Shown here in pieces: positions 1-64,000 of a stretch of DNA of 64,000 nt. The notes below the pieces were generated by a model, which was given only the letters and a program-made list of their open reading frames with translations, was not told the origin of the DNA and did not search any database. Origin of the DNA: Ensifer adhaerens (GTDB taxonomy: Bacteria > Pseudomonadota > Alphaproteobacteria > Rhizobiales > Rhizobiaceae); contig NZ_JABEKT010000001.1 in the NCBI RefSeq assembly GCF_013283195.1, forward strand, positions 2,204,509 through 2,268,508, given 5' to 3'. Each line of letters begins with the position of its first letter. The first letter of the stretch is position 1. The position numbers and the translations under genes are program-made.

Positions 1-525
1 GCTGCCCGGGTGCGGGCGGCCTCCGAGCGTCATACCGTGAGCTATACGACGAAAGCGAACGCCGGCGACGAACCGCCGCGTAGTGTTCACGATAGCCCGG
101 TGATCACGTCGCGAATGGCTGCCGTCTCGTCGCCGCAAGCGCCGGCTGGTCGTCTCCCGCTGAGCGAGGCCCAGCAGCCCGGCAACGAGAGTGTCGCGGT
201 TGAAACGCCGGTAGCGGCGCCGAAGCTGGTAGAGCCTGTGGCCGTCGCCGTTTCGGCCGGTCCGGTGGCGCTTGTCGCTGAAGAACCTGTGGTCGAAAAA
301 GCCGCACCTGCGATCATTTCGGCCGAGGTCGGTCGTCAGGTTGCGCAGTCCTTTGACAATCTTGCCCAGGCGGTCGACCTTAGCACGCGTCGGTCGTTCG
401 ATGAAATTGCCGAAGAAATGTTGCGTCCGATGCTGCAGGAGTGGCTGGACGACAACCTGCCGACCTTGGTGGAACGGCTCGTGCGGGAAGAGATCGAACG
501 CGTCGCGCGCGGCCCCCGACGCTAG
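1..525 (+). CDS. popZ: PopZ/DUF2497 family polar organizing protein, C-terminal part
   Basis: The reading frame is open from the first base, so the N-terminus lies outside the window. The visible 174 residues are an Ala/Val/Pro/Glu-rich disordered stretch (to about residue 115) followed by a conserved C-terminal block with the helix pattern LRPMLQEWLDDNLPTLVERL and a basic end. That block is the DUF2497/PopZ signature. In Caulobacter PopZ self-assembles at the cell pole and anchors the chromosome centromere; in rhizobia it marks the growing pole. The gene is followed by a terminator and then valS, an order I know from other Alphaproteobacteria. Family call is firm; the polar role is inferred from relatives. 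Confidence 0.85.
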   Translation, partial: AARVRAASERHTVSYTTKANAGDEPPRSVHDSPVITSRMAAVSSPQAPAGRLPLSEAQQPGNESVAVETPVAAPKLVEPVAVAVSAGPVALVAEEPVVEKAAPAIISAEVGRQVAQSFDNLAQAVDLSTRRSFDEIAEEMLRPMLQEWLDDNLPTLVERLVREEIERVARGPRR

Positions 526-548
526 TACCTGAGCCTTTCCGACACAGG

Positions 549-574
549 GGCCGCGGAACAGTCGCGGCCTTTTT
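549..574 (+). terminator. Rho-independent terminator after popZ
   Basis: A 7-bp GC stem (549-555 with 563-569) and 7-nt loop are followed directly by five T. It separates popZ from valS. Confidence 0.8.
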
Positions 575-647
575 GCGTTCGTGTTGACTTGCACCGGTCG
601 TTCCGGTTTACAAGACATAGATATCAATCTCCAAAATTGGCTTCAAA

Positions 648-3488
648 ATGCTTGATAAGACCTACGATTCCGCATCCGTCGACCCGCGTATCGCCAAGAA
701 GTGGGACGAAGAAAACGCGTTTCGTGCAGGTGCGGGAGCAAAGCCCGGCGCCGACAGCTTCTGTATCGTGATCCCGCCACCGAACGTGACGGGCTCGCTG
801 CACATGGGCCATGCGCTGAACAACACGCTGCAGGACGTCCTGGTGCGGTTCGAACGCATGCGCGGCAAGGACGTGCTGTGGCAGCCCGGCATGGACCATG
901 CCGGTATCGCCACGCAGATGGTCGTCGAGCGCAAGCTGATGGAACAGCAACAACATCGCCGCCAGATGGGCCGCGAAGCCTTCATCGAGAAGGTCTGGGA
1001 GTGGAAAGCCGAATCCGGCGGATTGATCTTCAATCAGTTGAAGCGCCTGGGCGCTTCCTGTGATTGGTCGCGCGAGCGCTTCACCATGGACGACGGCCTG
1101 TCGGAGGCTGTGCTCGAAGTCTTCGTTTCGCTCTACAAGGAAGGCTTGATCTACAAGGACAAGCGTCTGGTCAACTGGGATCCGAAGCTGCTGACGGCAA
1201 TTTCCGATCTTGAAGTCGAGCAGCACGAAATCAACGGAAACCTCTGGTATCTGCGCTATCCGTTGGAGCCGGGCGTCACCTATCAGCACCCTGTTGCCTT
1301 CGATGAAGACGGCAAGGCGACGGATTGGGAAACCCGCAACTATCTGGTCGTTGCCACCACGCGACCGGAGACGATGCTTGGCGATAGCGGCATTGCCGTC
1401 AATCCGGAAGACGAGCGCTACAAGCCGCTGATCGGCAAACACGTTATCTTGCCGATCGTTGGCCGACGCATCCCGGTCGTTGGCGACGACTATGCCGATC
1501 CGACAGCAGGAACAGGTGCCGTCAAGATCACGCCGGCGCACGACTTCAACGACTTTGACGTCGGCAAGCGTGCCGGCCTTGCCGCCATCAACATCCTGAC
1601 GATCGAAGGCCGGATCACCATCAAGGACAACGAGGAGTTCCTCGAGGGCCTCAGCGATCCCGCCGCCCTGCATGGCGCTTGGGACGAGCTGGAAGGCAAG
1701 GACCGATTCGAGGCGCGCAAGATCATCGTCCGGATTTTCGAGGAAGCCAGTCTGCTCGACAAGATCGAGCCGCACAAGCACATGGTTCCGCATGGCGACC
1801 GCGGCGGCGTGCCGATCGAGCCGCGCCTGACGGAGCAATGGTATGTCGATGCAAAGACGCTGGCAAAGCCCGCGATTGCATCGGTCAAGGAAGGCCGCAC
1901 CAACTTCGTTCCGAAGAACTGGGAGAAGACCTATTACGAATGGATGGAGAACATCCAGCCGTGGTGCGTCTCGCGCCAGCTCTGGTGGGGACATCAGATT
2001 CCGGCCTGGTACGGACCGGACGGTCAGGTCTTCGTTGAGAAGACCGAGGAAGAGGCGCTGCACGCTGCGATCCAGCATTATCTGGCCCACGAGGGCCCGA
2101 TGAAGGCCTATGTCGAAGACCTGCTTGAGAACTTCAAGCCGGGCGAGATCCTGACCCGCGACGAGGACGTGCTCGACACCTGGTTCTCCTCGGCACTCTG
2201 GCCGTTCTCGACGCTCGGCTGGCCGAACGAGACACCGGAACTCGAAAAATACTACCAGACCGACGTTCTGGTCACCGGCTTCGACATCATCTTCTTCTGG
2301 GTCGCCCGGATGATGATGATGGGACTTCACTTCATGAAGGATGCCGACGGCACGCCGGTCGAGCCGTTCCACACCGTTTATGTCCACGCGCTCGTTCGCG
2401 ACAAGAACGGCCAGAAGATGTCGAAGTCCAAGGGCAACGTTATCGATCCCCTGGAGCTGATGGACGAATACGGCGCCGACGCGCTGCGCTTTACGCTGGC
2501 GATCATGGCCGCCCAGGGGCGCGACGTGAAGCTCGACACGGCCCGCATCGCCGGCTACCGCAACTTCGGCACCAAGCTCTGGAACGCAACGCGTTTCGCG
2601 CAGATGAACGGCGTCACCAACAGCGACGGCTTCATTCCGGAGGCGTCGTCGCTGACGATCAACCGCTGGATCCTGACCGAGCTTTCGCGCACGATCCGCG
2701 ACGTGACCGAAGCGCTTGAAGGTTTCCGCTTCAACGAGGCTGCCGGCAGCCTCTATCGCTTCGTCTGGAACCAGTTCTGCGACTGGTATCTCGAGCTGCT
2801 GAAGCCCGTCTTCAGCGGTGACGACGAAGCGGCAAAGCGCGAATCCCAGGCCTGCGTCGCCTATGTTCTCGATGAGATCTACAAGCTGCTGCACCCGTTC
2901 ATGCCCTTCATGACCGAAGAACTCTGGGATCAGACGGCGGGCGAGGGACGTGAGCGCGCCGGCCTGCTCTGCCACGCGGAATGGCCGTCTGCGTCCTATG
3001 CCGACGATGCTGCCGCCGACGAGATCAATTGGTTGATCGATCTGGTGTCGGGCATCCGTTCGGTCCGCTCCGAAATGAACGTGCCGCCGGCGGCAACCGC
3101 GCCGCTCATCGTCGTCGCCGCCAATGCGCTGACGCGCGAACGGCTGGAACGTCACGCTTCGGCCATCGGTCGGCTGGCGCGTGTGGAGCATATCGATCAT
3201 GCGACCGTTGCCCCGCGCGGCAGCGCCCAGATCGTGATCGGCGAAGCGACGGCCTGCCTGCCGCTGGGCAACCTGATCGACCTCTCGGTTGAAAAGGCAC
3301 GTCTTGAAAAGGCGATTTCCAAAGTCGATGTCGAGCGAGACCGTATTCTCGGCAAGCTGGCGAACGAGAAGTTCGTCGCCAACGCAAAGCCCGAACTGGT
3401 TGAAGCCGAGCGTGAGCGTCTCGTCGAGCTGGATCTGCAGAAGGAATCGCTCGGCATTGCCCTGGCGCGGGTGGCGGAAGCTGGCTAA
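648..3488 (+). CDS. valS: Valyl-tRNA synthetase
   Basis: Charges tRNA-Val with valine and edits misactivated threonine; cytoplasmic. The 946-residue protein has the class I signature HMGH at residues 52-55 within the PPNVTGSLHMGH block and KMSKS at 590-594. The long insertion between them is the CP1 editing domain. The last 60 residues are a charged coiled coil, typical of the ValS tRNA-binding arm. The ATG at 648 gives the usual N-terminus; the ribosome-binding site before it is weak. A strong terminator follows. A long open frame on the opposite strand (624-3200) is a codon-bias shadow. Confidence 0.98.
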   Translation: MLDKTYDSASVDPRIAKKWDEENAFRAGAGAKPGADSFCIVIPPPNVTGSLHMGHALNNTLQDVLVRFERMRGKDVLWQPGMDHAGIATQMVVERKLMEQQQHRRQMGREAFIEKVWEWKAESGGLIFNQLKRLGASCDWSRERFTMDDGLSEAVLEVFVSLYKEGLIYKDKRLVNWDPKLLTAISDLEVEQHEINGNLWYLRYPLEPGVTYQHPVAFDEDGKATDWETRNYLVVATTRPETMLGDSGIAVNPEDERYKPLIGKHVILPIVGRRIPVVGDDYADPTAGTGAVKITPAHDFNDFDVGKRAGLAAINILTIEGRITIKDNEEFLEGLSDPAALHGAWDELEGKDRFEARKIIVRIFEEASLLDKIEPHKHMVPHGDRGGVPIEPRLTEQWYVDAKTLAKPAIASVKEGRTNFVPKNWEKTYYEWMENIQPWCVSRQLWWGHQIPAWYGPDGQVFVEKTEEEALHAAIQHYLAHEGPMKAYVEDLLENFKPGEILTRDEDVLDTWFSSALWPFSTLGWPNETPELEKYYQTDVLVTGFDIIFFWVARMMMMGLHFMKDADGTPVEPFHTVYVHALVRDKNGQKMSKSKGNVIDPLELMDEYGADALRFTLAIMAAQGRDVKLDTARIAGYRNFGTKLWNATRFAQMNGVTNSDGFIPEASSLTINRWILTELSRTIRDVTEALEGFRFNEAAGSLYRFVWNQFCDWYLELLKPVFSGDDEAAKRESQACVAYVLDEIYKLLHPFMPFMTEELWDQTAGEGRERAGLLCHAEWPSASYADDAAADEINWLIDLVSGIRSVRSEMNVPPAATAPLIVVAANALTRERLERHASAIGRLARVEHIDHATVAPRGSAQIVIGEATACLPLGNLIDLSVEKARLEKAISKVDVERDRILGKLANEKFVANAKPELVEAERERLVELDLQKESLGIALARVAEAG

Positions 3489-3516
3489 GCGGATCGCAAG
3501 ATCTTGATTTTATACG

Positions 3517-3548
3517 ATCCGCGGTGGCAACACCGCGGATTTTTCATT
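3517..3548 (+). terminator. Rho-independent terminator after valS
   Basis: A perfect 10-bp stem (3517-3526 with 3531-3540) closes on a GCAA tetraloop and is followed by TTTT. Confidence 0.9.
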
Positions 3549-3942
3549 TTCTGACGGTGCATCCGGAGCGTCTGCCGAGCCGATTCGTCGCGCCGGCGCG
3601 GCGGCTTTCTGTCGCGCCGCCTTGGGCGTTCGAGGCTGGCTTTCAAACCCGGATATTTCTTTTTTGGTGCAAAAACCAATGTTGTTGTCGTTGAGTAACA
3701 CTTTCGGATTATATTGGAAAATAATACTAACATTAGCGACATAGTCGCCGTTGGGAGGAAAATCCGTTCGATTTGCGGGGATTGTGTTCAAATGATGAGA
3801 ATCTTACGTAAATTTGGCGGCGGCGATGGCCGGTATCCCCCTAGAATGCGGCATTTGCGATTTCACGTGATCGTGAGAATACTTTTGCCACAGGCGACGT
3901 GAGGTGGATTGTCGCAGATTGAAATGCAGGGGGAGGAGCTTA
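3549..3942 (+). other. Intergenic region upstream of the FadL-type gene
   Basis: Nearly 400 bases without a convincing gene. The middle (about 3655-3745) is much richer in A and T than its surroundings and is the likely promoter area for the outer membrane channel gene. I could not fit a clean -35/-10 pair. The short open frames here have no recognisable protein character. Confidence 0.5.
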
Positions 3943-5220
3943 ATGGCTCATGAGAATTTGAAGCGGGGCGTCCTGGCGTTGGCAGCCGGAATTCTGGTTG
4001 CGTCGTCGGCGCACGCTGGCGGTCTTGAACGCGGCGGTTACAACATCGACCTGCTGTTCGACCCGTCGGACTATGCGGCGGAAGCAGCAACGACTTACGT
4101 GGTGCCGCAGCGCAGGCTGAAGAATGTTCGGGACACTGATACCGGCAACACGGACATCCTCGGCGGGACGTTCGGTGGGGGAAATCTGAATTACCGTCCG
4201 AATTCCGTCGATGACACCGAGAACTATTGGGTCCCCCGTGTTGGTATCAAGGCAGCCTTGACTGACGGTATCGATTGCATGGCTGACTACTCCCAGCCTT
4301 GGGGTGCGCACACCAATCCCGGCAAGAACTGGGCTGGCGCCAATAACAATATCGAGACGAAGGTCGAGAGCGATAACTATGCGGCGACCTGTTCCTACAA
4401 GTGGGATATGGGTCCCGGTCAATTCCGCATCATCGGCGGCGTCTTCTACCAGGAAGTGAACGGCTTCAAAGAACGGTTGGTCCAGGATTATACGGGCACC
4501 GCGCTGGCAGGCCTCTTTTCGGGCGTTGGCAGGCTTGAGCTGGAAGGCGACGGCTGGGGCTGGCGGACGGGCGTGGGCTATGAAATCCCTGAATACGCCC
4601 TGCGCGCGAGCCTCGTCTACAACAGTTCGGTAGAGTTGGATAATCTGTCGGGCTTCATCGATCTGCGTCAACTGGGCTTCGTTGTCCCCGGTGTTGGCCT
4701 GGTCACCGGCACGAAGTACGATGTAAACGGTTCGGCTTCGATGCCGGATTCGCTCGAACTCAAACTGCAGAGCGGGTTCGCGCCGGATTGGGCTGCGTTC
4801 GGCTCCGTCAAGTGGACCGACTGGAGCCAGTTGCAGGTCTTGAAATTCTGCCCGGCCACCGTATCTCGTACGACCCCTTGCACCAGCCTGGACCTTCTTT
4901 ATCGTGATGGCTGGACCATTTCAGGCGGCGTCGGACACAAGTTCAACGACCAGTGGAGCGGTGCGGTCAGCCTGACCTGGGATCGTGGCACGAGCCACGG
5001 TTATGGCAGTCAGACTGATACCTGGCTCTTGGGCTCGGGTGTCTCGTATACGCCGACGAAAAATGTCGAGTTTCGTATGGCTGGTTTCGCCGGTATCATG
5101 ACAAGCGGCAGTTCCGGCGCGGTTACCTATCAGGGCGACGTCATCGGCGACGATGTGTCGTATGACTTTGGCAATGATTTCGTCGGAGGGATTTCGACGG
5201 CACTCAAGGTAAAATTCTGA
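3943..5220 (+). CDS. OmpP1/FadL/TodX family outer membrane transport protein
   Basis: Predicted outer membrane beta-barrel of the FadL family, which admits long-chain fatty acids and other hydrophobic compounds. The 425-residue protein begins with a clear signal peptide ending in SAHA (about residue 25). Alternating aromatic/polar strands follow, with a final Phe (..ALKVKF), the usual barrel C-terminus. The start at 3943 is preceded by a strong GGGGGAGGAG ribosome-binding site 6-8 nt upstream; an upstream in-frame ATG at 3904 lacks one. It is monocistronic with its own terminator. The substrate cannot be told from sequence. Confidence 0.85.
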   Translation: MAHENLKRGVLALAAGILVASSAHAGGLERGGYNIDLLFDPSDYAAEAATTYVVPQRRLKNVRDTDTGNTDILGGTFGGGNLNYRPNSVDDTENYWVPRVGIKAALTDGIDCMADYSQPWGAHTNPGKNWAGANNNIETKVESDNYAATCSYKWDMGPGQFRIIGGVFYQEVNGFKERLVQDYTGTALAGLFSGVGRLELEGDGWGWRTGVGYEIPEYALRASLVYNSSVELDNLSGFIDLRQLGFVVPGVGLVTGTKYDVNGSASMPDSLELKLQSGFAPDWAAFGSVKWTDWSQLQVLKFCPATVSRTTPCTSLDLLYRDGWTISGGVGHKFNDQWSGAVSLTWDRGTSHGYGSQTDTWLLGSGVSYTPTKNVEFRMAGFAGIMTSGSSGAVTYQGDVIGDDVSYDFGNDFVGGISTALKVKF

Positions 5221-5242
5221 TCCACTATCGACCAGAACGTTC

Positions 5243-5273
5243 AAGGCCCGGCTCATCCCCGGGCCTTTTCTTT
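5243..5273 (+). terminator. Rho-independent terminator after the FadL-type gene
   Basis: A 9-bp stem (5243-5251 with 5259-5267) is followed by a T-rich tail. Confidence 0.85.
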
Positions 5274-5675
5274 GGGGTGCGCGACATCTGTTGGTGAGTG
5301 TTCCGCGGCCCGCCAATGTGACGATTCAGCAACACATTTAATGCTAGAGTTTGCTAGGGTCGGACTCAAGGTGAGTATGTCCATTTCCCGCCACAAACAG
5401 GGAGCAGCGATGTTGGGGACAAACGTGCAACTCGAAGATCGAGCCTGCAATGTTTGTAACGAAATGAAGTCATGTGTTGTCCTGAGTGAGCTGCCGCACT
5501 TCTGCGGAAATGGTCGGCTAAGGCTACACAAAATGGAGTTTCATCCTGGATTGGGTGCGTCGATGTTTTCGGCGGTTTCGGTGAACAATTGAATGGCAAA
5601 GGGCTGTTCAGGCGTTTGTGTTTGCAGCGGTGATGAGTTCGGCGTGGCCGGCTGGAACGGAAGAATTAGACTGTG
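5274..5675 (+). other. Long region upstream of exoR
   Basis: About 400 bases between the preceding terminator and exoR. An open frame on the plus strand (5272-5592) has no good ribosome-binding site and a Cys/Met/His-rich translation unlike any family I know. I treat the stretch as promoter and 5' leader of exoR rather than a gene. Confidence 0.45.
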
Positions 5676-6482
5676 ATGCTTGCGGGTGAACTGAAGTCTC
5701 TGAAGGTTGCGATGCTCGGCGTGTCGCTTGTGGTCGGCGGTGCGACGGCCGGTCCAGCGCGTGCCTTTGATCCGGGCACCGGTGTCAGCAAGGAATCCGG
5801 CCCGTTTGCCTTGTTCAAGTTCGGCTTCTCCGCCTACAAGAGCGGCCGCAAGGACGAAGCCGTCGAGGCCTACCGCTATGCCGCCGAGAAGGGGCATACT
5901 GGCTCCCGCTGGGCCCTTGCCAATATGTATGCCTATGGCGACGGCGTCGCTGAAAACGACCTCGAGGCCTTCAAGATTTACAGCGAGATTGCCCAGCAGG
6001 GTGTGGAGCCCGGTTCCGAGGATACGGGGTACTTCGTCAACGCGCTGATCTCGCTTGCCGGCTACTATCGCCGCGGCATTCCCGACAGCCCGATCAAATC
6101 CGACATGTCTCAGGCCCGCCAGCTCTACTTCCAGGCGGCGTCGACCTTTGGTGTATCGGAGGCCCAGTTCCAGTTGGCGCGCATGCTGCTTTCGGGCGAG
6201 GGCGGCAACGTCAACGTTCAGCAGGCCAAGAAGTGGCTGAACCGCGCCCGCAAGAGTGGTCATGCCGGCGCCATGGGCGTATTCGGTAACGTCATCTTCC
6301 AGGAAGGTCAGACCATCCGCGGTCTTGCCTATATGACCGCGGCGCTCGACCAATGTTCGCCAAAGGACCGGCCGTGGCTGCAGTCGATGCAGGAGCAGGC
6401 CTTTTCTCTGGCAACCGAAGGCGATCGCCGCCAGGCGATCACGCTGTCGCAGAACATGCACACGCAGGGCGACGACGAGTAA
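5676..6482 (+). CDS. exoR: ExoR, periplasmic repressor of the ExoS/ChvI pathway
   Basis: In Sinorhizobium meliloti, ExoR is exported and binds the sensor kinase ExoS, holding the ExoS-ChvI two-component system off. This controls succinoglycan synthesis, flagella and the switch to symbiosis. The 268-residue protein matches S. meliloti ExoR almost throughout from memory, including the signal peptide ending in PARA before AFDPG. Sel1-like repeats occur at about residues 60-100, 140-185 and 190-230 (patterns such as GSRWALANMYAYGDGV and AEAQFQLARMLLSGEG-like). The GTG at 5673 immediately precedes the ATG at 5676; I chose the ATG to match the known protein. Confidence 0.97.
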   Translation: MLAGELKSLKVAMLGVSLVVGGATAGPARAFDPGTGVSKESGPFALFKFGFSAYKSGRKDEAVEAYRYAAEKGHTGSRWALANMYAYGDGVAENDLEAFKIYSEIAQQGVEPGSEDTGYFVNALISLAGYYRRGIPDSPIKSDMSQARQLYFQAASTFGVSEAQFQLARMLLSGEGGNVNVQQAKKWLNRARKSGHAGAMGVFGNVIFQEGQTIRGLAYMTAALDQCSPKDRPWLQSMQEQAFSLATEGDRRQAITLSQNMHTQGDDE

Positions 6483-6630
6483 GCGCTTCCGGCTGAAGAC
6501 GACCAAGCGGTTCAGCTTAAACGAAGTCGAAGAACCCTCTAACTTCCCGCTGTTTCGCCTTTGCTGACGGAAATCGCTACGCACTTTTCCTGGAAAGGCC
6601 CGAAGCGCCGCCCCCGCGCAAACCTTAGCG

Positions 6631-7425
6631 TCAAAGCGGACGTTCGAACGTGAAATAGCCCGCGACCGGTACGTGGTCGGAAGGCTTCTCCCACGCCCGC
6701 ACATCTTTTTCGATCGACGTCGAAACCAGCCTGTCCGCCGCTTCCGGTGACAGCATCAGGTGATCGATGCGTATGCCGAAATTCTTCGGCCAGCATCCGG
6801 CTTGATAATCCCAGAATGAATAAAGCGGAACGTCATCCGTGGTCGAGCGAACAGCGTCAGTCAGGCCGAGATTGCGCAGCCGGCGGAAAGCCTGGCGTGT
6901 CTCGGGCAGGAACAGTGCATCGTTCTGCCAGACCTTGACGTCCCAGCAGTCGTGCTCCTCGGGGATGACATTGTAGTCGCCGGCAAGAATGAACGGTTCT
7001 TCAAGCTGCAGCCGCTGCTCGGCATAGGCCGCCAGGCGCTGCATCCAGCGCAGTTTGTACGGATACTTCTCGCTGTCGACCGGGTTGCCGTTGGGTAGAT
7101 AGAGCGAGCAGACGCGGATGACGCCGCCGGAGACGGAAAACACGCCTTCGATAAAGCGGGCCTGCTCGTCCGCATCGTCGCCCGGGAGGCCGCGATTGAC
7201 TTCGTCCGGTTTCAGCTTGGAAAGCAGTGCAACGCCATTGAAGCCTTTCTGGCCGTGCGTTTCGACGTGATAGCCGAGCGCTTCGATCTCCAGGCGCGGG
7301 AAGTTTTCGTCGACCGATTTGATTTCCTGCAGGCAGACGATGTCCGGATTCGATTCCTTCAACCATGCCTGCAGGCTGTCGATCCGCGCCTTGACGCCAT
7401 TGATGTTCCAGGTGGCAATCTTCAT
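6631..7425 (-). CDS. xthA: Exodeoxyribonuclease III (class II AP endonuclease)
   Basis: Cuts DNA 5' to abasic sites and removes 3' blocking groups in base excision repair. The 264-residue protein has the full EEP-fold set: NINGVKAR at the N-terminus, LQEIKS (metal-binding Glu), LAGDYNVIPEE (Asp/Asn pair), RIDHLMLS and the final SDHVPV with the catalytic His. It converges on exoR and diverges from the phospholipase D-type gene. Confidence 0.95.
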   Translation of the reverse strand: MKIATWNINGVKARIDSLQAWLKESNPDIVCLQEIKSVDENFPRLEIEALGYHVETHGQKGFNGVALLSKLKPDEVNRGLPGDDADEQARFIEGVFSVSGGVIRVCSLYLPNGNPVDSEKYPYKLRWMQRLAAYAEQRLQLEEPFILAGDYNVIPEEHDCWDVKVWQNDALFLPETRQAFRRLRNLGLTDAVRSTTDDVPLYSFWDYQAGCWPKNFGIRIDHLMLSPEAADRLVSTSIEKDVRAWEKPSDHVPVAGYFTFERPL

Positions 7426-7631
7426 GGCTCGAAACGCCCTTCCATGTCAGTGAATCCGCTCGGACCGTTTCTTGTAACGGCTCCGGATTCTTTTGACAAA
7501 TCCGATACCTGCGGTCTTTTCGTCAAGAATGTCGCAATACACCCTTAACGCGCAGCGAATTCCAGCCACTTGCGCCTCGCGCGCATCGGCAACGAATTGA
7601 TTCCGATCGGTTGCAGGCTATAGTCCCGCTC

Positions 7632-9095
7632 ATGATCGACTTCATCCAGAACTATTGGCCGCATTTTCTCGTCTTCCTGTCTTTCGTTCTGGGCGTGCCG
7701 GCAGCAATCCATGCTGCCATGACCAAGGACGATGTCAGGGCGGCTGCCGGCTGGGTCGGCGTCGTGCTGCTGTCGCCGATCGTTGGGGCGCTCGTCTATG
7801 GTGTTGCCGGTATCAACCGGATCCGCCGCTCGTCGATAGGCATGCAGCGTTCGCTGGTGCGTGGTCGCGGGCCGGATCAGTTCGGGCGCTTCGATGTATC
7901 CGATGCGGAAATCGGAACGCGATTCGGCCAACGATTCGCGGCGATGAAAATCCTCGGCGACCGGGTGTCGCGACATGCAATGTCCACCGGCAACCGCATA
8001 ATCATGCTGGAAGGCGGGGACGCGGCCTATACCGCCATGTTGCACGAGATTGCCAATGCGCGCCGTAGTATCCTGCTGGAAAGCTACATCTTCGACCGAG
8101 ATGCGCTGGGTTTGCGTTTCGCGGACGCACTGATTGCCGCGCGTGGGCGAGGGGTCGATGTGCGGGTGTTGATCGATGCGGTGGGCGCACGTTATTCCGT
8201 GCCGAGCATTGTCGGCTATCTCAAGGCGGCGAGTGTGCCGACAGCCGTCTTCAACGGCAACATCATCATGGGGCTGAGATTGCCCTATGCCAATCTGCGG
8301 ACCCACAGGAAGATACTGGTCGTCGATGGCAAAGTCGCCTTTGCCGGGGGCATGAACATCCGCGCCGGCTTCACGACCGAAATCGCCGGTCCGGAGGCGG
8401 CCTATGACACGCATTTCCGTATCACCGGCCCGGTCGTCGCCGACATCTTCCAGGTTTCAGCCGAAGATTGGCAGTTTTCGACAGGCGAGCCTCTGGCAAG
8501 CGATACCTGGAAGACCGAAGCTGTGCCGCCGCCGGCAAAGACGCCGGGCATGCTGATGCGGGCCGTCCCCTCCGGCCCCGACAGCACGAACGAAACCAAT
8601 CACAAGATGCTGATGGGCGCCTTCTCCGTGGCGCGGAAGAACATCCGGCTGATGTCGCCCTATTTCTTGCCGGATCGGGAACTGATCAGCGCGCTGGTGA
8701 CAGCCGCGCGGCGCGGCGTCGAGGTGGATATCGTCGTGCCCGCGGTCAACAATCTGCTGCTGGTCGACCGCGCCATGACGGCGCAATTCGATCAGGTGCT
8801 GAAGGGGCATTGTCGCGTGTGGCGCGCAAGGGGCGCCTTCAATCACTCGAAGCTGCTCGCGGTGGATGAACGCTGGGCCTATGTCGGATCGACGAACCTC
8901 GACCCTCGATCGCTGCGCCTCAATTTCGAGTTCGATCTTGAGGTGCTCGACGACGTTTTTGCTCGGACGGTCAGCAGCCGTATCGCGGCAATCATCGAGG
9001 CGGCGGAGGAAGTGACGCTGAAGGACCTGAAGGCCCAGCCCTTGACGGCGCGCCTTGCCAACCGGCTGCTGTGGCTGGGATCGCCGTATCTGTGA
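7632..9095 (+). CDS. Phospholipase D family protein, cardiolipin synthase-like
   Basis: Two HKD motifs define the family: HRKILVVDG at about residue 225 and HSKLLAVDE at about 405, the second followed by GSTNLDPRS. The N-terminus carries two hydrophobic segments (about residues 8-25 and 37-55), as in bacterial cardiolipin synthases, so it is probably bound to the inner membrane and transfers phosphatidyl groups. The 487-residue length fits. I prefer the ATG at 7632 over the TTG at 7611. The substrate is not proven: rhizobia carry several PLD-type enzymes. Confidence 0.85.
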   Translation: MIDFIQNYWPHFLVFLSFVLGVPAAIHAAMTKDDVRAAAGWVGVVLLSPIVGALVYGVAGINRIRRSSIGMQRSLVRGRGPDQFGRFDVSDAEIGTRFGQRFAAMKILGDRVSRHAMSTGNRIIMLEGGDAAYTAMLHEIANARRSILLESYIFDRDALGLRFADALIAARGRGVDVRVLIDAVGARYSVPSIVGYLKAASVPTAVFNGNIIMGLRLPYANLRTHRKILVVDGKVAFAGGMNIRAGFTTEIAGPEAAYDTHFRITGPVVADIFQVSAEDWQFSTGEPLASDTWKTEAVPPPAKTPGMLMRAVPSGPDSTNETNHKMLMGAFSVARKNIRLMSPYFLPDRELISALVTAARRGVEVDIVVPAVNNLLLVDRAMTAQFDQVLKGHCRVWRARGAFNHSKLLAVDERWAYVGSTNLDPRSLRLNFEFDLEVLDDVFARTVSSRIAAIIEAAEEVTLKDLKAQPLTARLANRLLWLGSPYL

Positions 9096-9125
9096 CTGCG
9101 ACGCGCAAGAAGGCGCGCCGCTTAC

Positions 9126-9458
9126 TCAGATCGAAAAACTCGTTCCGCATCCGCAGCTTGCGACAGCATTCGGATTCTTTATCTGAAACGACTGGCCGAG
9201 CAGGTTGTCGATGAAGTCGATCTCCGAGCCACCCATATAGACGAGAGACAGGCTGTCGATCAGAACTTTGGCGCTGTCCTTTTCAAGCACGAAGTCGTCG
9301 TCGTTCGCGTCGTCGACGAGATCGAACTTATAGGAGAAGCCCGAGCATCCGCCGCCTTCGACGGAAACACGCATGGCATTCTTATGCCCGTCCGAGCGCA
9401 GAATGGTGGCGATCCGCTTGGCCGCCGCGTCGGAAAGGGTCACTGTTTCCTGTGTCAT
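9126..9458 (-). CDS. A-type iron-sulfur carrier (HesB/IscA/ErpA family)
   Basis: Small cytoplasmic scaffold that delivers [4Fe-4S] clusters to apoproteins. All three cluster ligands are present: Cys38 in GGGCSGF and Cys102/Cys104 in the CGCG motif near the C-terminus. Length (110 residues) is typical. It is transcribed away from dgt. ErpA is the likeliest subtype because no isc or suf genes are adjacent, but sequence alone does not settle this. Confidence 0.93.
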   Translation of the reverse strand: MTQETVTLSDAAAKRIATILRSDGHKNAMRVSVEGGGCSGFSYKFDLVDDANDDDFVLEKDSAKVLIDSLSLVYMGGSEIDFIDNLLGQSFQIKNPNAVASCGCGTSFSI

Positions 9459-9670
9459 ATTTGCCTCCTGCCGGGGTCAAGAACCGGAGAGATTCGTCTT
9501 CACTGCGCGATTTGCAGTGGCCGGTGCCGGCATGTCTTTTCATGCCGAGCGCCAAACCGTTGCTTTGGCTTGAGGAATCGGTCGATGCTTGCTGACCGCT
9601 TTCCCGTAGCTTTCACTATAGGTATGAAGGCTTGAATGTCCCGTCAATGGGACGACCACGCAGGTGTGAA

Positions 9671-10888
9671 ATGACATTCGACAAAAATGCGCTCGGCTTC
9701 GGTTACGGTGAACATGCGCCATTCGCGTCGAATCCCTGGGCGACGCGCGGCAGGCTCTACCCGGAGGCGACAAGCCCGACGCGTTCCGATTTTCAACGCG
9801 ACCGTGACCGCATCGTGCATACGACGGCTTTTCGCCGGCTGAAACACAAGACGCAGGTCTTCATCGCCGCCGACGGCGACCACTATCGCACCCGCCTGAC
9901 CCACACGATCGAAGTGGCGCAGATCGCGCGCGCCCTGGCGCGGGCGCTGAAGCTTGATGAGGATCTCGCCGAAGGCGTGGCGCTCGTCCATGATTTTGGC
10001 CACACCCCGTTCGGGCATACGGGCGAGGATGCGCTGCATGACATGCTCAAGCCCTATGGCGGCTTCGATCATAACGCGCAGTCGCTGCGCATCGTCACCA
10101 AGCTCGAGCGGCGCTATGCGGAGTTCGACGGGCTGAACCTCACCTGGGAGAGCCTGGAGGGGCTCGTGAAGCACAACGGGCCGCTTCTGACCCTGGACGG
10201 ACAGGGCACGCATGGGCCGGTGCCACAGCCTATCCTCGACTACTGCGCCATTCACGATCTTGAGCTCGCGAGCTTCGCGAGCCTTGAGGCGCAGGTGGCG
10301 GCCATCGCCGATGACATTGCCTATAATACCCACGACATCGATGACGGCCTGAGATCCGGCTATCTGACGTTCGAGATGTTGGAAGACGTGCCGTTCCTCG
10401 CCCGTCTGATGCGCGAGGTCAGCGATCGCTACCCGGGTCTGGAAGCGAGCCGCTTTACCCATGAGATCATGCGGCGCCAGATCACGGCGATGGTCGAGGA
10501 CGTGATAACGGTCGCGCAAGCGCGCCTCGGGGATATCAGGCCCGAAAGTGCCATGGATGTCAGGCATGCCGGTAAGGTCATCGCGACATTTTCGGACGAG
10601 ATGGGCGAGACCGACAAGCAGATCAAGAGACTGTTGATGACGCGGATCTATCGACATCCCGAGGTGATGCGGGTGCGCGAAGGGGCCGCGTCGATCGTCT
10701 GCGATCTCTACCGCGCCTTCATGGCCGACCCCTTGCTGATGCGAGAACACTATTGGATCGACCAGATCCCCGGGATGGCCGAGCCTGCGCGCGCGCGGCA
10801 TGTCGGCGATTATCTGGCAGGCATGACGGATACCTTTGCCATCAGCGTTCACAGGCGTTTGTTTGACCATACGCCCGATTTGCGGTAG
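9671..10888 (+). CDS. dgt: Deoxyguanosinetriphosphate triphosphohydrolase-like protein
   Basis: HD-superfamily enzyme expected to hydrolyse dGTP (or other dNTPs) to the nucleoside and triphosphate. Metal-binding residues are visible: [13 protein letters not shown] supplies the first His and [14 protein letters not shown] the HD pair at residues 107-108. The start at 9671 gives a 405-residue protein; the longer frame from 9632 lacks support. This is the shorter, type 2 form common in Alphaproteobacteria. A terminator separates it from argS. Confidence 0.93.
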
Positions 10889-10901
10889 GGACGCCCCGCC
10901 C

Positions 10902-10937
10902 GGAGGCTTTTGGTTCAACCGAACCGAGCCTCCTTTT
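10902..10937 (+). terminator. Rho-independent terminator after dgt
   Basis: A 7-bp outer stem (10902-10908 with 10927-10933) encloses a second helix (GGTTC/GAACC) and is followed by TTTT. Confidence 0.75.
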
Positions 10938-10983
10938 GAGTTTTGCACCGACCATATTCGGTCGGGAATAGCGGACGGATCAG

Positions 10984-12744
10984 ATGAATCTCTTCACGGA
11001 CTTCGAATCAAGAATTAAGGATATTCTCGAAACGCTTGATGCCGTTCGAGAAAAACGATCCGAGCTTGATTTCAGCCGTATCAATGTCGAGCCGCCGCGC
11101 GACCCCAGCCATGGCGATGTCGCGACCAATGCTGCGATGGTGCTTGCCAAGCCGCTCGGGATGAATCCGCGCGCTCTTGCCGACCTCATCGTCGAAAAGC
11201 TCAAGCAGGACTCCGAGGTCACGGATGTCTCCGTTGCAGGTCCTGGCTTTATCAACGTGCGGCTTTCGGTTTCCTATTGGCAGAAGCTGTTGACGGCGAT
11301 GGTGCGCTCAGGCGCCAACTATGGCCGCAGCACCACCGGTGCCGGCCGCAAGGTCAATGTCGAATACGTGTCGGCCAACCCGACCGGTCCGATGCATGTC
11401 GGCCATTGCCGCGGCGCCGTCGTCGGCGATGCGCTCGCCAACTTGCTGGCCTTTGCCGGCTACGAGGTGACCAAGGAATATTACATCAACGACGCCGGTT
11501 CACAGATCGATGTCCTGGCGCGTTCGGCCTTCCTTCGTTACAGGCAGGCGCTTGGCGAGGAGATCGGCGAAATCCCGTCCGGCCTCTATCCCGGCGACTA
11601 TCTCGTGCCCGTGGGCGAAGCGCTTGCCGACGAGTTTGGCACCAGCCTGCGGTTGATGCCCGAGGACAAGTGGATGCCGCTCGTCAAGGAGCGCACCATC
11701 GACGCGATGATGGTCATGATCCGCGAGGATCTTGCCGCGTTGAACGTCACCCATGACGTCTTCTTTTCGGAGCGGACCCTGCATGCCAATGGCGCTGCGA
11801 AGATCCGCACCGCAATCAACGACCTGACTTTCAAGGGGCATGTGTACAAAGGCACGTTGCCGCCACCGAAGGGACAGCTACCCGAGGACTGGGAAGACCG
11901 CGAGCAGACGCTGTTTCGCTCGACCGAGGTCGGTGACGATATCGACCGGCCTTTGATCAAGTCCGATGGCAGTTATACCTATTTCGCCGCCGACGTTGCT
12001 TACTTCAAGGACAAGTTCGACCGCGGTTTCGACGAGATGATCTATGTGCTTGGCGCCGACCACGGCGGTTACGTCAAGCGCCTGGAGGCGCTGGCGCGGG
12101 CGGTGTCTGGTGGCGCGTCGAAGCTCACCGTGCTGCTCTGCCAGTTGGTCAAGCTTTACCGCGAGGGTGAGCCGGTCAAGATGTCTAAGCGCTCGGGCGA
12201 CTTCGTGACGCTGCGCGACGTCGTTGACGAAGTCGGTCGCGATCCGGTGCGGTTCATGATGATCTATCGGAAGAACTCCGAGCCGCTGGATTTCGATTTT
12301 GCCAAGGTGACAGAACAGTCCAAGGATAACCCCGTCTTCTACGTGCAGTATGCCCATGCCCGTTGCCGGTCGGTTTTCCGCCAGGCCGCGGACGCATTCC
12401 CCGATCTCGACCTGTCTTCCGTCGATCTTGCCGGCGCAATCAACGGCGCGATCGTCGATCCGGCGGAGCTGCAGCTGGTCGCCAAGCTCGCAGAATATCC
12501 GCGTGTTATCGAGGCTGCAGCACTGGCGCAGGAGCCGCATCGCATCGCGTTTTACCTGTACGATCTTGCCGCTGCCTTCCATGGACACTGGAACAAAGGT
12601 AAAGAGAATCCGGAATTACGTTTTGTTAACGATAAAAATAGAGAATTAAGTACTGCCAGACTCGGGCTGGTGCATGCTGTCGCTTCCGTACTGAAGTCGG
12701 GCCTGTCCATTACAGGCACCTCCGCACCGGAAGAAATGCGATAA
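10984..12744 (+). CDS. argS: Arginyl-tRNA synthetase
   Basis: Charges tRNA-Arg. The 586-residue protein has the ArgS N-terminal Add-1 domain, the HVGH signature at 138-141 within [27 protein letters not shown] at 399 onward, and a C-terminal DALR anticodon-binding domain. Near the 3' end (about 12595-12662) codon use shifts sharply to TTA, AGA, AAT, AGT and ACT, unlike the rest of the gene, although the encoded residues look like conserved ArgS sequence. The SPOR gene starts 63 nt downstream. Confidence 0.97.
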
Positions 12745-12807
12745 GTATTGTCACCATTTTCCCACAATGCACTGGCAAGTGAATGCAGGCAATTGTGAGT
12801 GGAGAGC

Positions 12808-15759
12808 ATGGCAGACAAACAATTCGCACGAAGCGGGCCGGCTGAATTCGATGTATTGGCAGACGATGATCCGTTGGCCGAACTCGCCCGGATCGTCGGC
12901 TACGATGCCCGGCCGGCTGTCCAGCAGTTGCAGGAGTTGCAACGCCACCAGGAAGCCGTCCGGCAGGATCCGGCGTTCGACCTCGAGGAAGAGCTTCTTC
13001 GAGAGTTCGATACCTATGACGCGCCGCGCGCGGCAAGTGTTCAGCCGGACAATGCTCCGGTTGAGCATGATGCCTCGGTAGCGCAAGAGGTTCAGCAGGC
13101 CGAGCCGGCGCTCGAATTTGAGCCGTTCGAGTTTGCTGCGCCCGAATCGGCCCCGGTCGAAGAGGTGCAGGCGCTCGAGCCGGCGTATCAGCCAGCTGAA
13201 TTCGTAGAGCCATGGGCAGAGGCCGTCGGTCCTTCCGGCGAGGTCGATCACGCCCATGCCGAAGTCGTCGCTTTTCCTGAGGCGCCTTCCGCTCCGATCG
13301 CTGATCCGGTTGTCCACGACTTCGTTTCGGAAGAGGCCGAGCCGACCTTCGATCTGGAGCATGAGCTCGAGCTCTCGCTTGGCGACGTCGATCTTTCTCC
13401 TGCAGCCGAGTTTGCCTCGGTCGGACAGCACGTGGCGGCACCTGAAGAATGGCATGCGCCGGTCGAGGATATTTCGTTCGACGTTTCGGATTTCGCCAGC
13501 GAGATGGCGACCGAGCAGGCCACTTTGGCGGTTGAGCCAACCTTCGAAGTGGCTCCGGTTGCCGAGGGCAGCAATGCCTATGCGCTGGACAATGCGTATG
13601 CGTATGAACCGGCCGTGATCGAACAGGCCGCTCCAGTTGCCGCAGAGCCGACAACCGACAGTGCTGTCGACGAGCTTCTTGCCGATATCGAGCGGTTCCC
13701 TGTGCCGGCTGCAACCGGATTGGTCGCCGCCGCGGTTCACACCCATCCCGCCGTCCATGCACGGGCTGAGCCGGTCGCAACCGGAGCAGCTCCCGTCAAG
13801 AAGAGCCCGTACCCCTTCACGCCGACTTTCAGCCGTGCCACTCCGGTCGCCTCGGCCTCCGGCGTCGGTCAGCAACGTGCCTTCGCCGGTCCGATCGTCT
13901 CGTCGATCCCCGCAGCTGCTGCCGCTGCAGTCGCTGTCCCAGCGGTCGCACCGGTGGTTCCTGAGGCCATCGTTGAGCCTGCTCGCCCGGCTTTTGAGCC
14001 GGAGAACGAGCCGAGCTTCGACATTGAGAACTTCGAAATGGAGCTCTCGGATGTGGCGCTGGAAATGGAGCTTCCGGTGTTCGATGCGTCTGAAGACGTG
14101 GCGACCGCCCTTCAGCAGCCTGCTTTCGCTGCCGTCGAGCCCACGCCTCTGCAGCGCGAAGAGCCTTTCGTCGCGCCGCCGATCGCAGCAGCGCCTATCG
14201 AAATCGAAGAGGTTCCGGTTGAAAGCGCGTTGCCATTCGATCCCTCGATGATCGCCGAAGCCGACACCGGTGTCGCTCCGATCGCCGACATGGAGGTGCC
14301 GCAGCTGCCGGTCATCGAGACGGAAAAGCCGGCCGCCTATCCCGCCGACTATGATCTCGATATCGACGCGGAAATGGCACAGCTTTTCGGCACGCCGGCA
14401 CCGTCTGCAAGGGAGACACAGGCTCGCCCTGCAGAGGTTCGTGAACCTGCGCGCGCTGCGCCAGCAGCCAAGCCGGCCGCATCGTTCGGCGCGGCCCCGA
14501 TGGATGATTTCGACGAGTTCGAGAAGGCAATGGAAGAAGACTTCCGTCGCTCGATGGTCGAACGCCAGACCACGCCGCGCGAATCCGAGCGCGTGCATCC
14601 GATGTCCGGCCAGGCCGAAGAGGGTGCTTACAAGGAGTACGGTTCCGGTCGCCGCTCGCAGCGCGCAATGCTGCTGGCCGCAAGCGTCGCCGGCGTCATC
14701 ATTCTTGGCGGTGCGGGCGTTTATGCATGGATGGGGGGCAGCGATGCCGCTTCGTCCGGCGAAGGACCCAAGATCATTCTCGCCGATAAATCGCCGGTGA
14801 AGGTCGTGCCGGAGGAAAAGGGCGGGAAGACCGTGCCGAACCAGGACAAGGCCGTCTATGACCGCGTTGCCGGCGCACAGGGCACAGGTCCTCGCCAGGA
14901 GGCGCTCGTCTCTTCCACCGAGGAGCCGATGGATGTCGTGCAGCGGACGCTGACGCCGGAAAACCTGCCGAATGATAGCAGCGATGAAGCGGATGTACTC
15001 GGCGCGACGTCGCCGAATGCAGACGAAGAGTCTGCCCGTCTTCTGCCTGACGACGGCACTGCTGCGCCGGCAGACCAGGAAGAGGACAAGGCTCCCGCTG
15101 TCGCGCCGCGAAAAGTACGTACGATGATCGTTAAGCCGGACGGCACGCTCGTCGCCCGCGAAGAGCCAGTTGCTGCACCTGCAGCGGAAGTCGCCGGCAA
15201 TGCTCAACCGGTTCCGGCAACGGCTTCGGGTCAGGTTGCTGCGTCGGGCGCCGAGGGCCAGGCAACTGCCGCGGGCGCCGGTTCCGAACTTCGTGCAGCC
15301 GGACAGGCACCGGCCAGCGCCGACCAGGTCGCACTTGCCGCCGCAAGCAACGCCACTGTCAACGCCGGCGACCAGGCGCCCTTGCCGCAGACCCGACCGG
15401 CCGAACAGGCGGCCAACGTGGCTGCAGCCACAACAGCTGCGCGCCCGGCGGAAACGCAAGGCGCCGCCAGCGCCGCAGTGGATACCCAGCAGGTTTCCAC
15501 CGCATCCGTTCCGGCTGGCACCTACTTCATCCAGGTGGCGTCGCTGCCTTCCGAGGCTGAAGCGCAGAAGTCCTACAATAGCCTTTCCAACAAGTTTGGA
15601 AGCGTTATCGGCGGTCGCGGCGTGGATATCCGCAAGGCGGAGATCGCGGGCAAAGGCACCTACTACCGTGTCCGCATCCCGGCCGGCTCGCGCGAAGAGG
15701 CCAATGCCCTTTGCTCGCGCTACAAGGGGGCAGGCGGCAGTTGCCTCGTTACCAAGTAG
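12808..15759 (+). CDS. Large SPOR-domain membrane protein
   Basis: Predicted bitopic inner membrane protein that binds peptidoglycan lacking stem peptides, usually at division sites. The 983 residues divide into a very long acidic Ala/Pro/Glu/Val-rich cytoplasmic region (1 to about 610), one transmembrane helix (about 619-640, AMLLAASVAGVIILGGAG), an Ala/Gln-rich periplasmic linker, and a C-terminal SPOR domain (about 906-983) opening with GTYFIQVASL. The ATG at 12808 has GGAGAG just upstream. It follows argS closely and may be cotranscribed. A strong hairpin follows. The length of the cytoplasmic region is remarkable; its function is unknown. Confidence 0.88.
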   Translation: MADKQFARSGPAEFDVLADDDPLAELARIVGYDARPAVQQLQELQRHQEAVRQDPAFDLEEELLREFDTYDAPRAASVQPDNAPVEHDASVAQEVQQAEPALEFEPFEFAAPESAPVEEVQALEPAYQPAEFVEPWAEAVGPSGEVDHAHAEVVAFPEAPSAPIADPVVHDFVSEEAEPTFDLEHELELSLGDVDLSPAAEFASVGQHVAAPEEWHAPVEDISFDVSDFASEMATEQATLAVEPTFEVAPVAEGSNAYALDNAYAYEPAVIEQAAPVAAEPTTDSAVDELLADIERFPVPAATGLVAAAVHTHPAVHARAEPVATGAAPVKKSPYPFTPTFSRATPVASASGVGQQRAFAGPIVSSIPAAAAAAVAVPAVAPVVPEAIVEPARPAFEPENEPSFDIENFEMELSDVALEMELPVFDASEDVATALQQPAFAAVEPTPLQREEPFVAPPIAAAPIEIEEVPVESALPFDPSMIAEADTGVAPIADMEVPQLPVIETEKPAAYPADYDLDIDAEMAQLFGTPAPSARETQARPAEVREPARAAPAAKPAASFGAAPMDDFDEFEKAMEEDFRRSMVERQTTPRESERVHPMSGQAEEGAYKEYGSGRRSQRAMLLAASVAGVIILGGAGVYAWMGGSDAASSGEGPKIILADKSPVKVVPEEKGGKTVPNQDKAVYDRVAGAQGTGPRQEALVSSTEEPMDVVQRTLTPENLPNDSSDEADVLGATSPNADEESARLLPDDGTAAPADQEEDKAPAVAPRKVRTMIVKPDGTLVAREEPVAAPAAEVAGNAQPVPATASGQVAASGAEGQATAAGAGSELRAAGQAPASADQVALAAASNATVNAGDQAPLPQTRPAEQAANVAAATTAARPAETQGAASAAVDTQQVSTASVPAGTYFIQVASLPSEAEAQKSYNSLSNKFGSVIGGRGVDIRKAEIAGKGTYYRVRIPAGSREEANALCSRYKGAGGSCLVTK

Positions 15760-15780
15760 TCAGCGCGGAACTCGTGCTAC

Positions 15781-15818
15781 AGGAAGGGCGCGGCAGAGAT
15801 GCCGCGCCCTTCCTGATT
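15781..15818 (+). terminator. Strong hairpin after the SPOR gene
   Basis: A perfect 15-bp stem (15781-15795 with 15800-15814) closes on GAGA. The T tail is poor, so it may act as a terminator or as a 3'-end stabiliser. Confidence 0.65.
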
Positions 15819-15899
15819 CAGTGTCAGTAGTCTGTGCATGACGTACACTGATGATTATTCTCGCTTCGCGGCCGGCAAGTGGCGCACTATGCTTTTGGG

Positions 15900-16916
15900 A
15901 TGAGCGAATCAAAAGCATTTATCTCCGGCTGCAAAGGTCTTTCGCTTTCGGGCGAAGAGCGCAGCTTCTTTGATGGCGAGCGTCCTTGGGGCTTTATCCT
16001 CTTTGGTCGCAACATCGGTGAAGAACAGCAGATTTCCGATCTGGTCGCAGCCTTGCGAGATAGTATCGGCAATCCGGTGGCACCCGTGCTGATCGATCAG
16101 GAAGGCGGGCGCGTCCAGCGCATCCGGCCGCCGCTTGTCCAGCAGTACCCGAACGGTGCCGCGATCGGTGAAATCTACCGCCGCGATACGGAAGGCGGCC
16201 TGCGGGCTGCCTGGCTGATGGGGCGGCTTCACGCCTTTGATCTGATGCGGTTCGGCATTACCGTCGATTGCCTGCCGGTCCTCGACGTTCCGGTTCCCGG
16301 CAGTCACGATGTCATCGGCAATCGCGCCTATGGACACGACCCGCAGAGCGTGACGGCGATCGGCCGGGCGATGGCGGAGGGCCTGAAGTCCGGTGGCATG
16401 CTGCCGGTGATGAAGCATATGCCTGGCCATGGCCGCACCTTCGTCGATTCCCACCACAGCCTGCCTGTCGTCAGCGAAACATTCGAGGAACTCGCCAAAA
16501 GCGATTTCCTGCCCTTCATCGCCATGAAGGACGAGGTCATGGCCATGTCGGCGCACATGGTCTTTACGGCGATCGATCCGGACAATCCGGCAACGACGTC
16601 CGCCAAGGTGGTGCGTGAAATTATCCGTGGTCACATCGGTTTCGACGGGTTGTTGATGTCCGACGACGTTTCGATGAACGCGCTGGCGGGCGACATGTCG
16701 ACCCGCGCGCGCAACATCATCGACGCCGGGCTTGATCTTGTCTTGCATTGTCATGGCATAATGGACGAGATGAAGGCTGTGGCGGATGTCGTCCCGGTTC
16801 TGGCCGGAGAGACATTGCGCAGGGCAAGGGCCGCAGAGGCCGCCTTCCGCAAGCCCGACGATGCGAACGAACAGGAACTGCGGGCCGAGTTCAACGGTCT
16901 GTTCGCAACTGTTTGA
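15900..16916 (+). CDS. nagZ: Beta-N-acetylhexosaminidase
   Basis: Cytoplasmic glycoside hydrolase family 3 enzyme that removes GlcNAc from muropeptides during peptidoglycan recycling. The family motif KHMPGHGRTFVDSHHSLP begins at residue 172, giving the catalytic His/Asp dyad loop, and the nucleophile Asp lies in MSDDVSM (255-256). The 338-residue length is usual. The ATG at 15900 is preferred over an upstream GTG at 15879. It leads the nagZ-scpA-scpB group; scpA starts 36 nt downstream. Confidence 0.95.
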   Translation: MSESKAFISGCKGLSLSGEERSFFDGERPWGFILFGRNIGEEQQISDLVAALRDSIGNPVAPVLIDQEGGRVQRIRPPLVQQYPNGAAIGEIYRRDTEGGLRAAWLMGRLHAFDLMRFGITVDCLPVLDVPVPGSHDVIGNRAYGHDPQSVTAIGRAMAEGLKSGGMLPVMKHMPGHGRTFVDSHHSLPVVSETFEELAKSDFLPFIAMKDEVMAMSAHMVFTAIDPDNPATTSAKVVREIIRGHIGFDGLLMSDDVSMNALAGDMSTRARNIIDAGLDLVLHCHGIMDEMKAVADVVPVLAGETLRRARAAEAAFRKPDDANEQELRAEFNGLFATV

Positions 16917-16952
16917 GGACGGGTACGGCCGGCGGGAAAGGATCGGGCTGTC

Positions 16953-17819
16953 GTGAGTAGTGCGGGCGAAAAACAGGGAAGGTCCGGGCCGAAAGCGCCG
17001 ATGGATCCCCTGTGGCAGGACGAGACCGCGGAGCGGGGGCTGCACGAAGAGGCGCTTGTCATCGACATCGCCGGCTTTGAAGGCCCGCTCGATCTGCTTC
17101 TCCATCTCGCCCGCAGCCAACGGGTCGATCTTGCCCGCATCTCGGTGCTGGCACTGGCGGAGCAATACATCGCCTTTGTCGAGCGCGCGCGCAGCATTCG
17201 CATCGAACTGGCCGCCGACTATCTCGTGATGGCGGCTTGGCTTGCCTATCTCAAATCGCGGCTGCTGATCCCGCAACAGGCGAAAGACGACGGCCCTTCG
17301 GGCGAGGAGATGGCCTCGGCGCTGGCGTTCCGGCTGAAACGCCTCGAAGCGATGCGCGAGGCCGCCACCCGGCTGATCAATCGAAACCGCCTCGGCCGCG
17401 ACGTCTTTGTCCGGGGTGCGCCGGAGCATATCGTCACCGAGCGGAAGTCGGACTACGACGCTTCGCTCTATGATCTGCTGACGGCTTATGCAGGCTTGCG
17501 GCAACGCACGGCGATTACGCAGGTAACGATCGAAAAACGCCATGTCTGGTCGCTTGCCGATGCGCGATTGATCCTGGCGCGCATGATCGGTCATCTCGAT
17601 GACTGGACCGCACTCGATCACTTCCTTCTGCGTTACATGACGACGCCGAAAGAGCGCGCGACGGCTATCGCCAGTTCGTTTGCGGCCTCGCTGGAAATGG
17701 TGCGCGAGGGACGCCTGGAAATCCGCCAGGAGGAAGCATTCGCGCCGATTTATCTGCGGCGCGGGCCAAACCCGATCGATGCCGCAACGCTTGCCGATAT
17801 GGAGGCAGCCCGTGGCTGA
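16953..17819 (+). CDS. scpA: Segregation and condensation protein A
   Basis: Kleisin subunit that bridges the SMC heads in the bacterial condensin. The 288-residue protein carries the ScpA signature: FEGPLDLLLHLARSQRVDL near residue 45, then DYLVMAAWLAYLKSRLLLP-like sequence. The C-terminal winged helix (DWTALDHFLL to PNPIDA) is present. It starts with GTG. Its last codons overlap the start of scpB by 8 nt, so the two subunits are likely coupled in translation. Confidence 0.94.
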   Translation: MSSAGEKQGRSGPKAPMDPLWQDETAERGLHEEALVIDIAGFEGPLDLLLHLARSQRVDLARISVLALAEQYIAFVERARSIRIELAADYLVMAAWLAYLKSRLLIPQQAKDDGPSGEEMASALAFRLKRLEAMREAATRLINRNRLGRDVFVRGAPEHIVTERKSDYDASLYDLLTAYAGLRQRTAITQVTIEKRHVWSLADARLILARMIGHLDDWTALDHFLLRYMTTPKERATAIASSFAASLEMVREGRLEIRQEEAFAPIYLRRGPNPIDAATLADMEAARG

Positions 17820-18540
17820 GCCGCAGAAATATTTGCCCCGCCTGGACGAAGACGAGAGCGAGAGCGACGGCCCGCTGCTTGATCCGCGAACGGAGCAGGA
17901 AGCCGAACGGATTGCCGAAGCGCTGGTCTTTGCCTCGGCTCAGCCGGTCTCTGAGACCTACATTGCCAGCCGCCTGCCGGGCGGAACCAATGTCCCGCGC
18001 ATCATGGCGCGGCTGAAGGCGTTTTATGCCAGCCGCGGCGTCAATCTGGTGCAGGTGGCCGATCACTGGGCGTTTCGGACTGCCGCCGATCTGTCTTTCG
18101 TCGTGCAGACCGACGAGCAGGAGGTGCGCAAGCTGTCGCGCGCCGCCCTCGAAGTGCTGGCGATTATTGCCTACCACCAGCCGGTCACCCGTGCCGAGAT
18201 CGAAGATATTCGTGGTGTGCAGACGTCCAAGGGTACGCTCGATGTGTTGATGGAGGCGGGGTGGGTCCGCTTCCGCGGCCGCCGGCGAACGCCTGGGCGT
18301 CCGGTCACCTTCGGAACGACGCGTGATTTTCTCGACCACTTCGGCCTGGAGGAACTGCGCGATCTGCCCGGGATTGAGGAGTTGAAGGGTGCGGGACTTC
18401 TGTCCGGACGCATTCCGTCCAATCTGCATATACCCGTGCCGGTGGGCGATGATGACCTGGCAGAAAACGAGGATCCGATCACCCAGCTCGATCTGGAAGA
18501 ACTGGGGCTCTTGACTCCGAAGGGCGAAGAGGCCGATTAA
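17812..18540 (+). CDS. scpB: Segregation and condensation protein B
   Basis: Partner of ScpA in the SMC complex, with two winged-helix domains. I place the start at the GTG at 17812, which follows GGAGGCAG and overlaps the scpA stop; the open frame extends further upstream, but there it only reads scpA out of frame. The 242-residue product has ALEVLAIIAYHQPVTRAEIEDIRGV, the most conserved ScpB block, and a TTRDFLDHFGL-type motif near residue 170. The acidic C-terminal tail is variable in the family. Confidence 0.94.
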   Translation: MAEPQKYLPRLDEDESESDGPLLDPRTEQEAERIAEALVFASAQPVSETYIASRLPGGTNVPRIMARLKAFYASRGVNLVQVADHWAFRTAADLSFVVQTDEQEVRKLSRAALEVLAIIAYHQPVTRAEIEDIRGVQTSKGTLDVLMEAGWVRFRGRRRTPGRPVTFGTTRDFLDHFGLEELRDLPGIEELKGAGLLSGRIPSNLHIPVPVGDDDLAENEDPITQLDLEELGLLTPKGEEAD

Positions 18541-18627
18541 AAACCTGATTGGAGATATCGGCTTTCTCCGTCGAGCCTGCACCCGGCACGATCGCTGCGG
18601 TGCCACCGGTGTCAAGGAATACGCAGC

Positions 18628-19740
18628 ATGGTTTCAGATACGCAGCACGTGCCCGTCATGGCAACGCGACGGACGGCGGGCGTATCTTTCGCGGCGAGCC
18701 TGACGTTCGAGGATATCCACCACAGCTATCATTCCAAGGAGACGATCAAGGGCGTCAGCCTGGCGGCAAAGGCCGGCGAGGTCCTATGCCTGCTCGGCCC
18801 CTCCGGTTCCGGCAAGACCACGCTGTTGCGGATTGCCGCCGGCATCGAGATGCAAAGCGCCGGTCGCCTTCTGCTCAACGGGCAAGAGATTTCCGGCCCA
18901 TCGATCTTCCTGCCGCCGGAAAAGCGCGGCGTAGGGCTGATGTTTCAGGACTTTGCGCTGTTTCCCCACATGACCATCCGCGACAACGTTCGCTTTGGGC
19001 TGACCGCCCTTCCCAAGAGGGAGGGCCTGATCCAGGCCGATGCGGCCCTGGAGCGGGTTGGCTTGTCGCATTATGCCGACCGTTATCCCCATGTGCTTTC
19101 AGGTGGCGAGCAGCAGCGCGTCGCCCTTGCCCGTGCGCTCGCGCCACGGCCTGCCGTGTTGCTGATGGATGAACCTTTTTCGGGGCTCGACTCAAGGCTC
19201 AAGGATTCGATCCGTGCCGATACGCTCGCCATCCTGCGTGAGACCCGAGCCACAGCGATCGTCGTCACACATGATGCCGAGGAAGCGATGCGCATGGCCG
19301 ACCGGATCGCTTTGCTCAAGGATGGACGCCTGGTCCAGGTCGGTACGGCCGACGAGCTTTATCGCAAGCCAAGGGACCTCTTCGCCGCCGGTTTCTTCTC
19401 TGAAATCAATGTGTTCGACGCGCAGGTTCGAAACGGCCGCGTCGACACGCCGCTGGGGGGCGTGGATGCCGGCAGATATCGCGACGGGCAGCTTCTTTCC
19501 GTAGCGGTGCGACTTTCGGGCCTGCATGTCGGTGAGGACGAGGGCGATATACAGGCACGGATCGTGTCGCGTCGTTTCATCGGAGTCGTCGAATTGCTCG
19601 AGCTGGCTGTGCCGGGCTGCGACGGGACGGTGCGCGCGCGCATCCGGGCGGACCAATTGCCGCAAGGATTGCGCGATGTAATGCTTTCAGTTAACGAGCG
19701 GGATATATTGCTGTTTGAAAAAGATGTTCCGACATCTTAG
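18628..19740 (+). CDS. ABC transporter ATP-binding protein, Fe3+/sulfate/spermidine-type
   Basis: ATPase subunit of an importer. Walker A GPSGSGKTT lies at 57-65, the signature LSGGEQQ at 157-163, Walker B VLLMDE at 177-182, and the switch His in VVTHDAEEA. A C-terminal extension of about 120 residues resembles the TOBE regulatory region of the FbpC/CysA/PotA group. No permease or binding-protein gene is adjacent: scpB lies upstream and tatA downstream. The partner must be encoded elsewhere or the protein serves another system. The phrase FFSEINVFDA before the TOBE region is most like iron(III)-type ATPases. Confidence 0.87.
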   Translation: MVSDTQHVPVMATRRTAGVSFAASLTFEDIHHSYHSKETIKGVSLAAKAGEVLCLLGPSGSGKTTLLRIAAGIEMQSAGRLLLNGQEISGPSIFLPPEKRGVGLMFQDFALFPHMTIRDNVRFGLTALPKREGLIQADAALERVGLSHYADRYPHVLSGGEQQRVALARALAPRPAVLLMDEPFSGLDSRLKDSIRADTLAILRETRATAIVVTHDAEEAMRMADRIALLKDGRLVQVGTADELYRKPRDLFAAGFFSEINVFDAQVRNGRVDTPLGGVDAGRYRDGQLLSVAVRLSGLHVGEDEGDIQARIVSRRFIGVVELLELAVPGCDGTVRARIRADQLPQGLRDVMLSVNERDILLFEKDVPTS

Positions 19741-19835
19741 GGTCTGTGGCGAAAACGGGCTGTGCTGGTGGCGCGCCTGAAAATTGACACGCGAATAGGG
19801 CCTGAATTCGGGGAAGGCTCAGAGGGAGAATACGC

Positions 19836-20042
19836 ATGGGTTCCTTTAGTATCTGGCACTGGCTGATCGTTCTTGTCGTGGTGCTGTTGTTGTTCGGCCG
19901 CGGCAAGATTCCGGAACTGATGGGCGACGTTGCCAAGGGCATCAAGAGCTTCAAGAAGGGCATGAACGACGATGACGTCGCGTCTGCTGACAAGCCGCTC
20001 GACGGCAAGACTGTCGATCACAAGTCTGACGAAGTTCGCTAG
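19836..20042 (+). CDS. tatA: Twin-arginine translocase subunit TatA
   Basis: Pore-forming subunit of the Tat pathway, which exports folded proteins. The 68 residues comprise a short N-tail, one transmembrane helix (about 7-22), the FGRGKIPEL hinge, an amphipathic helix with [13 protein letters not shown], and an acidic tail. An AGAGGGAG ribosome-binding site precedes the ATG. It heads tatA-tatB-tatC. Confidence 0.96.
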
Positions 20043-20116
20043 AGATCGAGCATCGATAGGGCCGGGCTGGGATTTCGTCCCGGCCGGCCGCATCACGGGT
20101 TTGCAGGACATATCGA

Positions 20117-20812
20117 ATGCTTGATATCGGCTGGACCGAGCTAGTCGTCATTGCCATCGTACTGATCGTTGTTGTCGGACCGAAGGATTTGCCGCCGATG
20201 TTGCGGGCCTTTGGCCGCATGACGTCGAAGTTGCGCGGCATGGCCTCTGATTTCCGTCAGCAATTCGATGAGGCGCTGCGCGAGGCGGATCTTGAAGATG
20301 TCCGCAAGACGATCAGCGATGCGCAAAGCCTCAATCCGGCGAATGCGCTACGCGATGCCATGAACCCGCTGCGCCAGATTGGCAACGAGATCAAATCCGA
20401 TCTCCAGAAGGCCGCTTCGCCGGACAAGCCGTCGGTTCCTTCTCCAGAGCCAGCAGCCACTTCCGCAGAGCCGGTGAATGCTCCTGTCGTCGCTGCGCCT
20501 GAGGCAAAGCCGGCAGATAGCGTTGCGGCAGCGGCAATCGGTTCCGCCAGCCGGCAGATGCAGCGCGCCGATGCGGCTGAGCCGGCAGCAAAGCCAAAGC
20601 GGGCAACGAAGGCGAAAGCTGAGACAACATCGCCCAAGAAGGCTTCTGCCGTGAAGGTCGCAGCGGTCGAGGCTGCACCCGCGAAGCCTGCGGCCAAGAA
20701 ACCTGCCGCCAAGAAACCTGCCGCCAAGAAACCTGCGAAGGTCGAGGCCGAACCGGCTAAAGAAAAAACACAAAAGACACGCGCGGCAACGCGCAAGAAA
20801 GGTGACGCATGA
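20117..20812 (+). CDS. tatB: Twin-arginine translocase subunit TatB
   Basis: Forms the twin-arginine signal receptor with TatC. The N-terminus MLDIGWTELVVIAIVLIVV is the TatB transmembrane helix, followed by the GPKDLPPMLR hinge and an amphipathic helix. At 231 residues it is longer than E. coli TatB because of a low-complexity Ala/Pro/Lys tail ending in a five-residue repeat. The stop overlaps the tatC start (ATGA), indicating coupled translation. Confidence 0.95.
   Translation: MLDIGWTELVVIAIVLIVVVGPKDLPPMLRAFGRMTSKLRGMASDFRQQFDEALREADLEDVRKTISDAQSLNPANALRDAMNPLRQIGNEIKSDLQKAASPDKPSVPSPEPAATSAEPVNAPVVAAPEAKPADSVAAAAIGSASRQMQRADAAEPAAKPKRATKAKAETTSPKKASAVKVAAVEAAPAKPAAKKPAAKKPAAKKPAKVEAEPAKEKTQKTRAATRKKGDA
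20693..20737 (+). repeat. Three tandem 15-nt units inside tatB
   Basis: The unit GCCAAGAAACCTGCC occurs three times head to tail (the last with one change) and encodes Lys-Lys-Pro-Ala-Ala steps in the TatB tail. It is in frame and could vary in number between strains by slippage. Confidence 0.85.
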
Positions 20813-21651
20813 GCGGCGATATCGAGGACCGGCCGCAGCCGCTGATCGAGCATCTGATCGAGCTCAGAAAGCGGCTGATGTGGGCCGTCGGCGCGTTCTT
20901 CGTCGCCTTTCTCGTCTGCTTCTATTTTGCCAAGGGTCTGTTCAACCTGCTGGTTCTGCCGTTCAAATGGGCGGTTGCCTGGGCAGGGATGGATCAACGC
21001 AATGTCGAGCTGATCTATACGGCGCCTCAGGAATTCTTCTTCACCCAGATCAAGGTGGCGATGTTCGGTGCCTTGGTGATCGCCTTTCCGGTTATCGCGT
21101 CGCAGATCTACAAGTTCGTTGCTCCGGGCCTCTACAAGAACGAACGCGCGGCATTTCTGCCGTTCCTGATCGCTTCGCCGCTTCTGTTCCTGCTTGGCGG
21201 CGCGCTGGTCTATTTCTTCTTCACGCCGATGGTCATGTGGTTCTTCCTGGCGATGGAGCAGGGCGCTGACGAAGGCCATGTGGCGATCCAGCTTCTGCCC
21301 AAGGTTTCGGAATATCTGAGCCTGATCATGTCGCTGGTCTTTGCCTTCGGTCTCGTGTTCCAGCTGCCGGTGATCACCACGCTTCTCGCGCGTGTGGGCT
21401 TCGTCACTGCCCAAGGGCTTGCCGAGAAGCGTAAATACGCAATCGTGATCGCCTTCGTCGTCGCGGCCGTCCTGACGCCGCCGGACCCGGTTTCCCAGAT
21501 CGGCCTTGCACTGCCGGCCATCCTTCTCTACGAAATTTCGATCCATATGGCGCGACTCGTCGAAAGACGACGGGCAGCGGATGCGCTCCAGCGCGAGGCC
21601 GCCCAGTCGCAGGAAGAAACTTCCGAAGAGGTTGGCCCCGCCCAGGGCTGA
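20809..21651 (+). CDS. tatC: Twin-arginine translocase subunit TatC
   Basis: Polytopic core of the Tat receptor that recognises the twin-arginine signal. The 280 residues have six hydrophobic segments and the family blocks PLIEHLIELRKRL at the N-terminus, APQEFFFTQIKVAMF (with the signal-binding Glu), and LTPPDPVSQ in the fifth loop. It overlaps tatB by 4 nt. serS begins 48 nt after the stop and may be transcribed with it. Confidence 0.97.
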   Translation: MSGDIEDRPQPLIEHLIELRKRLMWAVGAFFVAFLVCFYFAKGLFNLLVLPFKWAVAWAGMDQRNVELIYTAPQEFFFTQIKVAMFGALVIAFPVIASQIYKFVAPGLYKNERAAFLPFLIASPLLFLLGGALVYFFFTPMVMWFFLAMEQGADEGHVAIQLLPKVSEYLSLIMSLVFAFGLVFQLPVITTLLARVGFVTAQGLAEKRKYAIVIAFVVAAVLTPPDPVSQIGLALPAILLYEISIHMARLVERRRAADALQREAAQSQEETSEEVGPAQG

Positions 21652-21698
21652 GCATTCGACGGTTCCGCGCCGTGACCTGAAAAACGCGTGGAACGACA

Positions 21699-22982
21699 AT
21701 GCTTGATATCAAATGGATCCGTGAGAATGCCGATGTGCTGGACGCCGCCCTGGCCAAGCGGGGCGCGGAACCATCGTCCGCGTCTCTGATCGCCGTCGAC
21801 GAACGTCGCCGCACGATCCTTCAGTCGCTGCAGGACATGCAGTCGCGCCGCAACGCCGCATCGAAGGATATCGGCGCGGCGATGGCGCAGAAGAACAGTG
21901 AGCTTGCGGAAAAGCTGAAGGCCGAAGTGGCCGAGCTGAAAAATTCCATGCCGGCCCTCGAGGAAGAGAGCCGCCAGGTCGAAGCCGAACTGAACGACGC
22001 CCTGTCACGCCTGCCCAACATTCCGCTCGACGATGTCCCTGTCGGTTCGGACGAGGCAGGCAATATCGTGACGCGCGTCGTCGGTGCCAAGCCCACCTGG
22101 AATCACCAGCCGCGCGAACATTTCGAAGTCGGCGAGGCGCTCGGCCTGATGGATTTCGAGGGCGCAGCGCGCATTGCCGGATCGCGCTTCACCATCCTGA
22201 AGGGGCAGCTCGCCCGGCTCGAACGCGCGCTTGGCCAGTTCATGCTGGACCTGCACACGCAGGAGCACGGCTATACCGAGGTTCAGCCGCCGTTGCTGGT
22301 GCGCGACGATGCGATGTACGGCACCGGGCAATTGCCGAAATTTGCCGAAGACCTGTTCCGCACCACCGATGACCGCTGGCTGATTCCGACCGCCGAGGTG
22401 CCGCTGACCAATATCGTTCGCGAGCAGATTCTCGACGGCGAAAAACTGCCGCTGCGCTTCACGGCGCTGACGCCGTCCTTCCGTTCGGAGGCCGGTTCTT
22501 CGGGCCGTGACACGCGTGGCATGCTGCGCCAGCACCAGTTCAACAAGGTCGAACTCGTGTCGATCACCGATGCGGAGACATCCGTTGCCGAGCATGAGCG
22601 CATGACCGCCTGTGCCGAAGAGGTGTTGAAGCGCCTCGGGCTGCACTACCGCGTGATGACGCTCTGCACCGGCGACATGGGCTTTGGCGCCCGCAAGACC
22701 TACGATCTCGAGGTCTGGCTGCCGGGCCAGGATACATACCGGGAGATTTCGTCCTGTTCGGTCTGCGGCGACTTTCAGGCACGCCGGATGAATGCGCGTT
22801 ACCGCAACAAGGAAGACAAGGGCACGAAGTTCGTTCATTCGCTGAACGGGTCCGGTGTCGCGGTCGGCCGGGCGCTGATTGCCGTTATCGAAAACTACCT
22901 CAACGCCGACGGTTCGATTTCGGTGCCCGATGTCCTGCTTCCCTATATGGGCGGCCAGACGCGTATCGAAAAAGCTGCCTGA
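21699..22982 (+). CDS. serS: Seryl-tRNA synthetase
   Basis: Charges tRNA-Ser and tRNA-Sec. Class II fold: an N-terminal antiparallel coiled-coil arm (about residues 30-105) that grips the long variable arm of tRNA, then the catalytic core with motif 2 ([24 protein letters not shown]) and motif 3 ([18 protein letters not shown]). The 427-residue length is typical. It lies 16 nt upstream of surE. Confidence 0.97.
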
Positions 22983-22998
22983 CGGGAAAGAAGTCGCA

Positions 22999-23769
22999 AT
23001 GCGGATCCTGCTGACAAACGACGACGGCATCCACGCCGAGGGCCTTGCGGTCCTCGAGCGGATTGCGATGACAATTTCCGATGATGTCTGGGTGGTGGCG
23101 CCCGAGGCCGATCAAAGTGGTCTCGCCCACTCGCTGACACTGTCGGAACCTTTGCGCCTGCGCCAGATCTCCGAGAAGCGTTTTGCGCTGAGGGGCACGC
23201 CGACGGATTGTGTCATCATGGCTGTGCGCAAGGTTTTGGACCGCAAGCCGGATCTCGTGCTCTCGGGTGTCAACATCGGCGCGAACATGGCGGATGACGT
23301 GACCTATTCCGGAACCGTCGCCGGTGCGATCGAGGGAACGCTGCAGGGAATTCGCTCCATGGCGCTCAGCCAGGCCTACAGCCACGTCGTCGGCGAGGCG
23401 GTTGCCTGGGATGTTGTCGAGCGCCATGCGCCTGCGTTGATCCGAACTCTACTGGCGGTTGACCTGCCTGATGGAACGCTGCTTAACCTCAACTTCCCGA
23501 AATGCTCTGCCGACGCTGTCGCCGGCACGGAGGTAACCTCGCAAGGCAAGCTCGATTTCGGCTTGACGATTGACGAGCGTTCTGACGGCCGTGGGTTTCC
23601 TTACTTCTGGCTGCGCTTTGGCGAGCGTTTCGGCGATTTCCGCGCCGGTACCGACATCCACGCCCTTCGGGAAAACCGGATCTCGGTGACGCCGCTGAAG
23701 CTTGATCTGACCGACTACACTGTGCAGGATCGCTTAGCGCGAGCCTTGAGCGAAGGGGCCGTCGATTGA
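22999..23769 (+). CDS. surE: 5'/3'-nucleotidase SurE
   Basis: Metal-dependent nucleoside monophosphate phosphatase linked to stationary-phase survival. The N-terminal [15 protein letters not shown] supplies the paired Asp metal ligands (8-9), and [19 protein letters not shown] the Asn ligand and active-site Ser region. The true start at 22999 follows GGGAAAG, inside a longer open frame that overlaps serS. The last codon overlaps the TTG start of pcm. The surE-pcm pair is conserved across Proteobacteria. Confidence 0.96.
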
Positions 23770-24419
23770 GCGGACGTGTTTCGGAACAGGAAGGCTTTGC
23801 TGCGATGGTCCTGCGGCTTCGCGGTGAGGGTATCAGCAACCAGAGCCTACTGAACGCGGTCGAGCAGACGCAACGCGGCCATTTCACACCTCCGCAATTC
23901 CAGGCGGACGCTTACTCCCAGCGAACGATCCCGCTCGATTGTGGCTCGTTCATGGAAGGATATGACTTCGCCGTCCGGCTGCTGCATTGCCTCAATCTCA
24001 AGTCCGGCCAGCGTATTCTGGAAGTCGGCACCGGCAGCGGCTTTACCGCTGCGGTGATGGGGCGCATTGCCGAGCGCGTGCTGACGATCGATCGCTATCA
24101 GACGCTTGTCGCCACCGCCCAGAAGAACCTGGAAAAATCGGGCGTTCGCAACGTCATCGTCCGCCAGGCCGATGGCAGCGCGGGGGTGCCGGGCGAGGGT
24201 ACGTTCGACCGCATCCTGATTACCGCTGCTTTCAACAGTCTACCGCGCATGTTCTCCGACCACCTTGTTTCCGGAGGAACACTGGTGGTTCCGATCATGA
24301 TGAGCGAGACGCATTGTCGGGTGGTTCGTGTCAGCCGCACCGGTAGCCGTTTCGACCGCGAGGATCTGTTCGACGCGCCTTACATTCCGATCGTGACGCA
24401 ACTGGCGTCTTACCTCTAG
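23766..24419 (+). CDS. pcm: Protein-L-isoaspartate O-methyltransferase
   Basis: Methylates L-isoaspartyl residues so that aged proteins can be repaired. The SAM-binding motif is [16 protein letters not shown] at about residue 80. The upstream [22 protein letters not shown] block includes the Ser/Thr loop of the family. The 217-residue product uses a TTG that overlaps the surE stop; the first plain ATG (23805) would remove residues I recall in S. meliloti Pcm, so TTG is the better choice. Confidence 0.92.
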
Positions 24420-24814
24420 GCCCGCAGGCCGCTTGAGCGGATCGATGCGGCCAGTTGATCTATGCCGCCAAGGGCTGCCCGTCTCGACGACAGTCTGAAC
24501 CCGACCCCGATCACAATTCTGCCGAGGGATTGGCTCGCTGCGTAGCGCGGCAATGCCAAGTTCATGGATTGTGATGTGTCGACGAGACAGGCGCGTTAGA
24601 GCGCAGTCCGGTGGCGATCGCCGTGGCCGCGTGACACGGTGCAGACATTTGCCTGCTCAATCGGTCGCTGGTTAACAAAATCCTAATTCCTCCAGTTTCG
24701 CGCAAGCTTCGCGCCATACGCCTTCGGCTGCACGAAAGGTCTGGCCTTGCGAGTCGCTGAATTTCTATGCGGTTCGGAAAGGTGATCTGGTCGTGCGGTT
24801 GACGGAGACGGCAC
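24420..24814 (+). other. Intergenic region with a CtrA-like site
   Basis: Nearly 400 bases without a convincing gene. At 24672-24686 the sequence reads TTAA-N7-CTAA, one base from the full CtrA box TTAA-N7-TTAA. It sits 129 nt before the next gene. The rest shows nothing I can name. Confidence 0.4.
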
Positions 24815-25459
24815 ATGCAGATTGCGAACAGGCTGACGGCTGCCACATCAGGCGACGGATTGGGCAATCTTGCCGGTCGTGCGGCTGGACAATCCGCTGC
24901 CGGTGGCAAGGACGAGAGTGCTGCGCAGGCCATGCAGGCCACCTTTTTCGATCCGACGCCGCGCATTTCGCTTTCCGCCGATGCGCTGCTCTACCTCAGC
25001 CAGAACAGGAAGTCCTCCGATGGGCAGCCCGCGCTGACGCGCGACGAATGGAACAACCGCTTGTCGCCGCAGTTGGCCTTGCGAGAGTACCAGGCCTTTG
25101 GAAAGTTTCTCGAGACCGGCGACCATCGCGACTACTACAAGGGCTTCATCGAGTATTACGATGGCCTGCGTTCGGAAGACCAGAACAGCCTGCGCTATTT
25201 CGGGACACGTGAGGCGGCTGTCGCCGGGTTGCGCTCGCTCGAATACGAGCAGGCAAGCGGCCTCGAGGCCGAGACGACTTTCCAGACGCTGGTGAGCGTG
25301 CTTCTCGAGGAAGACAAGACCGCGCTGTCGGAAGTGCCGGCGGTACCGGCGGGACGGCAGATCTTTGCCTGGGACCTGACAAGCATCAGCTATGAGGACG
25401 AGCCAACCGAGCGGCGTGCCGTCTCGGAGATCGAGCGCCTCTATTCCGAACTGATCTAG
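24815..25459 (+). CDS. Conserved hypothetical protein, function unknown
   Basis: A 214-residue protein I do not recognise. It has no signal peptide or membrane helix. The first 45 residues are Ala/Gly/Ser-rich and probably disordered (MQIANRLTAATSGDGLGNLA). The remainder is acidic, Tyr/Leu/Glu-rich and probably helical, with aromatic clusters such as DYYKGFIEYYDGL. Codon use and GC match the neighbours, so it is probably a real gene. The CtrA-like site upstream and the flagellar-rod-like flavour of the disordered start could suggest a motility or cell-cycle role, but this is speculation. Confidence 0.7.
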   Translation: MQIANRLTAATSGDGLGNLAGRAAGQSAAGGKDESAAQAMQATFFDPTPRISLSADALLYLSQNRKSSDGQPALTRDEWNNRLSPQLALREYQAFGKFLETGDHRDYYKGFIEYYDGLRSEDQNSLRYFGTREAAVAGLRSLEYEQASGLEAETTFQTLVSVLLEEDKTALSEVPAVPAGRQIFAWDLTSISYEDEPTERRAVSEIERLYSELI

Positions 25460-25540
25460 GTTCACTGTGCGCTCGTTGGCGCGCCGCGCATCGTTCTATG
25501 GTTAGCATTCTGTCAAACTAGGCCTTTGGTGGTGCTGACC

Positions 25541-25555
25541 TTAACCGCGCGGTAA
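25541..25555 (+). promoter_or_regulatory. Candidate CtrA-type box upstream of the LysM/LytM lipoprotein gene
   Basis: TTAA-N7-GTAA, one base from the full CtrA consensus, located 56 nt before the start codon. A single site can arise by chance; support comes from the similar site 870 nt upstream and from the division role of the gene. Confidence 0.35.
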
Positions 25556-25610
25556 CTCTAATACGCTTTAATAAACCCACATCGAGTTGCGTTCGGAGTG
25601 GGTAAGCGTC

Positions 25611-27164
25611 ATGCGTCAGTTTGTATCTCCCAAGGTTGGAAAGTCCACGATCCGCCTGTGTGCAGCGGTCCTGTTGGCAGGTGTTGCCACCGGCTGCAGC
25701 TCCGACGCCAGCCGTTTCGACGGTTTGTTCTCGCGGTCGGACGCCTTGACCACCAACTCAATCCAGAGAAATACGACCCCCGTGCCGCGCGGCGATGTCG
25801 CGAACGGCCAGATGGCGGTCGTTTCACCGGCCGACACGCGCAACTCGGCGCTCGGGCAGCCCTACCCATCGGCAAACGGCGCCTACGATCCGGTCAATAC
25901 GTCATCGACGCCGATGTCCACCGCGCGCGCTGCCTCGACACCGATCAATGTGCAGCGCTCGACGCTCGCTGATCCGACGTCAACCGCGAGCCGCGGTGCC
26001 GATCCGCAACCATTCCCGGCCGCCCGCCAGGTCGAGCAGGCGTCCGCGGCGACGCGGCAGGCATTGCCGGCCGCCGCCAACGAAACGGCGAGCAAGAGCG
26101 GTTGGACAACGCAGAACGCGCCTTCCGTCATGGTCCGCCAGGGCGACAGCGTTGCCATTCTCTCCAAGCGGTTCGGCGTTCCTGAAAAGGAAATCCTGAA
26201 GGCCAACGGTTTGAAGACTGCAGGTCAGGTCGAGCCTGGTCAGCGCCTCGTCATCCCGACCTTCGGTGTTGCAAGCAGTGCCGCGAAGGCTGCCGCCTCC
26301 AACACGCTCACCGACGTTGATGGCAGCAAGCGGCAGCCGTCGCCCTTGCCGACTGACCAGCGCGACGTCGCGATCCTGCCCGGCCAGTCGCAGTCCCGCG
26401 ACAAGAGCGAGGGCAAGACCGATGTGGCAGCAGGCAAGGTCTCCTCGACGGGCGAGGGTGGTGGTGAGGGTTCCTACACCGTCAAGCCGGGCGACTCGCT
26501 CAACCGCATTGCCAAGGCCACGGGTGTTTCAGTCGGGGCGCTCAAGCAGGCCAATGGCTTGACGGCAGAATCGATCCGCGTCGGCCAGACTTTGAAAGTG
26601 CCGGGTGCCGCAGGCGCTGCCACGGACCAGGTCAAGACGGCTTCCGTTCCGAAGAAGGCCGAAGGCCAGGTCGCCTCGCTCGACAAGAACAAGCCCGCTG
26701 AGTACCAGCCGCCGGTGGCCAAGCAAAGCGTATCCGAAGTCGCCAGCAAGAATCCCGACGTTGACGAGGAATCGCCGAAGTCGACGGGCATCAGCAAGTA
26801 TCGCTGGCCGGTTCGCGGTGCAGTTGTTGCCGGCTATGGCGCCAATGTTGATGGCAATCGCAACGACGGCATCAACATTTCCGTGCCCGAGGGCACGCCG
26901 ATCAAGGCTGCCGAAAACGGTGTGGTCATCTACTCCGGCAGCAGCCTGAAGGAACTGGGTAACGCTGTCCTCATTCGTCACGATGATGGCACTGTCACCG
27001 TCTACGGCAATGCGTCCGAGCTGAAGGTCCAGCGCGGCCAGAAGGTTCAGCGCGGCCAGACTCTTGCAGCTTCCGGCATGACCGGCCGTGCAAGCCAGCC
27101 GCAGGTCCACTTCGAAGTGCGCAAGAACGCCAGCGCGGTAAACCCGGCGACCTTCCTCGAGTAG
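25611..27164 (+). CDS. NlpD/DipM-like lipoprotein with two LysM domains and a degenerate LytM (M23) domain
   Basis: Likely outer-membrane lipoprotein that binds septal peptidoglycan and activates amidases for cell separation. The 517 residues begin with a lipoprotein signal (lipobox VATGC, Cys at about 29). Then come a Ser/Thr/Pro-rich linker, LysM 1 (about 180-220), LysM 2 (about 290-330) and a C-terminal M23 fold (about 400-517). Catalytic positions are changed: the HxGxD motif reads NDGIN, and the HxH motif reads QVH. E. coli NlpD and EnvC are also catalytically dead activators. Its place just after surE-pcm echoes the surE-pcm-nlpD order of Gammaproteobacteria. The ATG at 25611 gives the lipoprotein signal directly. 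Confidence 0.88.
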   Translation: MRQFVSPKVGKSTIRLCAAVLLAGVATGCSSDASRFDGLFSRSDALTTNSIQRNTTPVPRGDVANGQMAVVSPADTRNSALGQPYPSANGAYDPVNTSSTPMSTARAASTPINVQRSTLADPTSTASRGADPQPFPAARQVEQASAATRQALPAAANETASKSGWTTQNAPSVMVRQGDSVAILSKRFGVPEKEILKANGLKTAGQVEPGQRLVIPTFGVASSAAKAAASNTLTDVDGSKRQPSPLPTDQRDVAILPGQSQSRDKSEGKTDVAAGKVSSTGEGGGEGSYTVKPGDSLNRIAKATGVSVGALKQANGLTAESIRVGQTLKVPGAAGAATDQVKTASVPKKAEGQVASLDKNKPAEYQPPVAKQSVSEVASKNPDVDEESPKSTGISKYRWPVRGAVVAGYGANVDGNRNDGINISVPEGTPIKAAENGVVIYSGSSLKELGNAVLIRHDDGTVTVYGNASELKVQRGQKVQRGQTLAASGMTGRASQPQVHFEVRKNASAVNPATFLE

Positions 27165-27192
27165 GCTGATAGAACGCGAGTTGCTATCAGCC
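27164..27192. terminator. Hairpin between two convergent genes
   Basis: A perfect 9-bp stem (27164-27172 with 27184-27192) spans the stop codons of the lipoprotein gene and the DUF815 gene. There is no clear T run, so bidirectional termination is only likely. Confidence 0.45.
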
Positions 27193-28056
27193 GTCCAGCC
27201 GGTGGCGCAGGCGACCGGCCAAATCTTGAATGAACTGCCAGGCGACGCGGCCGGACCTTGCTCCCCGCGTCGTTGACCACTCCAGCGCATCGGCGTGCAA
27301 GGCGTCTTTGTCGACCGCAATGCCGTAATGGCCCGCGTAGCCGTCGATCATCGCCAGGTAGTCGTCCTGGCTGCATTTGTGGAAGCCGAGCCACAGGCCG
27401 AAACGATCCGAAAGCGATACCTTTTCCTCGACTGCCTCTGACGGATTGATGGCGGTCGACTGTTCGTTTTCCATCATGTGCCGCGGCAGGAGGTGACGTC
27501 GGTTCGATGTTGCGTAGAGCAGCACGTTGGTCGGCCGCCCTTCGACGCCGCCGTCGAGCACGGCTTTCAGCGACTTGTAGGACGTGTCGTCGTGGTCGAA
27601 GGAAAGATCGTCGCAGAAGACGATCACCGGAACGGGAGCCGACTTCAGGATGTCCATCAGTGCCGGCAGCGTGGCGATGTCCTCGCGGTGAACTTCCACC
27701 AGCTTGACTGCAACGCCCGTATCACGGGCGACCTGGGCGTGGACGGATTTGACGAGCGACGATTTTCCCATGCCGCGCGCGCCCCAGAGAAGCACGTTGT
27801 TTGCCGGATAACCTTCGGCAAAGCGCAGCGTGTTGTCGACCAGGATGTCGCGCACATGGTCGACGCCGGTAATGAGCGACAGCTCGATGCGGTTCGGCCT
27901 CTTGACCGGCTGCAGATGGTGCGTTGCCGGCGCCCAGACGAAACACTCGGCGGCGTCCCAATCGTTGGCGGCGGCAGCGGGACCGGCGATGCGCTCGATC
28001 GCCGCGGAAAGCTTCTGCATTTCCTTGATGAGAACGTCGATCTTTGTTTCACCCAT
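27187..28056 (-). CDS. DUF815 family AAA+ ATPase
   Basis: Cytoplasmic ATPase of unknown target. The 289-residue protein has Walker A GARGMGKSS at 92-100, Walker B VIVFCDD at 144-150, and a sensor region with LYATSNRRHLLPR. The start at 28056 follows a GGAG-like site and gives MGETKIDVLI; the longer frame reaching 28218 reads into the yajC promoter region. It is transcribed divergently from yajC and convergently with the lipoprotein gene. The family is widespread, but I know of no settled role. Confidence 0.88.
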   Translation of the reverse strand: MGETKIDVLIKEMQKLSAAIERIAGPAAAANDWDAAECFVWAPATHHLQPVKRPNRIELSLITGVDHVRDILVDNTLRFAEGYPANNVLLWGARGMGKSSLVKSVHAQVARDTGVAVKLVEVHREDIATLPALMDILKSAPVPVIVFCDDLSFDHDDTSYKSLKAVLDGGVEGRPTNVLLYATSNRRHLLPRHMMENEQSTAINPSEAVEEKVSLSDRFGLWLGFHKCSQDDYLAMIDGYAGHYGIAVDKDALHADALEWSTTRGARSGRVAWQFIQDLAGRLRHRLDG

Positions 28057-28295
28057 CGGTCCATCTCCGCTTGCTGAATCAGTCACTTGGCTTCGGTTTA
28101 ACCGGGTAGCACGCAGGTTTGCGCTGGAAAAGGCCGCACCGGGTGGGAGGGGGGGTTCTCCTCTTGCGGAATTTATGTCAGAGGCACTGGATCGGATACG
28201 GGTGCCGTCGCTTTGCATTGCGGCTGCGCGCCCTTATATTCCGGCCGATTTGGCGCGGAGGAACCGCCGCATATTTTGAACTCAAGGAGTGATCG

Positions 28296-28631
28296 ATGTT
28301 CATTACCGAAGCTTTTGCGCAGACAGCCGCCGCCCCGTCGACCGGCGGTGCGGACATTCTTATGTCGATTCTGCCTTTCCTGCTGATCTTTGTCGTCATG
28401 TATTTCCTCATCATTCGTCCGCAGCGCGCTCAGATGAAGCGCCGCGAAGAACTGCTGAAGAACATCCGTCGCGGTGATCAGGTCGTGACTGGTGGCGGCA
28501 TCGTCGGCAAGGTGACGAAGGTTGTCGACGACAGCGAACTGGAAGTCGAAATCGCCGAAGGCGTCAAGATCCGCGTCATTCGCGGCGGCGTATCGGAAGT
28601 TCGCGTCAAGGGCGAACCCGTAAAGGAATAA
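28296..28631 (+). CDS. yajC: Preprotein translocase subunit YajC
   Basis: Small inner membrane partner of SecDF. The 111 residues have a short N-tail, one transmembrane helix (about 24-42) ending in LIIRPQRAQMKRREE, and a cytoplasmic domain containing GDQVVTGGGIVGKV. An AAGGAG site precedes the ATG. It lies 50 nt upstream of secDF, the usual order. Confidence 0.96.
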   Translation: MFITEAFAQTAAAPSTGGADILMSILPFLLIFVVMYFLIIRPQRAQMKRREELLKNIRRGDQVVTGGGIVGKVTKVVDDSELEVEIAEGVKIRVIRGGVSEVRVKGEPVKE

Positions 28632-28681
28632 TTCCAGTCCAGCCATATCCGGGAGCATCCGGGAAGCGGAGCGTTTGAGGC

Positions 28682-31252
28682 ATGTCCAATCTGAAGCCGT
28701 TGAAGAGCGCTCTTGTTTGGCTGGCAGTGCTTTTGGGCATCGCGTTTGCGATGCCGAACTTCCTGACGAAGGAACAGGCTGATGCGCTGCCTTCGTGGCT
28801 CCCGCATCGCCAGGTGGCGTTGGGGCTCGATCTCCAGGGTGGCTCTCACTTCATGTTGCAGGCCTCGCGCGAGGACATCCTCGCCGAGCGGCTTGAAGCG
28901 GTGACAAATGATGTCGGCAAAGCGCTGCGCGATGCCGACATCGCCTATATCGGCCTGTCGGGCGAGGGGCAGTTGATATCGCTGCGGGTCCGTGACCGGG
29001 CTAAATTGCCGGCAGCGCGTGCCGCACTTGCTCCGCTCATGGTTCCGGTGGAAACCGGTGGACTGGTCAACGACGAAATCACCGAACTTGCTTTCGACAG
29101 CGCCGAAGAAGACGATCTGATCCGCCTTCGCCTGAGCGACGAAGGCATCGACTACCGCATGTCGCAGGCGTTGGGCCAGGCCATGGATGTCGTTCGGCGC
29201 CGGATCGCCGAAGTCGCGGTAGCAGAACCTCTGCTTCAGCGCCGAGGCGATGACCGGTTGATCGTTCAGGTTCCGGGTCTGGCGGATCCACAACGCCTGA
29301 AGGACCTGCTCAGCCAGCGCGCCCGCATTTCCTTTCAGGTGTTGAACGTGACCGTGCCCGTGCAGCAGGCCGTCGATGCGCAGCCGCCGGTCGGCAACGA
29401 AGTTCTTTATTCCTTCGACGATCCACCGATCCCCTATCTCATCGAAAAGACACCGCTGCTGTCGGGGGAAGATTTCACCAGCGCCGAACCGCAGATCGAC
29501 GCGACAAGCGCCGAGGCGTCGGTTGCCATCAAGCTGACGCCCGCGGCGACCGGTCGTGTCGCCGCCCTTCAGGCAAAGGGCGCCGACCAGAAGGTTGCGA
29601 TCATTCTCGACGATCAGGTCGTCGCGACACCAACAATTGGCAACGCCGTCAAGGGCGATACGGCAATCATTGCCGCCGATCTGCCGGAGGAAGGCGCCGG
29701 CGATCTCGCAGCGCTGGTCAGGACCGGACCTCTGCCGGCGACTTTGACGGTCGTTGAAGAGAGGACCGTCGGGCCAGGCGTCGGCGATGATGCGATCGGC
29801 GACGGTCTGAAGGCCGGCTTCGTCGCCGCCGTTGCCGTTGCTGCATCGATGGTCTTCTTCTACGGCGTCTTCGGCATCTTCGCCGTTGCTGCCCTGGCGG
29901 TGAACCTGATCCTGATCATCGCAGTCCTTTCACTAACCGGTGCGACGCTGACATTGCCGGGCATTGCCGCAATCATTTTGACGATTGGCGTTGCCGTCGA
30001 CTCCAACGTGTTGATCTACGAGCGTATTCGCGAAGAGGCGCGGGGTGGGCAGCCTCTGGTTCAATCGGTCAACAAAGGCTTTGCGCGTGCCTTCAGCAGC
30101 CTTTTCGATGCCAATTTGACGATGCTGATCGCAGGGGCGATCCTCTTCTACCTCGGGTCCGGTCCGGTTCGAGGCTTTGCGGTTACGCTGGCAATCGGCA
30201 GTTTCACCACGCTGTTTACCGCCTATACCGTCACACGCAGGATCGCCAAGGCGTGGCTGCGCGGCTGGAAGGCGCAGCATCTGCCGAAGGGTATTCGCAC
30301 GGGACGCTTCAGCGATCTCGATATCCGCTTCATGGCGATCCGCAACCCGGTCTTCATCGTCATGGCGGCGCTGTCGGTTGCTTCCGTCCTGCTTCTTGGC
30401 ACTCTCGGTCTCAACCTGGGTGTCGACTTCAAGGGCGGCTCAATCATCGAGCTCGAAAGCAAGGCCGGCAACGTCGATATTGCCGACCTGCGCGTGCGGC
30501 TTGACGAGTTGAACCTGGGCGAAGTGCAGGTGCAGCATCTCGGCTCGGGCAACGGCGTCCTGGTGCGCGTGCCGTCGCAGGAGGCTGGCGACAACGCCGA
30601 GCAGACGGCGATCGGCGTCATCCGGGCGGAACTCAGTGACGAATATGCCTTCAAGCGCGTCGAGGTTGTCGGTCCGGTGGTATCGGGCGAATTGACCCGT
30701 GCGGGAACGACTGGGCTTGCCGTCTCCTTCGTCGCGATCCTGCTCTATGTCTGGTTGCGTTTCGAGTGGCGATTCGCGCTGGGTGCGATCGTCGCGACCC
30801 TGCACGACGTACTGCTGACGATCGGTTTCCTTGTGGTGACCGGCATCGAGTTCAATCTCGGCAGCATCGCCGCTGTCCTGACCATCATCGGCTATTCGCT
30901 CAACGATACCGTCGTGATCTATGACCGCATCCGCGAGAACCTCGGCCGCTACAGGAAGATGCCGCTCTCGGTGCTGATCGACGCTTCGATCAACCAGACA
31001 CTGTCACGCACGATCCTGACGGCGCTGACGACGGTGCTGGCGCTGACGGCGCTCTACCTCTTCGGTGGTGGTCTTATCCGCTCTTTCAGCGTTACCCTCT
31101 TGTTTGGCGTCATCGTCGGCACGATCTCTTCGATCTATATCGCTGGTCCGATCCTCATCCTCTTCCGCAAGCGGACGGACCATTTCCAGGGCGGGGAGAA
31201 CGTCTCCGGCCCGGGCGCCGGGGCGGCGCAAACGGCAAAGGGTTCAGTCTGA
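28682..31252 (+). CDS. secDF: Protein translocase SecD-SecF fusion
   Basis: Proton-driven motor that completes Sec export and membrane release. SecD and SecF are joined in one 856-residue chain with twelve predicted transmembrane helices. The SecD half has the D1 motif ALGLDLQGGSHFML (about residue 50), the large periplasmic P1 domain, and IILTIGVAVDSNVLIYERIREE in the membrane part. The SecF half begins near residue 540 with FMAIRNPVF, then LGVDFKGGS and the matching SLNDTVVIYDRIREN. Fusion is common in rhizobia. The next gene starts 1 nt after the stop. Confidence 0.96.
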   Translation: MSNLKPLKSALVWLAVLLGIAFAMPNFLTKEQADALPSWLPHRQVALGLDLQGGSHFMLQASREDILAERLEAVTNDVGKALRDADIAYIGLSGEGQLISLRVRDRAKLPAARAALAPLMVPVETGGLVNDEITELAFDSAEEDDLIRLRLSDEGIDYRMSQALGQAMDVVRRRIAEVAVAEPLLQRRGDDRLIVQVPGLADPQRLKDLLSQRARISFQVLNVTVPVQQAVDAQPPVGNEVLYSFDDPPIPYLIEKTPLLSGEDFTSAEPQIDATSAEASVAIKLTPAATGRVAALQAKGADQKVAIILDDQVVATPTIGNAVKGDTAIIAADLPEEGAGDLAALVRTGPLPATLTVVEERTVGPGVGDDAIGDGLKAGFVAAVAVAASMVFFYGVFGIFAVAALAVNLILIIAVLSLTGATLTLPGIAAIILTIGVAVDSNVLIYERIREEARGGQPLVQSVNKGFARAFSSLFDANLTMLIAGAILFYLGSGPVRGFAVTLAIGSFTTLFTAYTVTRRIAKAWLRGWKAQHLPKGIRTGRFSDLDIRFMAIRNPVFIVMAALSVASVLLLGTLGLNLGVDFKGGSIIELESKAGNVDIADLRVRLDELNLGEVQVQHLGSGNGVLVRVPSQEAGDNAEQTAIGVIRAELSDEYAFKRVEVVGPVVSGELTRAGTTGLAVSFVAILLYVWLRFEWRFALGAIVATLHDVLLTIGFLVVTGIEFNLGSIAAVLTIIGYSLNDTVVIYDRIRENLGRYRKMPLSVLIDASINQTLSRTILTALTTVLALTALYLFGGGLIRSFSVTLLFGVIVGTISSIYIAGPILILFRKRTDHFQGGENVSGPGAGAAQTAKGSV

Positions 31253-31253
31253 A

Positions 31254-31640
31254 ATGCCAAGGGGTATCGAAATCCGCGAAGCGCATTTTCCGGGGCGTGC
31301 CCCGATCGATGCCTATGGCAATGGCGGCTTTCGCTTTGCCGACATGTCGCATCGCGGCTCCGTGCTGATGCTGCCTTCGGGCGTCTATGCATGGGATGTT
31401 GCAGAGGGCGATCCGCTGGCGGTTGAAAAGTTCCAGCGCGTGTTGGACGAGGCGCGCGATATCGAAGTGCTGCTCGTCGGCACCGGCCGTGACATCCGCC
31501 CGCTGCCGGCCGAGCTGAAGACCGCCCTGCGTGCGCTGAACATCTCCTCCGATCCGATGAGCACAGGGGCCGCCGTCAGAACCTACAATGTGATGCTGGC
31601 CGAAGCGCGGGCGGTTGCCGTCGCGCTGATTGCCGTCTGA
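31254..31640 (+). CDS. Mth938-like (DUF498) protein, NDUFAF3 homologue
   Basis: A 128-residue protein of the Mth938/DUF498 family. The human member NDUFAF3 is an assembly factor of respiratory complex I, and its bacterial homologues are known to sit beside secDF. The family core is visible: IDAYGNGGFRFADMSHRGS, then LLVGTGRDIRPL and a C-terminal STGAAVRTYNVMLAE block. I place the start at 31254, one base after the secDF stop; a longer open frame runs back inside secDF. The complex I role here is inference. Confidence 0.9.
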   Translation: MPRGIEIREAHFPGRAPIDAYGNGGFRFADMSHRGSVLMLPSGVYAWDVAEGDPLAVEKFQRVLDEARDIEVLLVGTGRDIRPLPAELKTALRALNISSDPMSTGAAVRTYNVMLAEARAVAVALIAV

Positions 31641-31661
31641 TCTCGGCCAGGGAAGACTTGC

Positions 31662-32504
31662 GTGCAAGAAATCGATACCCAGATCCTGAGCGACCTCAGG
31701 GACAATGACCGTGACCGCTACCTCGCCTGCCTGCTGGCGCCTGCAGCGAGTCAGTCGTCACTCGCTGCGCTCTACGCGTTCAACGCCGAGCTCGCCCGCA
31801 TTCGTGAGCTGGTCCATGAGCCGATCCCGGGTGAGATCCGCATGCAATGGTGGCGGGAGTTGCTGGAAAACGAAGATGCGACGGGTGAGGGGCACCCGCT
31901 CGCACGTGCGCTGCTCGACTGCATTCGTAAGCATAGACTTCCCATCTCGGTGTTTCAGAACATGATCGACGCCAGGATCTTCGATCTCTACGATGATCCG
32001 ATGGAAGACCGGGCGGCATTCGAAGGTTACGCCGGTGAGACTGCGTCGGCGCTGATCCAGCTTTCCTGCCTTGTTCTTGATCCGCAAAATGCAGCGAAGT
32101 CCGCCGAGGCAGCCGGCCACGCTGGCGTCGCGCAGGCGGTGGCGGGGGTGCTGCTGCTGCTGCCGCAGCATTGCCGCCGAGGGCAGGTCTACCTACCGGC
32201 CGAGCTCCTGCGGGCAACCGGCCTCGACAGGGAAACGCTGCTCGCCGGGGAGGATCAAGACGCGATCGGAAGAGCGGTCAGGGCGTTTGCGGGCTACGGT
32301 CGGGACCACCTGACCAAGGCGCGTGCCCGGCTCGATACGATCGCGCCCGGCAATTTCGCCGGCTTTGTTCCCCTGGCACTCGCCGAGCCGATCTTCGACC
32401 GTGCCGAGACCGTCGGCGCGGGGGTGTTGCGCGATCCGATCAGGCCGGCGCAGTGGCGGCGGCAATGGTGGATGTGGTGGGCGAGCAGGCGCAGGCGGTT
32501 CTAA
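31662..32504 (+). CDS. Squalene/phytoene synthase family protein, NDUFAF6-like
   Basis: A 280-residue protein of the isoprenoid synthase (phytoene synthase) fold. It has LAALYAFNAELARIRELV near residue 40, where true synthases have a DxxxD motif, and IFDLYDDPMED near 105. The Asp-rich substrate motifs are incomplete, and the protein sits directly behind the NDUFAF3 homologue with no carotenoid or hopanoid genes nearby. Both facts fit the non-catalytic NDUFAF6 branch, a complex I assembly factor in mitochondria, better than a terpene enzyme. It starts with GTG. Confidence 0.82.
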   Translation: MQEIDTQILSDLRDNDRDRYLACLLAPAASQSSLAALYAFNAELARIRELVHEPIPGEIRMQWWRELLENEDATGEGHPLARALLDCIRKHRLPISVFQNMIDARIFDLYDDPMEDRAAFEGYAGETASALIQLSCLVLDPQNAAKSAEAAGHAGVAQAVAGVLLLLPQHCRRGQVYLPAELLRATGLDRETLLAGEDQDAIGRAVRAFAGYGRDHLTKARARLDTIAPGNFAGFVPLALAEPIFDRAETVGAGVLRDPIRPAQWRRQWWMWWASRRRRF

Positions 32505-32614
32505 GTGACCGGGGCGGGCATCAGAGGGCGCAGCATATGGTCAAACTGGCGCAAGGCTCACACCGTATAGAGGCAGTTTATCGGCTTCTTGCCCACTGAA
32601 GGGGTGCCCGTCTG

Positions 32615-33082
32615 ATGCTCTGGCTGCTTTTGATCATCGTCGTCATTCTTGCCGGCTCGTTCTACATGTGGATGAACGCGCGGGCGGAACGGGATTGGAA
32701 TGACCCGGATGCCGGCTCGGCGATGGTCGAGTTCGGGCGGGCCTTTCCGGACGAGGCAATTCGTGCCCTTCATTCGACCGCGGACCGCAAGGCGATCTTC
32801 CTGCGACTGCATGACGGCAAGGCCGGTTTCATACAATCACATGGAACGCATTATGTTTGCCACGTCATTCAGCCGGGCAAGGTCCGGGTCAACAGTTCCG
32901 AAAGCGGCCATGGATTGATCGTTCATTTCCCCGATTTCGCCTATCTCGACAATGCGTTCGAGTTTCACAACGCCAGTGAGGCGGCTGAAGTCTCGCTGTG
33001 GCTGCTTGGCAGCTTCAGCCCGAAATCGGAATTCACCGCCGATGAGGCGGACGTGCCATCGCCAGCGAAAGCGGGCGAATAA
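32615..33082 (+). CDS. Hypothetical protein with one N-terminal membrane helix
   Basis: I do not recognise this 155-residue protein. Residues 2-20 form one hydrophobic helix (MLWLLLIIVVILAGSFYMW), followed by a soluble domain with FLRLHDGKAGFIQSHGTHYVCHVI and LIVHFPDFAYLDNAFEF. The terminal 25 residues are acidic and probably disordered. It follows the phytoene synthase-like gene on the same strand after 110 nt and has normal local codon use. Probably a conserved rhizobial protein. Confidence 0.72.
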   Translation: MLWLLLIIVVILAGSFYMWMNARAERDWNDPDAGSAMVEFGRAFPDEAIRALHSTADRKAIFLRLHDGKAGFIQSHGTHYVCHVIQPGKVRVNSSESGHGLIVHFPDFAYLDNAFEFHNASEAAEVSLWLLGSFSPKSEFTADEADVPSPAKAGE

Positions 33083-33198
33083 CGAACACCTGGCGGCAGC
33101 CATCGCTGCCGACAGTCCTGATCAGTGTAAGCCTGCGAAAGTAAGAGGCCCGCAAACCGGCGTTGATCCGGATTGCAGGCCAATTGCCTGGTGGCCGA

Positions 33199-34611
33199 TT
33201 ACCCGTTCAACCAGGCGGCACAGTCGCTGAGTGCGCGCGCAGCAGTCGCCTGCTTCTTTGCCGCAGCCTTTTCCTTGCCGCGGAAACGCTTCACGCCCTC
33301 GGGCTTGGTGATGGCGCCGGGATCGAGCGGTGGGAACAGCCCGAAATTGACATTCATCGGCTGGAACGAGCGTTTGCCCGGTTCGTCGTCGGAAACGATG
33401 TGGCCGCCAGTAATATGATTGAGCAGTGCGCCAAAGGCGGTCGTTGCTGGCGGCGTGATCAATTCTTCGCCCTTGCGTTGCGCTGCGGCGAACCGACCGG
33501 CCAGCAAGCCGATGCTGGCACTTTCCACGTAGCCCTCGCAGCCGGTGATCTGACCGGCGAAGCGCAGGCCCGGCCGTGACTTGAGCGTCAGCGTTCCGTT
33601 GAGCAACGTGGGTGAGTTGATATAGGTGTTGCGGTGCAGGCCGCCGAGGCGAGCGAATTCGGCATTCTCGAGGCCCGGGATCATGCGGAAGACTTCCGCC
33701 TGCGCGCCATACTTCAGTTTCGTCTGGAAGCCGACCATGTTGTAGAGCGTGCCAAGCGCGTTGTCCTGGCGCAGCTGGACGACAGCGTAGGCCTTGACTG
33801 TCGGGTTGTGGGCATTGGTGAGGCCCATCGGCTTCATCGGCCCATAGCGCAGCGTCTCGCGCCCGCGCTCGGCCATTACCTCGATCGGCAGGCAGCCGTC
33901 GAAATAGGGCGTACCTTCCCATTCCTTGAAGCCGGTCTTGTCGCCGGCCACGAGCGCGTCGATGAAGGCGTTGTACTGCTCCTCGTTCATGGGGCAGTTG
34001 ATATAGTCCTTGCCGGTTCCGCCGGGGCCCACCTTGTCGTAGCGCGACTGATACCAGCAAATGTCCATGTCGATCGTCTCGGTATAGACGATCGGCGCGA
34101 TGGCATCGAAGAAGGCGAGCGCATCGGCGCCCGTTTCTTGGCGGATCGATTCGGCAAGGTCAGGGGCAGTCAGCGGGCCGGTGGCGATCACCGCCAGGTC
34201 CCATTCTTTCGGCGGCAAGCCGTGGATTTCTTCGCGCACCACGGTGATGAGCGGGTGGCCGGCGATCGCCGCGGTGACGGCATCGGAGAAGCCGTCGCGG
34301 TCGACGGCGAGCGCGCCGCCCGCCGGCACCTGGTTGGCATCAGCCGCCTTCATGATCAGCGAGCCGGCAAGGCGCATTTCGGCATGCAGCACGCCGACAG
34401 CGTTGCTGGTCGCGTCGTCGGACCGGAACGAGTTCGAACAGACGAGCTCGGCAAGGCCGTCCGTCTTGTGCGCATCGGTGCCGCGCACGCCGCGCATCTC
34501 GTGCAGCACGACCGGGACGCCGGCCTCGGCGATCTGCCAGGCAGCTTCAGACCCGGCAAGGCCGCCGCCGATGACATGAATGGGAGAGTGGGAAGAGGTG
34601 TCTTTGCTCAT
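33199..34611 (-). CDS. trmFO: Methylenetetrahydrofolate-tRNA-(uracil-54-C5)-methyltransferase
   Basis: Folate- and FAD-dependent enzyme that makes m5U54 in the T loop of tRNAs. The 470-residue protein has the FAD-binding motif GGGLAGSE at 14-21 and the TrmFO blocks [26 protein letters not shown] (catalytic Cys region), [15 protein letters not shown] and [13 protein letters not shown]. The start at 34611 is preferred to an upstream ATG at 34647. It is on the same strand as the DUF1127 gene but is separated from it by a terminator. Confidence 0.96.
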
Positions 34612-34670
34612 GGCCGGCTTCCTACCATGCTCGCTTCGTCGTTCCAACCGTCGTTGCTATCGCCACAAAC

Positions 34671-34694
34671 GAAAACGGCGCCCGAAGGCGCCGT
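34671..34694 (-). terminator. Rho-independent terminator after the first DUF1127 gene
   Basis: An 8-bp stem (34675-34682 with 34687-34694), CGAA loop, and a run of T on the minus strand immediately after. Confidence 0.8.
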
Positions 34695-34720
34695 CTTGGA
34701 AGTCTGGTCGTTCGATCCGA

Positions 34721-34864
34721 TTAACGGAAGGAGCGCGATGCAATGTTGCGGATATCGTAGCGGGTGATGCCGATATCATTGAGAGCGTGGTTCGACAGGT
34801 TGCCGAGCTCGCTGACGGTGCGGCGGTAGTTGATCCAGCTTTTTGCGATACGAATCGGGTTCAT
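34721..34864 (-). CDS. DUF1127 small protein (first copy)
   Basis: A complete 47-residue arginine-rich protein: MNPIRIAKSW at the N-terminus, then LGNLSNHALNDIGITRYDI, the DUF1127 core (L-x-x-L-x-D-I-G-I-x-R-x-D-I). It falls below the usual size cut-off. DUF1127 proteins are tiny, highly expressed and stress-linked in Alphaproteobacteria; in Agrobacterium some take part in RNA turnover and phosphate or carbon metabolism. A hairpin terminator follows. A 14-nt element shared with the two downstream-strand RNAs lies about 115 nt upstream. Confidence 0.93.
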   Translation of the reverse strand: MNPIRIAKSWINYRRTVSELGNLSNHALNDIGITRYDIRNIASRSFR

Positions 34865-34977
34865 GACTTTTTCCTCAAGATCTGTTTGTCGCGACAGCCA
34901 TCTGTCTGCGTCGTTGAGGTTCTTATACGCTTGTCTAATTAGAAGGTGGAGTGCAAAGAAAATGCATCTGCTATGCA

Positions 34978-34991
34978 TTTGTGCAGTGCAT
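34978..34991 (-). promoter_or_regulatory. 14-nt element upstream of the first DUF1127 gene
   Basis: On the minus strand it reads TGCACTGCACAAAT. The same 14 bases occur at 36211-36224 and, with two changes, at 35833-35846, each time in the same orientation upstream of a transcription unit. Here the -10 position 17 nt downstream is weak (ATTTTC), as expected for an activator-dependent promoter. Confidence 0.55.
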
Positions 34992-35231
34992 CGCCACATT
35001 GCTGGGCAAGAATTGCGCCCGCTCGAAAACGCGCCATCGCTTAAAGATTGATTAAAAAGCGGGAGAGGTCCATTAACGATCTGGAATCGTATCATTTTTT
35101 GGGCGGCTATCGGGGGCATGTCGCCGGCGTGTCTTGCTGCAAACCACGGCAGGATTGCCGGTCCGGAGCCGTTCCTGGCTTGTGGTTGGCCTTCGCAGTT
35201 GCGAAGAGAATTTGTTAGGCAATTTGCCAAC

Positions 35232-35265
35232 GAAAAACGCCCCCCGGAATGAACCGGAGGGCGTT
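35232..35265 (-). terminator. Rho-independent terminator after the second DUF1127 gene
   Basis: A 12-position stem with one mismatch (35236-35247 with 35254-35265) is followed on the minus strand by five T. Confidence 0.85.
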
Positions 35266-35306
35266 GGTAATGTCCGGCGCGCTGCGCGAAGCAGCGCTCC
35301 TGGAGA

Positions 35307-35450
35307 TTACTTGATTGCCTGACGTGCAACGTAGGCGATGTCGCCACGGCCGATGCCGAGGTCGCTCAGTTCGCGGTCGCTCATGCGGCCGAGTTCGTTG
35401 CAGGTCTGACGGTACTTGCGCCAATTGTTGAAAGAACGTGCGAGGTTCAT
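35307..35450 (-). CDS. DUF1127 small protein (second copy)
   Basis: A complete 47-residue protein starting MNLARSFNNWRKYRQT with the core LGRMSDRELSDLGIGRGDIAY. It has the same length as the first copy, about 440 nt away, and shares the LG-x-x-S/D-x-x-L-x-D-IGI/LGIG-R-x-DI pattern, so the two are diverged paralogues. Upstream on the minus strand there is a TTATATT -10-like box about 70 nt before the start, but not the 14-nt element of the first copy; the two are probably regulated differently. The terminator downstream is strong. Confidence 0.93.
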   Translation of the reverse strand: MNLARSFNNWRKYRQTCNELGRMSDRELSDLGIGRGDIAYVARQAIK

Positions 35451-35677
35451 GATCCTATCCTTTCTAGGGTCGTTTGCCAGCGCTTGTCTCTCGGCTGGCC
35501 GTCATCTGATGACCCGGAATATAATCGTTTTGAGCAGAAGTTACAGAGATAATGCTGCATCGCACCCATGCAGCTCATGCAGGTCTCGTTTTGATCGATG
35601 CACCGGCGTCGCACTCCGATGCCGCCGCGAGGAGGTCATGGACGTTGCTGGAGAATAGAGGGAGGAGAGGTGGCTGA

Positions 35678-35808
35678 ATCAAACAACGCCCGCTGGGGGA
35701 GGAGATCCAGCGAGCGTCGTTTTGTTCTGATCGGCAACTGGGAGGAGGAGTGCTGCCGATCCAAATCGAGGGGCGCTGGGAGGAGGAGTGCGCCGCCCCG
35801 ATCGATGA
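35678..35808 (-). ncRNA. Alpha-r14 (NfeR1-like) small RNA, copy 1
   Basis: About 130 nt on the minus strand, with three hairpins. Each loop exposes an anti-Shine-Dalgarno sequence: CCTCCTCCC twice (plus-strand 35778-35786 and 35740-35748) and TCTCCTCCC once (35697-35705). The last hairpin has a 15-bp stem and a T-rich 3' tail, so it doubles as terminator. Such loops define the rhizobial alpha-r14 family, whose S. meliloti member NfeR1 affects osmoadaptation and nodulation. A promoter (CTACAC-N17-CTATCT) lies at 35814-35842, placing the 5' end near 35807. Ends are estimates. Confidence 0.82.
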
Positions 35809-35813
35809 GTTGA

Positions 35814-35846
35814 AGATAGTTTAGTCTGCTGAATTTGTGTAGTTCA
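35814..35846 (-). promoter_or_regulatory. Promoter and 14-nt element of RNA copy 1
   Basis: Minus-strand TGAACTACACAAAT (35833-35846) overlaps a -35 region CTACAC, exactly 17 nt from a -10 box CTATCT (35814-35819). Confidence 0.6.
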
Positions 35847-35962
35847 GATGTCTCATGGCACGTATGCGCTGAATGCATGGCTCGACGCGGAGTCGGTGAA
35901 AAGATGCGCAAACATTGTGCAGATGCTTCGAGCGGCCATGATAAACGAGAAGGGAGGGCTGA

Positions 35963-36092
35963 AACGAATAACGCCCGCTGGGGGAGGAGGTCCAGCGAGC
36001 GTCATTGAAGGTGATTGGCAACTGGGAGGAGGAGTGTTGCCAATCGTATCGGAGGGGCGCTGGGAGGAGGAGTGCGCCGCTCCGAATTCCAT
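35963..36092 (-). ncRNA. Alpha-r14 (NfeR1-like) small RNA, copy 2
   Basis: Second copy of the same three-hairpin module, 285 nt from the first. All three loops carry a perfect CCTCCTCCC (plus-strand 36062-36070, 36024-36032, 35982-35990). The middle stem differs from copy 1 by a paired change (T:A against C:G), direct evidence that the RNA fold is under selection. The matching promoter is at 36192-36220, about 100 nt upstream of the first hairpin, so this transcript may carry a longer leader with an extra hairpin (about 36104-36122) and be near 220 nt long. The T tail is weaker than in copy 1. Confidence 0.8.
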
Positions 36093-36191
36093 CGAACTTT
36101 CGTCCGGGTCTTTCCCGGATTCCCGGGGCGGCTGACCATCGCCGCTGGCGTCCGCTTGGCTGTTTGCTTTCGTTCGCCTCTGATGATTTGA

Positions 36192-36224
36192 ATATAGGGT
36201 CTTTAAATCGATTTGTGCAGTGCA
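36192..36224 (-). promoter_or_regulatory. Promoter and 14-nt element of RNA copy 2
   Basis: Minus-strand TGCACTGCACAAAT (36211-36224) contains the -35 hexamer CTGCAC, exactly 17 nt from a consensus-like -10 box CTATAT (36192-36197). The 14-mer is identical to the one before the first DUF1127 gene. Confidence 0.65.
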
Positions 36225-36387
36225 ATATCCGCATGGAAGATATGCGCATTGCGCAAGTCGTCAAATTCGGGCGAAGACACCTGGGGTGCGCGTGATCGAA
36301 TGGTTGTGTTTTTCCGACATTGCATGATTAGGTGTTGATCTCGGCTTGGGCCTTCAAGGGGCAAGTCGTCGCGGGAGGTGGGGCAAT

Positions 36388-37497
36388 ATGTATCGCGGGC
36401 GTCTCGAAAAGGATTTCAAGCATTGGGTCGGTATGGGGCTTCTGCCGGAAGCGTCCGCACGACAGATGCTTGCGGAGTACGACGGTCGCGAATCCGCGTT
36501 CCGGGCCGGGCGTGTGCTCTTGGTGCTGGCAGCTCTGCTGCTCTCCGCCTCGATCCTTTTGCTGGTGGCGGCCAACTGGGAGGCGCTGCCGCGTCTCGCG
36601 CGGCTGATCGGTATCGTCGCCTTGATCTGGGGTTTTCATTTTGCCGGTGCCTTGTTTGTCCGGCGGGGCAATGGTGGCCTTGCGGCAGCGACGCTCGTGC
36701 TGGCCACAATGTCGTTCGGCGCCGGCATCGCGCTTGTCGGGCAGATGTATCATCTCTCCGGGGATGCCGCCGACGCGCTCCTGCTCTGGATCGCAGGGGC
36801 ATGCGTAACCGCGCTCGCCTTTCGCTCGGCCGCTGTCACGACCGTGTGCGGCGGGCTGGCCTGGGCCTATTTCCTGACGGTGCTGTCCGAAAACGGACTT
36901 GGTGAAATCGTCGAGTGGCAAACCTGGATTGTCCCGGCACTTGCCATCCTCGTGGTCATCCTGGTGCGCCTGACGGACGCCGGTCGCGCCCGTCACCTGG
37001 CTTACCTGCTGGTGGTGGCGTGGCTCATCTGGCTTTATATCGAGAATTCGTCCCTCGGTTTTGCCGGCACATTGGCTGTCGGCGGCATTGTGGCCTTCCT
37101 CGCGGCAGCCATGCCCGGTTCACCGCTTCGTCCCATGGCGCTCGAGGCCGGTTCGGCGCCGGCATTCTATTCCTTTGCCCTCGCGCTCATCGGTTTCTCT
37201 GTGTTGCAGTTTGAAGCGGTCGGGTTGTTCACGGAAGTTGCCGCCGGTGCGGCCGTGCTGATCGTCGCTCTGCTTGGGATAGCGCTCGCCGGCGCGCAGA
37301 ACGGAGCAGTTCGCTATCTCGGTTATGCGGCCTTTGCCGGTGAGCTTCTCTATCTCGCTTTCGAGACGCTCGGCTCGATGCTTGGAACCTCCGGCTTCTT
37401 CCTGATTTCCGGCCTGCTGGTGGCGGTAATCGCCTGGCTGGTGATCCGGATCGAGGGCCGATTGATGCGAACGGGACGCGAGGAGGTTTCGCCATGA
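36388..37497 (+). CDS. DUF2157 domain membrane protein
   Basis: Predicted integral membrane protein of unknown function. The 369-residue product has a soluble N-terminal region (MYRGRLEKDFKHWVGMGLL) typical of DUF2157, then about ten hydrophobic segments starting at VLLVLAALLLSASILLLVAANWEALP. The ATG at 36388 follows GGGAGGTGGGG; the frame continues upstream without support. It overlaps the next gene by 4 nt, and DUF2157 and GDYXXLXY proteins are a recurrent pair. The final 15 residues are charged and cytoplasmic. Confidence 0.88.
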   Translation: MYRGRLEKDFKHWVGMGLLPEASARQMLAEYDGRESAFRAGRVLLVLAALLLSASILLLVAANWEALPRLARLIGIVALIWGFHFAGALFVRRGNGGLAAATLVLATMSFGAGIALVGQMYHLSGDAADALLLWIAGACVTALAFRSAAVTTVCGGLAWAYFLTVLSENGLGEIVEWQTWIVPALAILVVILVRLTDAGRARHLAYLLVVAWLIWLYIENSSLGFAGTLAVGGIVAFLAAAMPGSPLRPMALEAGSAPAFYSFALALIGFSVLQFEAVGLFTEVAAGAAVLIVALLGIALAGAQNGAVRYLGYAAFAGELLYLAFETLGSMLGTSGFFLISGLLVAVIAWLVIRIEGRLMRTGREEVSP

Positions 37498-38087
37498 ATG
37501 ATCTCTCCGCAAAGCGCCGCTGGCTGCCGCCGCTCGTCGCCGCGCTGATCGCGGCCGTTCTGCAGACGGCAGCGCTGGGCTACATGGTCGAAAGCCGGGC
37601 ATCGATCCTGAGGAACGGCAAGGAAGTCCTGCTCAAGACAGTGCCGGTCGATCCGAGAGATCTGCTGCGCGGTGACTATGTCATCCTCAGCTATGACATT
37701 TCTTCACTGCCGCCTGAACTCTTCAAGGGCGGTTTGCCGAAGGCGCCGCAGGAGGTGACGGTTTTCGTGCGCCTTGCCAAGCAGCCTGACGGCTTCTGGA
37801 GCGCATCCGAAGCATCCTTCACGGAGCTTGCGCCTGCGGATGAAAGCGTCGTGCTTCAATCGCAGCCCTTCACTTACTACCCTTCGTCGAGCGAAATCCC
37901 GTCACCGATCAATGTCGCCTACGGTATCGAGCGATTCTATGTTCCTGAAGGTGAGGGACGGGTGCTGGAGCAGGCGCGCAATGCCGAAGCGCTTTCGGTG
38001 AACGTACGCGTCAATGATGCCGGGCGAGCGCAGATCAGGCAGATCGCAGTTGAAGGTACGCCTGTCTACGAGGAGCCGCTATACTAG
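37494..38087 (+). CDS. GDYXXLXY domain-containing membrane-anchored protein
   Basis: A 197-residue protein with one N-terminal membrane helix (about 12-30) and a periplasmic domain carrying the naming motif RGDYVILSY near residue 60, then a Tyr-rich YGIERFYVPEGEG block. It overlaps the DUF2157 gene (ATGA), so the two products are likely made in fixed ratio and may form a complex. No biochemical function is established as far as I know. Confidence 0.9.
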   Translation: MNDLSAKRRWLPPLVAALIAAVLQTAALGYMVESRASILRNGKEVLLKTVPVDPRDLLRGDYVILSYDISSLPPELFKGGLPKAPQEVTVFVRLAKQPDGFWSASEASFTELAPADESVVLQSQPFTYYPSSSEIPSPINVAYGIERFYVPEGEGRVLEQARNAEALSVNVRVNDAGRAQIRQIAVEGTPVYEEPLY

Positions 38088-38272
38088 CGGCTCTTGGCGG
38101 GACTAAATCGTTCTATGTGGGTAACCGCATTTTCCCTTTGATCCCGTCAAAACGAGTGATATAGAGACGCCGCGCTCGGGAAAGCCCTGAACCTCAGCAT
38201 GCCCTTTGTATCCGCGGTGTTTCCGTTGGTTGGTCTTGCGGGAATACGCTCAGTCGGTGCGATTGTCTGAAC

Positions 38273-38357
<85 letters not shown>

Positions 38358-38536
38358 GGACAGTGATCGCACCAAAAGACCGGATTCTGCGTAGATGAAG
38401 GGGGCTGGAGTGCCATTTTGCTTGCAAAACGGTTACGGAACTGCGTAAAGCCACTCCCGGCAAATGGATCGGCTCACGTGCTCGCCAGACCTTTCTAAGG
38501 GGAAGAGCACAGTCAACGTGAAATGAAGGTTTGAAC

Positions 38537-40015
38537 ATGCAGGTTATCGAAACGCTCGCTCAAGGGCTGAAGCGCGAACTCAAGGTCGTTATCCCGGCCA
38601 AGGACATGGAAGCTCGGATGAACGAGCGCCTGGCCGAAGTTAAGGACCGTGTGAAGATCAACGGCTTCCGCCCGGGCAAGGTGCCGTTCGCGCATCTCAA
38701 GAAGGTCTATGGCAAGTCGATCATGGCAGACCTCGTCAACGAGATCGTCCGTGAAAAGCCGACCGAGATCCTTTCGGGCCGCGGCGAGAAGTCGGCGACC
38801 CAGCCGGAAATCGCGATGACCGAGGACGAGTCCGAGGCCGACAAGATCCTCAACGCCGAGGCTGACCTCGAGTTCACCGTCGCCTACGAAATCATCCCGG
38901 CGATCGAACTCAAGGACGTCAGCGGCATCAAGGTGACGCGCGAAGTCGTCGAGATCGCCGAAGACGAAGTCAACGAGCAGATCCTGCGCATCGCTGAAAG
39001 CGCCCGCACCTACGAGACGAAGAAGGGCAAGGCTGCCAACGGCGACCGCGTCACCATCGACTACCTCGGCAAGGTTGATGGCGAAGCCTTCGACGGCGGC
39101 AAGGACGAAGATGCTGAGCTGGTTCTCGGCTCCAACCGCTTCATCCCGGGCTTCGAAGAGCAGCTCGTCGGCGTCAAGGCTGGCGACGAAAAGACCATCA
39201 CCGTGACGTTCCCGGCCGATTACCCGGCAGCGAACCTCGCCGGCAAGGAAGCCACCTTCGACATCACCGTCAAGGACGTTGCTTCTGCCCAGGACATCGA
39301 AATCAACGACGAACTGGCCACCAAGCTCGGTCTCGAATCGGCTGAAAAGCTGAAGGAAATCGTTCGCGGCCAGATCGAGAGCCAGTACGGCTCGCTGACC
39401 CGCCAGAAGGTGAAGCGTCAGATCCTCGACCAGCTCGACGAACTCTACCAGTTCGACACGCCGGAGCGCCTCGTCGAAGCCGAATTCGAAAACATCTGGC
39501 GCCAGATCAACACCGACCTGCAGCAGGCCGGCAAGACCTTCGCTGACGAAGAAACCACCGAAGAAGAAGCCCGCGCCGAATACCGCAAGCTCGCTGAGCG
39601 TCGGGTTCGCCTCGGCCTCGTTCTCTCGGAAATCGGCGAAAAGGCCGGCGTTCAGGTCAGCGACGACGAACTGCAGCGTTCGCTGTTCGAACAGCTCCGC
39701 CAGTTCCCGGGCCAGGAAAAGCAGATCCTCGACTACTTCAAGAACACCCCCGGCGCCGCTGCTTCGCTGCGCGCTCCGCTGTTCGAAGAAAAGGTCGTCG
39801 ATCACCTGCTGTCCGAGATCTCGGTAACCGACAAGACGGTTTCCAAGGAAGAGCTGACGGCTGACGACGAAGAAACCGAAGGCAAGGCTGACAAGAAGGC
39901 TCCGGCCAAGAAGAAGGCCGCTGCCAAGGCTGATGCCGCTGAAGGCGAAGAAGCCGCAGCTCCGAAGAAGAAGGCTCCGGCCAAGAAGAAGGCTGCTGAC
40001 GACAGCGCCGAGTAA
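38537..40015 (+). CDS. tig: Trigger factor
   Basis: Ribosome-bound chaperone and prolyl isomerase that meets nascent chains. The 492-residue protein has the ribosome-docking motif GFRPGKVP at about residue 43-50, the FKBP-type domain with [20 protein letters not shown] (about 170-190), and the long helical C-domain. The final 45 residues are a Lys/Ala/Pro-rich tail ([12 protein letters not shown] pattern) that E. coli lacks. Clp protease genes often follow tig, but not here. The ATG at 38537 is preferred to a TTG at 38531. Confidence 0.96.
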
Positions 40016-40043
40016 TCGTTTCTTCGATTGCCTGAAAATCTGG

Positions 40044-40073
40044 GGCCCTGCCGTTCTACGGCAGGGCCTTTTC
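40044..40073 (+). terminator. Rho-independent terminator after tig
   Basis: A 10-bp stem (40044-40053 with 40059-40068), TTCTA loop and TTTT tail. Confidence 0.9.
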
Positions 40074-40118
40074 CGTTGTGCAGACGTTTGGGTGCGCGCG
40101 GTGGCGACGCGATTTTCT

Positions 40119-40928
40119 CTACCGAAGATCCAGCAGCAGTGCGCGGTGATCCGAGACTTCAGGATGTGCCACCACATCGAAAACAACGACCTCGACATCC
40201 GGCGTCGCCAGCATGTAGTCGGCGAAGCGCCCAGGCTTTCCATAGTACGATGTGCGCGTATCGGCATGGCCGCGGCCGGTGACGAGATCGGCGAGGCCGA
40301 GATTGCCAAGGACCGTGAAGGTGTCGCTATTGGGGAGGAGATTGAGATCGCCGCAGACGATCAGCCTTTCGTTGCCGGGCCACACACGACCTATCAATTG
40401 CACCAGGGCATCCGCCTGGGCCTGCCGTTCCGGTGTGTCGCCCTTGCCGTTCTCCGCTCGCAGCCCGTGCATTTGCGCGATGGTGATGGAAAAGCCGGCC
40501 TCATAGTCGAAGATCCGGAGGCAATGGGCATTTCGCGGACGCGGATGCTTGCCCCAGCCGTCAGGGGAAAACGCGCCGTGGACGAAGTCGAGCGCCTGGC
40601 CGATGACCGGAAGAGATTTGCGCACGAACGTGGCCAAGCCGAATTCGGCATGAACCATGCGGTTGCCATCGTGAAGCTCGCCTCTCGACGTCGGGCAGAA
40701 ATAGCCGTCGTGATCAGGCAGGGCTGCCCGAATCTCGTCAAAGAGGTTGGCTCGCTGTGGCAGTTCAACATCGCGATCGCGATAGGTGAGCCATTCGGAT
40801 GTCGTTTCGGGTGAACGCACGACCTCCTGAAGGCACAGAACGTCGGCATTCGCCTCGACGAGATACGGGATCAGCGGCGCATGCAGCTTGCCGCCCCAGA
40901 CATTCAGGGAAAGGATGCGTAATGACAT
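40119..40928 (-). CDS. Endonuclease/exonuclease/phosphatase family protein
   Basis: A 269-residue EEP-fold hydrolase. It has SLNVWGG at the N-terminus, LCLQEVVRS (metal Glu), IAQMHGL, VCGDLNLLPNSD and a C-terminal SDHRALLLDL with the catalytic His. There is no signal peptide. The divergence from XthA, which lacks these loop sequences, suggests a phosphodiesterase or phosphatase rather than a DNA repair enzyme, but the substrate cannot be read from sequence. The start at 40928 begins MSLRILSLN; a longer frame to 41030 has no support. Confidence 0.85.
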   Translation of the reverse strand: MSLRILSLNVWGGKLHAPLIPYLVEANADVLCLQEVVRSPETTSEWLTYRDRDVELPQRANLFDEIRAALPDHDGYFCPTSRGELHDGNRMVHAEFGLATFVRKSLPVIGQALDFVHGAFSPDGWGKHPRPRNAHCLRIFDYEAGFSITIAQMHGLRAENGKGDTPERQAQADALVQLIGRVWPGNERLIVCGDLNLLPNSDTFTVLGNLGLADLVTGRGHADTRTSYYGKPGRFADYMLATPDVEVVVFDVVAHPEVSDHRALLLDLR

Positions 40929-41113
40929 GGCCAAATGCTCACCGGAAGGGCCGCCGGGAGATGCGCGATGCCCAGGCGGTACACCAAAACAGAAGCCCAG
41001 GGCCGATGGCTTGATGACGTGGTCAAGCATGCGGCCCTGAGACGGTCAGGACCGCGACGCTATCTGATTCGCGTGGCAGTGGCAGAGGCCGGCTTGCCGA
41101 GCCTTGCAGAATA

Positions 41114-42520
41114 TCACGCCGTCGGCTTGATCTCGCCCATGCGGTTCCAGGCGTCGAGACCGGCGATCTTGTAGGCCTCTGCAAGCGTCGGATAGTTGAA
41201 GGTGTTTTCAACGAAGTACTCGACCGTTCCCTTGAGATTGAGCACGGCTTGGCCGATGTGAACCAGTTCTGTCGCGCCTTCGCCGATGATGTGCACGCCG
41301 AGCAGGCGACGCGTCTTCAGCGAGAAGATCATCTTCAAAAGCCCGGAATCGAGGCCCATGATGTGACCGCGCGACGTCTCACGGAAGCGCGCCATGCCGC
41401 ATTCGTAGGGAATGCCGCGATCCTTGACCTCTTCTTCGGAAAGGCCGCAGGTGGAAATTTCCGGCACGGCGTAGATGCCGTAAGGGAAGTACTTCTGCGG
41501 CTCCATGGCGATCGCGCCAACGGCAACGCGAGCCGCGATGCGGCCCTGTTCCATTGACGTCGAGGCAAGGCTTGGAAAGCCGACCACGTCGCCGGCGGCA
41601 TAGATGTTCGGCACCGAGGTCTGGAAGGTTTCGGGATTGACCTTCAGTCGCCCGCGGCTGTCTGCTTCGAGCCCGGCTGCAGCAAGATTGAGCGTGTCGG
41701 TAGCACCCATGCGGCCGGCGGCAAAGAGCACCATGTCGCTGGTGATCCGGCGGCCGTTGTCGAGCGTCAGCAACACCTTGCCATTGTCGAGCCGTTCAAC
41801 GGTGTCTGCCTTGTGCCCGAGATGCAGCTTCATGTTGCGGTCGCGCAGTTGGTAGATGAAATCCTCGACGATCTCCTTGTCGATGAAGTCGAGCATCGTC
41901 GTCTTCGGGTCGATCACCGTCACCTGCGTGTCGAGCGCGCTGAAGATCGTCGCATACTCGATGCCGACGACGCCGGCGCCGATAACCACGAGCGAGCGCG
42001 GCAGTTCCGAAATATCGAGCAGTTCGTCGCTGTCGAGCACCGTCTTGCCGTCGAACGGCATGTAATCCGGGCGGAAGGGCTTGGTGCCGACGGCGAGCAT
42101 GATGCTGGTGCCGGATACAAGCATGGTCTCGCCGTCGTCCTTGACGACTTCGAGTGTCGTTGGATCGACGAACCTCGCCTTGCCGCGCATCTGCTGCACC
42201 CGGTTGCGGGCAAACTGATGTTCGAGAACCTCGACTTCGTGGTTGAGCGTGATGATCAGCCGCTGGCGCAGGTCATCGGCGCTGATTTCTTCCTTGACGC
42301 GGTAGGACCGGCCGTAAAAGCCGCGCTCGCGCCAGCCCGACAGATTGAGCGCCGTTTCGCGCAATGTCTTCGAAGGGATCGTGCCGGTGTGCACGGAAAC
42401 GCCGCCGACGCGTTTTCCCTGTTCGATGACGAGAACCTTCTTGCCGAGCTTGGCGGCCTGGATGGCGCCGCGGCGGCCTGCGGGTCCGCTTCCGACGACG
42501 ATGAGATCGAACTGGTTCAT
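41114..42520 (-). CDS. sthA: Soluble pyridine nucleotide transhydrogenase (NAD(P)+ transhydrogenase)
   Basis: FAD enzyme that moves electrons between NADPH and NAD+. The 468-residue protein is of the disulfide reductase family (GSGPAG at 10-15). The redox disulfide site reads VHTGTIPSK at 43-51, where Thr replaces the first Cys and the second is absent; that is the mark of SthA as opposed to lipoamide dehydrogenase. The second dinucleotide motif GAGVVGIEYA and the AAGDVVGFPSLAS block are intact. Confidence 0.93.
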   Translation of the reverse strand: MNQFDLIVVGSGPAGRRGAIQAAKLGKKVLVIEQGKRVGGVSVHTGTIPSKTLRETALNLSGWRERGFYGRSYRVKEEISADDLRQRLIITLNHEVEVLEHQFARNRVQQMRGKARFVDPTTLEVVKDDGETMLVSGTSIMLAVGTKPFRPDYMPFDGKTVLDSDELLDISELPRSLVVIGAGVVGIEYATIFSALDTQVTVIDPKTTMLDFIDKEIVEDFIYQLRDRNMKLHLGHKADTVERLDNGKVLLTLDNGRRITSDMVLFAAGRMGATDTLNLAAAGLEADSRGRLKVNPETFQTSVPNIYAAGDVVGFPSLASTSMEQGRIAARVAVGAIAMEPQKYFPYGIYAVPEISTCGLSEEEVKDRGIPYECGMARFRETSRGHIMGLDSGLLKMIFSLKTRRLLGVHIIGEGATELVHIGQAVLNLKGTVEYFVENTFNYPTLAEAYKIAGLDAWNRMGEIKPTA

Positions 42521-42721
42521 AAGAATTCCGTCAAAAAGGGAGAATCGTTGTGCGCTGCGAAAAGTGTCGCTTGCATGCGTCTATACCGTCAATCGCACAG
42601 TTTGATGAAGTGGTTTTCGAGTCTGAAACCTGTTGGGTGCGAATATCAGCAAATACGCGTATGCTCGACGGTCCAATGGCATACCGGTCCATGAAATTCA
42701 TGCGGGCATGGGAGGTTTTTT

Positions 42722-43762
42722 ATGGCGCTGGACTTGACGAACGAAAGATCTGGGAATTCGCAGACGACTGAAGGGCCCCATGCCGAAGAGCGGCAGGGCG
42801 TGGTCGCCGCCGCGGTCTACGAAAACGGCGTGCGTATCCAGGACATTCACGTGGAAGATGCCGGCAAATGGCGAAGCCGCCCCGGCACCGTCATCTGGAT
42901 CGGCCTCCACGAACCGGATGCGGCACTGCTCCGGCAGGTGCAACGTGAATTCGATCTGCATGATCTCGCGATCGAAGACGCCTGCAAGGCGCACCAACGG
43001 CCGAAACTGGAGATTTACGGCGATTCGATCTTTGTCGTCGCCCGGACCGCCCATATGGTCGGAGACGAAATCGCTTTCGGGGAAACCCATCTGTTTGTCG
43101 GGCGCGGCTATGTCGTGTCGGTTCGCCACGGCGCCTCGACCTCTTACATGGCCGTCCGGCAGCGGTGCGAGGCTTCGCCGGCAGCTCTGGCCCATGGCGA
43201 AAACTACATCCTCTATTCGATCCTCGATTTCATCGTCGACAACTACATGCCGGTGATCGAGGCCATTCACGAGGAGGTTGAACGGCTCGAGGATCGCCTG
43301 CTTCGCCAACGTCTGGAGAAGGACGATATCGAACGGCTCTATCTGCTCAGGCGCAATCTGCTCCGGCTTCGAAATGCGGCCGTACCATTGGTTGACGTCT
43401 GCCGGCGGCACGAGCATGTCGATTTGCCCGGCATGGACGCGGCGTTGCAGCCGCTCTTTCGCGACGTGACCGATCATGTCCGCCGCGTGCAGGAAGATAT
43501 CGATGCCCTGCGCGAGGTTCTGGCCTTCACGTTCGAAGCGAGCCTGATGATGGGGCAGTCGGAGCAAACGGAGATCTCCCGCAAGCTGGCGTCCTGGGCG
43601 GCCATTCTGGCGGTGCCGACGGCAATTGCCGGGATCTATGGGATGAACTTCGACGACATGCCCGAGCTGAAATTCCGCTACGGCTACTTCGTCGTGCTGG
43701 CGGTGATCATCGGGCTGTGCCTGACGCTTTTTCGCTTCTTCCGCCGCGCCAGATGGCTGTGA
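42722..43762 (+). CDS. corA: CorA family magnesium/cobalt transporter
   Basis: Pentameric inner membrane divalent cation channel. The 346-residue chain has a large cytoplasmic funnel domain, a long stalk helix (ENYILYSILDFIVDNYMPVIEAI onward) and two C-terminal membrane helices. The selectivity motif YGMNF follows the first. The terminal RRARWL is the usual basic end. Transport of Mg2+ against Co2+ or Zn2+ is not distinguished by sequence. Confidence 0.93.
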   Translation: MALDLTNERSGNSQTTEGPHAEERQGVVAAAVYENGVRIQDIHVEDAGKWRSRPGTVIWIGLHEPDAALLRQVQREFDLHDLAIEDACKAHQRPKLEIYGDSIFVVARTAHMVGDEIAFGETHLFVGRGYVVSVRHGASTSYMAVRQRCEASPAALAHGENYILYSILDFIVDNYMPVIEAIHEEVERLEDRLLRQRLEKDDIERLYLLRRNLLRLRNAAVPLVDVCRRHEHVDLPGMDAALQPLFRDVTDHVRRVQEDIDALREVLAFTFEASLMMGQSEQTEISRKLASWAAILAVPTAIAGIYGMNFDDMPELKFRYGYFVVLAVIIGLCLTLFRFFRRARWL

Positions 43763-43777
43763 AAGTCGGTTGCGCGG

Positions 43778-44569
43778 CTAGAACAGGCGCAGCCCTTTCA
43801 GGCTGACATGGCCATCCTTCCCGATGATGATGTGATCGTGCACGGCGATGCCCAGCGGCTTGGCCGTCTCGACGATCAGCTTGGTCATGTCGATGTCCGC
43901 GCGGGACGGTGTCGGGTCACCGGAAGGATGGTTATGCGCAAGGATAAGCGCTGTCGCCGATAGTTCGAGCGCGCGCTTGACCACTTCGCGCGGATAGACC
44001 GGGGTATGGTCGATGGTACCGGTCTGCTGGACCTCATCGGCGATCAAGGTATTGCGCTTGTCGAGAAACAGGATGCGGAACTGTTCCTTAGTCTCGTAGG
44101 CCATGGCCGCATGGCAATACTCGATCACAGCCGACCAGGAGGAGAGAATGTGCTTCTTGCGCAGATCGCTCTTCAGCGTCCGGTGGCCGATCGTTGAGAC
44201 AAGCTTCAGGTCGAGCGCCACCGCTTCGCCGACACCCTTGACTTCCTGCAGCAAGGCGAGCGGCGCGCCGAACACGCCGGCAAGCGTACCGAAGCGCGTC
44301 AGCAGCGCCTTGGCGATCGGCTTGGTGTCCTTGCGCGGGATCAGCCGAAACAAGAGCATTTCCAGGATTTCGTAGTCGGCAAGCGCGCCATCGCCGTGCT
44401 CGCGATACCGGGTGCGAAGCCGGTCGCGATGACCGAGGTAGTGCGCCTCGGTGGTCGCGGCATTCGTTTCGGGTGCAGCAGGAGCCTGCGGCAGGAGATC
44501 TGCAAAAAACGATCGTTCATCCGCCGGCTGCGTCGCGTCGCCTGCGGATGAACGGGTGTTTTTCGTCAT
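43778..44569 (-). CDS. radC: RadC family JAMM-domain protein
   Basis: A 263-residue protein: a Gln/Ala-rich N-tail, a helix-hairpin-helix region ([18 protein letters not shown]) and a C-terminal JAMM metalloprotease-like domain with [14 protein letters not shown]. Despite the name, the DNA repair role of RadC is not established. The start overlaps the map stop by 4 nt, so it is probably translated from the map-radC message. An unrelated gene ends close by on the other strand. Confidence 0.93.
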
Positions 44570-45405
44570 GCAGCGCCCATGGCGGCCATATCAGGCTTGA
44601 AGAGGCCGGCCGGGGAGAGGGTAAAGATCTCACAGCCGTCAGCCGTCACGCCGACCGTATGTTCGTATTGTGCCGAGAGAGAGCGGTCACGGGTGACCGC
44701 CGTCCAGCCATCGGCCAGCACCTTCACGTGTGGCCGGCCGAGATTGATCATCGGCTCGATGGTGAAGATCATGCCTTCGCGCAGTTCCGGACCTTCGTTG
44801 GCGCGGCCGTAATGCAGGATGTTCGGCGCATCGTGGAACAGCCGGCCGACGCCGTGTCCGCAGAAGTCGCGCACGACCGAGCACCGTTCGGCTTCCGCAT
44901 AGGTCTGGATCGCTTCGCCGATCGCGCCGGTGCGCGAGCCGGGGCGCACGGCCGCAATGCCGCGCATCAGACACTCGTGCGTGACATCAAGAAGGCGTTC
45001 GGCAGCGCGTTTGATCTCGCCGACCGGATACATGCGGCTGGAATCGCCGTGCCAGCCATCGATTACATAGGTGACGTCGATGTTGACGATATCGCCGTCG
45101 CGAAGCGGCTTGTCGTTGGGAATGCCGTGGCAGACCACATGGTTGATCGAGGTGCAGGACGATTTGGTGTAGCCGCGGTAATTCAGCGTCGCGGGAAGCG
45201 CGCCATTGTCCATGCCGAATTCGAAGACGAAGCGATCGATCTCTTCGGTCGTCACACCCGGTCGCACACGCGATACCAGCTCGTCGAGGCAACGCGCCGT
45301 CACCTGACAGGCTTTGCGCATGCCCTCAAACCCCTCCGGTCCGTAGAGGCGGATGACGCCGGTGTTTTTGTAGGGCGAAGACCCCGCCTCGATGTAAGTC
45401 ACCAT
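44566..45405 (-). CDS. map: Methionine aminopeptidase, type I
   Basis: Removes the initiator methionine from nascent proteins. The 279-residue enzyme has all five metal ligands in their usual settings: [19 protein letters not shown] (Asp pair), [12 protein letters not shown] (His), FTIEPMI (Glu) and QYEHTVGVT (Glu). The first 20 residues before [17 protein letters not shown] form an N-terminal extension. It overlaps radC by 4 nt. Confidence 0.96.
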
Positions 45406-45635
45406 TCCAGAACTTTCAGTTGTTTCCTGCTTGATTTCATAATGCAGCAGGGGCCGTCTCGTCCACTGCCGCGCACCAAGAGGAGCTGATACACGGCCCG
45501 GAGCTCAGATTTTGGCGCGTCGTGCTTTCGCCTGGCTCGTCATCAAGCCTACCGCGGAACAATGCCTGCGCCTATCCGTACATTGTTGCAGGTTGGCCCG
45601 GGATTGGCGACAAAGGATCGGCCCGGTAACATCGC

Positions 45636-46367
45636 TCAGGCTGAGTTGCGTAGGGTGCCGACCTTCGCGTCGTCGACGGCGATCAGACCAATGGGCGCGA
45701 TCTCGGCCGGCGATATCAGGCATTTCACCGCATAGGCCTCGACACCGCGCGCCATGGCACGGTCGAAGGCCGCGGCATAGGCGGGATCATAGTCGCGGCA
45801 GATCCTCAGGCTGTCACAATCGCTGCGTTGCACGAGATAGACCATGATCGCCCGATGGCCGGCCTCAACCATGTCGCCCAGTTCTTCCAGGTGTTTTGCG
45901 CCGCGCGTGGTGGGACTGTCGGGAAACTCGGCCACGCCGCGGATCCGACTGAAATGCACATTCTTGACCTCGACATAAGCGGAGCCGCGGACCGGATCGC
46001 TGAGCAGGATATCGATGCGCGAGTTGCGCCCGTACTTCTGCTCGCGGGAAAGCGACGGATAACTATGGAGATCGGAAATCAAGCCGAGGCGAATGGCTTC
46101 TTCCGCCAGGCGGTTCGGCAGGCCGGTGTTGATGCCGACGAGCGTGTCATCGGCCTCGACGATCTCCAGCATCTGCCGGTACTTTCGTGTCGGGCTGTCA
46201 TGTTCCGACATCCAGATCCGCGAACCCGGCGTCGTCAGCCCACGCATCGACCCGGTGTTGGGGCAGGAACCCGTCAAAGCGGTGCCGTCCATAAGAGTGG
46301 CGTCGAACAGAAAGCGTTTGTAGCGCTGCACGAGCGTGGCGGGCACGAGTGGCCGATCGAAAACCAA
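45636..46367 (-). CDS. sfsA: Sugar fermentation stimulation protein homologue
   Basis: A 243-residue SfsA-family protein with an OB-like N-domain and a nuclease-like fold. Conserved blocks are [21 protein letters not shown]-type sequence (here [11 protein letters not shown]), RIDILL and YVEVKNV, where the Asp and Glu-x-Lys resemble a PD-(D/E)XK site. E. coli SfsA was first found through maltose metabolism; its true activity is uncertain. In rhizobia it is typically next to map, as here. Confidence 0.94.
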
Positions 46368-46386
46368 AGTCTATTCCACACTTTTG

Positions 46387-48231
46387 TCAGGCGCGAGCGC
46401 GCACGTAGGAGCCGGGTGCCTCTTCCAGCGTGTTGAGCTGGCCGCCGGGCTTGCGCGCCGGCACGCGCTTCTTGTCGAGTTTTTCGATCCACTGGTGCCA
46501 GTGCGGCCACCAGGACCCTGGCGTTTCCTTGGCCGTCTTGACCCAATCGTCGTACTCGCCCTTGGGCGGACCGCCGGTCCAGAACTGGTACTTGCCCTTA
46601 TCAGGCGGGTTGACGACGCCGGCGATGTGGCCGGAGCCGGAGAGCACGTACGTAACCTTGCCGCCGAACGACGAGGAGCCGAGGAAGACCGAGCGCGGCG
46701 GGGCGATATGGTCTTCCTTCGTGGCGAGGTTGTAGATCGGGATCTTGACGTCGCCGAGCGACACTTGCTTGCCGGCCAGCATCATCTCGCCCTTCGACAG
46801 CCGGTTCTCCAGATAGCAGTTGCGCAGGTAGAACGAGTGGTTGGCCGCCGGCATTCGGGTCGAATCGGAGTTCCAGTAAAGCAGGTCGAAGGGCAGGGGC
46901 TCCTGACCCTTGAGGTAGTTGTTGACGAAGTAGGGCCAGATCAGTTCGGAAGCGCGCAGCATGTTGAAGGCGGTTGCCATCTTCGAACCGTCGAGATAGC
47001 CGGTGACCTGCATGTTGGCTTCCATCTGGCTGATCTGATCTTCATCGACGAAGACCTTGAGATCGCCCGCGTGGGTGAAATCGACCTGGGTGGTAAAGAG
47101 CGTCGCCGAGCGAATGCGCTCGTCACCCTCTGCGGCATGAAGCGCAAGTGTAGCGGCCAGCAGGGTGCCGCCGACGCAATAGCCGATGGCATTGACGTCC
47201 CGCTCGCCGGTCGCCTGTTCGACGGTGTCGAGCGCAAAGCCGATGCCTTCGCGCGCATAGGCTTCCCAATCCTTGGCCGCGTGCCGCTCGTCCGGGTTGA
47301 CCCAGGAAATGACGAAGACCGTGTGTCCCTGGTCTACTGCCCATTTGATGAAGGATTTTTGCGGGTTGAGATCGAGCACGTAGAACTTGTTGATCCAGGG
47401 GGGGCAGATCAACAGTGGGCGCTTGAGCACCGTTTCCGTCGACGCTTCGTACTGGATGACCTGACAGACGTCGCTCTGCGCGACAACCTTGCCGGGGGTG
47501 ATGGCGATGTTTTCGCCGATGGCGAACTTGCTGGTATCGGTCTGGCGCATCTTCAGATCGCCGCGGCCGGCCACCACATCCTCGGCAAACATCTGCATGC
47601 CCTTCACGAGATTGGCGCCGCTGGTGGCGACCGTCTCCCGATAGAGTTGAGGATTGGTGGTGATGAAATTGGTCGGCGACAGCGCGCTCGAAATCTGCCG
47701 GACGTAGAAGGCGGCCTTGTGCTTGGTGTGATCGTCGAGGCCTTCGGCGTCGCGCACCATCTTGTCGGCCCAGTCGGACGTGATGAAATAGGCCTGCCGG
47801 ACAAAATCGAAGAAGGGGTTCTTGACCCAGTCCTCATCGGTAAAGCGCTTGTCGGCGCGCAGCGGGGGCGCCGGATCACCATCGGTGCCGGACATGCGGT
47901 TGATGCTGCGCGACCACATCTCGAAGAAGCTGCCCATGAGATGGGTCTGCGCTTCAAGTGTGCGGCGCGGATCGGAAAGCCAATACTCGGAAACCCGCGA
48001 CAGAGTCTTGACCATGTCGGTGACGGGTTCGGCGAAGACGTCGGATTTCTCACCGGTTTCGCGCGGCGCAAGCCAGGCGGAAGCCGCCTTGCCGAGCTGT
48101 TCCATCGCGCGGGCAAGGTTGACCGCGAGGCCTTCCGGATCCTTGACGATGTAGGGTTCAACGGACTTTGGGTCGAAGCCAGCAAAGCCGTCCTTGCCGG
48201 CGTGGCCTTCGGCATTCCTGTCTGCTGTCAC
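46387..48231 (-). CDS. phaC: Class I poly(3-hydroxyalkanoate) synthase
   Basis: Polymerises (R)-3-hydroxyacyl-CoA, chiefly 3-hydroxybutyryl-CoA, into PHA granules. The 614-residue protein has the lipase-like box GYCVGG with nucleophile Cys352, followed by the catalytic Asp and His regions (PIYNLATKEDHIAP; SGSGHIAGVVNPP). The start is a GTG at 48231, preceded by GGAGG with good spacing; the longer open frame to 48420 would give an unusual cysteine-rich extension. phaA and phaB are not adjacent. Confidence 0.95.
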   Translation of the reverse strand: MTADRNAEGHAGKDGFAGFDPKSVEPYIVKDPEGLAVNLARAMEQLGKAASAWLAPRETGEKSDVFAEPVTDMVKTLSRVSEYWLSDPRRTLEAQTHLMGSFFEMWSRSINRMSGTDGDPAPPLRADKRFTDEDWVKNPFFDFVRQAYFITSDWADKMVRDAEGLDDHTKHKAAFYVRQISSALSPTNFITTNPQLYRETVATSGANLVKGMQMFAEDVVAGRGDLKMRQTDTSKFAIGENIAITPGKVVAQSDVCQVIQYEASTETVLKRPLLICPPWINKFYVLDLNPQKSFIKWAVDQGHTVFVISWVNPDERHAAKDWEAYAREGIGFALDTVEQATGERDVNAIGYCVGGTLLAATLALHAAEGDERIRSATLFTTQVDFTHAGDLKVFVDEDQISQMEANMQVTGYLDGSKMATAFNMLRASELIWPYFVNNYLKGQEPLPFDLLYWNSDSTRMPAANHSFYLRNCYLENRLSKGEMMLAGKQVSLGDVKIPIYNLATKEDHIAPPRSVFLGSSSFGGKVTYVLSGSGHIAGVVNPPDKGKYQFWTGGPPKGEYDDWVKTAKETPGSWWPHWHQWIEKLDKKRVPARKPGGQLNTLEEAPGSYVRARA

Positions 48232-48340
48232 CCGGTTTCCTCCACAGCATCTTGTTTGTTTTGTATTTTTACATTCTGCCCGAAAATGATTACAAGGGCT
48301 AGCGCATCGTCGCGCCACGATAACAGAGGTCTTTGTCAGT

Positions 48341-48649
48341 ATGTTCGCCGTCGGAAAACAGCGCTCCATCACCTGGGTTGCCGGGATCATTCTCCTGGGC
48401 ACGCTTGCGGGCTGCAACACCCAGAAGACCCCGTTCGAAAACTATCCCTCCGTCTACGGTCAGAAGCCGGCCGCGACACAGCAGATGACCAACGAGGAAG
48501 CCGCCGATATGCAGGCGCGGTTGAGCTCGCTCGGTGCCGCGCGCAAATCCGGTTCCATCTCGGAAGCTGAGTATCAGCGTCGCATGAAGGAAATGCGTAC
48601 GCTTGCCGAAGACCACGGCTCCGACACGCTGAAACAGATCACGAATTAG
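48341..48649 (+). CDS. Small lipoprotein with a SHOCT-like C-terminus
   Basis: A 102-residue lipoprotein. The signal ends in LAGC (Cys at about 25). The mature part is Gln/Thr-rich, followed by an acidic helix with AADMQARLSSLGAARKSGSISEAEYQRRMKEM, whose ISEAEYQRR pattern resembles the short C-terminal SHOCT motif. Its gene is divergent from phaC. Function unknown. Confidence 0.82.
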   Translation: MFAVGKQRSITWVAGIILLGTLAGCNTQKTPFENYPSVYGQKPAATQQMTNEEAADMQARLSSLGAARKSGSISEAEYQRRMKEMRTLAEDHGSDTLKQITN

Positions 48650-48773
48650 CACTTGCGTTTCGGGTGATTTGGACGCAAAGCGTTCAATGGCCGCAGTGAC
48701 GGCCGTTCACCAAAGCGCATGTTTTCGCGACGGCCAACCGCTGGCGGAGACGTGCGCCAAACGAGGTTTGGAG

Positions 48774-49991
48774 ATGGAAGAGTTTCACAAAGTCCGGCGT
48801 TTGCCGCCTTATGTTTTCGAACAGGTCAACCGTTTGAAAGCAAGCGCGCGAGCGGCCGGTGCTGACATCATCGACCTCGGCATGGGCAATCCGGATCTTC
48901 CCACTCCACAGTCGATTGTCGACAAGCTCTGCGAGGCCGTTCAGGACCCGCGCACGCATCGTTATTCGTCGTCGAAGGGCATTCCCGGGCTGCGTCGTGC
49001 CCAGGCCGCCTATTACGCCCGCCGCTTCGGCGTCAAACTGAACCCGGACACGCAAGTCGTCGCCACCCTTGGCTCCAAGGAAGGCTTCGCCAATATGGCG
49101 CAGGCGATCACCGCACCCGGCGACGTCATCCTGTGCCCCAATCCGACTTATCCGATCCATGCCTTCGGCTTCCTGATGGCAGGCGGCGTCATCCGCTCGA
49201 TCTCGGTCGAGCCCGACGACACCTTCTTCGGACCATTGGAACGCGCCGTTCGCCATTCGATCCCGAAGCCGCTGGCGCTGATCCTCAACTATCCGTCGAA
49301 CCCGACGGCGCAGGTCGCCACGCTCGATTTCTACAAGGAAGTCGTGGCGTTCGCGAAGAAGCACGACATCATCGTGCTCTCGGATCTGGCCTATTCGGAA
49401 ATCTACTTCAACGACGCACCGCCGCCGTCCGTGCTCGAAGTGCCAGGCGCGATCGACGTGACGGTCGAGTTCACCTCGATGTCGAAGACATTCTCCATGC
49501 CCGGCTGGCGCATGGGTTTTGCCGTTGGCAACGAACGGCTGATCGCAGCGCTGACGCGGGTGAAGTCCTATCTCGACTATGGTGCGTTCACGCCGATCCA
49601 GGTTGCCGCCACCCAGGCGCTCAACGGTGACGGCAGCGACATCGCCGAAGTCCGCAACATCTACAAGCGTCGCCGCGACGTGATGGTCGAAAGTTTCGGC
49701 AAGGCCGGTTTCGAGGTGCCCCCGCCGGCAGCCACGATGTTTGCCTGGGCGAAGATCCCTGAGAAGTTCCGTCATCTGGGATCGCTTGAGTTCTCCAAGC
49801 TGCTGGTCGAAAAGGCCGATGTGGCCGTGGCACCTGGTATCGGCTTTGGCGAGCAGGGCGACGACTACGTTCGTCTGGCGCTCGTGGAAAACGAACACCG
49901 GATCAGGCAGGCGGCCCGCAATATCAAGAAATTCCTGTCCACGGCTGACGAGACGATGCACAACGTCATCTCGCTCAACGCGCACCGGTAA
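48774..49991 (+). CDS. Class I/II pyridoxal-phosphate aminotransferase (AlaC/AatC type)
   Basis: Predicted to transaminate an amino acid, most likely alanine or aspartate. The 405-residue chain matches S. meliloti AatC closely from memory. PLP lysine K238 lies in SMSKTFSMPGWRMGF. NYPSNPTAQVA supplies the cofactor Asn, and YLDYGAFTPIQ a substrate loop. The start at 48774 (MEEFHKVRRLPPYVF) is preferred to the longer frame from 48669. hom follows after a pair of hairpins, linking the gene to aspartate-family amino acid metabolism, though the link is only by position. Confidence 0.9.
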   Translation: MEEFHKVRRLPPYVFEQVNRLKASARAAGADIIDLGMGNPDLPTPQSIVDKLCEAVQDPRTHRYSSSKGIPGLRRAQAAYYARRFGVKLNPDTQVVATLGSKEGFANMAQAITAPGDVILCPNPTYPIHAFGFLMAGGVIRSISVEPDDTFFGPLERAVRHSIPKPLALILNYPSNPTAQVATLDFYKEVVAFAKKHDIIVLSDLAYSEIYFNDAPPPSVLEVPGAIDVTVEFTSMSKTFSMPGWRMGFAVGNERLIAALTRVKSYLDYGAFTPIQVAATQALNGDGSDIAEVRNIYKRRRDVMVESFGKAGFEVPPPAATMFAWAKIPEKFRHLGSLEFSKLLVEKADVAVAPGIGFGEQGDDYVRLALVENEHRIRQAARNIKKFLSTADETMHNVISLNAHR

Positions 49992-49997
49992 AAGATG

Positions 49998-50051
49998 GGG
50001 GCGTGCGGCAAGCACGCCCCTTCCACCACGGCCCCGCCGTTCTGGCGGGGC
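49998..50051 (+). terminator. Two consecutive hairpins between the aminotransferase gene and hom
   Basis: Hairpin 1 has a 9-bp stem (49998-50006 with 50012-50020) and a short TT. Hairpin 2 has an 8-bp stem (50031-50038 with 50044-50051). Neither has a strong T run, so partial termination or attenuation is possible. Confidence 0.55.
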
Positions 50052-50075
50052 GCCTTCACATGTTAGGAAATGGCT

Positions 50076-51398
50076 ATGGCAGATGCCCTCAAAATTGGCA
50101 TTGCGGGCTTGGGTACCGTCGGTGCCTCGCTCGTGCGGATCCTCCAGGATCGTCGCGAGATGCTGGCAACGACATGTGGCAGGGCAATCGAGATTACAGC
50201 CGTCACGGCGCGTGACCGCTCCAAGGATCGTGGCGTCGACATTTCAAACGCGGCGTGGTTCGACGACGCGGTTTCGCTCGCGGCCAATGCAGACATCGAT
50301 GTCTTCATCGAGCTGATGGGCGGCTCCGGCGACCCTGCTTATGCCGCCGTGAAGACGGCGCTTGGCCGTGGCATCCATGTCGTCACCGCCAACAAGGCGC
50401 TGCTGGCAGCCCACGGCATCGAGCTTGCAGCTATTGCGGAGAACAAGGGCGCGCTGCTCAACTACGAAGCGGCGGTGGCCGGCGGCATCCCCGTCATCAA
50501 GGCGCTGCGCGAGTCCATGACCGGAAATACGATCTCACGCGTTTACGGGATCATGAACGGCACCTGCAACTACATCCTGACGAAGATGGAAAAGGAAGGG
50601 CTGTCCTTCGAGGCCTGCCTGAAGGAAGCCCAGCGGCTCGGCTATGCGGAGGCGGACCCGGCTTTCGACATCGAAGGCAATGATACGGCGCACAAGCTGT
50701 CGATCCTGACGAGCCTTGCTTTCGGCACGGCAATTGCCGCTGACGACATCTATCTCGAGGGCATAACCAATATCTCCATCGACGATATCAATGCTGCGGC
50801 CGATCTCGGCTACCGCATCAAGCTTCTCGGCGTCGCCCAACGCACGGAAAGCGGCATCGAGCAGCGCGTGCACCCGACGATGGTTCCCTATGATTCGGTG
50901 ATTGCCCAGGTCGATGGCGTCACCAATGCGGTCGCGATCGAATCCGATATTCTCGGCGAGCTGCTGATGGTCGGCCCCGGCGCCGGCGGCAACGCCACGG
51001 CATCTGCCGTTCTCGGTGATATCGCCGATATCGCCAAGAGCCGCCCCGGCGCACAGCACGTGCCGGCATTCGGCCGTCCGACCAATGCGCTGCTTCCCTA
51101 CAAGCGCGCGCAGATCCAGAGCCACGAAGGCGGTTATTTCATCCGCCTGAAGGTCGTCGATCGCACCGGCGTGTTTGCAAGCATCGCATCGCGCATGGCC
51201 GAAAACGGCATCTCGCTGGAATCGATCATGCAGCATTCCAAGCACCCGAAGGAATCGGACGAGCCGCAAACGATCATTCTCGTGACGCACGCGACCGCCG
51301 AGCATTCGGTGCGCGATGCGATCGTTGCGATCAAGAGCGAGGGCTATCTGGTCGGAGAACCACAGGTTATCCGCATCGAGCGGCCGAAGGCGGCCTAA
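50076..51398 (+). CDS. hom: Homoserine dehydrogenase
   Basis: Reduces aspartate semialdehyde to homoserine for threonine and methionine. The 440-residue protein has the NAD(P) motif GIAGLGTVGASL, the GGIPVIKALRE and GTCNYILTKM catalytic blocks, and a C-terminal ACT domain beginning YFIRLKVVDRTGV, the likely feedback site for threonine. Of two ATG codons 6 nt apart (50070, 50076) the second has better spacing from AGGAA. It is followed directly by a terminator and recJ. Confidence 0.95.
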   Translation: MADALKIGIAGLGTVGASLVRILQDRREMLATTCGRAIEITAVTARDRSKDRGVDISNAAWFDDAVSLAANADIDVFIELMGGSGDPAYAAVKTALGRGIHVVTANKALLAAHGIELAAIAENKGALLNYEAAVAGGIPVIKALRESMTGNTISRVYGIMNGTCNYILTKMEKEGLSFEACLKEAQRLGYAEADPAFDIEGNDTAHKLSILTSLAFGTAIAADDIYLEGITNISIDDINAAADLGYRIKLLGVAQRTESGIEQRVHPTMVPYDSVIAQVDGVTNAVAIESDILGELLMVGPGAGGNATASAVLGDIADIAKSRPGAQHVPAFGRPTNALLPYKRAQIQSHEGGYFIRLKVVDRTGVFASIASRMAENGISLESIMQHSKHPKESDEPQTIILVTHATAEHSVRDAIVAIKSEGYLVGEPQVIRIERPKAA

Positions 51399-51424
51399 GT
51401 CCTGGCGCAAAACTGTTGAGAAAG

Positions 51425-51460
51425 GGCCCCATCGACCACAGGCGTCGGTGGGGCCTTTTT
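51425..51460 (+). terminator. Rho-independent terminator after hom
   Basis: A 12-bp stem with one G-U pair (51425-51436 with 51444-51455) is followed by five T. Confidence 0.92.
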
Positions 51461-51525
51461 CATAGCGGGTTTTGCTGGTGCGCGACGTTCGCTAAGAACG
51501 AAGAGAGTATGGGCAGGTAGGCAGC

Positions 51526-53328
51526 ATGGAAGAACCGGTAGATCCGATACAGCGAGCATTCCTTGGCGTGGAGCGATCGGTCAGCGGTCAGCGCTGGGTG
51601 TCGCGTCTCGATCAGGCCGGCCAGAACCGGGCGCTGGCGATCAGTCAGGTCCACGGCTATTCCGATCTGCTTGGCCGTGTGCTGGCCGGGCGCGGCGTTT
51701 CGCTCGACGATGCCGCAACCTTTCTTGACCCGACGCTTCGCGCGCTGATGCCGGATCCCGATACCTTGACCGATTGCCGCAAGGCGGCTGAACGTTTGGC
51801 ACTGGCGATCTCCAGACGCGAGAAGGTCGTCGTTTTCGGAGATTATGACGTCGACGGCGCCGCCTCGTCGGCGTTGATGGCGCGCTTCTTCATGCATTTC
51901 GGGCTCGAGGCCGAAATCTACATTCCCGACCGGATATTCGAAGGCTACGGCCCCAACCCACAGGCGATCGAGCAGCTGATCGACAATGGGGCGAAGCTCA
52001 TCGTCACGGTCGACTGTGGCTCGACCAGCCATGAATCGCTTGCTGTTGCCGCAAAGCGCGGCATCGACGTCGTTGTCATCGACCACCACCAGGTTGGCGC
52101 GACGCTGCCGCCGTGCCATGCGCTCGTCAATCCCAACCGTGAGGACGATCTCTCCGGCCAGGGGCATCTTTGCGCCGCCGGCGTCGTCTATCTCGTGCTC
52201 GTCAACACGGTGCGCGTGCTGCGCGCCGCCGGTGACGCACGCGTCGCATCCTTCGATCTGCTGGCGCAGCTTGATCTCGTGGCACTTGCGACGGTGTGTG
52301 ACGTGGTGCCGCTCAAGGGGCTCAACCGTGCCTATGTCGTCAAGGGACTGATTGCAGCGCGACACATGGGCAATGTCGGGCTGGCAGCGCTGTTGCGCAA
52401 GGCGGCCATCGGCGGCCCGGTAACGCCCTATCATCTCGGCTTTCTGGTCGGGCCGCGCATCAATGCCGGCGGACGCATCGGCGATGCGGCTCTCGGTAGC
52501 CGGCTGCTGACCATGGAAGACAGTTCAGCCGCAGAGACAATCGCGGCCCGGCTCGACGAGCTCAACCGCGAACGGCAGGCGATGGAAGCCGCAATGTTGG
52601 CCGAGGCAGAAGCGGAAGTTCTGGCCGAATACGGCACGGGCGAGGGCGCCTCGGTGATCGTGACGGCGCGGGAGAACTGGCACCCGGGCATCGTCGGGCT
52701 GATTGCAGCAAGGATCAAAGAAAAGTTCCGCCGTCCCACCTTTGCCATTGCCTTCGATCCGAATGGTCGCGGCACGGGATCCGGCCGGTCGATCGCCGGC
52801 TTCGATATGGGCAAGATGGTTCGTGCCGCCGTCGATGGCGGATTGTTGGTGAAGGGCGGCGGCCACGCTATGGCGGCAGGCCTGACGGTCGAGCGGCCGA
52901 ACCTCGGCCGGTTGCGGCAATTCTTCGAGGAGAAAGCCGAGGCGGCGGTACGTGACCTCGTTGCGGTGCAGACACTCAAGGTCGATGGTGCGCTTGGTGC
53001 GTCGGGCGCAACGTTGGAACTGATCGATCTCTTGGAGCAGGCAGGTCCCTATGGCTCCGCCCATCCACAGCCGGTCTTTGCCTTCCCGTCGCATCGGCTG
53101 CGAGACTGCCGGCAGGTCGGGGCCAACCATATCAAGGTGACGCTTGAGGGGCAGGATGGTAGCCGCCTCGACGGCATTGCGTTTAGGGCCGTGGAGACGC
53201 CGCTCGGCGACTTCCTGTTTGCCAGCCGCGGTGCATCAATCCACGTTGCCGGCTCGGTTTCGGCCGATCTCTGGCAGGGCCAGCGTCGCGTCCAGCTGCG
53301 CGTCAGTGACGCTGCCAAGGCATTCTAG
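51526..53328 (+). CDS. recJ: Single-stranded-DNA exonuclease RecJ
   Basis: 5'-3' single-strand exonuclease in RecF-pathway recombination and repair. The 600-residue protein has the DHH catalytic motifs: VVFGDYDVDGAASSAL, VTVDCGSTSHE and VVIDHHQVG, then the DHHA1 block (GGGHAMAAGLTVE) and an OB-fold C-terminus. Typical length for alphaproteobacterial RecJ. The gap to hom is 127 nt and carries a terminator. Confidence 0.95.
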   Translation: MEEPVDPIQRAFLGVERSVSGQRWVSRLDQAGQNRALAISQVHGYSDLLGRVLAGRGVSLDDAATFLDPTLRALMPDPDTLTDCRKAAERLALAISRREKVVVFGDYDVDGAASSALMARFFMHFGLEAEIYIPDRIFEGYGPNPQAIEQLIDNGAKLIVTVDCGSTSHESLAVAAKRGIDVVVIDHHQVGATLPPCHALVNPNREDDLSGQGHLCAAGVVYLVLVNTVRVLRAAGDARVASFDLLAQLDLVALATVCDVVPLKGLNRAYVVKGLIAARHMGNVGLAALLRKAAIGGPVTPYHLGFLVGPRINAGGRIGDAALGSRLLTMEDSSAAETIAARLDELNRERQAMEAAMLAEAEAEVLAEYGTGEGASVIVTARENWHPGIVGLIAARIKEKFRRPTFAIAFDPNGRGTGSGRSIAGFDMGKMVRAAVDGGLLVKGGGHAMAAGLTVERPNLGRLRQFFEEKAEAAVRDLVAVQTLKVDGALGASGATLELIDLLEQAGPYGSAHPQPVFAFPSHRLRDCRQVGANHIKVTLEGQDGSRLDGIAFRAVETPLGDFLFASRGASIHVAGSVSADLWQGQRRVQLRVSDAAKAF

Positions 53329-53540
53329 CCGGCAAGCCTGCGCGCGAACCTCGATGTCTCACGATCTGCGATGCTGCTTGAACGGCACTGTTTTCCGCCG
53401 GCATGATTCTGCCTGGTGGCCGTGAGGGTCCGGGATGGCCGGGCGAGGGTGCACTTTGTCTGCCGGGATGGAGTATGGACGTTTGGTGCCCCGCAATGGC
53501 CGTCAGATCAAATCGTAGCGATGTCAGGGAAAGATCACAG

Positions 53541-53615
53541 TGGCACGCCCTAGGGGAGTCGAACCCCTCTTCCCAGAATGAAAATCTGGTGTCCTAACCG
53601 ATAGACGAAGGGCGC
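53541..53615 (-). tRNA. tRNA-Glu (anticodon TTC), copy 1
   Basis: A 75-nt cloverleaf with encoded CCA. The anticodon loop TTTTCAT reads GAA/GAG, and the acceptor GCGCCCT pairs with AGGGCGT. It is identical to the other two copies. Confidence 0.97.
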
Positions 53616-53632
53616 ACTTGCTGTGTGGCCGT

Positions 53633-53662
53633 CTTATAGTCAGCACTCTTTCCGGCTGCAAG
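53633..53662 (-). promoter_or_regulatory. Promoter of tRNA-Glu copy 1
   Basis: Minus-strand -35 CTTGCA, 17-nt spacer, -10 CTATAA. Confidence 0.7.
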
Positions 53663-53812
53663 CGCTAATATCGATTTTTTCAAGGTTTTCTGTGAAAAAT
53701 GCTGGGAGAATCAAAGGCTAAGAATGCGACGCTCATCGTCGAAGCGAAGAGGTGTATGGTGGCCGCAATCCGGCCAAATCGGAAATGAGAATGGTGGTGA
53801 AGAGGGTCACAG

Positions 53813-53887
53813 TGGCACGCCCTAGGGGAGTCGAACCCCTCTTCCCAGAATGAAAATCTGGTGTCCTAACCGATAGACGAAGGGCGC
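53813..53887 (-). tRNA. tRNA-Glu (anticodon TTC), copy 2
   Basis: Same 75-nt sequence as copy 1, with the same flanks on both sides (TCACAG at the 3' side and about 25 conserved bases at the 5' side). Confidence 0.97.
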
Positions 53888-53904
53888 ACTTGCTGTGTGG
53901 GCGC

Positions 53905-53934
53905 CTTATAGTCAGCGCCATTGTAGACTGCAAG
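53905..53934 (-). promoter_or_regulatory. Promoter of tRNA-Glu copy 2
   Basis: Minus-strand -35 CTTGCA, 17-nt spacer, -10 CTATAA. Confidence 0.7.
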
Positions 53935-54096
53935 CGCTAATCTGAAAATTCGCGTGCTTTTCCTGTGAAAAAAATCGGAAAACCTGCGGTGAGTTTGCCG
54001 TGCCAAAGAGGGGGCGCTTCAACGAGCGAGCGTCGAGCTCTCGACGCAAAACCGCCGGTCTCGAACAAGGAAATCATGTAGGGGAGAGGGTCACAG

Positions 54097-54171
54097 TGGC
54101 ACGCCCTAGGGGAGTCGAACCCCTCTTCCCAGAATGAAAATCTGGTGTCCTAACCGATAGACGAAGGGCGC
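54097..54171 (-). tRNA. tRNA-Glu (anticodon TTC), copy 3
   Basis: Same 75-nt sequence as copies 1 and 2. Confidence 0.97.
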
Positions 54172-54188
54172 ACTTGCTGTGTGGGCGT

Positions 54189-54218
54189 CTTATAGTCAGG
54201 CGTTTTGATTACCGCAAG
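54189..54218 (-). promoter_or_regulatory. Promoter of tRNA-Glu copy 3
   Basis: Minus-strand -35 CTTGCG, 17-nt spacer, -10 CTATAA. Confidence 0.7.
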
Positions 54219-54307
54219 CGGCAATTTTCATTTTTCTGTAAAAAATGCACAGGTTGGGGAAAATACAGTGCGCCTGTGGATTAGCTCATGGAAACAAAGG
54301 CTTGCGT

Positions 54308-55693
54308 TCAGCCCTTGCCGCGGCGGCAGCGCCAGTTCCAGTCGCGCTGGGCGCCAATGTCGATATGGACCGATTCCGTGTGACAGTAGGTGCCGACACC
54401 GCCGCGTCCAGGAATGCTGCGCAGGAAATCGGCCAATTCCCATTTGCTGACGCCCTGGACCTGAATGTCGGCCGCTTCGCAGCGCGTATGCAGCGATTGC
54501 TTCGCGCGGTTGACCTTGATCGGGCGCAGGCCCGACGTCACCATGACTTTCTTGCCGTAATGCGTTTCGACGTTCTTCAACATCTGCATCAGCTCGGGCT
54601 TGAAACAGCCCGCATCAACCTTTTCGGTCTGCAGAATAAGGCCGCTTGGCGCCAGCCGAGCAAGGCCGGAAAGCGATGCGACCTGAACCGGAGCGTCCTC
54701 TTCGTCAGCGGCATGGTCTTCATGCGCGACGCTGAACAGCGGGCTCATCTTGACGCCAGGCAGGCTGCTATAGGCAAGCGAGGCCATCTGCGGTTGGCTG
54801 GCATTGCTTGTGGTGATGGTCTTTTTTTCGGCCGGCTGCGCTGCGCGCGCCGCTTCCTGCTGCTGCTTTTCTTTGCGCTTCCCGGCAAAGAGGCTCGCAA
54901 GCGTCCAGGCCTTGGGAACCTCCTTCTTACCGCTTTCGCTGGCCTCGTTGTCTGACGCTATCGTCGCGGCCTGAGCCAGGTCGGTTGCCGGCTGTACCTG
55001 CTCTGCGGCTTGCACCGGCTGCAGCACGCGCGACGTCTTGCCGCCGATGGCGGCCTGCGCGCTCAAAGGTAGCGGTACCGACGCGGGAAGGGTGGCTCCT
55101 TCCGGGACGGCATAAGCCATCACGGCCGTATCGGAAGGCGTAGCGTCGGTTTCGTTCAGGGCGCCCTGCTGTGGCTGGATGATTGGTTGGGGCTGTGTTT
55201 GTGGCTGTAGCTGCTTCGGGCTGGTGCCGAAAAGACTGTTCGTCGTCGCGTTGACGGTCGGCTGGGCGGTGCCTGTCGCCGGAATCGAGCCAGTTGCTTG
55301 CGGCTGTACACCCACCGTTGCCGCCTGCGCACCAGCTGCTGTCGGAGCCTGGCCGTAGATGCTGGAGGAGGCTGCGCGCAAGCCCGTGCTCTGCATGGCC
55401 AGCGGTCCGCCCTGCTGCGCGGGATCTTGCCCTGGCGCGAGGGCGCCATTGCCTTGCGCTGCCTGCGGATTGCTGCCGACGGCCGACACCTGCGCGTCGC
55501 GAACCGCAGCGCCAGCCTGGGTCGAATCGGCGACCTGCACCGGTTCCTGCGTTTGTTCGACCGCCAGTGCATTTGCCGCTTCGCTATCGGCCACAGCAGA
55601 GACGCACCCGCTTAGGGCAAACAGCGAAACGGATATCGCGGCCGCGCGGCTGATGGACGACAGCAGCGCCCTCTTGGTTTCCCGATGTTGCAA
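54308..55693 (-). CDS. Peptidase M15 (DUF882/YcbK-like) lipoprotein
   Basis: Predicted envelope peptidase that acts on peptidoglycan cross-links. The 461 residues start with a lipoprotein signal (LFALSGC, Cys at about 30). Then comes an exceptionally long Gln/Ala/Pro-rich linker (about 30-330) and a C-terminal zinc peptidase domain: SGLRPIKVNRAKQSLHTRCEAADI (first His and Asp) and CHTESVHIDIG (second His). The long linker could let the catalytic domain reach the cell wall from the outer membrane. Substrate specificity is not known. Confidence 0.85.
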   Translation of the reverse strand: MQHRETKRALLSSISRAAAISVSLFALSGCVSAVADSEAANALAVEQTQEPVQVADSTQAGAAVRDAQVSAVGSNPQAAQGNGALAPGQDPAQQGGPLAMQSTGLRAASSSIYGQAPTAAGAQAATVGVQPQATGSIPATGTAQPTVNATTNSLFGTSPKQLQPQTQPQPIIQPQQGALNETDATPSDTAVMAYAVPEGATLPASVPLPLSAQAAIGGKTSRVLQPVQAAEQVQPATDLAQAATIASDNEASESGKKEVPKAWTLASLFAGKRKEKQQQEAARAAQPAEKKTITTSNASQPQMASLAYSSLPGVKMSPLFSVAHEDHAADEEDAPVQVASLSGLARLAPSGLILQTEKVDAGCFKPELMQMLKNVETHYGKKVMVTSGLRPIKVNRAKQSLHTRCEAADIQVQGVSKWELADFLRSIPGRGGVGTYCHTESVHIDIGAQRDWNWRCRRGKG

Positions 55694-56097
55694 CGTCCTA
55701 TCCCCGCTCTCCGTGCATGATCGGTGAGATCGTCACCTTGGCCATGCATTAAGTCTCAGTTCCGAAACATCGCTCAGAACAAACAAACACGAATTTCGCG
55801 CAGCGACCCAAACGGATCGCTGCGGGAAGGATTAGGCCAAATACAGTCAAGGGTGCATTGCCACGAGACATCGCGGATAGGACCCCGTATCAACGTTTCG
55901 CGCGGAAAGTTACTGAACGATACGTGATTTGTAAACTGGCGCTAACCTTGAGCCCACATGCGCCCAGCATGCGAAGGCCCGGTGTCGGTGCCGGGCCTCG
56001 GATCATTCATCATTTCCTGGGATCCGCGACTCGACTGTGCGAAGCCGGAAATGCCGGCTGCAGACATCAATCATCGGCGGCTAGAATTGTGCGAGGC
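55694..56097. other. Intergenic region between the M15 peptidase and gloA
   Basis: About 400 bases with no convincing gene. It contains one hairpin (GCAGCGA/TCGCTGC, near 55801-55825) without a T run, and presumably the promoter of the M15 gene. I see nothing else. Confidence 0.5.
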
Positions 56098-56538
56098 TTA
56101 CCAGGCGCCGGTATTGGCCATGGAGGCCCAGGGCTCCTGCGCCGGCAGGTTATCACCCTTCTGCAGGATTTCGATCGAAATGCCGTCGGGCGAGCGCACG
56201 AAGGCCATGTGTCCGTCGCGCGGTGGGCGGTTGATGGTCACGCCGTTGTCCATCAGATGCTGGCAAAAGCCGTAAATGTCGTCCACCTCATAAGCCAGGT
56301 GACCGAAGTTACGCCCGCCTGTATAATCCTCGCTATCCCAATTGTAGGTGAGTTCGAGGCAGGGGGACAATTCGCCCTTTGCCCGGTCCAGATCGCCGGG
56401 AGCGGCCAGGAAGACGAGCGTAAACCGGCCCTTTTCGTTCTCATAGCGGCGGATTTCGCTGAGGCCGAAGAGCGTGCAGTAGAATTTCAAGGCCTCGTCC
56501 AGATTTTTGACGCGAACCATCGTGTGCAGATAACGCAT
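56098..56538 (-). CDS. gloA: Lactoylglutathione lyase (glyoxalase I)
   Basis: Converts the methylglyoxal-glutathione adduct to S-lactoylglutathione. The 146-residue protein begins MRYLHTMVRVKNLDEALKFY, with the first metal His, and has LELTYNWDSEDYTGGRNFGHLAYEV (Glu and His ligands) and the final SPDGISIEILQ (Glu). The start at 56538 is chosen because the longer frame adds a non-family extension. Confidence 0.95.
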   Translation of the reverse strand: MRYLHTMVRVKNLDEALKFYCTLFGLSEIRRYENEKGRFTLVFLAAPGDLDRAKGELSPCLELTYNWDSEDYTGGRNFGHLAYEVDDIYGFCQHLMDNGVTINRPPRDGHMAFVRSPDGISIEILQKGDNLPAQEPWASMANTGAW

Positions 56539-56642
56539 TGCAATGTCCCTGTTTCGAAGAAGATGGCGTATACTTATCTGCCAGCAAGCCAGAGGCAAGG
56601 CTGCGTCCCTACATTTGACTTGGGCCAAAATACGCCGAGGGT

Positions 56643-56671
56643 CTTGCGCATAAGCGGCGGGACGATGTTAT
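56643..56671 (+). promoter_or_regulatory. Candidate promoter of the cold-shock gene
   Basis: CTTGCG, a 17-nt spacer and TGTTAT, followed by a 5' leader of about 60 nt before the ATG. The leader contains TTAACCGT near 56692, resembling a CtrA half-site; weak. Confidence 0.4.
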
Positions 56672-56735
56672 TCTGGTCAATAAGAATCAGTTAACCGTAG
56701 TCAGTAGTCGCGCGTAAACGAGGGGCTGGGAGAGA

Positions 56736-57314
56736 ATGGCGGATAGGACATCTTCAAAAGACGTCATGCAGGATGACGACTTTGGCAGCGACGCCCTCGA
56801 CCTCGTCGAAATCACCGGCGTGATCAAATGGTTCGATGTCGCCAAGGGCTTCGGCTTCATCGTGCCTGACAACGGCATGCAAGACGTGCTGGTGCACGTG
56901 ACCTGCCTCAGGCGCGACGGTTATCAGACGGTGCTGGAAGGTGCCCGGGTCGTGGCGCTCATCCAGAAGCGCGACCGTGGCTATCAGGCCTTCCGGATTC
57001 TCTCGATGGATCAGTCGACTGCCATTCATCCTTCGCAGCTGCCGCCGATCAGGACCCACGTGCAGGTCACGCCGACGAGCGGTCTTGAGCGCGTGCTGGT
57101 CAAGTGGTTCAACCGAACCAAGGGCTTCGGCTTCCTGACGCGCGGTGAAGGTACGGAGGATATCTTCGTTCACATGGAAACGCTTCGTCGTTTCGGCCTG
57201 ACGGAGCTGCGCCCCGGACAGGTGGTTCTGGTGCGCTTCGGCGACGGTGAAAAGGGTTTGATGGCGGCCGAGATCCATCCAGATGGCCCAACGCCGACGA
57301 GCCGCTCGCACTAA
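56736..57314 (+). CDS. Double cold-shock-domain protein
   Basis: A 192-residue protein with two OB-fold cold-shock domains. Domain 1 has IKWFDVAKGFGFIVPD and VLVHVTCL (about 28-95); domain 2 has VKWFNRTKGFGFLTRGEGTEDIFVH (about 118-180). RNP1-like (KGFGF) and RNP2-like (VLVHV, IFVHM) motifs occur in both, so both should bind RNA or single-stranded DNA. Single-domain CspA proteins are about 70 residues, so this is the tandem form found in Rhizobiales and some other Alphaproteobacteria. Its stop overlaps the next start by one base. Confidence 0.93.
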   Translation: MADRTSSKDVMQDDDFGSDALDLVEITGVIKWFDVAKGFGFIVPDNGMQDVLVHVTCLRRDGYQTVLEGARVVALIQKRDRGYQAFRILSMDQSTAIHPSQLPPIRTHVQVTPTSGLERVLVKWFNRTKGFGFLTRGEGTEDIFVHMETLRRFGLTELRPGQVVLVRFGDGEKGLMAAEIHPDGPTPTSRSH

Positions 57315-57796
57315 TGACGATGGTTCGAACCTTTTCTGCAAGAAGCGCCGCCATGGCGCTTTTTTTGTCGCTCGTATTGTTTGCCGTTGCCGCGCTTGCG
57401 GACGTTAAGTTCACGACCGACAGGATGCGGCTGGTGACAGCCGACAACAAGAGCCACGAGCTGACGGTCGAACTCGCCATCGACGCGGATCAGCGGGAGC
57501 AGGGGCTGATGTTTCGCCGTTCGATGGCGCCCGATCACGGAATGCTGTTTGATTTCGGTGAAACGCGCCGTGTCATGATGTGGATGAAAAACACTCATCT
57601 GGCACTCGACATGCTGTTTGCCGACAAGAGAGGTGTCGTTCGCACGGTCCATGAGAATGCGGTGCCATTCTCCGAGGCGATCATCGATTCGCGCGAGCCG
57701 GTGGCGTTCGTGGTGGAACTCAACGCCGGCACCGTCAAGCGGCTGGGCATCAAGCCAGGCGACCGGCTGGAAGGCGCTCGAATCGGCGGCAATTGA
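57314..57796 (+). CDS. DUF192 family secreted protein
   Basis: A 160-residue protein with a signal peptide (cleavage near ALA, about residue 29) and the DUF192 fold. Conserved blocks are REQGLMFRRSMAPDHGMLFDF and MWMKNTHLALDMLFAD, then VVELNAGTVKRLGIKPGDRL. Function unknown in this family. It overlaps the cold-shock gene by one base (TAATG), so the two are translationally coupled even though one product is cytoplasmic and the other exported. Confidence 0.92.
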   Translation: MTMVRTFSARSAAMALFLSLVLFAVAALADVKFTTDRMRLVTADNKSHELTVELAIDADQREQGLMFRRSMAPDHGMLFDFGETRRVMMWMKNTHLALDMLFADKRGVVRTVHENAVPFSEAIIDSREPVAFVVELNAGTVKRLGIKPGDRLEGARIGGN

Positions 57797-57953
57797 TCGA
57801 CCGCATCAAAGCCCTGATCTCATCCCGCCCGGCTGATCCGATGATTTGATTTGGCAGCGCATCTTATTATTCTCGCCCTGTAGCGAGCCTTTTCGGCAGA
57901 CGCGCCCTACATATGTTGGTAATCTTTCTATCGGACCAACAGGAGCATCTGTG

Positions 57954-58601
57954 ATGATCAGGCATGTGCTTGTTGCAATCTTTGCCGCTGCCGCTTTTGC
58001 GCCGGCTGCGTCGGCTGCTGATCTGACCGAAAACCTCGAACCTGCGCCGCTGGTGGAAGCCGCGCCCACCTTCGTGTGGACCGGCGGTTATGTCGGTCTG
58101 CAAGGTGGCGGCGGTTGGCTCAATGGCGATTTCAGCGCTGCAGGTGCAAGCGCTTCGCAGGATTTCAACGGCGGTCTTCTCGGCGCATTTGCGGGCTTCA
58201 ACTATCAGCAAGGCGACTGGGTCTACGGTATCGAGGGCGATGTCAGCTACAATTGGAACGACAAGACCTTTGATATCTTCGGCGCTGCTCCGGAGGTTGG
58301 AACCGATGTGTCCGGCTCCGTCCGCGGCCGTCTCGGCTACACTGTCAACGACAAGGCGTTGCTCTATGCGACGGGCGGCTGGGCGATTACGCGCGGCTTC
58401 GTCGACGTGCCGGGGGCGTCCAAGGAAAAGGAAACCTTCAATGGTTGGACGATCGGCGCCGGCGTCGACTACGCCTTCACCGACAGCCTGTTTGGCCGGG
58501 CCGAGTACCGATACAACGACTATGGCGACAAGGACATCGGCGGCGTCAATGTCGACCTCGACCAGCATCAATTCACGGTCGGCATCGGCGTGAAGTTCTG
58601 A
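57954..58601 (+). CDS. Omp25/Omp31/RopB-like outer membrane beta-barrel protein
   Basis: A 215-residue protein with a signal peptide (cleavage near SAAD) and an eight-stranded barrel of the OMP_b-brl family. Typical features are WTGGYVGLQGGGGW at the first strand, GGLLGAFAGFNYQQGDWVYGIEGDV, a RAEYRYNDYG strand, and a terminal Phe in GIGVKF. The start at 57954 follows AGGAGCATCTGTG. Brucella and Rhizobium paralogues are abundant surface proteins. Confidence 0.9.
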   Translation: MIRHVLVAIFAAAAFAPAASAADLTENLEPAPLVEAAPTFVWTGGYVGLQGGGGWLNGDFSAAGASASQDFNGGLLGAFAGFNYQQGDWVYGIEGDVSYNWNDKTFDIFGAAPEVGTDVSGSVRGRLGYTVNDKALLYATGGWAITRGFVDVPGASKEKETFNGWTIGAGVDYAFTDSLFGRAEYRYNDYGDKDIGGVNVDLDQHQFTVGIGVKF

Positions 58602-58723
58602 GGAGAACTGCTGCGTGTTTCCTTAAGTCGTAGCCGGTTTACGGATAAAAACATGCAGCAACTCAAAATGCGACAGCGCCCTTCGCGCGCCTGAGAAGAC
58701 GCGCGGCGCTGCAGGGGGAAGGA

Positions 58724-58750
58724 AGGCTCCGATGGCTTCGGAGCCCTCTT
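58724..58750 (+). terminator. Probable terminator after the beta-barrel gene
   Basis: A 9-position stem (58724-58732 with 58738-58745 and neighbours) with a pyrimidine-rich tail (CTCTT). Confidence 0.5.
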
Positions 58751-58813
58751 CGTGATGGGGACATCCACACCATTCACGCCCAGATCGCCGCCGACGCCTC
58801 ACGCAATCCCTGG

Positions 58814-59440
58814 CTAAGGTCCAGCGCGGCTGAGGATCGCATTGCGATCGGCTTCGCTTGCAAGATCTATGGTGACGCGCATTTCGTCCTTCACTGGCCG
58901 TCGCAACGCGTTCTTGCCCGATGGTGTCGTGGATATGCGCCCGGTCTGTTCAAGCACGGCGATCCGTCTGCGTGACAGGCCGAGTTCCGTCGAGAGCAAC
59001 CTCTCCGTTCTGAGCATTGTTTTCATTTCCAGGTTGAGAGCGATCTCCAGGTGCTGGGCTGGTTCGACTGCCGCCTTCAGAATCGTCTTTCGCAAACGGA
59101 CCTCGGCGAATTCTTCGACACGCCCCGCATCCCGGCGCAATCCGTCGATATCGAAGGCGACTTTCTCGATCCAGCCGTCATCGTTGTTCTGCAGCGCGTG
59201 CAGCGTCGCCTGGTCGATATCGCCGACATGTCGCCGCTCGAAGATGGGACGGTTCCAGGTGCTGTCGCAACTGCTGCAGCGATAGATCAGCCAGGCGTCC
59301 AACCGCCGGCCATTGGCATTGAGGCGCGTCTTGCCGCTCGTCTCGAATGGCCGCGTCGTTCGGCAGCGATTGCAGGCGAGCCAGGGACGTGGCGCGATTT
59401 TCGGCGTGATGGTCCATTGGACCAGGACTGTGTGAGACAT
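58814..59440 (-). CDS. DUF1062 zinc-ribbon protein
   Basis: A 208-residue protein of the DUF1062 family. Two Cys pairs (CNRC at 23-26, CSSC at about 55-58) form a zinc ribbon. The C-terminal half has a helix-turn-helix-like segment (LSTELGLSRRRIAVLEQTGRI), which suggests binding of a nucleic acid. I chose MSHTVLVQW at 59440; MMDF upstream at 59473 is possible. The biological role is unknown. Confidence 0.82.
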   Translation of the reverse strand: MSHTVLVQWTITPKIAPRPWLACNRCRTTRPFETSGKTRLNANGRRLDAWLIYRCSSCDSTWNRPIFERRHVGDIDQATLHALQNNDDGWIEKVAFDIDGLRRDAGRVEEFAEVRLRKTILKAAVEPAQHLEIALNLEMKTMLRTERLLSTELGLSRRRIAVLEQTGRISTTPSGKNALRRPVKDEMRVTIDLASEADRNAILSRAGP

Positions 59441-59842
59441 GTCGTCTGGTTCTTCCGATTGGAAGTCCATCAAGACGACGGTTTGAGCACCCGTTCAGGG
59501 GACGCGGTCTGGCAGCGTTTTGGTGATGGTTCGATCCGCACGAAGTTTCATGCAGCGACAGGTCGGCAATGCCATTCCGGTCTCGAACCGTCACCTCGAC
59601 GAACGCATTGAAATGCGATCCGACAGCGATGATCGCTATCGGGTGTGCGTGGTGAAACAAGCGAGACCGGGGTTTACAAAGGCAAAGCAGAACTCCAGGA
59701 AAGACAGCGTGGTTTGCTGCGCAACCGTCCTAGCCGAATATTTTTGCTACGGGAAGTAGCGGTCGCGAAAAATGGTCGCGTTTTCGGATTTTGGCCATGA
59801 GCGCGAAGCGTTACGCCACGCGATGCTGAAGCCTGAAAATGG
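59441..59842. other. Intergenic region between the DUF1062 gene and ddl
   Basis: About 400 bases between a minus-strand gene's promoter side and the end of ddl. Short open frames show no protein character. GGTCGCG occurs as a close direct repeat near 59760. No other feature seen. Confidence 0.5.
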
Positions 59843-60916
59843 CTAGTGAGCCGCTTTGGCTCTCGCCAATCCGTGCTCGATCAACAGGCCGACAAGCTCG
59901 GGATAGGGGATGCCGCTTGCGGCCATCGCCTTCGGGTACATGCTGATATCGGTAAAGCCCGGCATGGTGTTGACCTCGTTGATCACCGCGCTCATATCGG
60001 CACGAACAAAAAAGTCGACGCGAGCGAGCCCTTCGCAGCCAAGCGCGATGAACGCTTTTTCGGCCATATCCTGCAAGCGTTGCGTGACCTCATCTGGCAA
60101 AACTGCCGGCACGCTGATTGCTGCGCCATCTTCGTCGATGTATTTTGCCTCGTAGGTGTAAAAACCGTGGCTGGCATTGGCTGCGATCTCGCCCGGAACG
60201 GAAACCATCAAAGCTCCGTCCGGCCTTTCGAGCACGGCACACTCGATTTCCCGCGCCTTTATGAACTCCTCGATCAGAACCTTGGTGTCGAACTTGAAGC
60301 CTTCGTCGAGCGCGTGTCGCAACTCTTCGGCCGAGCGCGCTTTGCTGACCCCGACAGACGACCCCTGCCGCGCAGGTTTGACGAACACCGTCTGTCCGAG
60401 CGCGGCCGTTATGTCCTCATAGTCCGGGCGTTGGTCGGGCTTGAGGGTGACAGAGCGGGCAACCGGCAGTCCCGCTTCGCGCAGCAGTCGCTTGGTCATG
60501 TCCTTGTCGATGGCGTTCGCCGATCCCAGGATGCCGCAGCCGACCAATGGAATGTTGCAAGCCTGCGCGAGACCCTGCATCGACCCATCCTCGCCATACA
60601 ATCCGTGCAGGACGGGAAACAGGATATCGATTGCCGGCGGATGAGCCGCCTGCGCAGGCGCGTCGAATGCGAGCAGGCGACCGCGCCCGCCGGGAACCAG
60701 GCAGACCTTGGTGCCTGAATAGGCGATGGCGGCGGGCAGGGTGCCTTGTACCGTTTCTATCAACAGCCATTGACCGGTCCGGTCGATGAGGATCGGCACG
60801 ACCTCGTATGTGTTCGGGTCTATGGCCTTCACAACGTTACGCGCCGAAAGAATGGAAACGTCATGCTCTGAGGATTGGCCGCCGAAGAGCACGCCGACAC
60901 GCAATCTTGAGGTCAT
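59843..60916 (-). CDS. ddl: D-alanine-D-alanine ligase
   Basis: ATP-grasp enzyme that joins two D-Ala for peptidoglycan precursors. The 357-residue protein has VLFGGQSSEHDVS at the N-terminus, FPVLHGLYGEDGSMQG (substrate loop), FVKPARQGSSVGVS, VLIEEFIKAREIE, and LARVDFFVR with NEVNTMPGFT. The length and sequence fit DdlA-type enzymes. Rhizobia often have a second ligase (DdlB) in the mur-fts cluster, so this is probably the extra copy. It stands alone. Confidence 0.93.
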   Translation of the reverse strand: MTSRLRVGVLFGGQSSEHDVSILSARNVVKAIDPNTYEVVPILIDRTGQWLLIETVQGTLPAAIAYSGTKVCLVPGGRGRLLAFDAPAQAAHPPAIDILFPVLHGLYGEDGSMQGLAQACNIPLVGCGILGSANAIDKDMTKRLLREAGLPVARSVTLKPDQRPDYEDITAALGQTVFVKPARQGSSVGVSKARSAEELRHALDEGFKFDTKVLIEEFIKAREIECAVLERPDGALMVSVPGEIAANASHGFYTYEAKYIDEDGAAISVPAVLPDEVTQRLQDMAEKAFIALGCEGLARVDFFVRADMSAVINEVNTMPGFTDISMYPKAMAASGIPYPELVGLLIEHGLARAKAAH

Positions 60917-61398
60917 GAAAGGTCCTTTCTCTGAAGGGGAAACAGTCTATCGACCCAGTTGTACCCGACCAATTGCAACCGAATTGAGATGCTTCCAGCC
61001 GCGCTCTATGCGCTGGGCGTTCGCCGAAACGCTGAGCCGGCGGTGCCGCGCTGAGCTTCGGAAGGTATGTTGCCCCTCAAACCGGGCATCGCCACGCGTT
61101 CCTTCAGGCGCCGACGACCGCTGCCGCGCATGGAATCATTGCGCGGCTTTGGCCTTGAGCTGCGAGCCAATTGTTATGCGCCAACTCGATCAGGGCTTCC
61201 GCGGGCTGCTCGGGCGCCCAGCCAGCCGCTGGGACCAAGGCAAAAGAGCATCAAATTTGCCACATTGAACCGCACTGATTTGTGGAACGGTTTCAGCGAT
61301 CAGGCGTTACTCTTGCCAGGCAGCGTAAGCCCGCGGGCAGAGGCTGCCTGTATCTCGTAAGGCGGGGCTGAAAACCCGCCGGAGATGGGAGCAACGCC
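60917..61398. other. Intergenic region between ddl and the small secreted protein
   Basis: About 480 bases. Open frames on the plus strand give Pro/Arg-rich translations with no family resemblance. A GGCGGG/CCCGCC hairpin (61361-61380) stands just before the ribosome-binding site of the next gene and could shape its translation. Confidence 0.5.
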
Positions 61399-61695
61399 AT
61401 GAAAATTTCCACGAAGATGTCATGGGTCGCATTTGTCATCACCCTTGCTGGGACCACGGTGCCGGCTTTTGCCGAGAACGACTATTATGAGCCGGTACCC
61501 GGCGGCGTCTATGTTGATCCCATGCCGATGGGCAGCGTGTACGTGGAGCCGGTGCCGATCTACGGTGCATACGGCTACTATCGTCCCCCGGCGCTGACCT
61601 TGGGTGACGAAAGGGAACGCTACACGAACGAGTACATGGGTGGTGGTGAAGGTGACTACTACCAGGGGATCGCGCATCCGCCGTCGGTTCCCTGA
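61399..61695 (+). CDS. Small secreted Tyr/Pro-rich protein
   Basis: A 98-residue exported protein that I do not recognise. The signal peptide ends in PAFA (about residue 25). The mature 73 residues are Tyr-, Pro- and Gly-rich, with repeated VYVDPMP/VYVEPVP motifs. An upstream GGAGATGGGAG precedes the ATG. The codon use and the strong signal support a real gene. It may be a structural or metal-binding envelope protein; that is a guess. Confidence 0.75.
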   Translation: MKISTKMSWVAFVITLAGTTVPAFAENDYYEPVPGGVYVDPMPMGSVYVEPVPIYGAYGYYRPPALTLGDERERYTNEYMGGGEGDYYQGIAHPPSVP

Positions 61696-62263
61696 GCGTC
61701 CGATCGTTCAGCGTCACGAAAGCAGAGTTGTGATCTACCGCCAGCCGAGAGCCGGCAATGATGATGCAAGGTCGACGGTCTTGTGCGTTGTAGTCGACGC
61801 CCAACCAGTCTCGGCGGGCCACTCTGCCGGAGCGCCGAGGCGACTAACGGCTCTTGAACTGATTGCGCAGCGCGCCTCAGCAAAATCGACCGGCGACCTG
61901 TACGGGATTTTTCCGGGAATATTCGGGTGATTCTCGGGAGCCTGATTCCGGGACGTCCTAGGTTACGTCATTCTCTGACGAAACCGAGTCCAGAAAAATG
62001 TGCGATTCCATGGAGGTAGGTTTTGCACCTCACATCACGGCGGAATCACTGACATTGATTTCGTTGAGAAATCCGGTTGCGCTTCATTGGCGGGCGGAAT
62101 AACCCTCACAACAGCGCGGAATCGAGTCGCGAAACCTCGCATCGATCCGGAATAGAGCGTTATCGCAACAGCGGGTGTCTGGTAGGGTGTGGCTTGCACG
62201 CAAATAGCCCAACCTCAGCCATATTCATTAAGGCAGCAGCCTTTTCAAATTCATGGCTACGAA
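61696..62263. other. Long intergenic region before the barstar gene
   Basis: About 570 bases without a convincing gene. Open frames here are shadows. The right part contains the left arm of an inverted repeat (62141-62154), and the base composition around 62200-62290 is more A+T-rich than the flanks. No nuclease-like protein that might partner the barstar is visible. Confidence 0.55.
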
Positions 62264-62668
62264 ATGAACTTTGACTTCGGCAATACGATGCGAGAGATTG
62301 TTGTTGATTGCTCAGACATAAGATCGCCCGACGAGTTTTGGCGGCGCTATCTCGACGCTACGAAGCCGGAAGGTGCATCGATGTTTGGTCGCAACCTCGA
62401 CGCATTCTGGGATGCCATTGAGGGCGGCGGACCAGGATGGCCGGGTGAAGTCACACTCATTTTTTCGCACTCCGATCAATTGTCAAAGCTGCGGACGCCG
62501 GACGGGTCGTTTCTGGATGCGCTGAAAAAGATCGCGAATGACGCGACCGAGATAAGCGTGAAGTTCATCGACGGCTAACAGCTTTCGTCCGACCGGACAA
62601 ATCACGTCACTTCATCGGCTTTAAAGGTCGGCTGATTCCGGATCGTCTGACCACATTCCGGATCGATG
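62141..62668. repeat. Perfect 14-bp inverted repeat flanking the barstar gene
   Basis: CATCGATCCGGAAT at 62141-62154 is the exact reverse complement of ATTCCGGATCGATG at 62655-62668. A partial third copy, ATTCCGGATCG, is at 62635-62645. The repeats enclose the barstar gene and end 17 bases short of tRNA-Arg. They could mark a small mobile segment; no target-site duplication is seen. Confidence 0.6.
62264..62578 (+). CDS. Barstar-family protein (RNase inhibitor)
   Basis: A 104-residue protein with the barstar fold. It has IVVDCSDIRSPDEFWRRYLDA, the signature FGRNLDAFWDAIEGG (compare the Tyr-Gly-x-Asn-Leu-Asp-Ala-Leu-Trp-Asp pattern), and LIFSHSDQL. Barstars inhibit barnase-like secreted RNases or the toxins of contact-dependent systems. 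No such toxin gene is adjacent. The start at 62264 is more likely than 62288. It may be an orphan immunity gene. Confidence 0.85.
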   Translation: MNFDFGNTMREIVVDCSDIRSPDEFWRRYLDATKPEGASMFGRNLDAFWDAIEGGGPGWPGEVTLIFSHSDQLSKLRTPDGSFLDALKKIANDATEISVKFIDG

Positions 62669-62685
62669 TGAAGCTCGAAAGTAGG

Positions 62686-62762
62686 TGGCGACCCCTGCAG
62701 GATTCGAACCTGCGACAACCTGCTTAGAAGGCAGGTGCTCTATCCAACTGAGCTAAGGGGCC
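62686..62762 (-). tRNA. tRNA-Arg (anticodon TCT)
   Basis: A 77-nt cloverleaf with encoded CCA. The anticodon loop CTTCTAA reads AGA and AGG. Acceptor GGCCCCT pairs with AGGGGTC. This is the tRNA for the rare arginine codons seen in the odd codon patch of argS. Confidence 0.96.
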
Positions 62763-62799
62763 GTTGCGGGCAGGGCCCGTCGAAAACGGCTCAAGGACC

Positions 62800-63105
62800 T
62801 CAATGGGTCCAGGGCTGCATCCGGCTGAAACGGAAATTGTCCGGGTAGGACACAGTCTTGCGGGTCGCCTCCTTCGGGGCAATCACGCGGTACTCGATGC
62901 CGTTGCGCTCGGCATAGGCGATGGCCTGCTCCGCACTTTCGAAGGTCAGTCGCAGCTGCTGCAGCGTATCACCCGAGCTGGTGTAGCCCATGACCGGGTC
63001 GATGGTGCGCGGCTTTTCCTGATCAAACTCCAGCAGCCACAGATTCGTCTTGGCTTTGCCAGACTGCATGGCGGTCTTTGCTGGACGATAGATCTTTGCG
63101 GACAT
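62800..63105 (-). CDS. NDUFS4-like ETC complex I subunit
   Basis: A 101-residue protein of the PF04800 family, homologous to the mitochondrial complex I accessory subunit NDUFS4. The N-terminus is MSAKIYRPAKTAMQSG; the core has WLLEFDQEKPRTIDPVMGYTSSGDTLQQLRLTF and the C-terminus YPDNFRFSRMQPWTH, a strong family signature. The main nuo operon is elsewhere. The start at 63105 is preferred to the ATG at 63165. It sits between two tRNA genes. Confidence 0.92.
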   Translation of the reverse strand: MSAKIYRPAKTAMQSGKAKTNLWLLEFDQEKPRTIDPVMGYTSSGDTLQQLRLTFESAEQAIAYAERNGIEYRVIAPKEATRKTVSYPDNFRFSRMQPWTH

Positions 63106-63387
63106 GGTTTCGAACGGCTCCGTTATTTCGCTGCTGAAGCGTTTTCTCGCCGCAACACGCGTCATCCCATAGCGCAGAATGATTTAAAACGGAATGACTT
63201 TCAGACGGATAAATCTGGCTTTTCGCCCGGATTCTGTCAGCGGCATGAGATGGGACGCTGGCCAAGGGGGCGGCCACGCAATCGCCGCCAGACACTATCG
63301 TCGGACAACAAACGCCGAAAGCACTCACAGATCGACGCATGCCAATGTTGCAGTCGACCAATAAATCAATATTTTCAGGGATTTCGT

Positions 63388-63464
<77 letters not shown>

Positions 63465-63478
63465 TGCCAACGGCGCCG

Positions 63479-63507
63479 GAGATACACGCTTCACCCACGC
63501 CCTGCAA
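63479..63507 (-). promoter_or_regulatory. Promoter of tRNA-Pro
   Basis: Minus-strand -35 TTGCAG, 17-nt spacer and -10 TATCTC. A 14-bp palindrome (CATGAAATTTCATG, 63508-63521) abuts the -35 side. Confidence 0.6.
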
Positions 63508-63685
63508 CATGAAATTTCATGCCGGGCGAGCTTACGGGGAAAATGTCATGCGCTTATGGGATGCCCGCGTGGCCAATATGCTGGAAATTCAGGCTTTCGC
63601 GCCCGATTTCTCATTTTCATTTAGTAATCCCTAAACTCCATGCGGTAGAGGCGCGGCGACAAACAACCAGTCCGAGCCGGATCCA

Positions 63686-64000
63686 TGACCGCCCAACTTG
63701 ACCTCGCAACTGTGCTGCTGCTCCACAAATCGTCGTTTCTGGTCGGCGCGCTGTGCTTCCTTTATCTCCGGTGGCAATCGCCCCGGAGCGAGGGGCTTGG
63801 GATTCTTGCGATCGGATTTCTTTTTCTCGCCTTGGCATCCACACTTGCAGGATACGGCGAGCAGAAGCTGCTGCCGGCTTTCTTGTGGACGCTCTCGAGT
63901 TTTACGCTCGGCCTTACCGGCTACGCTCTCTTCTGGATCGGGCTGTCCCGCCTCAGTGGTCAAAGGCGGCAACGGGCCGATTGGCTGGCGCTTGCTATTC
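63686..64000 (+). CDS. N-terminal part of a multi-pass membrane protein
   Basis: The first 105 residues of a gene that runs out of the window. At least three hydrophobic segments are visible (about 8-30, 40-58 and 68-88), followed by a basic loop (SGQRRQRADW). Such N-terminal membrane domains often precede a GGDEF or histidine kinase domain in rhizobia, but no catalytic part is visible. Confidence 0.65.

Follow-up and report, generated by a model that had tools for sequence, protein, structure and literature searches.

Candidate PhaR (AniA) operators beside LsrB/VtlR boxes in a cassette of ar14 small RNAs and DUF1127 genes of Ensifer adhaerens

Organization of the Cassette

The window, the 64-kb stretch of Ensifer adhaerens DNA analyzed here, carries on its minus strand a cassette of two ar14 small RNA (sRNA) genes and two genes for DUF1127 proteins. 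The sRNA genes score 119.2 and 104.2 bits with the Rfam model RF02344, whose gathering cut-off is 58.8. Copy 1 (35966-36090), with an estimated leader of about 95 nt and a predicted transcript of about 220 nt, is the counterpart of the predicted S. meliloti sm7′, the coordinates of which are given in PMC2573895; copy 2 (35681-35806) is assigned as the counterpart of NfeR1 (SmrC14) by its SMc02051/tig neighbourhood (PMC2780559). Both DUF1127 proteins consist of 47 aa and exceed the PF06568 cut-off of 23.3. Gene 1 (35307-35450; 60.5 bits) is the SMc02051 counterpart, and gene 2 (34721-34864; 53.6 bits) is that of SMc02052 by position.

The core promoters are recognized by their hexamers and spacing. 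Those given for the RNA loci in a preliminary description of the sequence, CTGCAC-N17-CTATAT at copy 1 (36192-36220) and CTACAC-N17-CTATCT at copy 2 (35814-35842), are confirmed with their 17-nt spacing. A candidate core promoter CTCCAC-N17-GTATAA (34923-34951) precedes gene 2, and a possible one, CTGTAA-N17-TATATT (35518-35546), precedes gene 1; the transcription start used in PMC12542648 is about 26 nt downstream of the one that this promoter would predict.

The same description had proposed that a 14-nt element, TGMACTRCACAAAT, marks three units as targets of one activator, with LsrB/VtlR as the first candidate. Searching the 64 kb with up to 2 mismatches yields minus-strand matches at 34977-34990, 35833-35846, and 36211-36224 and none beyond these three; 0.79 are expected by chance, and at least three occur in 4 of 100 shuffles. 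The copy at 36211-36224 is as described, and the one before gene 2 exists also, although its reported position, 34978-34991, was off by one. Given the candidate core promoter of gene 2, the latter copy is located 25 nt upstream of the -35 rather than over it.

LsrB/VtlR-type boxes are found at all four promoters. The regular expression TGCR-N6-GCAT, modelled on the published box TGCA-N6-GCAT (PMC10746234), matches at 36242-36255 before copy 1 (TGCGCAATGCGCAT, with G at the fourth base), at 35864-35877, and at 35568-35581; GCAT-N3-TG-N3-T matches at 35855-35867, at 35559-35571, and, reversed, at 34975-34987 before gene 2. At copy 2 the two patterns overlap in TGCATTCAGCGCATACGTGCCAT (35855-35877), about -70 to -48, and at gene 1 they form TGCATGAGCTGCATGGGTGCGAT (35559-35581). 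Before gene 2, an LsrB/VtlR-like dyad read from the sequence, GCATAGCAGATGCAT (34962-34976), has similar counterparts in Rhizobium-group relatives. The genome also encodes a LysR-type protein beside an abcR pair, the arrangement published for lsrB of S. meliloti; no NCBIfam model names this protein LsrB. LsrB relatives of at least 50% identity occur in 37 of the 39 genomes searched.

Match of the Element to the PhaR Operator

PhaR (AniA) is a repressor which senses polyhydroxybutyrate (PHB) and binds the motif WNWD2NYGCRNYGCRNH2WNW at other genes of S. meliloti (PMC12542648). At S. meliloti phaP1, the PhaR site proven by gel shift, TTATTGTGCACTGCACAAATT, includes the 14-mer letter for letter. 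An operator matrix was built from 16 proven "Efficient" sites of the published S. meliloti table; four exoH sites were left out because it is unclear which of them binds, and guaB and the eight sites classed as "Weak" received scores but did not enter the matrix.

By this matrix, cassette sites rank 1st, 2nd, 4th, and 7th in the window. The best, CATGGGTGCGATGCAGCATTA (35550-35570; 17.6), is located before DUF1127 gene 1, where it overlaps the LsrB box; it had escaped the preliminary description and is identical to the site predicted for SMc02051 (PMC12542648, Table 3). The second, GGATATTGCACTGCACAAATC (36210-36230; 17.4), covers the -35 of ar14 copy 1, contains the 14-mer of 36211-36224, and is kept in relatives. 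The fourth, TGGCGATGCACTGCACAAATG (34976-34996; 13.9), contains 34977-34990 and adjoins the dyad of gene 2, over whose -35 lies a second, degenerate operator, TTTCTTTGCACTCCACCTTCT (34941-34961; 11.2); the intact form of this last site, TTTGCACTGCACAAT, occurs in many Rhizobium-group genomes. The palindromic core YGCRNYGCR with AT-rich arms is present as TGCACTGCA, of the conserved form TGCA-N-TGCA, at 36210-36230 and 34976-34996 and as the variant TGCGATGCA at 35550-35570. It is not formed at 35833-35846 (TGAACTACACAAAT), which reads TGAACTACA and scores 5.1; by the matrix, the NfeR1-type copy 2, provided with an LsrB box, lacks a PhaR operator. At gene 1 and at several NfeR1-type promoters, some bases belong to both the LsrB consensus and the PhaR palindrome.

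Proven sites span 14.4-27.9 in leave-one-out scoring; the three window sites, at 13.9-17.6, compare with the lower half of these, one of them falling short of even the lowest, and guaB, a published nonbinder, scores 16.1, so that the score alone is no proof of binding. For gene 1 there is published support. Indeed, SMc02051 is listed with the identical predicted site, its binding marked "not evaluated," and the protein is increased in phbC phaR versus phbC (log2 1.51 and 4.63) within a PhaR-repressed module (PMC12542648). The sites of sm7′ and SMc02052 are not among the table entries of that scan.

The phaR gene is present in this genome. A genome-wide search for the 14-mer with at most 1 mismatch returns 12 matches, as against 1 for the reversed pattern, some of them before phasin genes; the supposed restriction of the element to DUF1127 and sRNA genes is thus not borne out, and it had to be given up. 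In a further set of 35 matches, the neighbour gene was identified for 12, and nearby reading frames were listed for 14 of the other 23. In this genome the element precedes the genes of both phasins, of a PHA depolymerase, and of a type II haloacid dehalogenase, all of them of types given among the S. meliloti targets of PhaR (PMC12542648). The conserved element therefore fits a candidate PhaR (AniA) operator, placed beside or overlapping LsrB/VtlR boxes.

Conservation and Co-Loss with phaR

The element before the upstream ar14 copy, in the form TTGCACTGCACAAA, is found in 8 of 10 related loci (Ensifer, Sinorhizobium, Rhizobium sp., a Rhizobiales isolate, Mycoplana, Shinella, and two S. meliloti-like genomes, where it scores just 12.5); it is lost in loci L068 and L089. 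Around 35833, only the -35 hexamer and some adjoining bases recur (CTACACAAA in L067, CTATACAAA in L068, CTACCCAAA in L066). The full word is found in none of the 10 loci, and no copy 2 promoter among them has a site of at least 14. With its matrix score of 5.1, this absence led to the rejection of 35833-35846 as a third copy; it is the -35 region of copy 2.

A site scoring at least 14 is present in 52 of 63 DUF1127 promoters from named genomes with PhaR, in 20 of 32 from genomes outside the PhaR search, and in 0 of 2 from PhaR-less genomes, compared with 2 of 1431 real background segments. These matrix scores with controls supersede an exact-core count without a chance control, in which 78 of 106 DUF1127 genes lay within 2 mismatches. 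Among ar14 genes with their own promoter, such a site is found in 38 of 50 where PhaR is present (25 of 29 genomes, the other four having no ar14 site of this score) versus 1 of 14 where it is absent (1 of 11 genomes); the counts omit genes led by a DUF1127 gene (32/114 with PhaR, 13/30 without) and array-internal copies (32/114 and 3/30).

LsrB is still encoded in 14 of 16 PhaR-less genomes of the family. Of the DUF1127 promoters in PhaR-less genomes, 3 of 18 keep a PhaR site and 17 of 18 match the VtlR box at 11 or more of 15 positions (shuffled, 2 of 18), a match favoured by the Brucella-like nature of many of these genomes; other DUF1127 promoters reach it in 47 of 95 cases. The Brucella box is reported as CAATGCAGCCATGCA (PMC12595884, PMC7486931); it adjoins the element and is not the element itself. 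Brucella endophytica, which has PhaR, keeps both operator and VtlR box; Brucella rhizosphaerae, for which the PhaR search was negative, retains the VtlR box without the operator. In most cases the operator is lost together with phaR, with three genomes as exceptions: the PhaR-less genome G044 retains an ar14 site of 18.3, G031 keeps two DUF1127 sites with neither PhaR nor LsrB found, and G110 is 68% complete. In the LsrB tree the PhaR-less genomes group together, with 3-4 label changes, so that these counts are not independent.

Alternative Explanations

The element might itself be part of the LsrB/VtlR site, with a recognition box near -65 and the 14-mer as the activation half near -35. LysR-type regulators often have two sites. 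Moreover, each of the three operators has an LsrB-type box that overlaps it, abuts on it, or stands at a distance of 11 nt; read in reverse, the 34977 site conforms to GCAT-N3-TG-N3-T, and the core persists at the NfeR1-type promoter of the PhaR-less G044. This assignment is nevertheless unlikely and was set aside, as the element is degraded in most genomes that have retained LsrB but lack PhaR and is absent at copy 2, the counterpart of the LsrB-dependent NfeR1, in the window and, at scores of at least 14, in the 10 related loci; furthermore, the abcR pair beside lsrB scores merely 12.1 and 0.9, and the element also precedes phasin and depolymerase genes. The earlier naming of an LsrB/VtlR-type regulator is accordingly right in part: LsrB-type boxes are present before genes of published LsrB/VtlR target kinds, among them DUF1127-type genes activated by VtlR, the LsrB orthologue (PMC7486931, PMC12595884), but the 14-mer itself fits the PhaR operator and follows the PhaR gene. 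Likewise, the three units proposed to share one activator do look co-controlled, though two regulators are suggested, the 35833 site drops out, and DUF1127 gene 1 joins.

An extended -35 or core-promoter feature spread by promoter duplication, with no bound regulator, would account for the overlap with the -35 and the 17-nt spacing at ar14 copy 1 and for the resemblance of the copy 2 -35 region, the tandem ar14 genes being possible duplicates. It is very improbable, since the element lies ahead of the -35 both in Mesorhizobium and at DUF1127 gene 2, closely follows a TATAT box in Bosea and Microvirga, and also occurs at unrelated phasin and depolymerase promoters. PhaR might also bind and yet serve as a co-activator or change expression little, all regulation being exerted by LsrB; in the S. 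meliloti data the motif also precedes seven PhaR-activated genes, and promoter and protein of SMc03815 behave oppositely (PMC12542648). Such a role appears improbable: SMc02051 belongs to the PhaR-repressed module, and at ar14 copy 1 the operator lies across the -35.

Proposed Control and Its Relation to Known Systems

The reading preferred here is that LsrB probably activates ar14 copy 1 and the two DUF1127 genes, and PhaR represses them until it is sequestered by PHB. When PHB is scarce, free PhaR would occupy the operators and block LsrB-driven transcription; at ar14 copy 1 it would lie over the -35, and at each DUF1127 gene it would overlap the LsrB box or directly adjoin it. As PHB accumulates, PhaR would be drawn onto the granules, and its removal would allow the redox-responsive LsrB to switch on an anti-Shine-Dalgarno RNA and DUF1127 proteins; the NfeR1-type copy 2 would respond to LsrB only. 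The observations are the sequence match, position, conservation, and co-loss with the phaR gene, and we infer that PhaR binds before ar14 copy 1 and both DUF1127 genes and that the control has two inputs.

Parts of this scheme are already published, namely, the LsrB control of NfeR1 and the PhaR dependence of SMc02051. The S. meliloti PhaR regulon has the same motif and already includes one sRNA, MmgR; in its table as available, ar14/NfeR1-type RNAs, SMc02052, and abcR are not listed, and the main text as available contains no occurrence of nfeR1, sRNA, DUF1127, SMc02052, abcR, or LsrB (PMC12542648). The mmgR gene has a PhaR operator near its promoter and is AniA-repressed and NtrC-activated (cited in PMC12542648 and PMC8844928). 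MmgR is a different RNA from ar14. To our knowledge, it has no anti-Shine-Dalgarno loops of the ar14 type. NfeR1, the founder of the ar14 family, is activated by LsrB and repressed by NtrC, and its TGCA-N6-GCAT box lies at -72 to -57, in agreement with the position of about -70 at the copy 2 of the window; in the account as available, neither a PhaR input nor the sister copy sm7′ is treated, and AniA is mentioned a single time, among the references (PMC10746234). In Brucella and Agrobacterium, VtlR activates DUF1127 genes and AbcR sRNAs (PMC12595884, PMC7486931). In the literature, no report was found of PhaR at ar14, at the second DUF1127 gene, or at extra abcR copies.

The two halves have been known apart, LsrB acting on NfeR1 and VtlR on DUF1127 genes on the one hand and PhaR repressing phasins, one sRNA, and SMc02051 on the other; by the sequence evidence they come together in one conserved cassette. 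Its two kinds of TGCA motif are easily mistaken for each other by eye but seem to be sites of different regulators, and a comparison of PhaR-bearing with PhaR-less genomes separates them. These genes, here and in relatives, may answer to carbon reserves and redox state together, which offers a possible reason for a carbon-status response of NfeR1-like RNAs and DUF1127 proteins and gives the little-studied DUF1127 genes a candidate upstream signal. There is about an even chance that PHB gates a global translation-silencing arm throughout the Hyphomicrobiales. In that case, interleaved PhaR operators and LsrB boxes would place ar14-type anti-Shine-Dalgarno RNAs and DUF1127 proteins, together with three extra AbcR-type RNAs of this genome, under a joint switch for "carbon surplus and redox." Since AniA is a putative target of AbcR1/2 (PMC8844928), this carbon/redox circuit may close on itself.

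Locus organization and counterparts in S. meliloti

The cassette lies on the minus strand, bounded by the trigger factor gene and trmFO, and comprises ar14 sRNA copy 1 (36090-35966), ar14 sRNA copy 2 (35806-35681), and two DUF1127 genes of 47 residues each, gene 1 (35450-35307) and gene 2 (34864-34721). In S. meliloti, SmrC14 (later NfeR1) was placed between SMc02051 and tig, with predicted coordinates 1667641-1667484 (PMC2780559 Table 1). On the same strand and upstream of it lies sm7′, a predicted RNA of 214 nt (1667983-1667769) that was unverified at that time (PMC2573895). Both SMc02051 and SMc02052 are catalogued as proteins of "DUF1137", as printed (PMC8343143). The exact published SMc02051 promoter sequence was found in only 2 of 394 genomes, both of which have the window's order of RNAs and DUF1127 promoters. 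Given the S. meliloti coordinates and this shared order, ar14 copy 2 is the counterpart of NfeR1 and copy 1 that of sm7′, while DUF1127 genes 1 and 2 are the counterparts of SMc02051 and, for gene 2 by position, of SMc02052. Copy 1 appears to be co-transcribed with a leader of about 95 nt (36090-36185), which by eye resembles the leader of a DUF1127 mRNA (locus L017); the length predicted for sm7′ is 214 nt. Elsewhere in the window, three tRNA genes with equal scores are spaced about 280 nt apart (53544-54171, minus strand).

A shared 14-mer as candidate PhaR operator

The preliminary description had noticed a 14-mer before a DUF1127 gene and both RNAs and proposed an activator of the LsrB/VtlR type. 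A pattern search of the window finds TGMACTRCACAAAT at 36211-36224 and 35833-35846, as described, and at 34977-34990, one base off the position first given; the −35/−10 pairs with 17-nt spacing at both RNAs were read correctly. Its one-mismatch matches in the same genome include sites before phasin genes. The motif of S. meliloti PhaR (AniA) has been reported as WNWD2NYGCRNYGCRNH2WNW, and the phaP1 promoter site TTATTGTGCACTGCACAAATT, efficiently gel-shifted by PhaR (PMC12542648), contains the 14-mer letter for letter.

A symmetric operator matrix was built from the 16 sites graded "Efficient" in the same paper. Proven sites, each left out in turn, score 14.4-27.9, "Weak" sites 12.6-22.3, and the non-binder guaB 16.1. 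The candidate operators of the cassette, all on the minus strand, are those of DUF1127 gene 1 (35550-35570; 17.6, rank 1 in the window), ar14 copy 1 (36210-36230; 17.4, rank 2), and DUF1127 gene 2 (34976-34996; 13.9, rank 4). A second candidate at gene 2, over the −35 and degenerate in the window, scores 11.2 (34941-34961; rank 7), and the 14-mer at 35833 scores 5.1. Shuffled windows hold by chance 0.73 sites of at least 14 and 3.0 of at least 11; the corresponding counts for the real window, cassette excluded, are 1 and 3. The site at 35550-35570 is identical to the predicted PhaR site tabulated for SMc02051, whose protein is raised by log2 1.51 and 4.63 in phbC phaR compared with phbC (PMC12542648). 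The term "DUF1127" is absent from the main text of that paper, and its PhaR site table includes neither sm7′ nor SMc02052, which lowers confidence in the PhaR reading slightly.

When one mismatch is allowed, TTGCANTGCACAA matches the whole genome 35 times and the reversed pattern 6 times. Of the 35 matches, 12 could be assigned to a neighbour: four fall at two phasin genes, two at a type II haloacid dehalogenase, and one each at a PHA depolymerase, ar14 copy 1, DUF1127 gene 2, and three RNAs of the abcR family located on other contigs. These extra RNAs (RF00519; C16:261656, C12:453224, and C14:546583, loci L292, L293, and L296) are distinct from the lsrB-abcR pair. The best PhaR-type sites at their promoters score 23.2, 22.6, and 22.1, the one on C16 having a second of 20.9; no strong PhaR-type site precedes the abcR pair adjoining lsrB (12.1, 0.9).

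LsrB/VtlR boxes

LsrB activates nfeR1 by binding TGCA-N6-GCAT at −72 to −57, with NtrC as repressor (PMC10746234); an alternative description of the LsrB site is GCAT-N3-TG-N3-T (PMC8844928). In Brucella, VtlR, whose box is reported as CAATGCAGCCATGCA, activates AbcR2 and three DUF1127 genes (PMC12595884), and in Agrobacterium the abcR1, atu1667, and vrsA promoters are bound by VtlR (PMC7486931). All four cassette promoters match the published LsrB descriptions in a pattern search, and the box of ar14 copy 2, at about −70 to −48, lies near the published nfeR1 position. The proposal of LsrB therefore suits the locus, but the boxes and the 14-mer are different elements. Of 39 genomes searched, 37 encode an LsrB relative of at least 50% identity; among them are 14 of the 16 family genomes that lack PhaR.

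Conservation and co-occurrence with PhaR

Through trmFO, 80 loci of named records were retrieved (the best 80 of 590), giving 97 DUF1127 promoters with 260 nt upstream once 9 second genes of tandem pairs were excluded. A site of at least 14 occurs in 52/63 promoters of PhaR-bearing genomes, 20/32 in genomes not tested for PhaR, and 0/2 in PhaR-less ones; the background sequence downstream of trmFO at the same loci, 383,936 bases in all, contains 2 such sites, equivalent to 2 of 1431 segments of 260 nt. A VtlR-type box directly follows the operator in Mesorhizobium, Aurantimonas, and others. At DUF1127 gene 2, many Rhizobium-group genomes have an intact operator over the −35 and a reduced one upstream. 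Bosea and Microvirga (loci L126, L127, L119, L122, and L130) retain the motif in altered geometry, just 3′ of a TATAT box, a placement also described for PhaR at SMa1961 (PMC12542648). At five loci upstream of trmFO (L093, L095, L098, L104, and L111; Mesorhizobium, Aurantimonas, and a Pseudaminobacter), ar14-like anti-Shine-Dalgarno arrays follow close 3′ of DUF1127 genes and look like one transcript with them, whereas the window has separate promoters.

Of the 121 family genomes, 105 encode PhaR (TIGR01848). Where it is present, 38 of 50 ar14 genes with their own promoter have a site (25/29 genomes; 50 taken from 114 examined at the top of the matches listed, with five entries above the last one skipped), compared with 1 of 14 where it is absent (1/11 genomes; from 30 of 34 matches). 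By genome, Fisher p is about 1e-5, kinship being ignored; mapped onto a 21-row LsrB tree, the presence of PhaR takes 3-4 changes to explain, hence only a few independent losses. DUF1127 genes flanking ar14 loci have a PhaR site in 17/32 cases with PhaR (13/17 genomes) versus 3/16 without (2/9 genomes). Among all 18 PhaR-less DUF1127 promoters, 17 match the VtlR box at 11/15 or better (shuffled, 2/18) and 3 have a PhaR site, a set in which matches to the Brucella box are favoured because many of its genomes are Brucella-like; for the other 95, the figures are 47 (shuffled, 1/95) and 72. The cleanest pair is Brucella endophytica, with PhaR, operator, and box, and B. rhizosphaerae, with the box only and PhaR not found. 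Exceptions to co-occurrence are genomes G044, G031, and G110, and 4 of the 29 PhaR-bearing genomes lack an ar14 site of at least 14 (G017, G081, G003, and G097). G044, of 1.5 Mb and with no PhaR detected, retains a good operator-like sequence at an NfeR1-type promoter (L192). In G031 (5.4 Mb), the searches found no PhaR and no LsrB orthologue, yet its DUF1127 promoters bear both motifs; the apparent absence of the regulators may reflect an assembly gap or true loss.

The two RNA copies differ: TTGCACTGCACAAA precedes copy 1 in 8 of 10 related loci, 6 of them scoring at least 14, whereas no site of at least 14 precedes copy 2 in any of the 10. At 11 other ar14 promoters, two belonging to other ar14 copies of the window's own genus, a PhaR-like palindrome of at least 14 lies at −55 to −58, where it can share bases with the LsrB box, as in CATTGCTGCATCGCAATATTG.

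Proposed regulation

By the published account, PHB binds PhaR and sequesters it on accumulation, so that repression is relieved (PMC12542648). At ar14 copy 1, the candidate operator spans the −35; at DUF1127 gene 1, it overlaps the LsrB box, and at gene 2 the two are directly adjacent. The transcription start published for SMc02051 disagrees with the predicted promoter, as it maps about 26 nt 3′ of the one expected from the TATATT box. The listings of full-text searches of open-licence literature, together with term counts in the key papers, brought up no account of PhaR control of NfeR1/ar14 or of extra abcR genes; the sole AniA-AbcR link seen there runs in reverse, AniA being a putative AbcR1/2 target (PMC8844928). 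From these sequence patterns, we infer PhaR binding at ar14 copy 1 and DUF1127 genes 1 and 2, together with a combined PhaR/LsrB logic. Free PhaR would exclude RNA polymerase or LsrB at ar14 copy 1 and both DUF1127 promoters, PHB would lift this exclusion, and LsrB would be needed for promoter activity; this is the simplest model, and we consider it quite probable.
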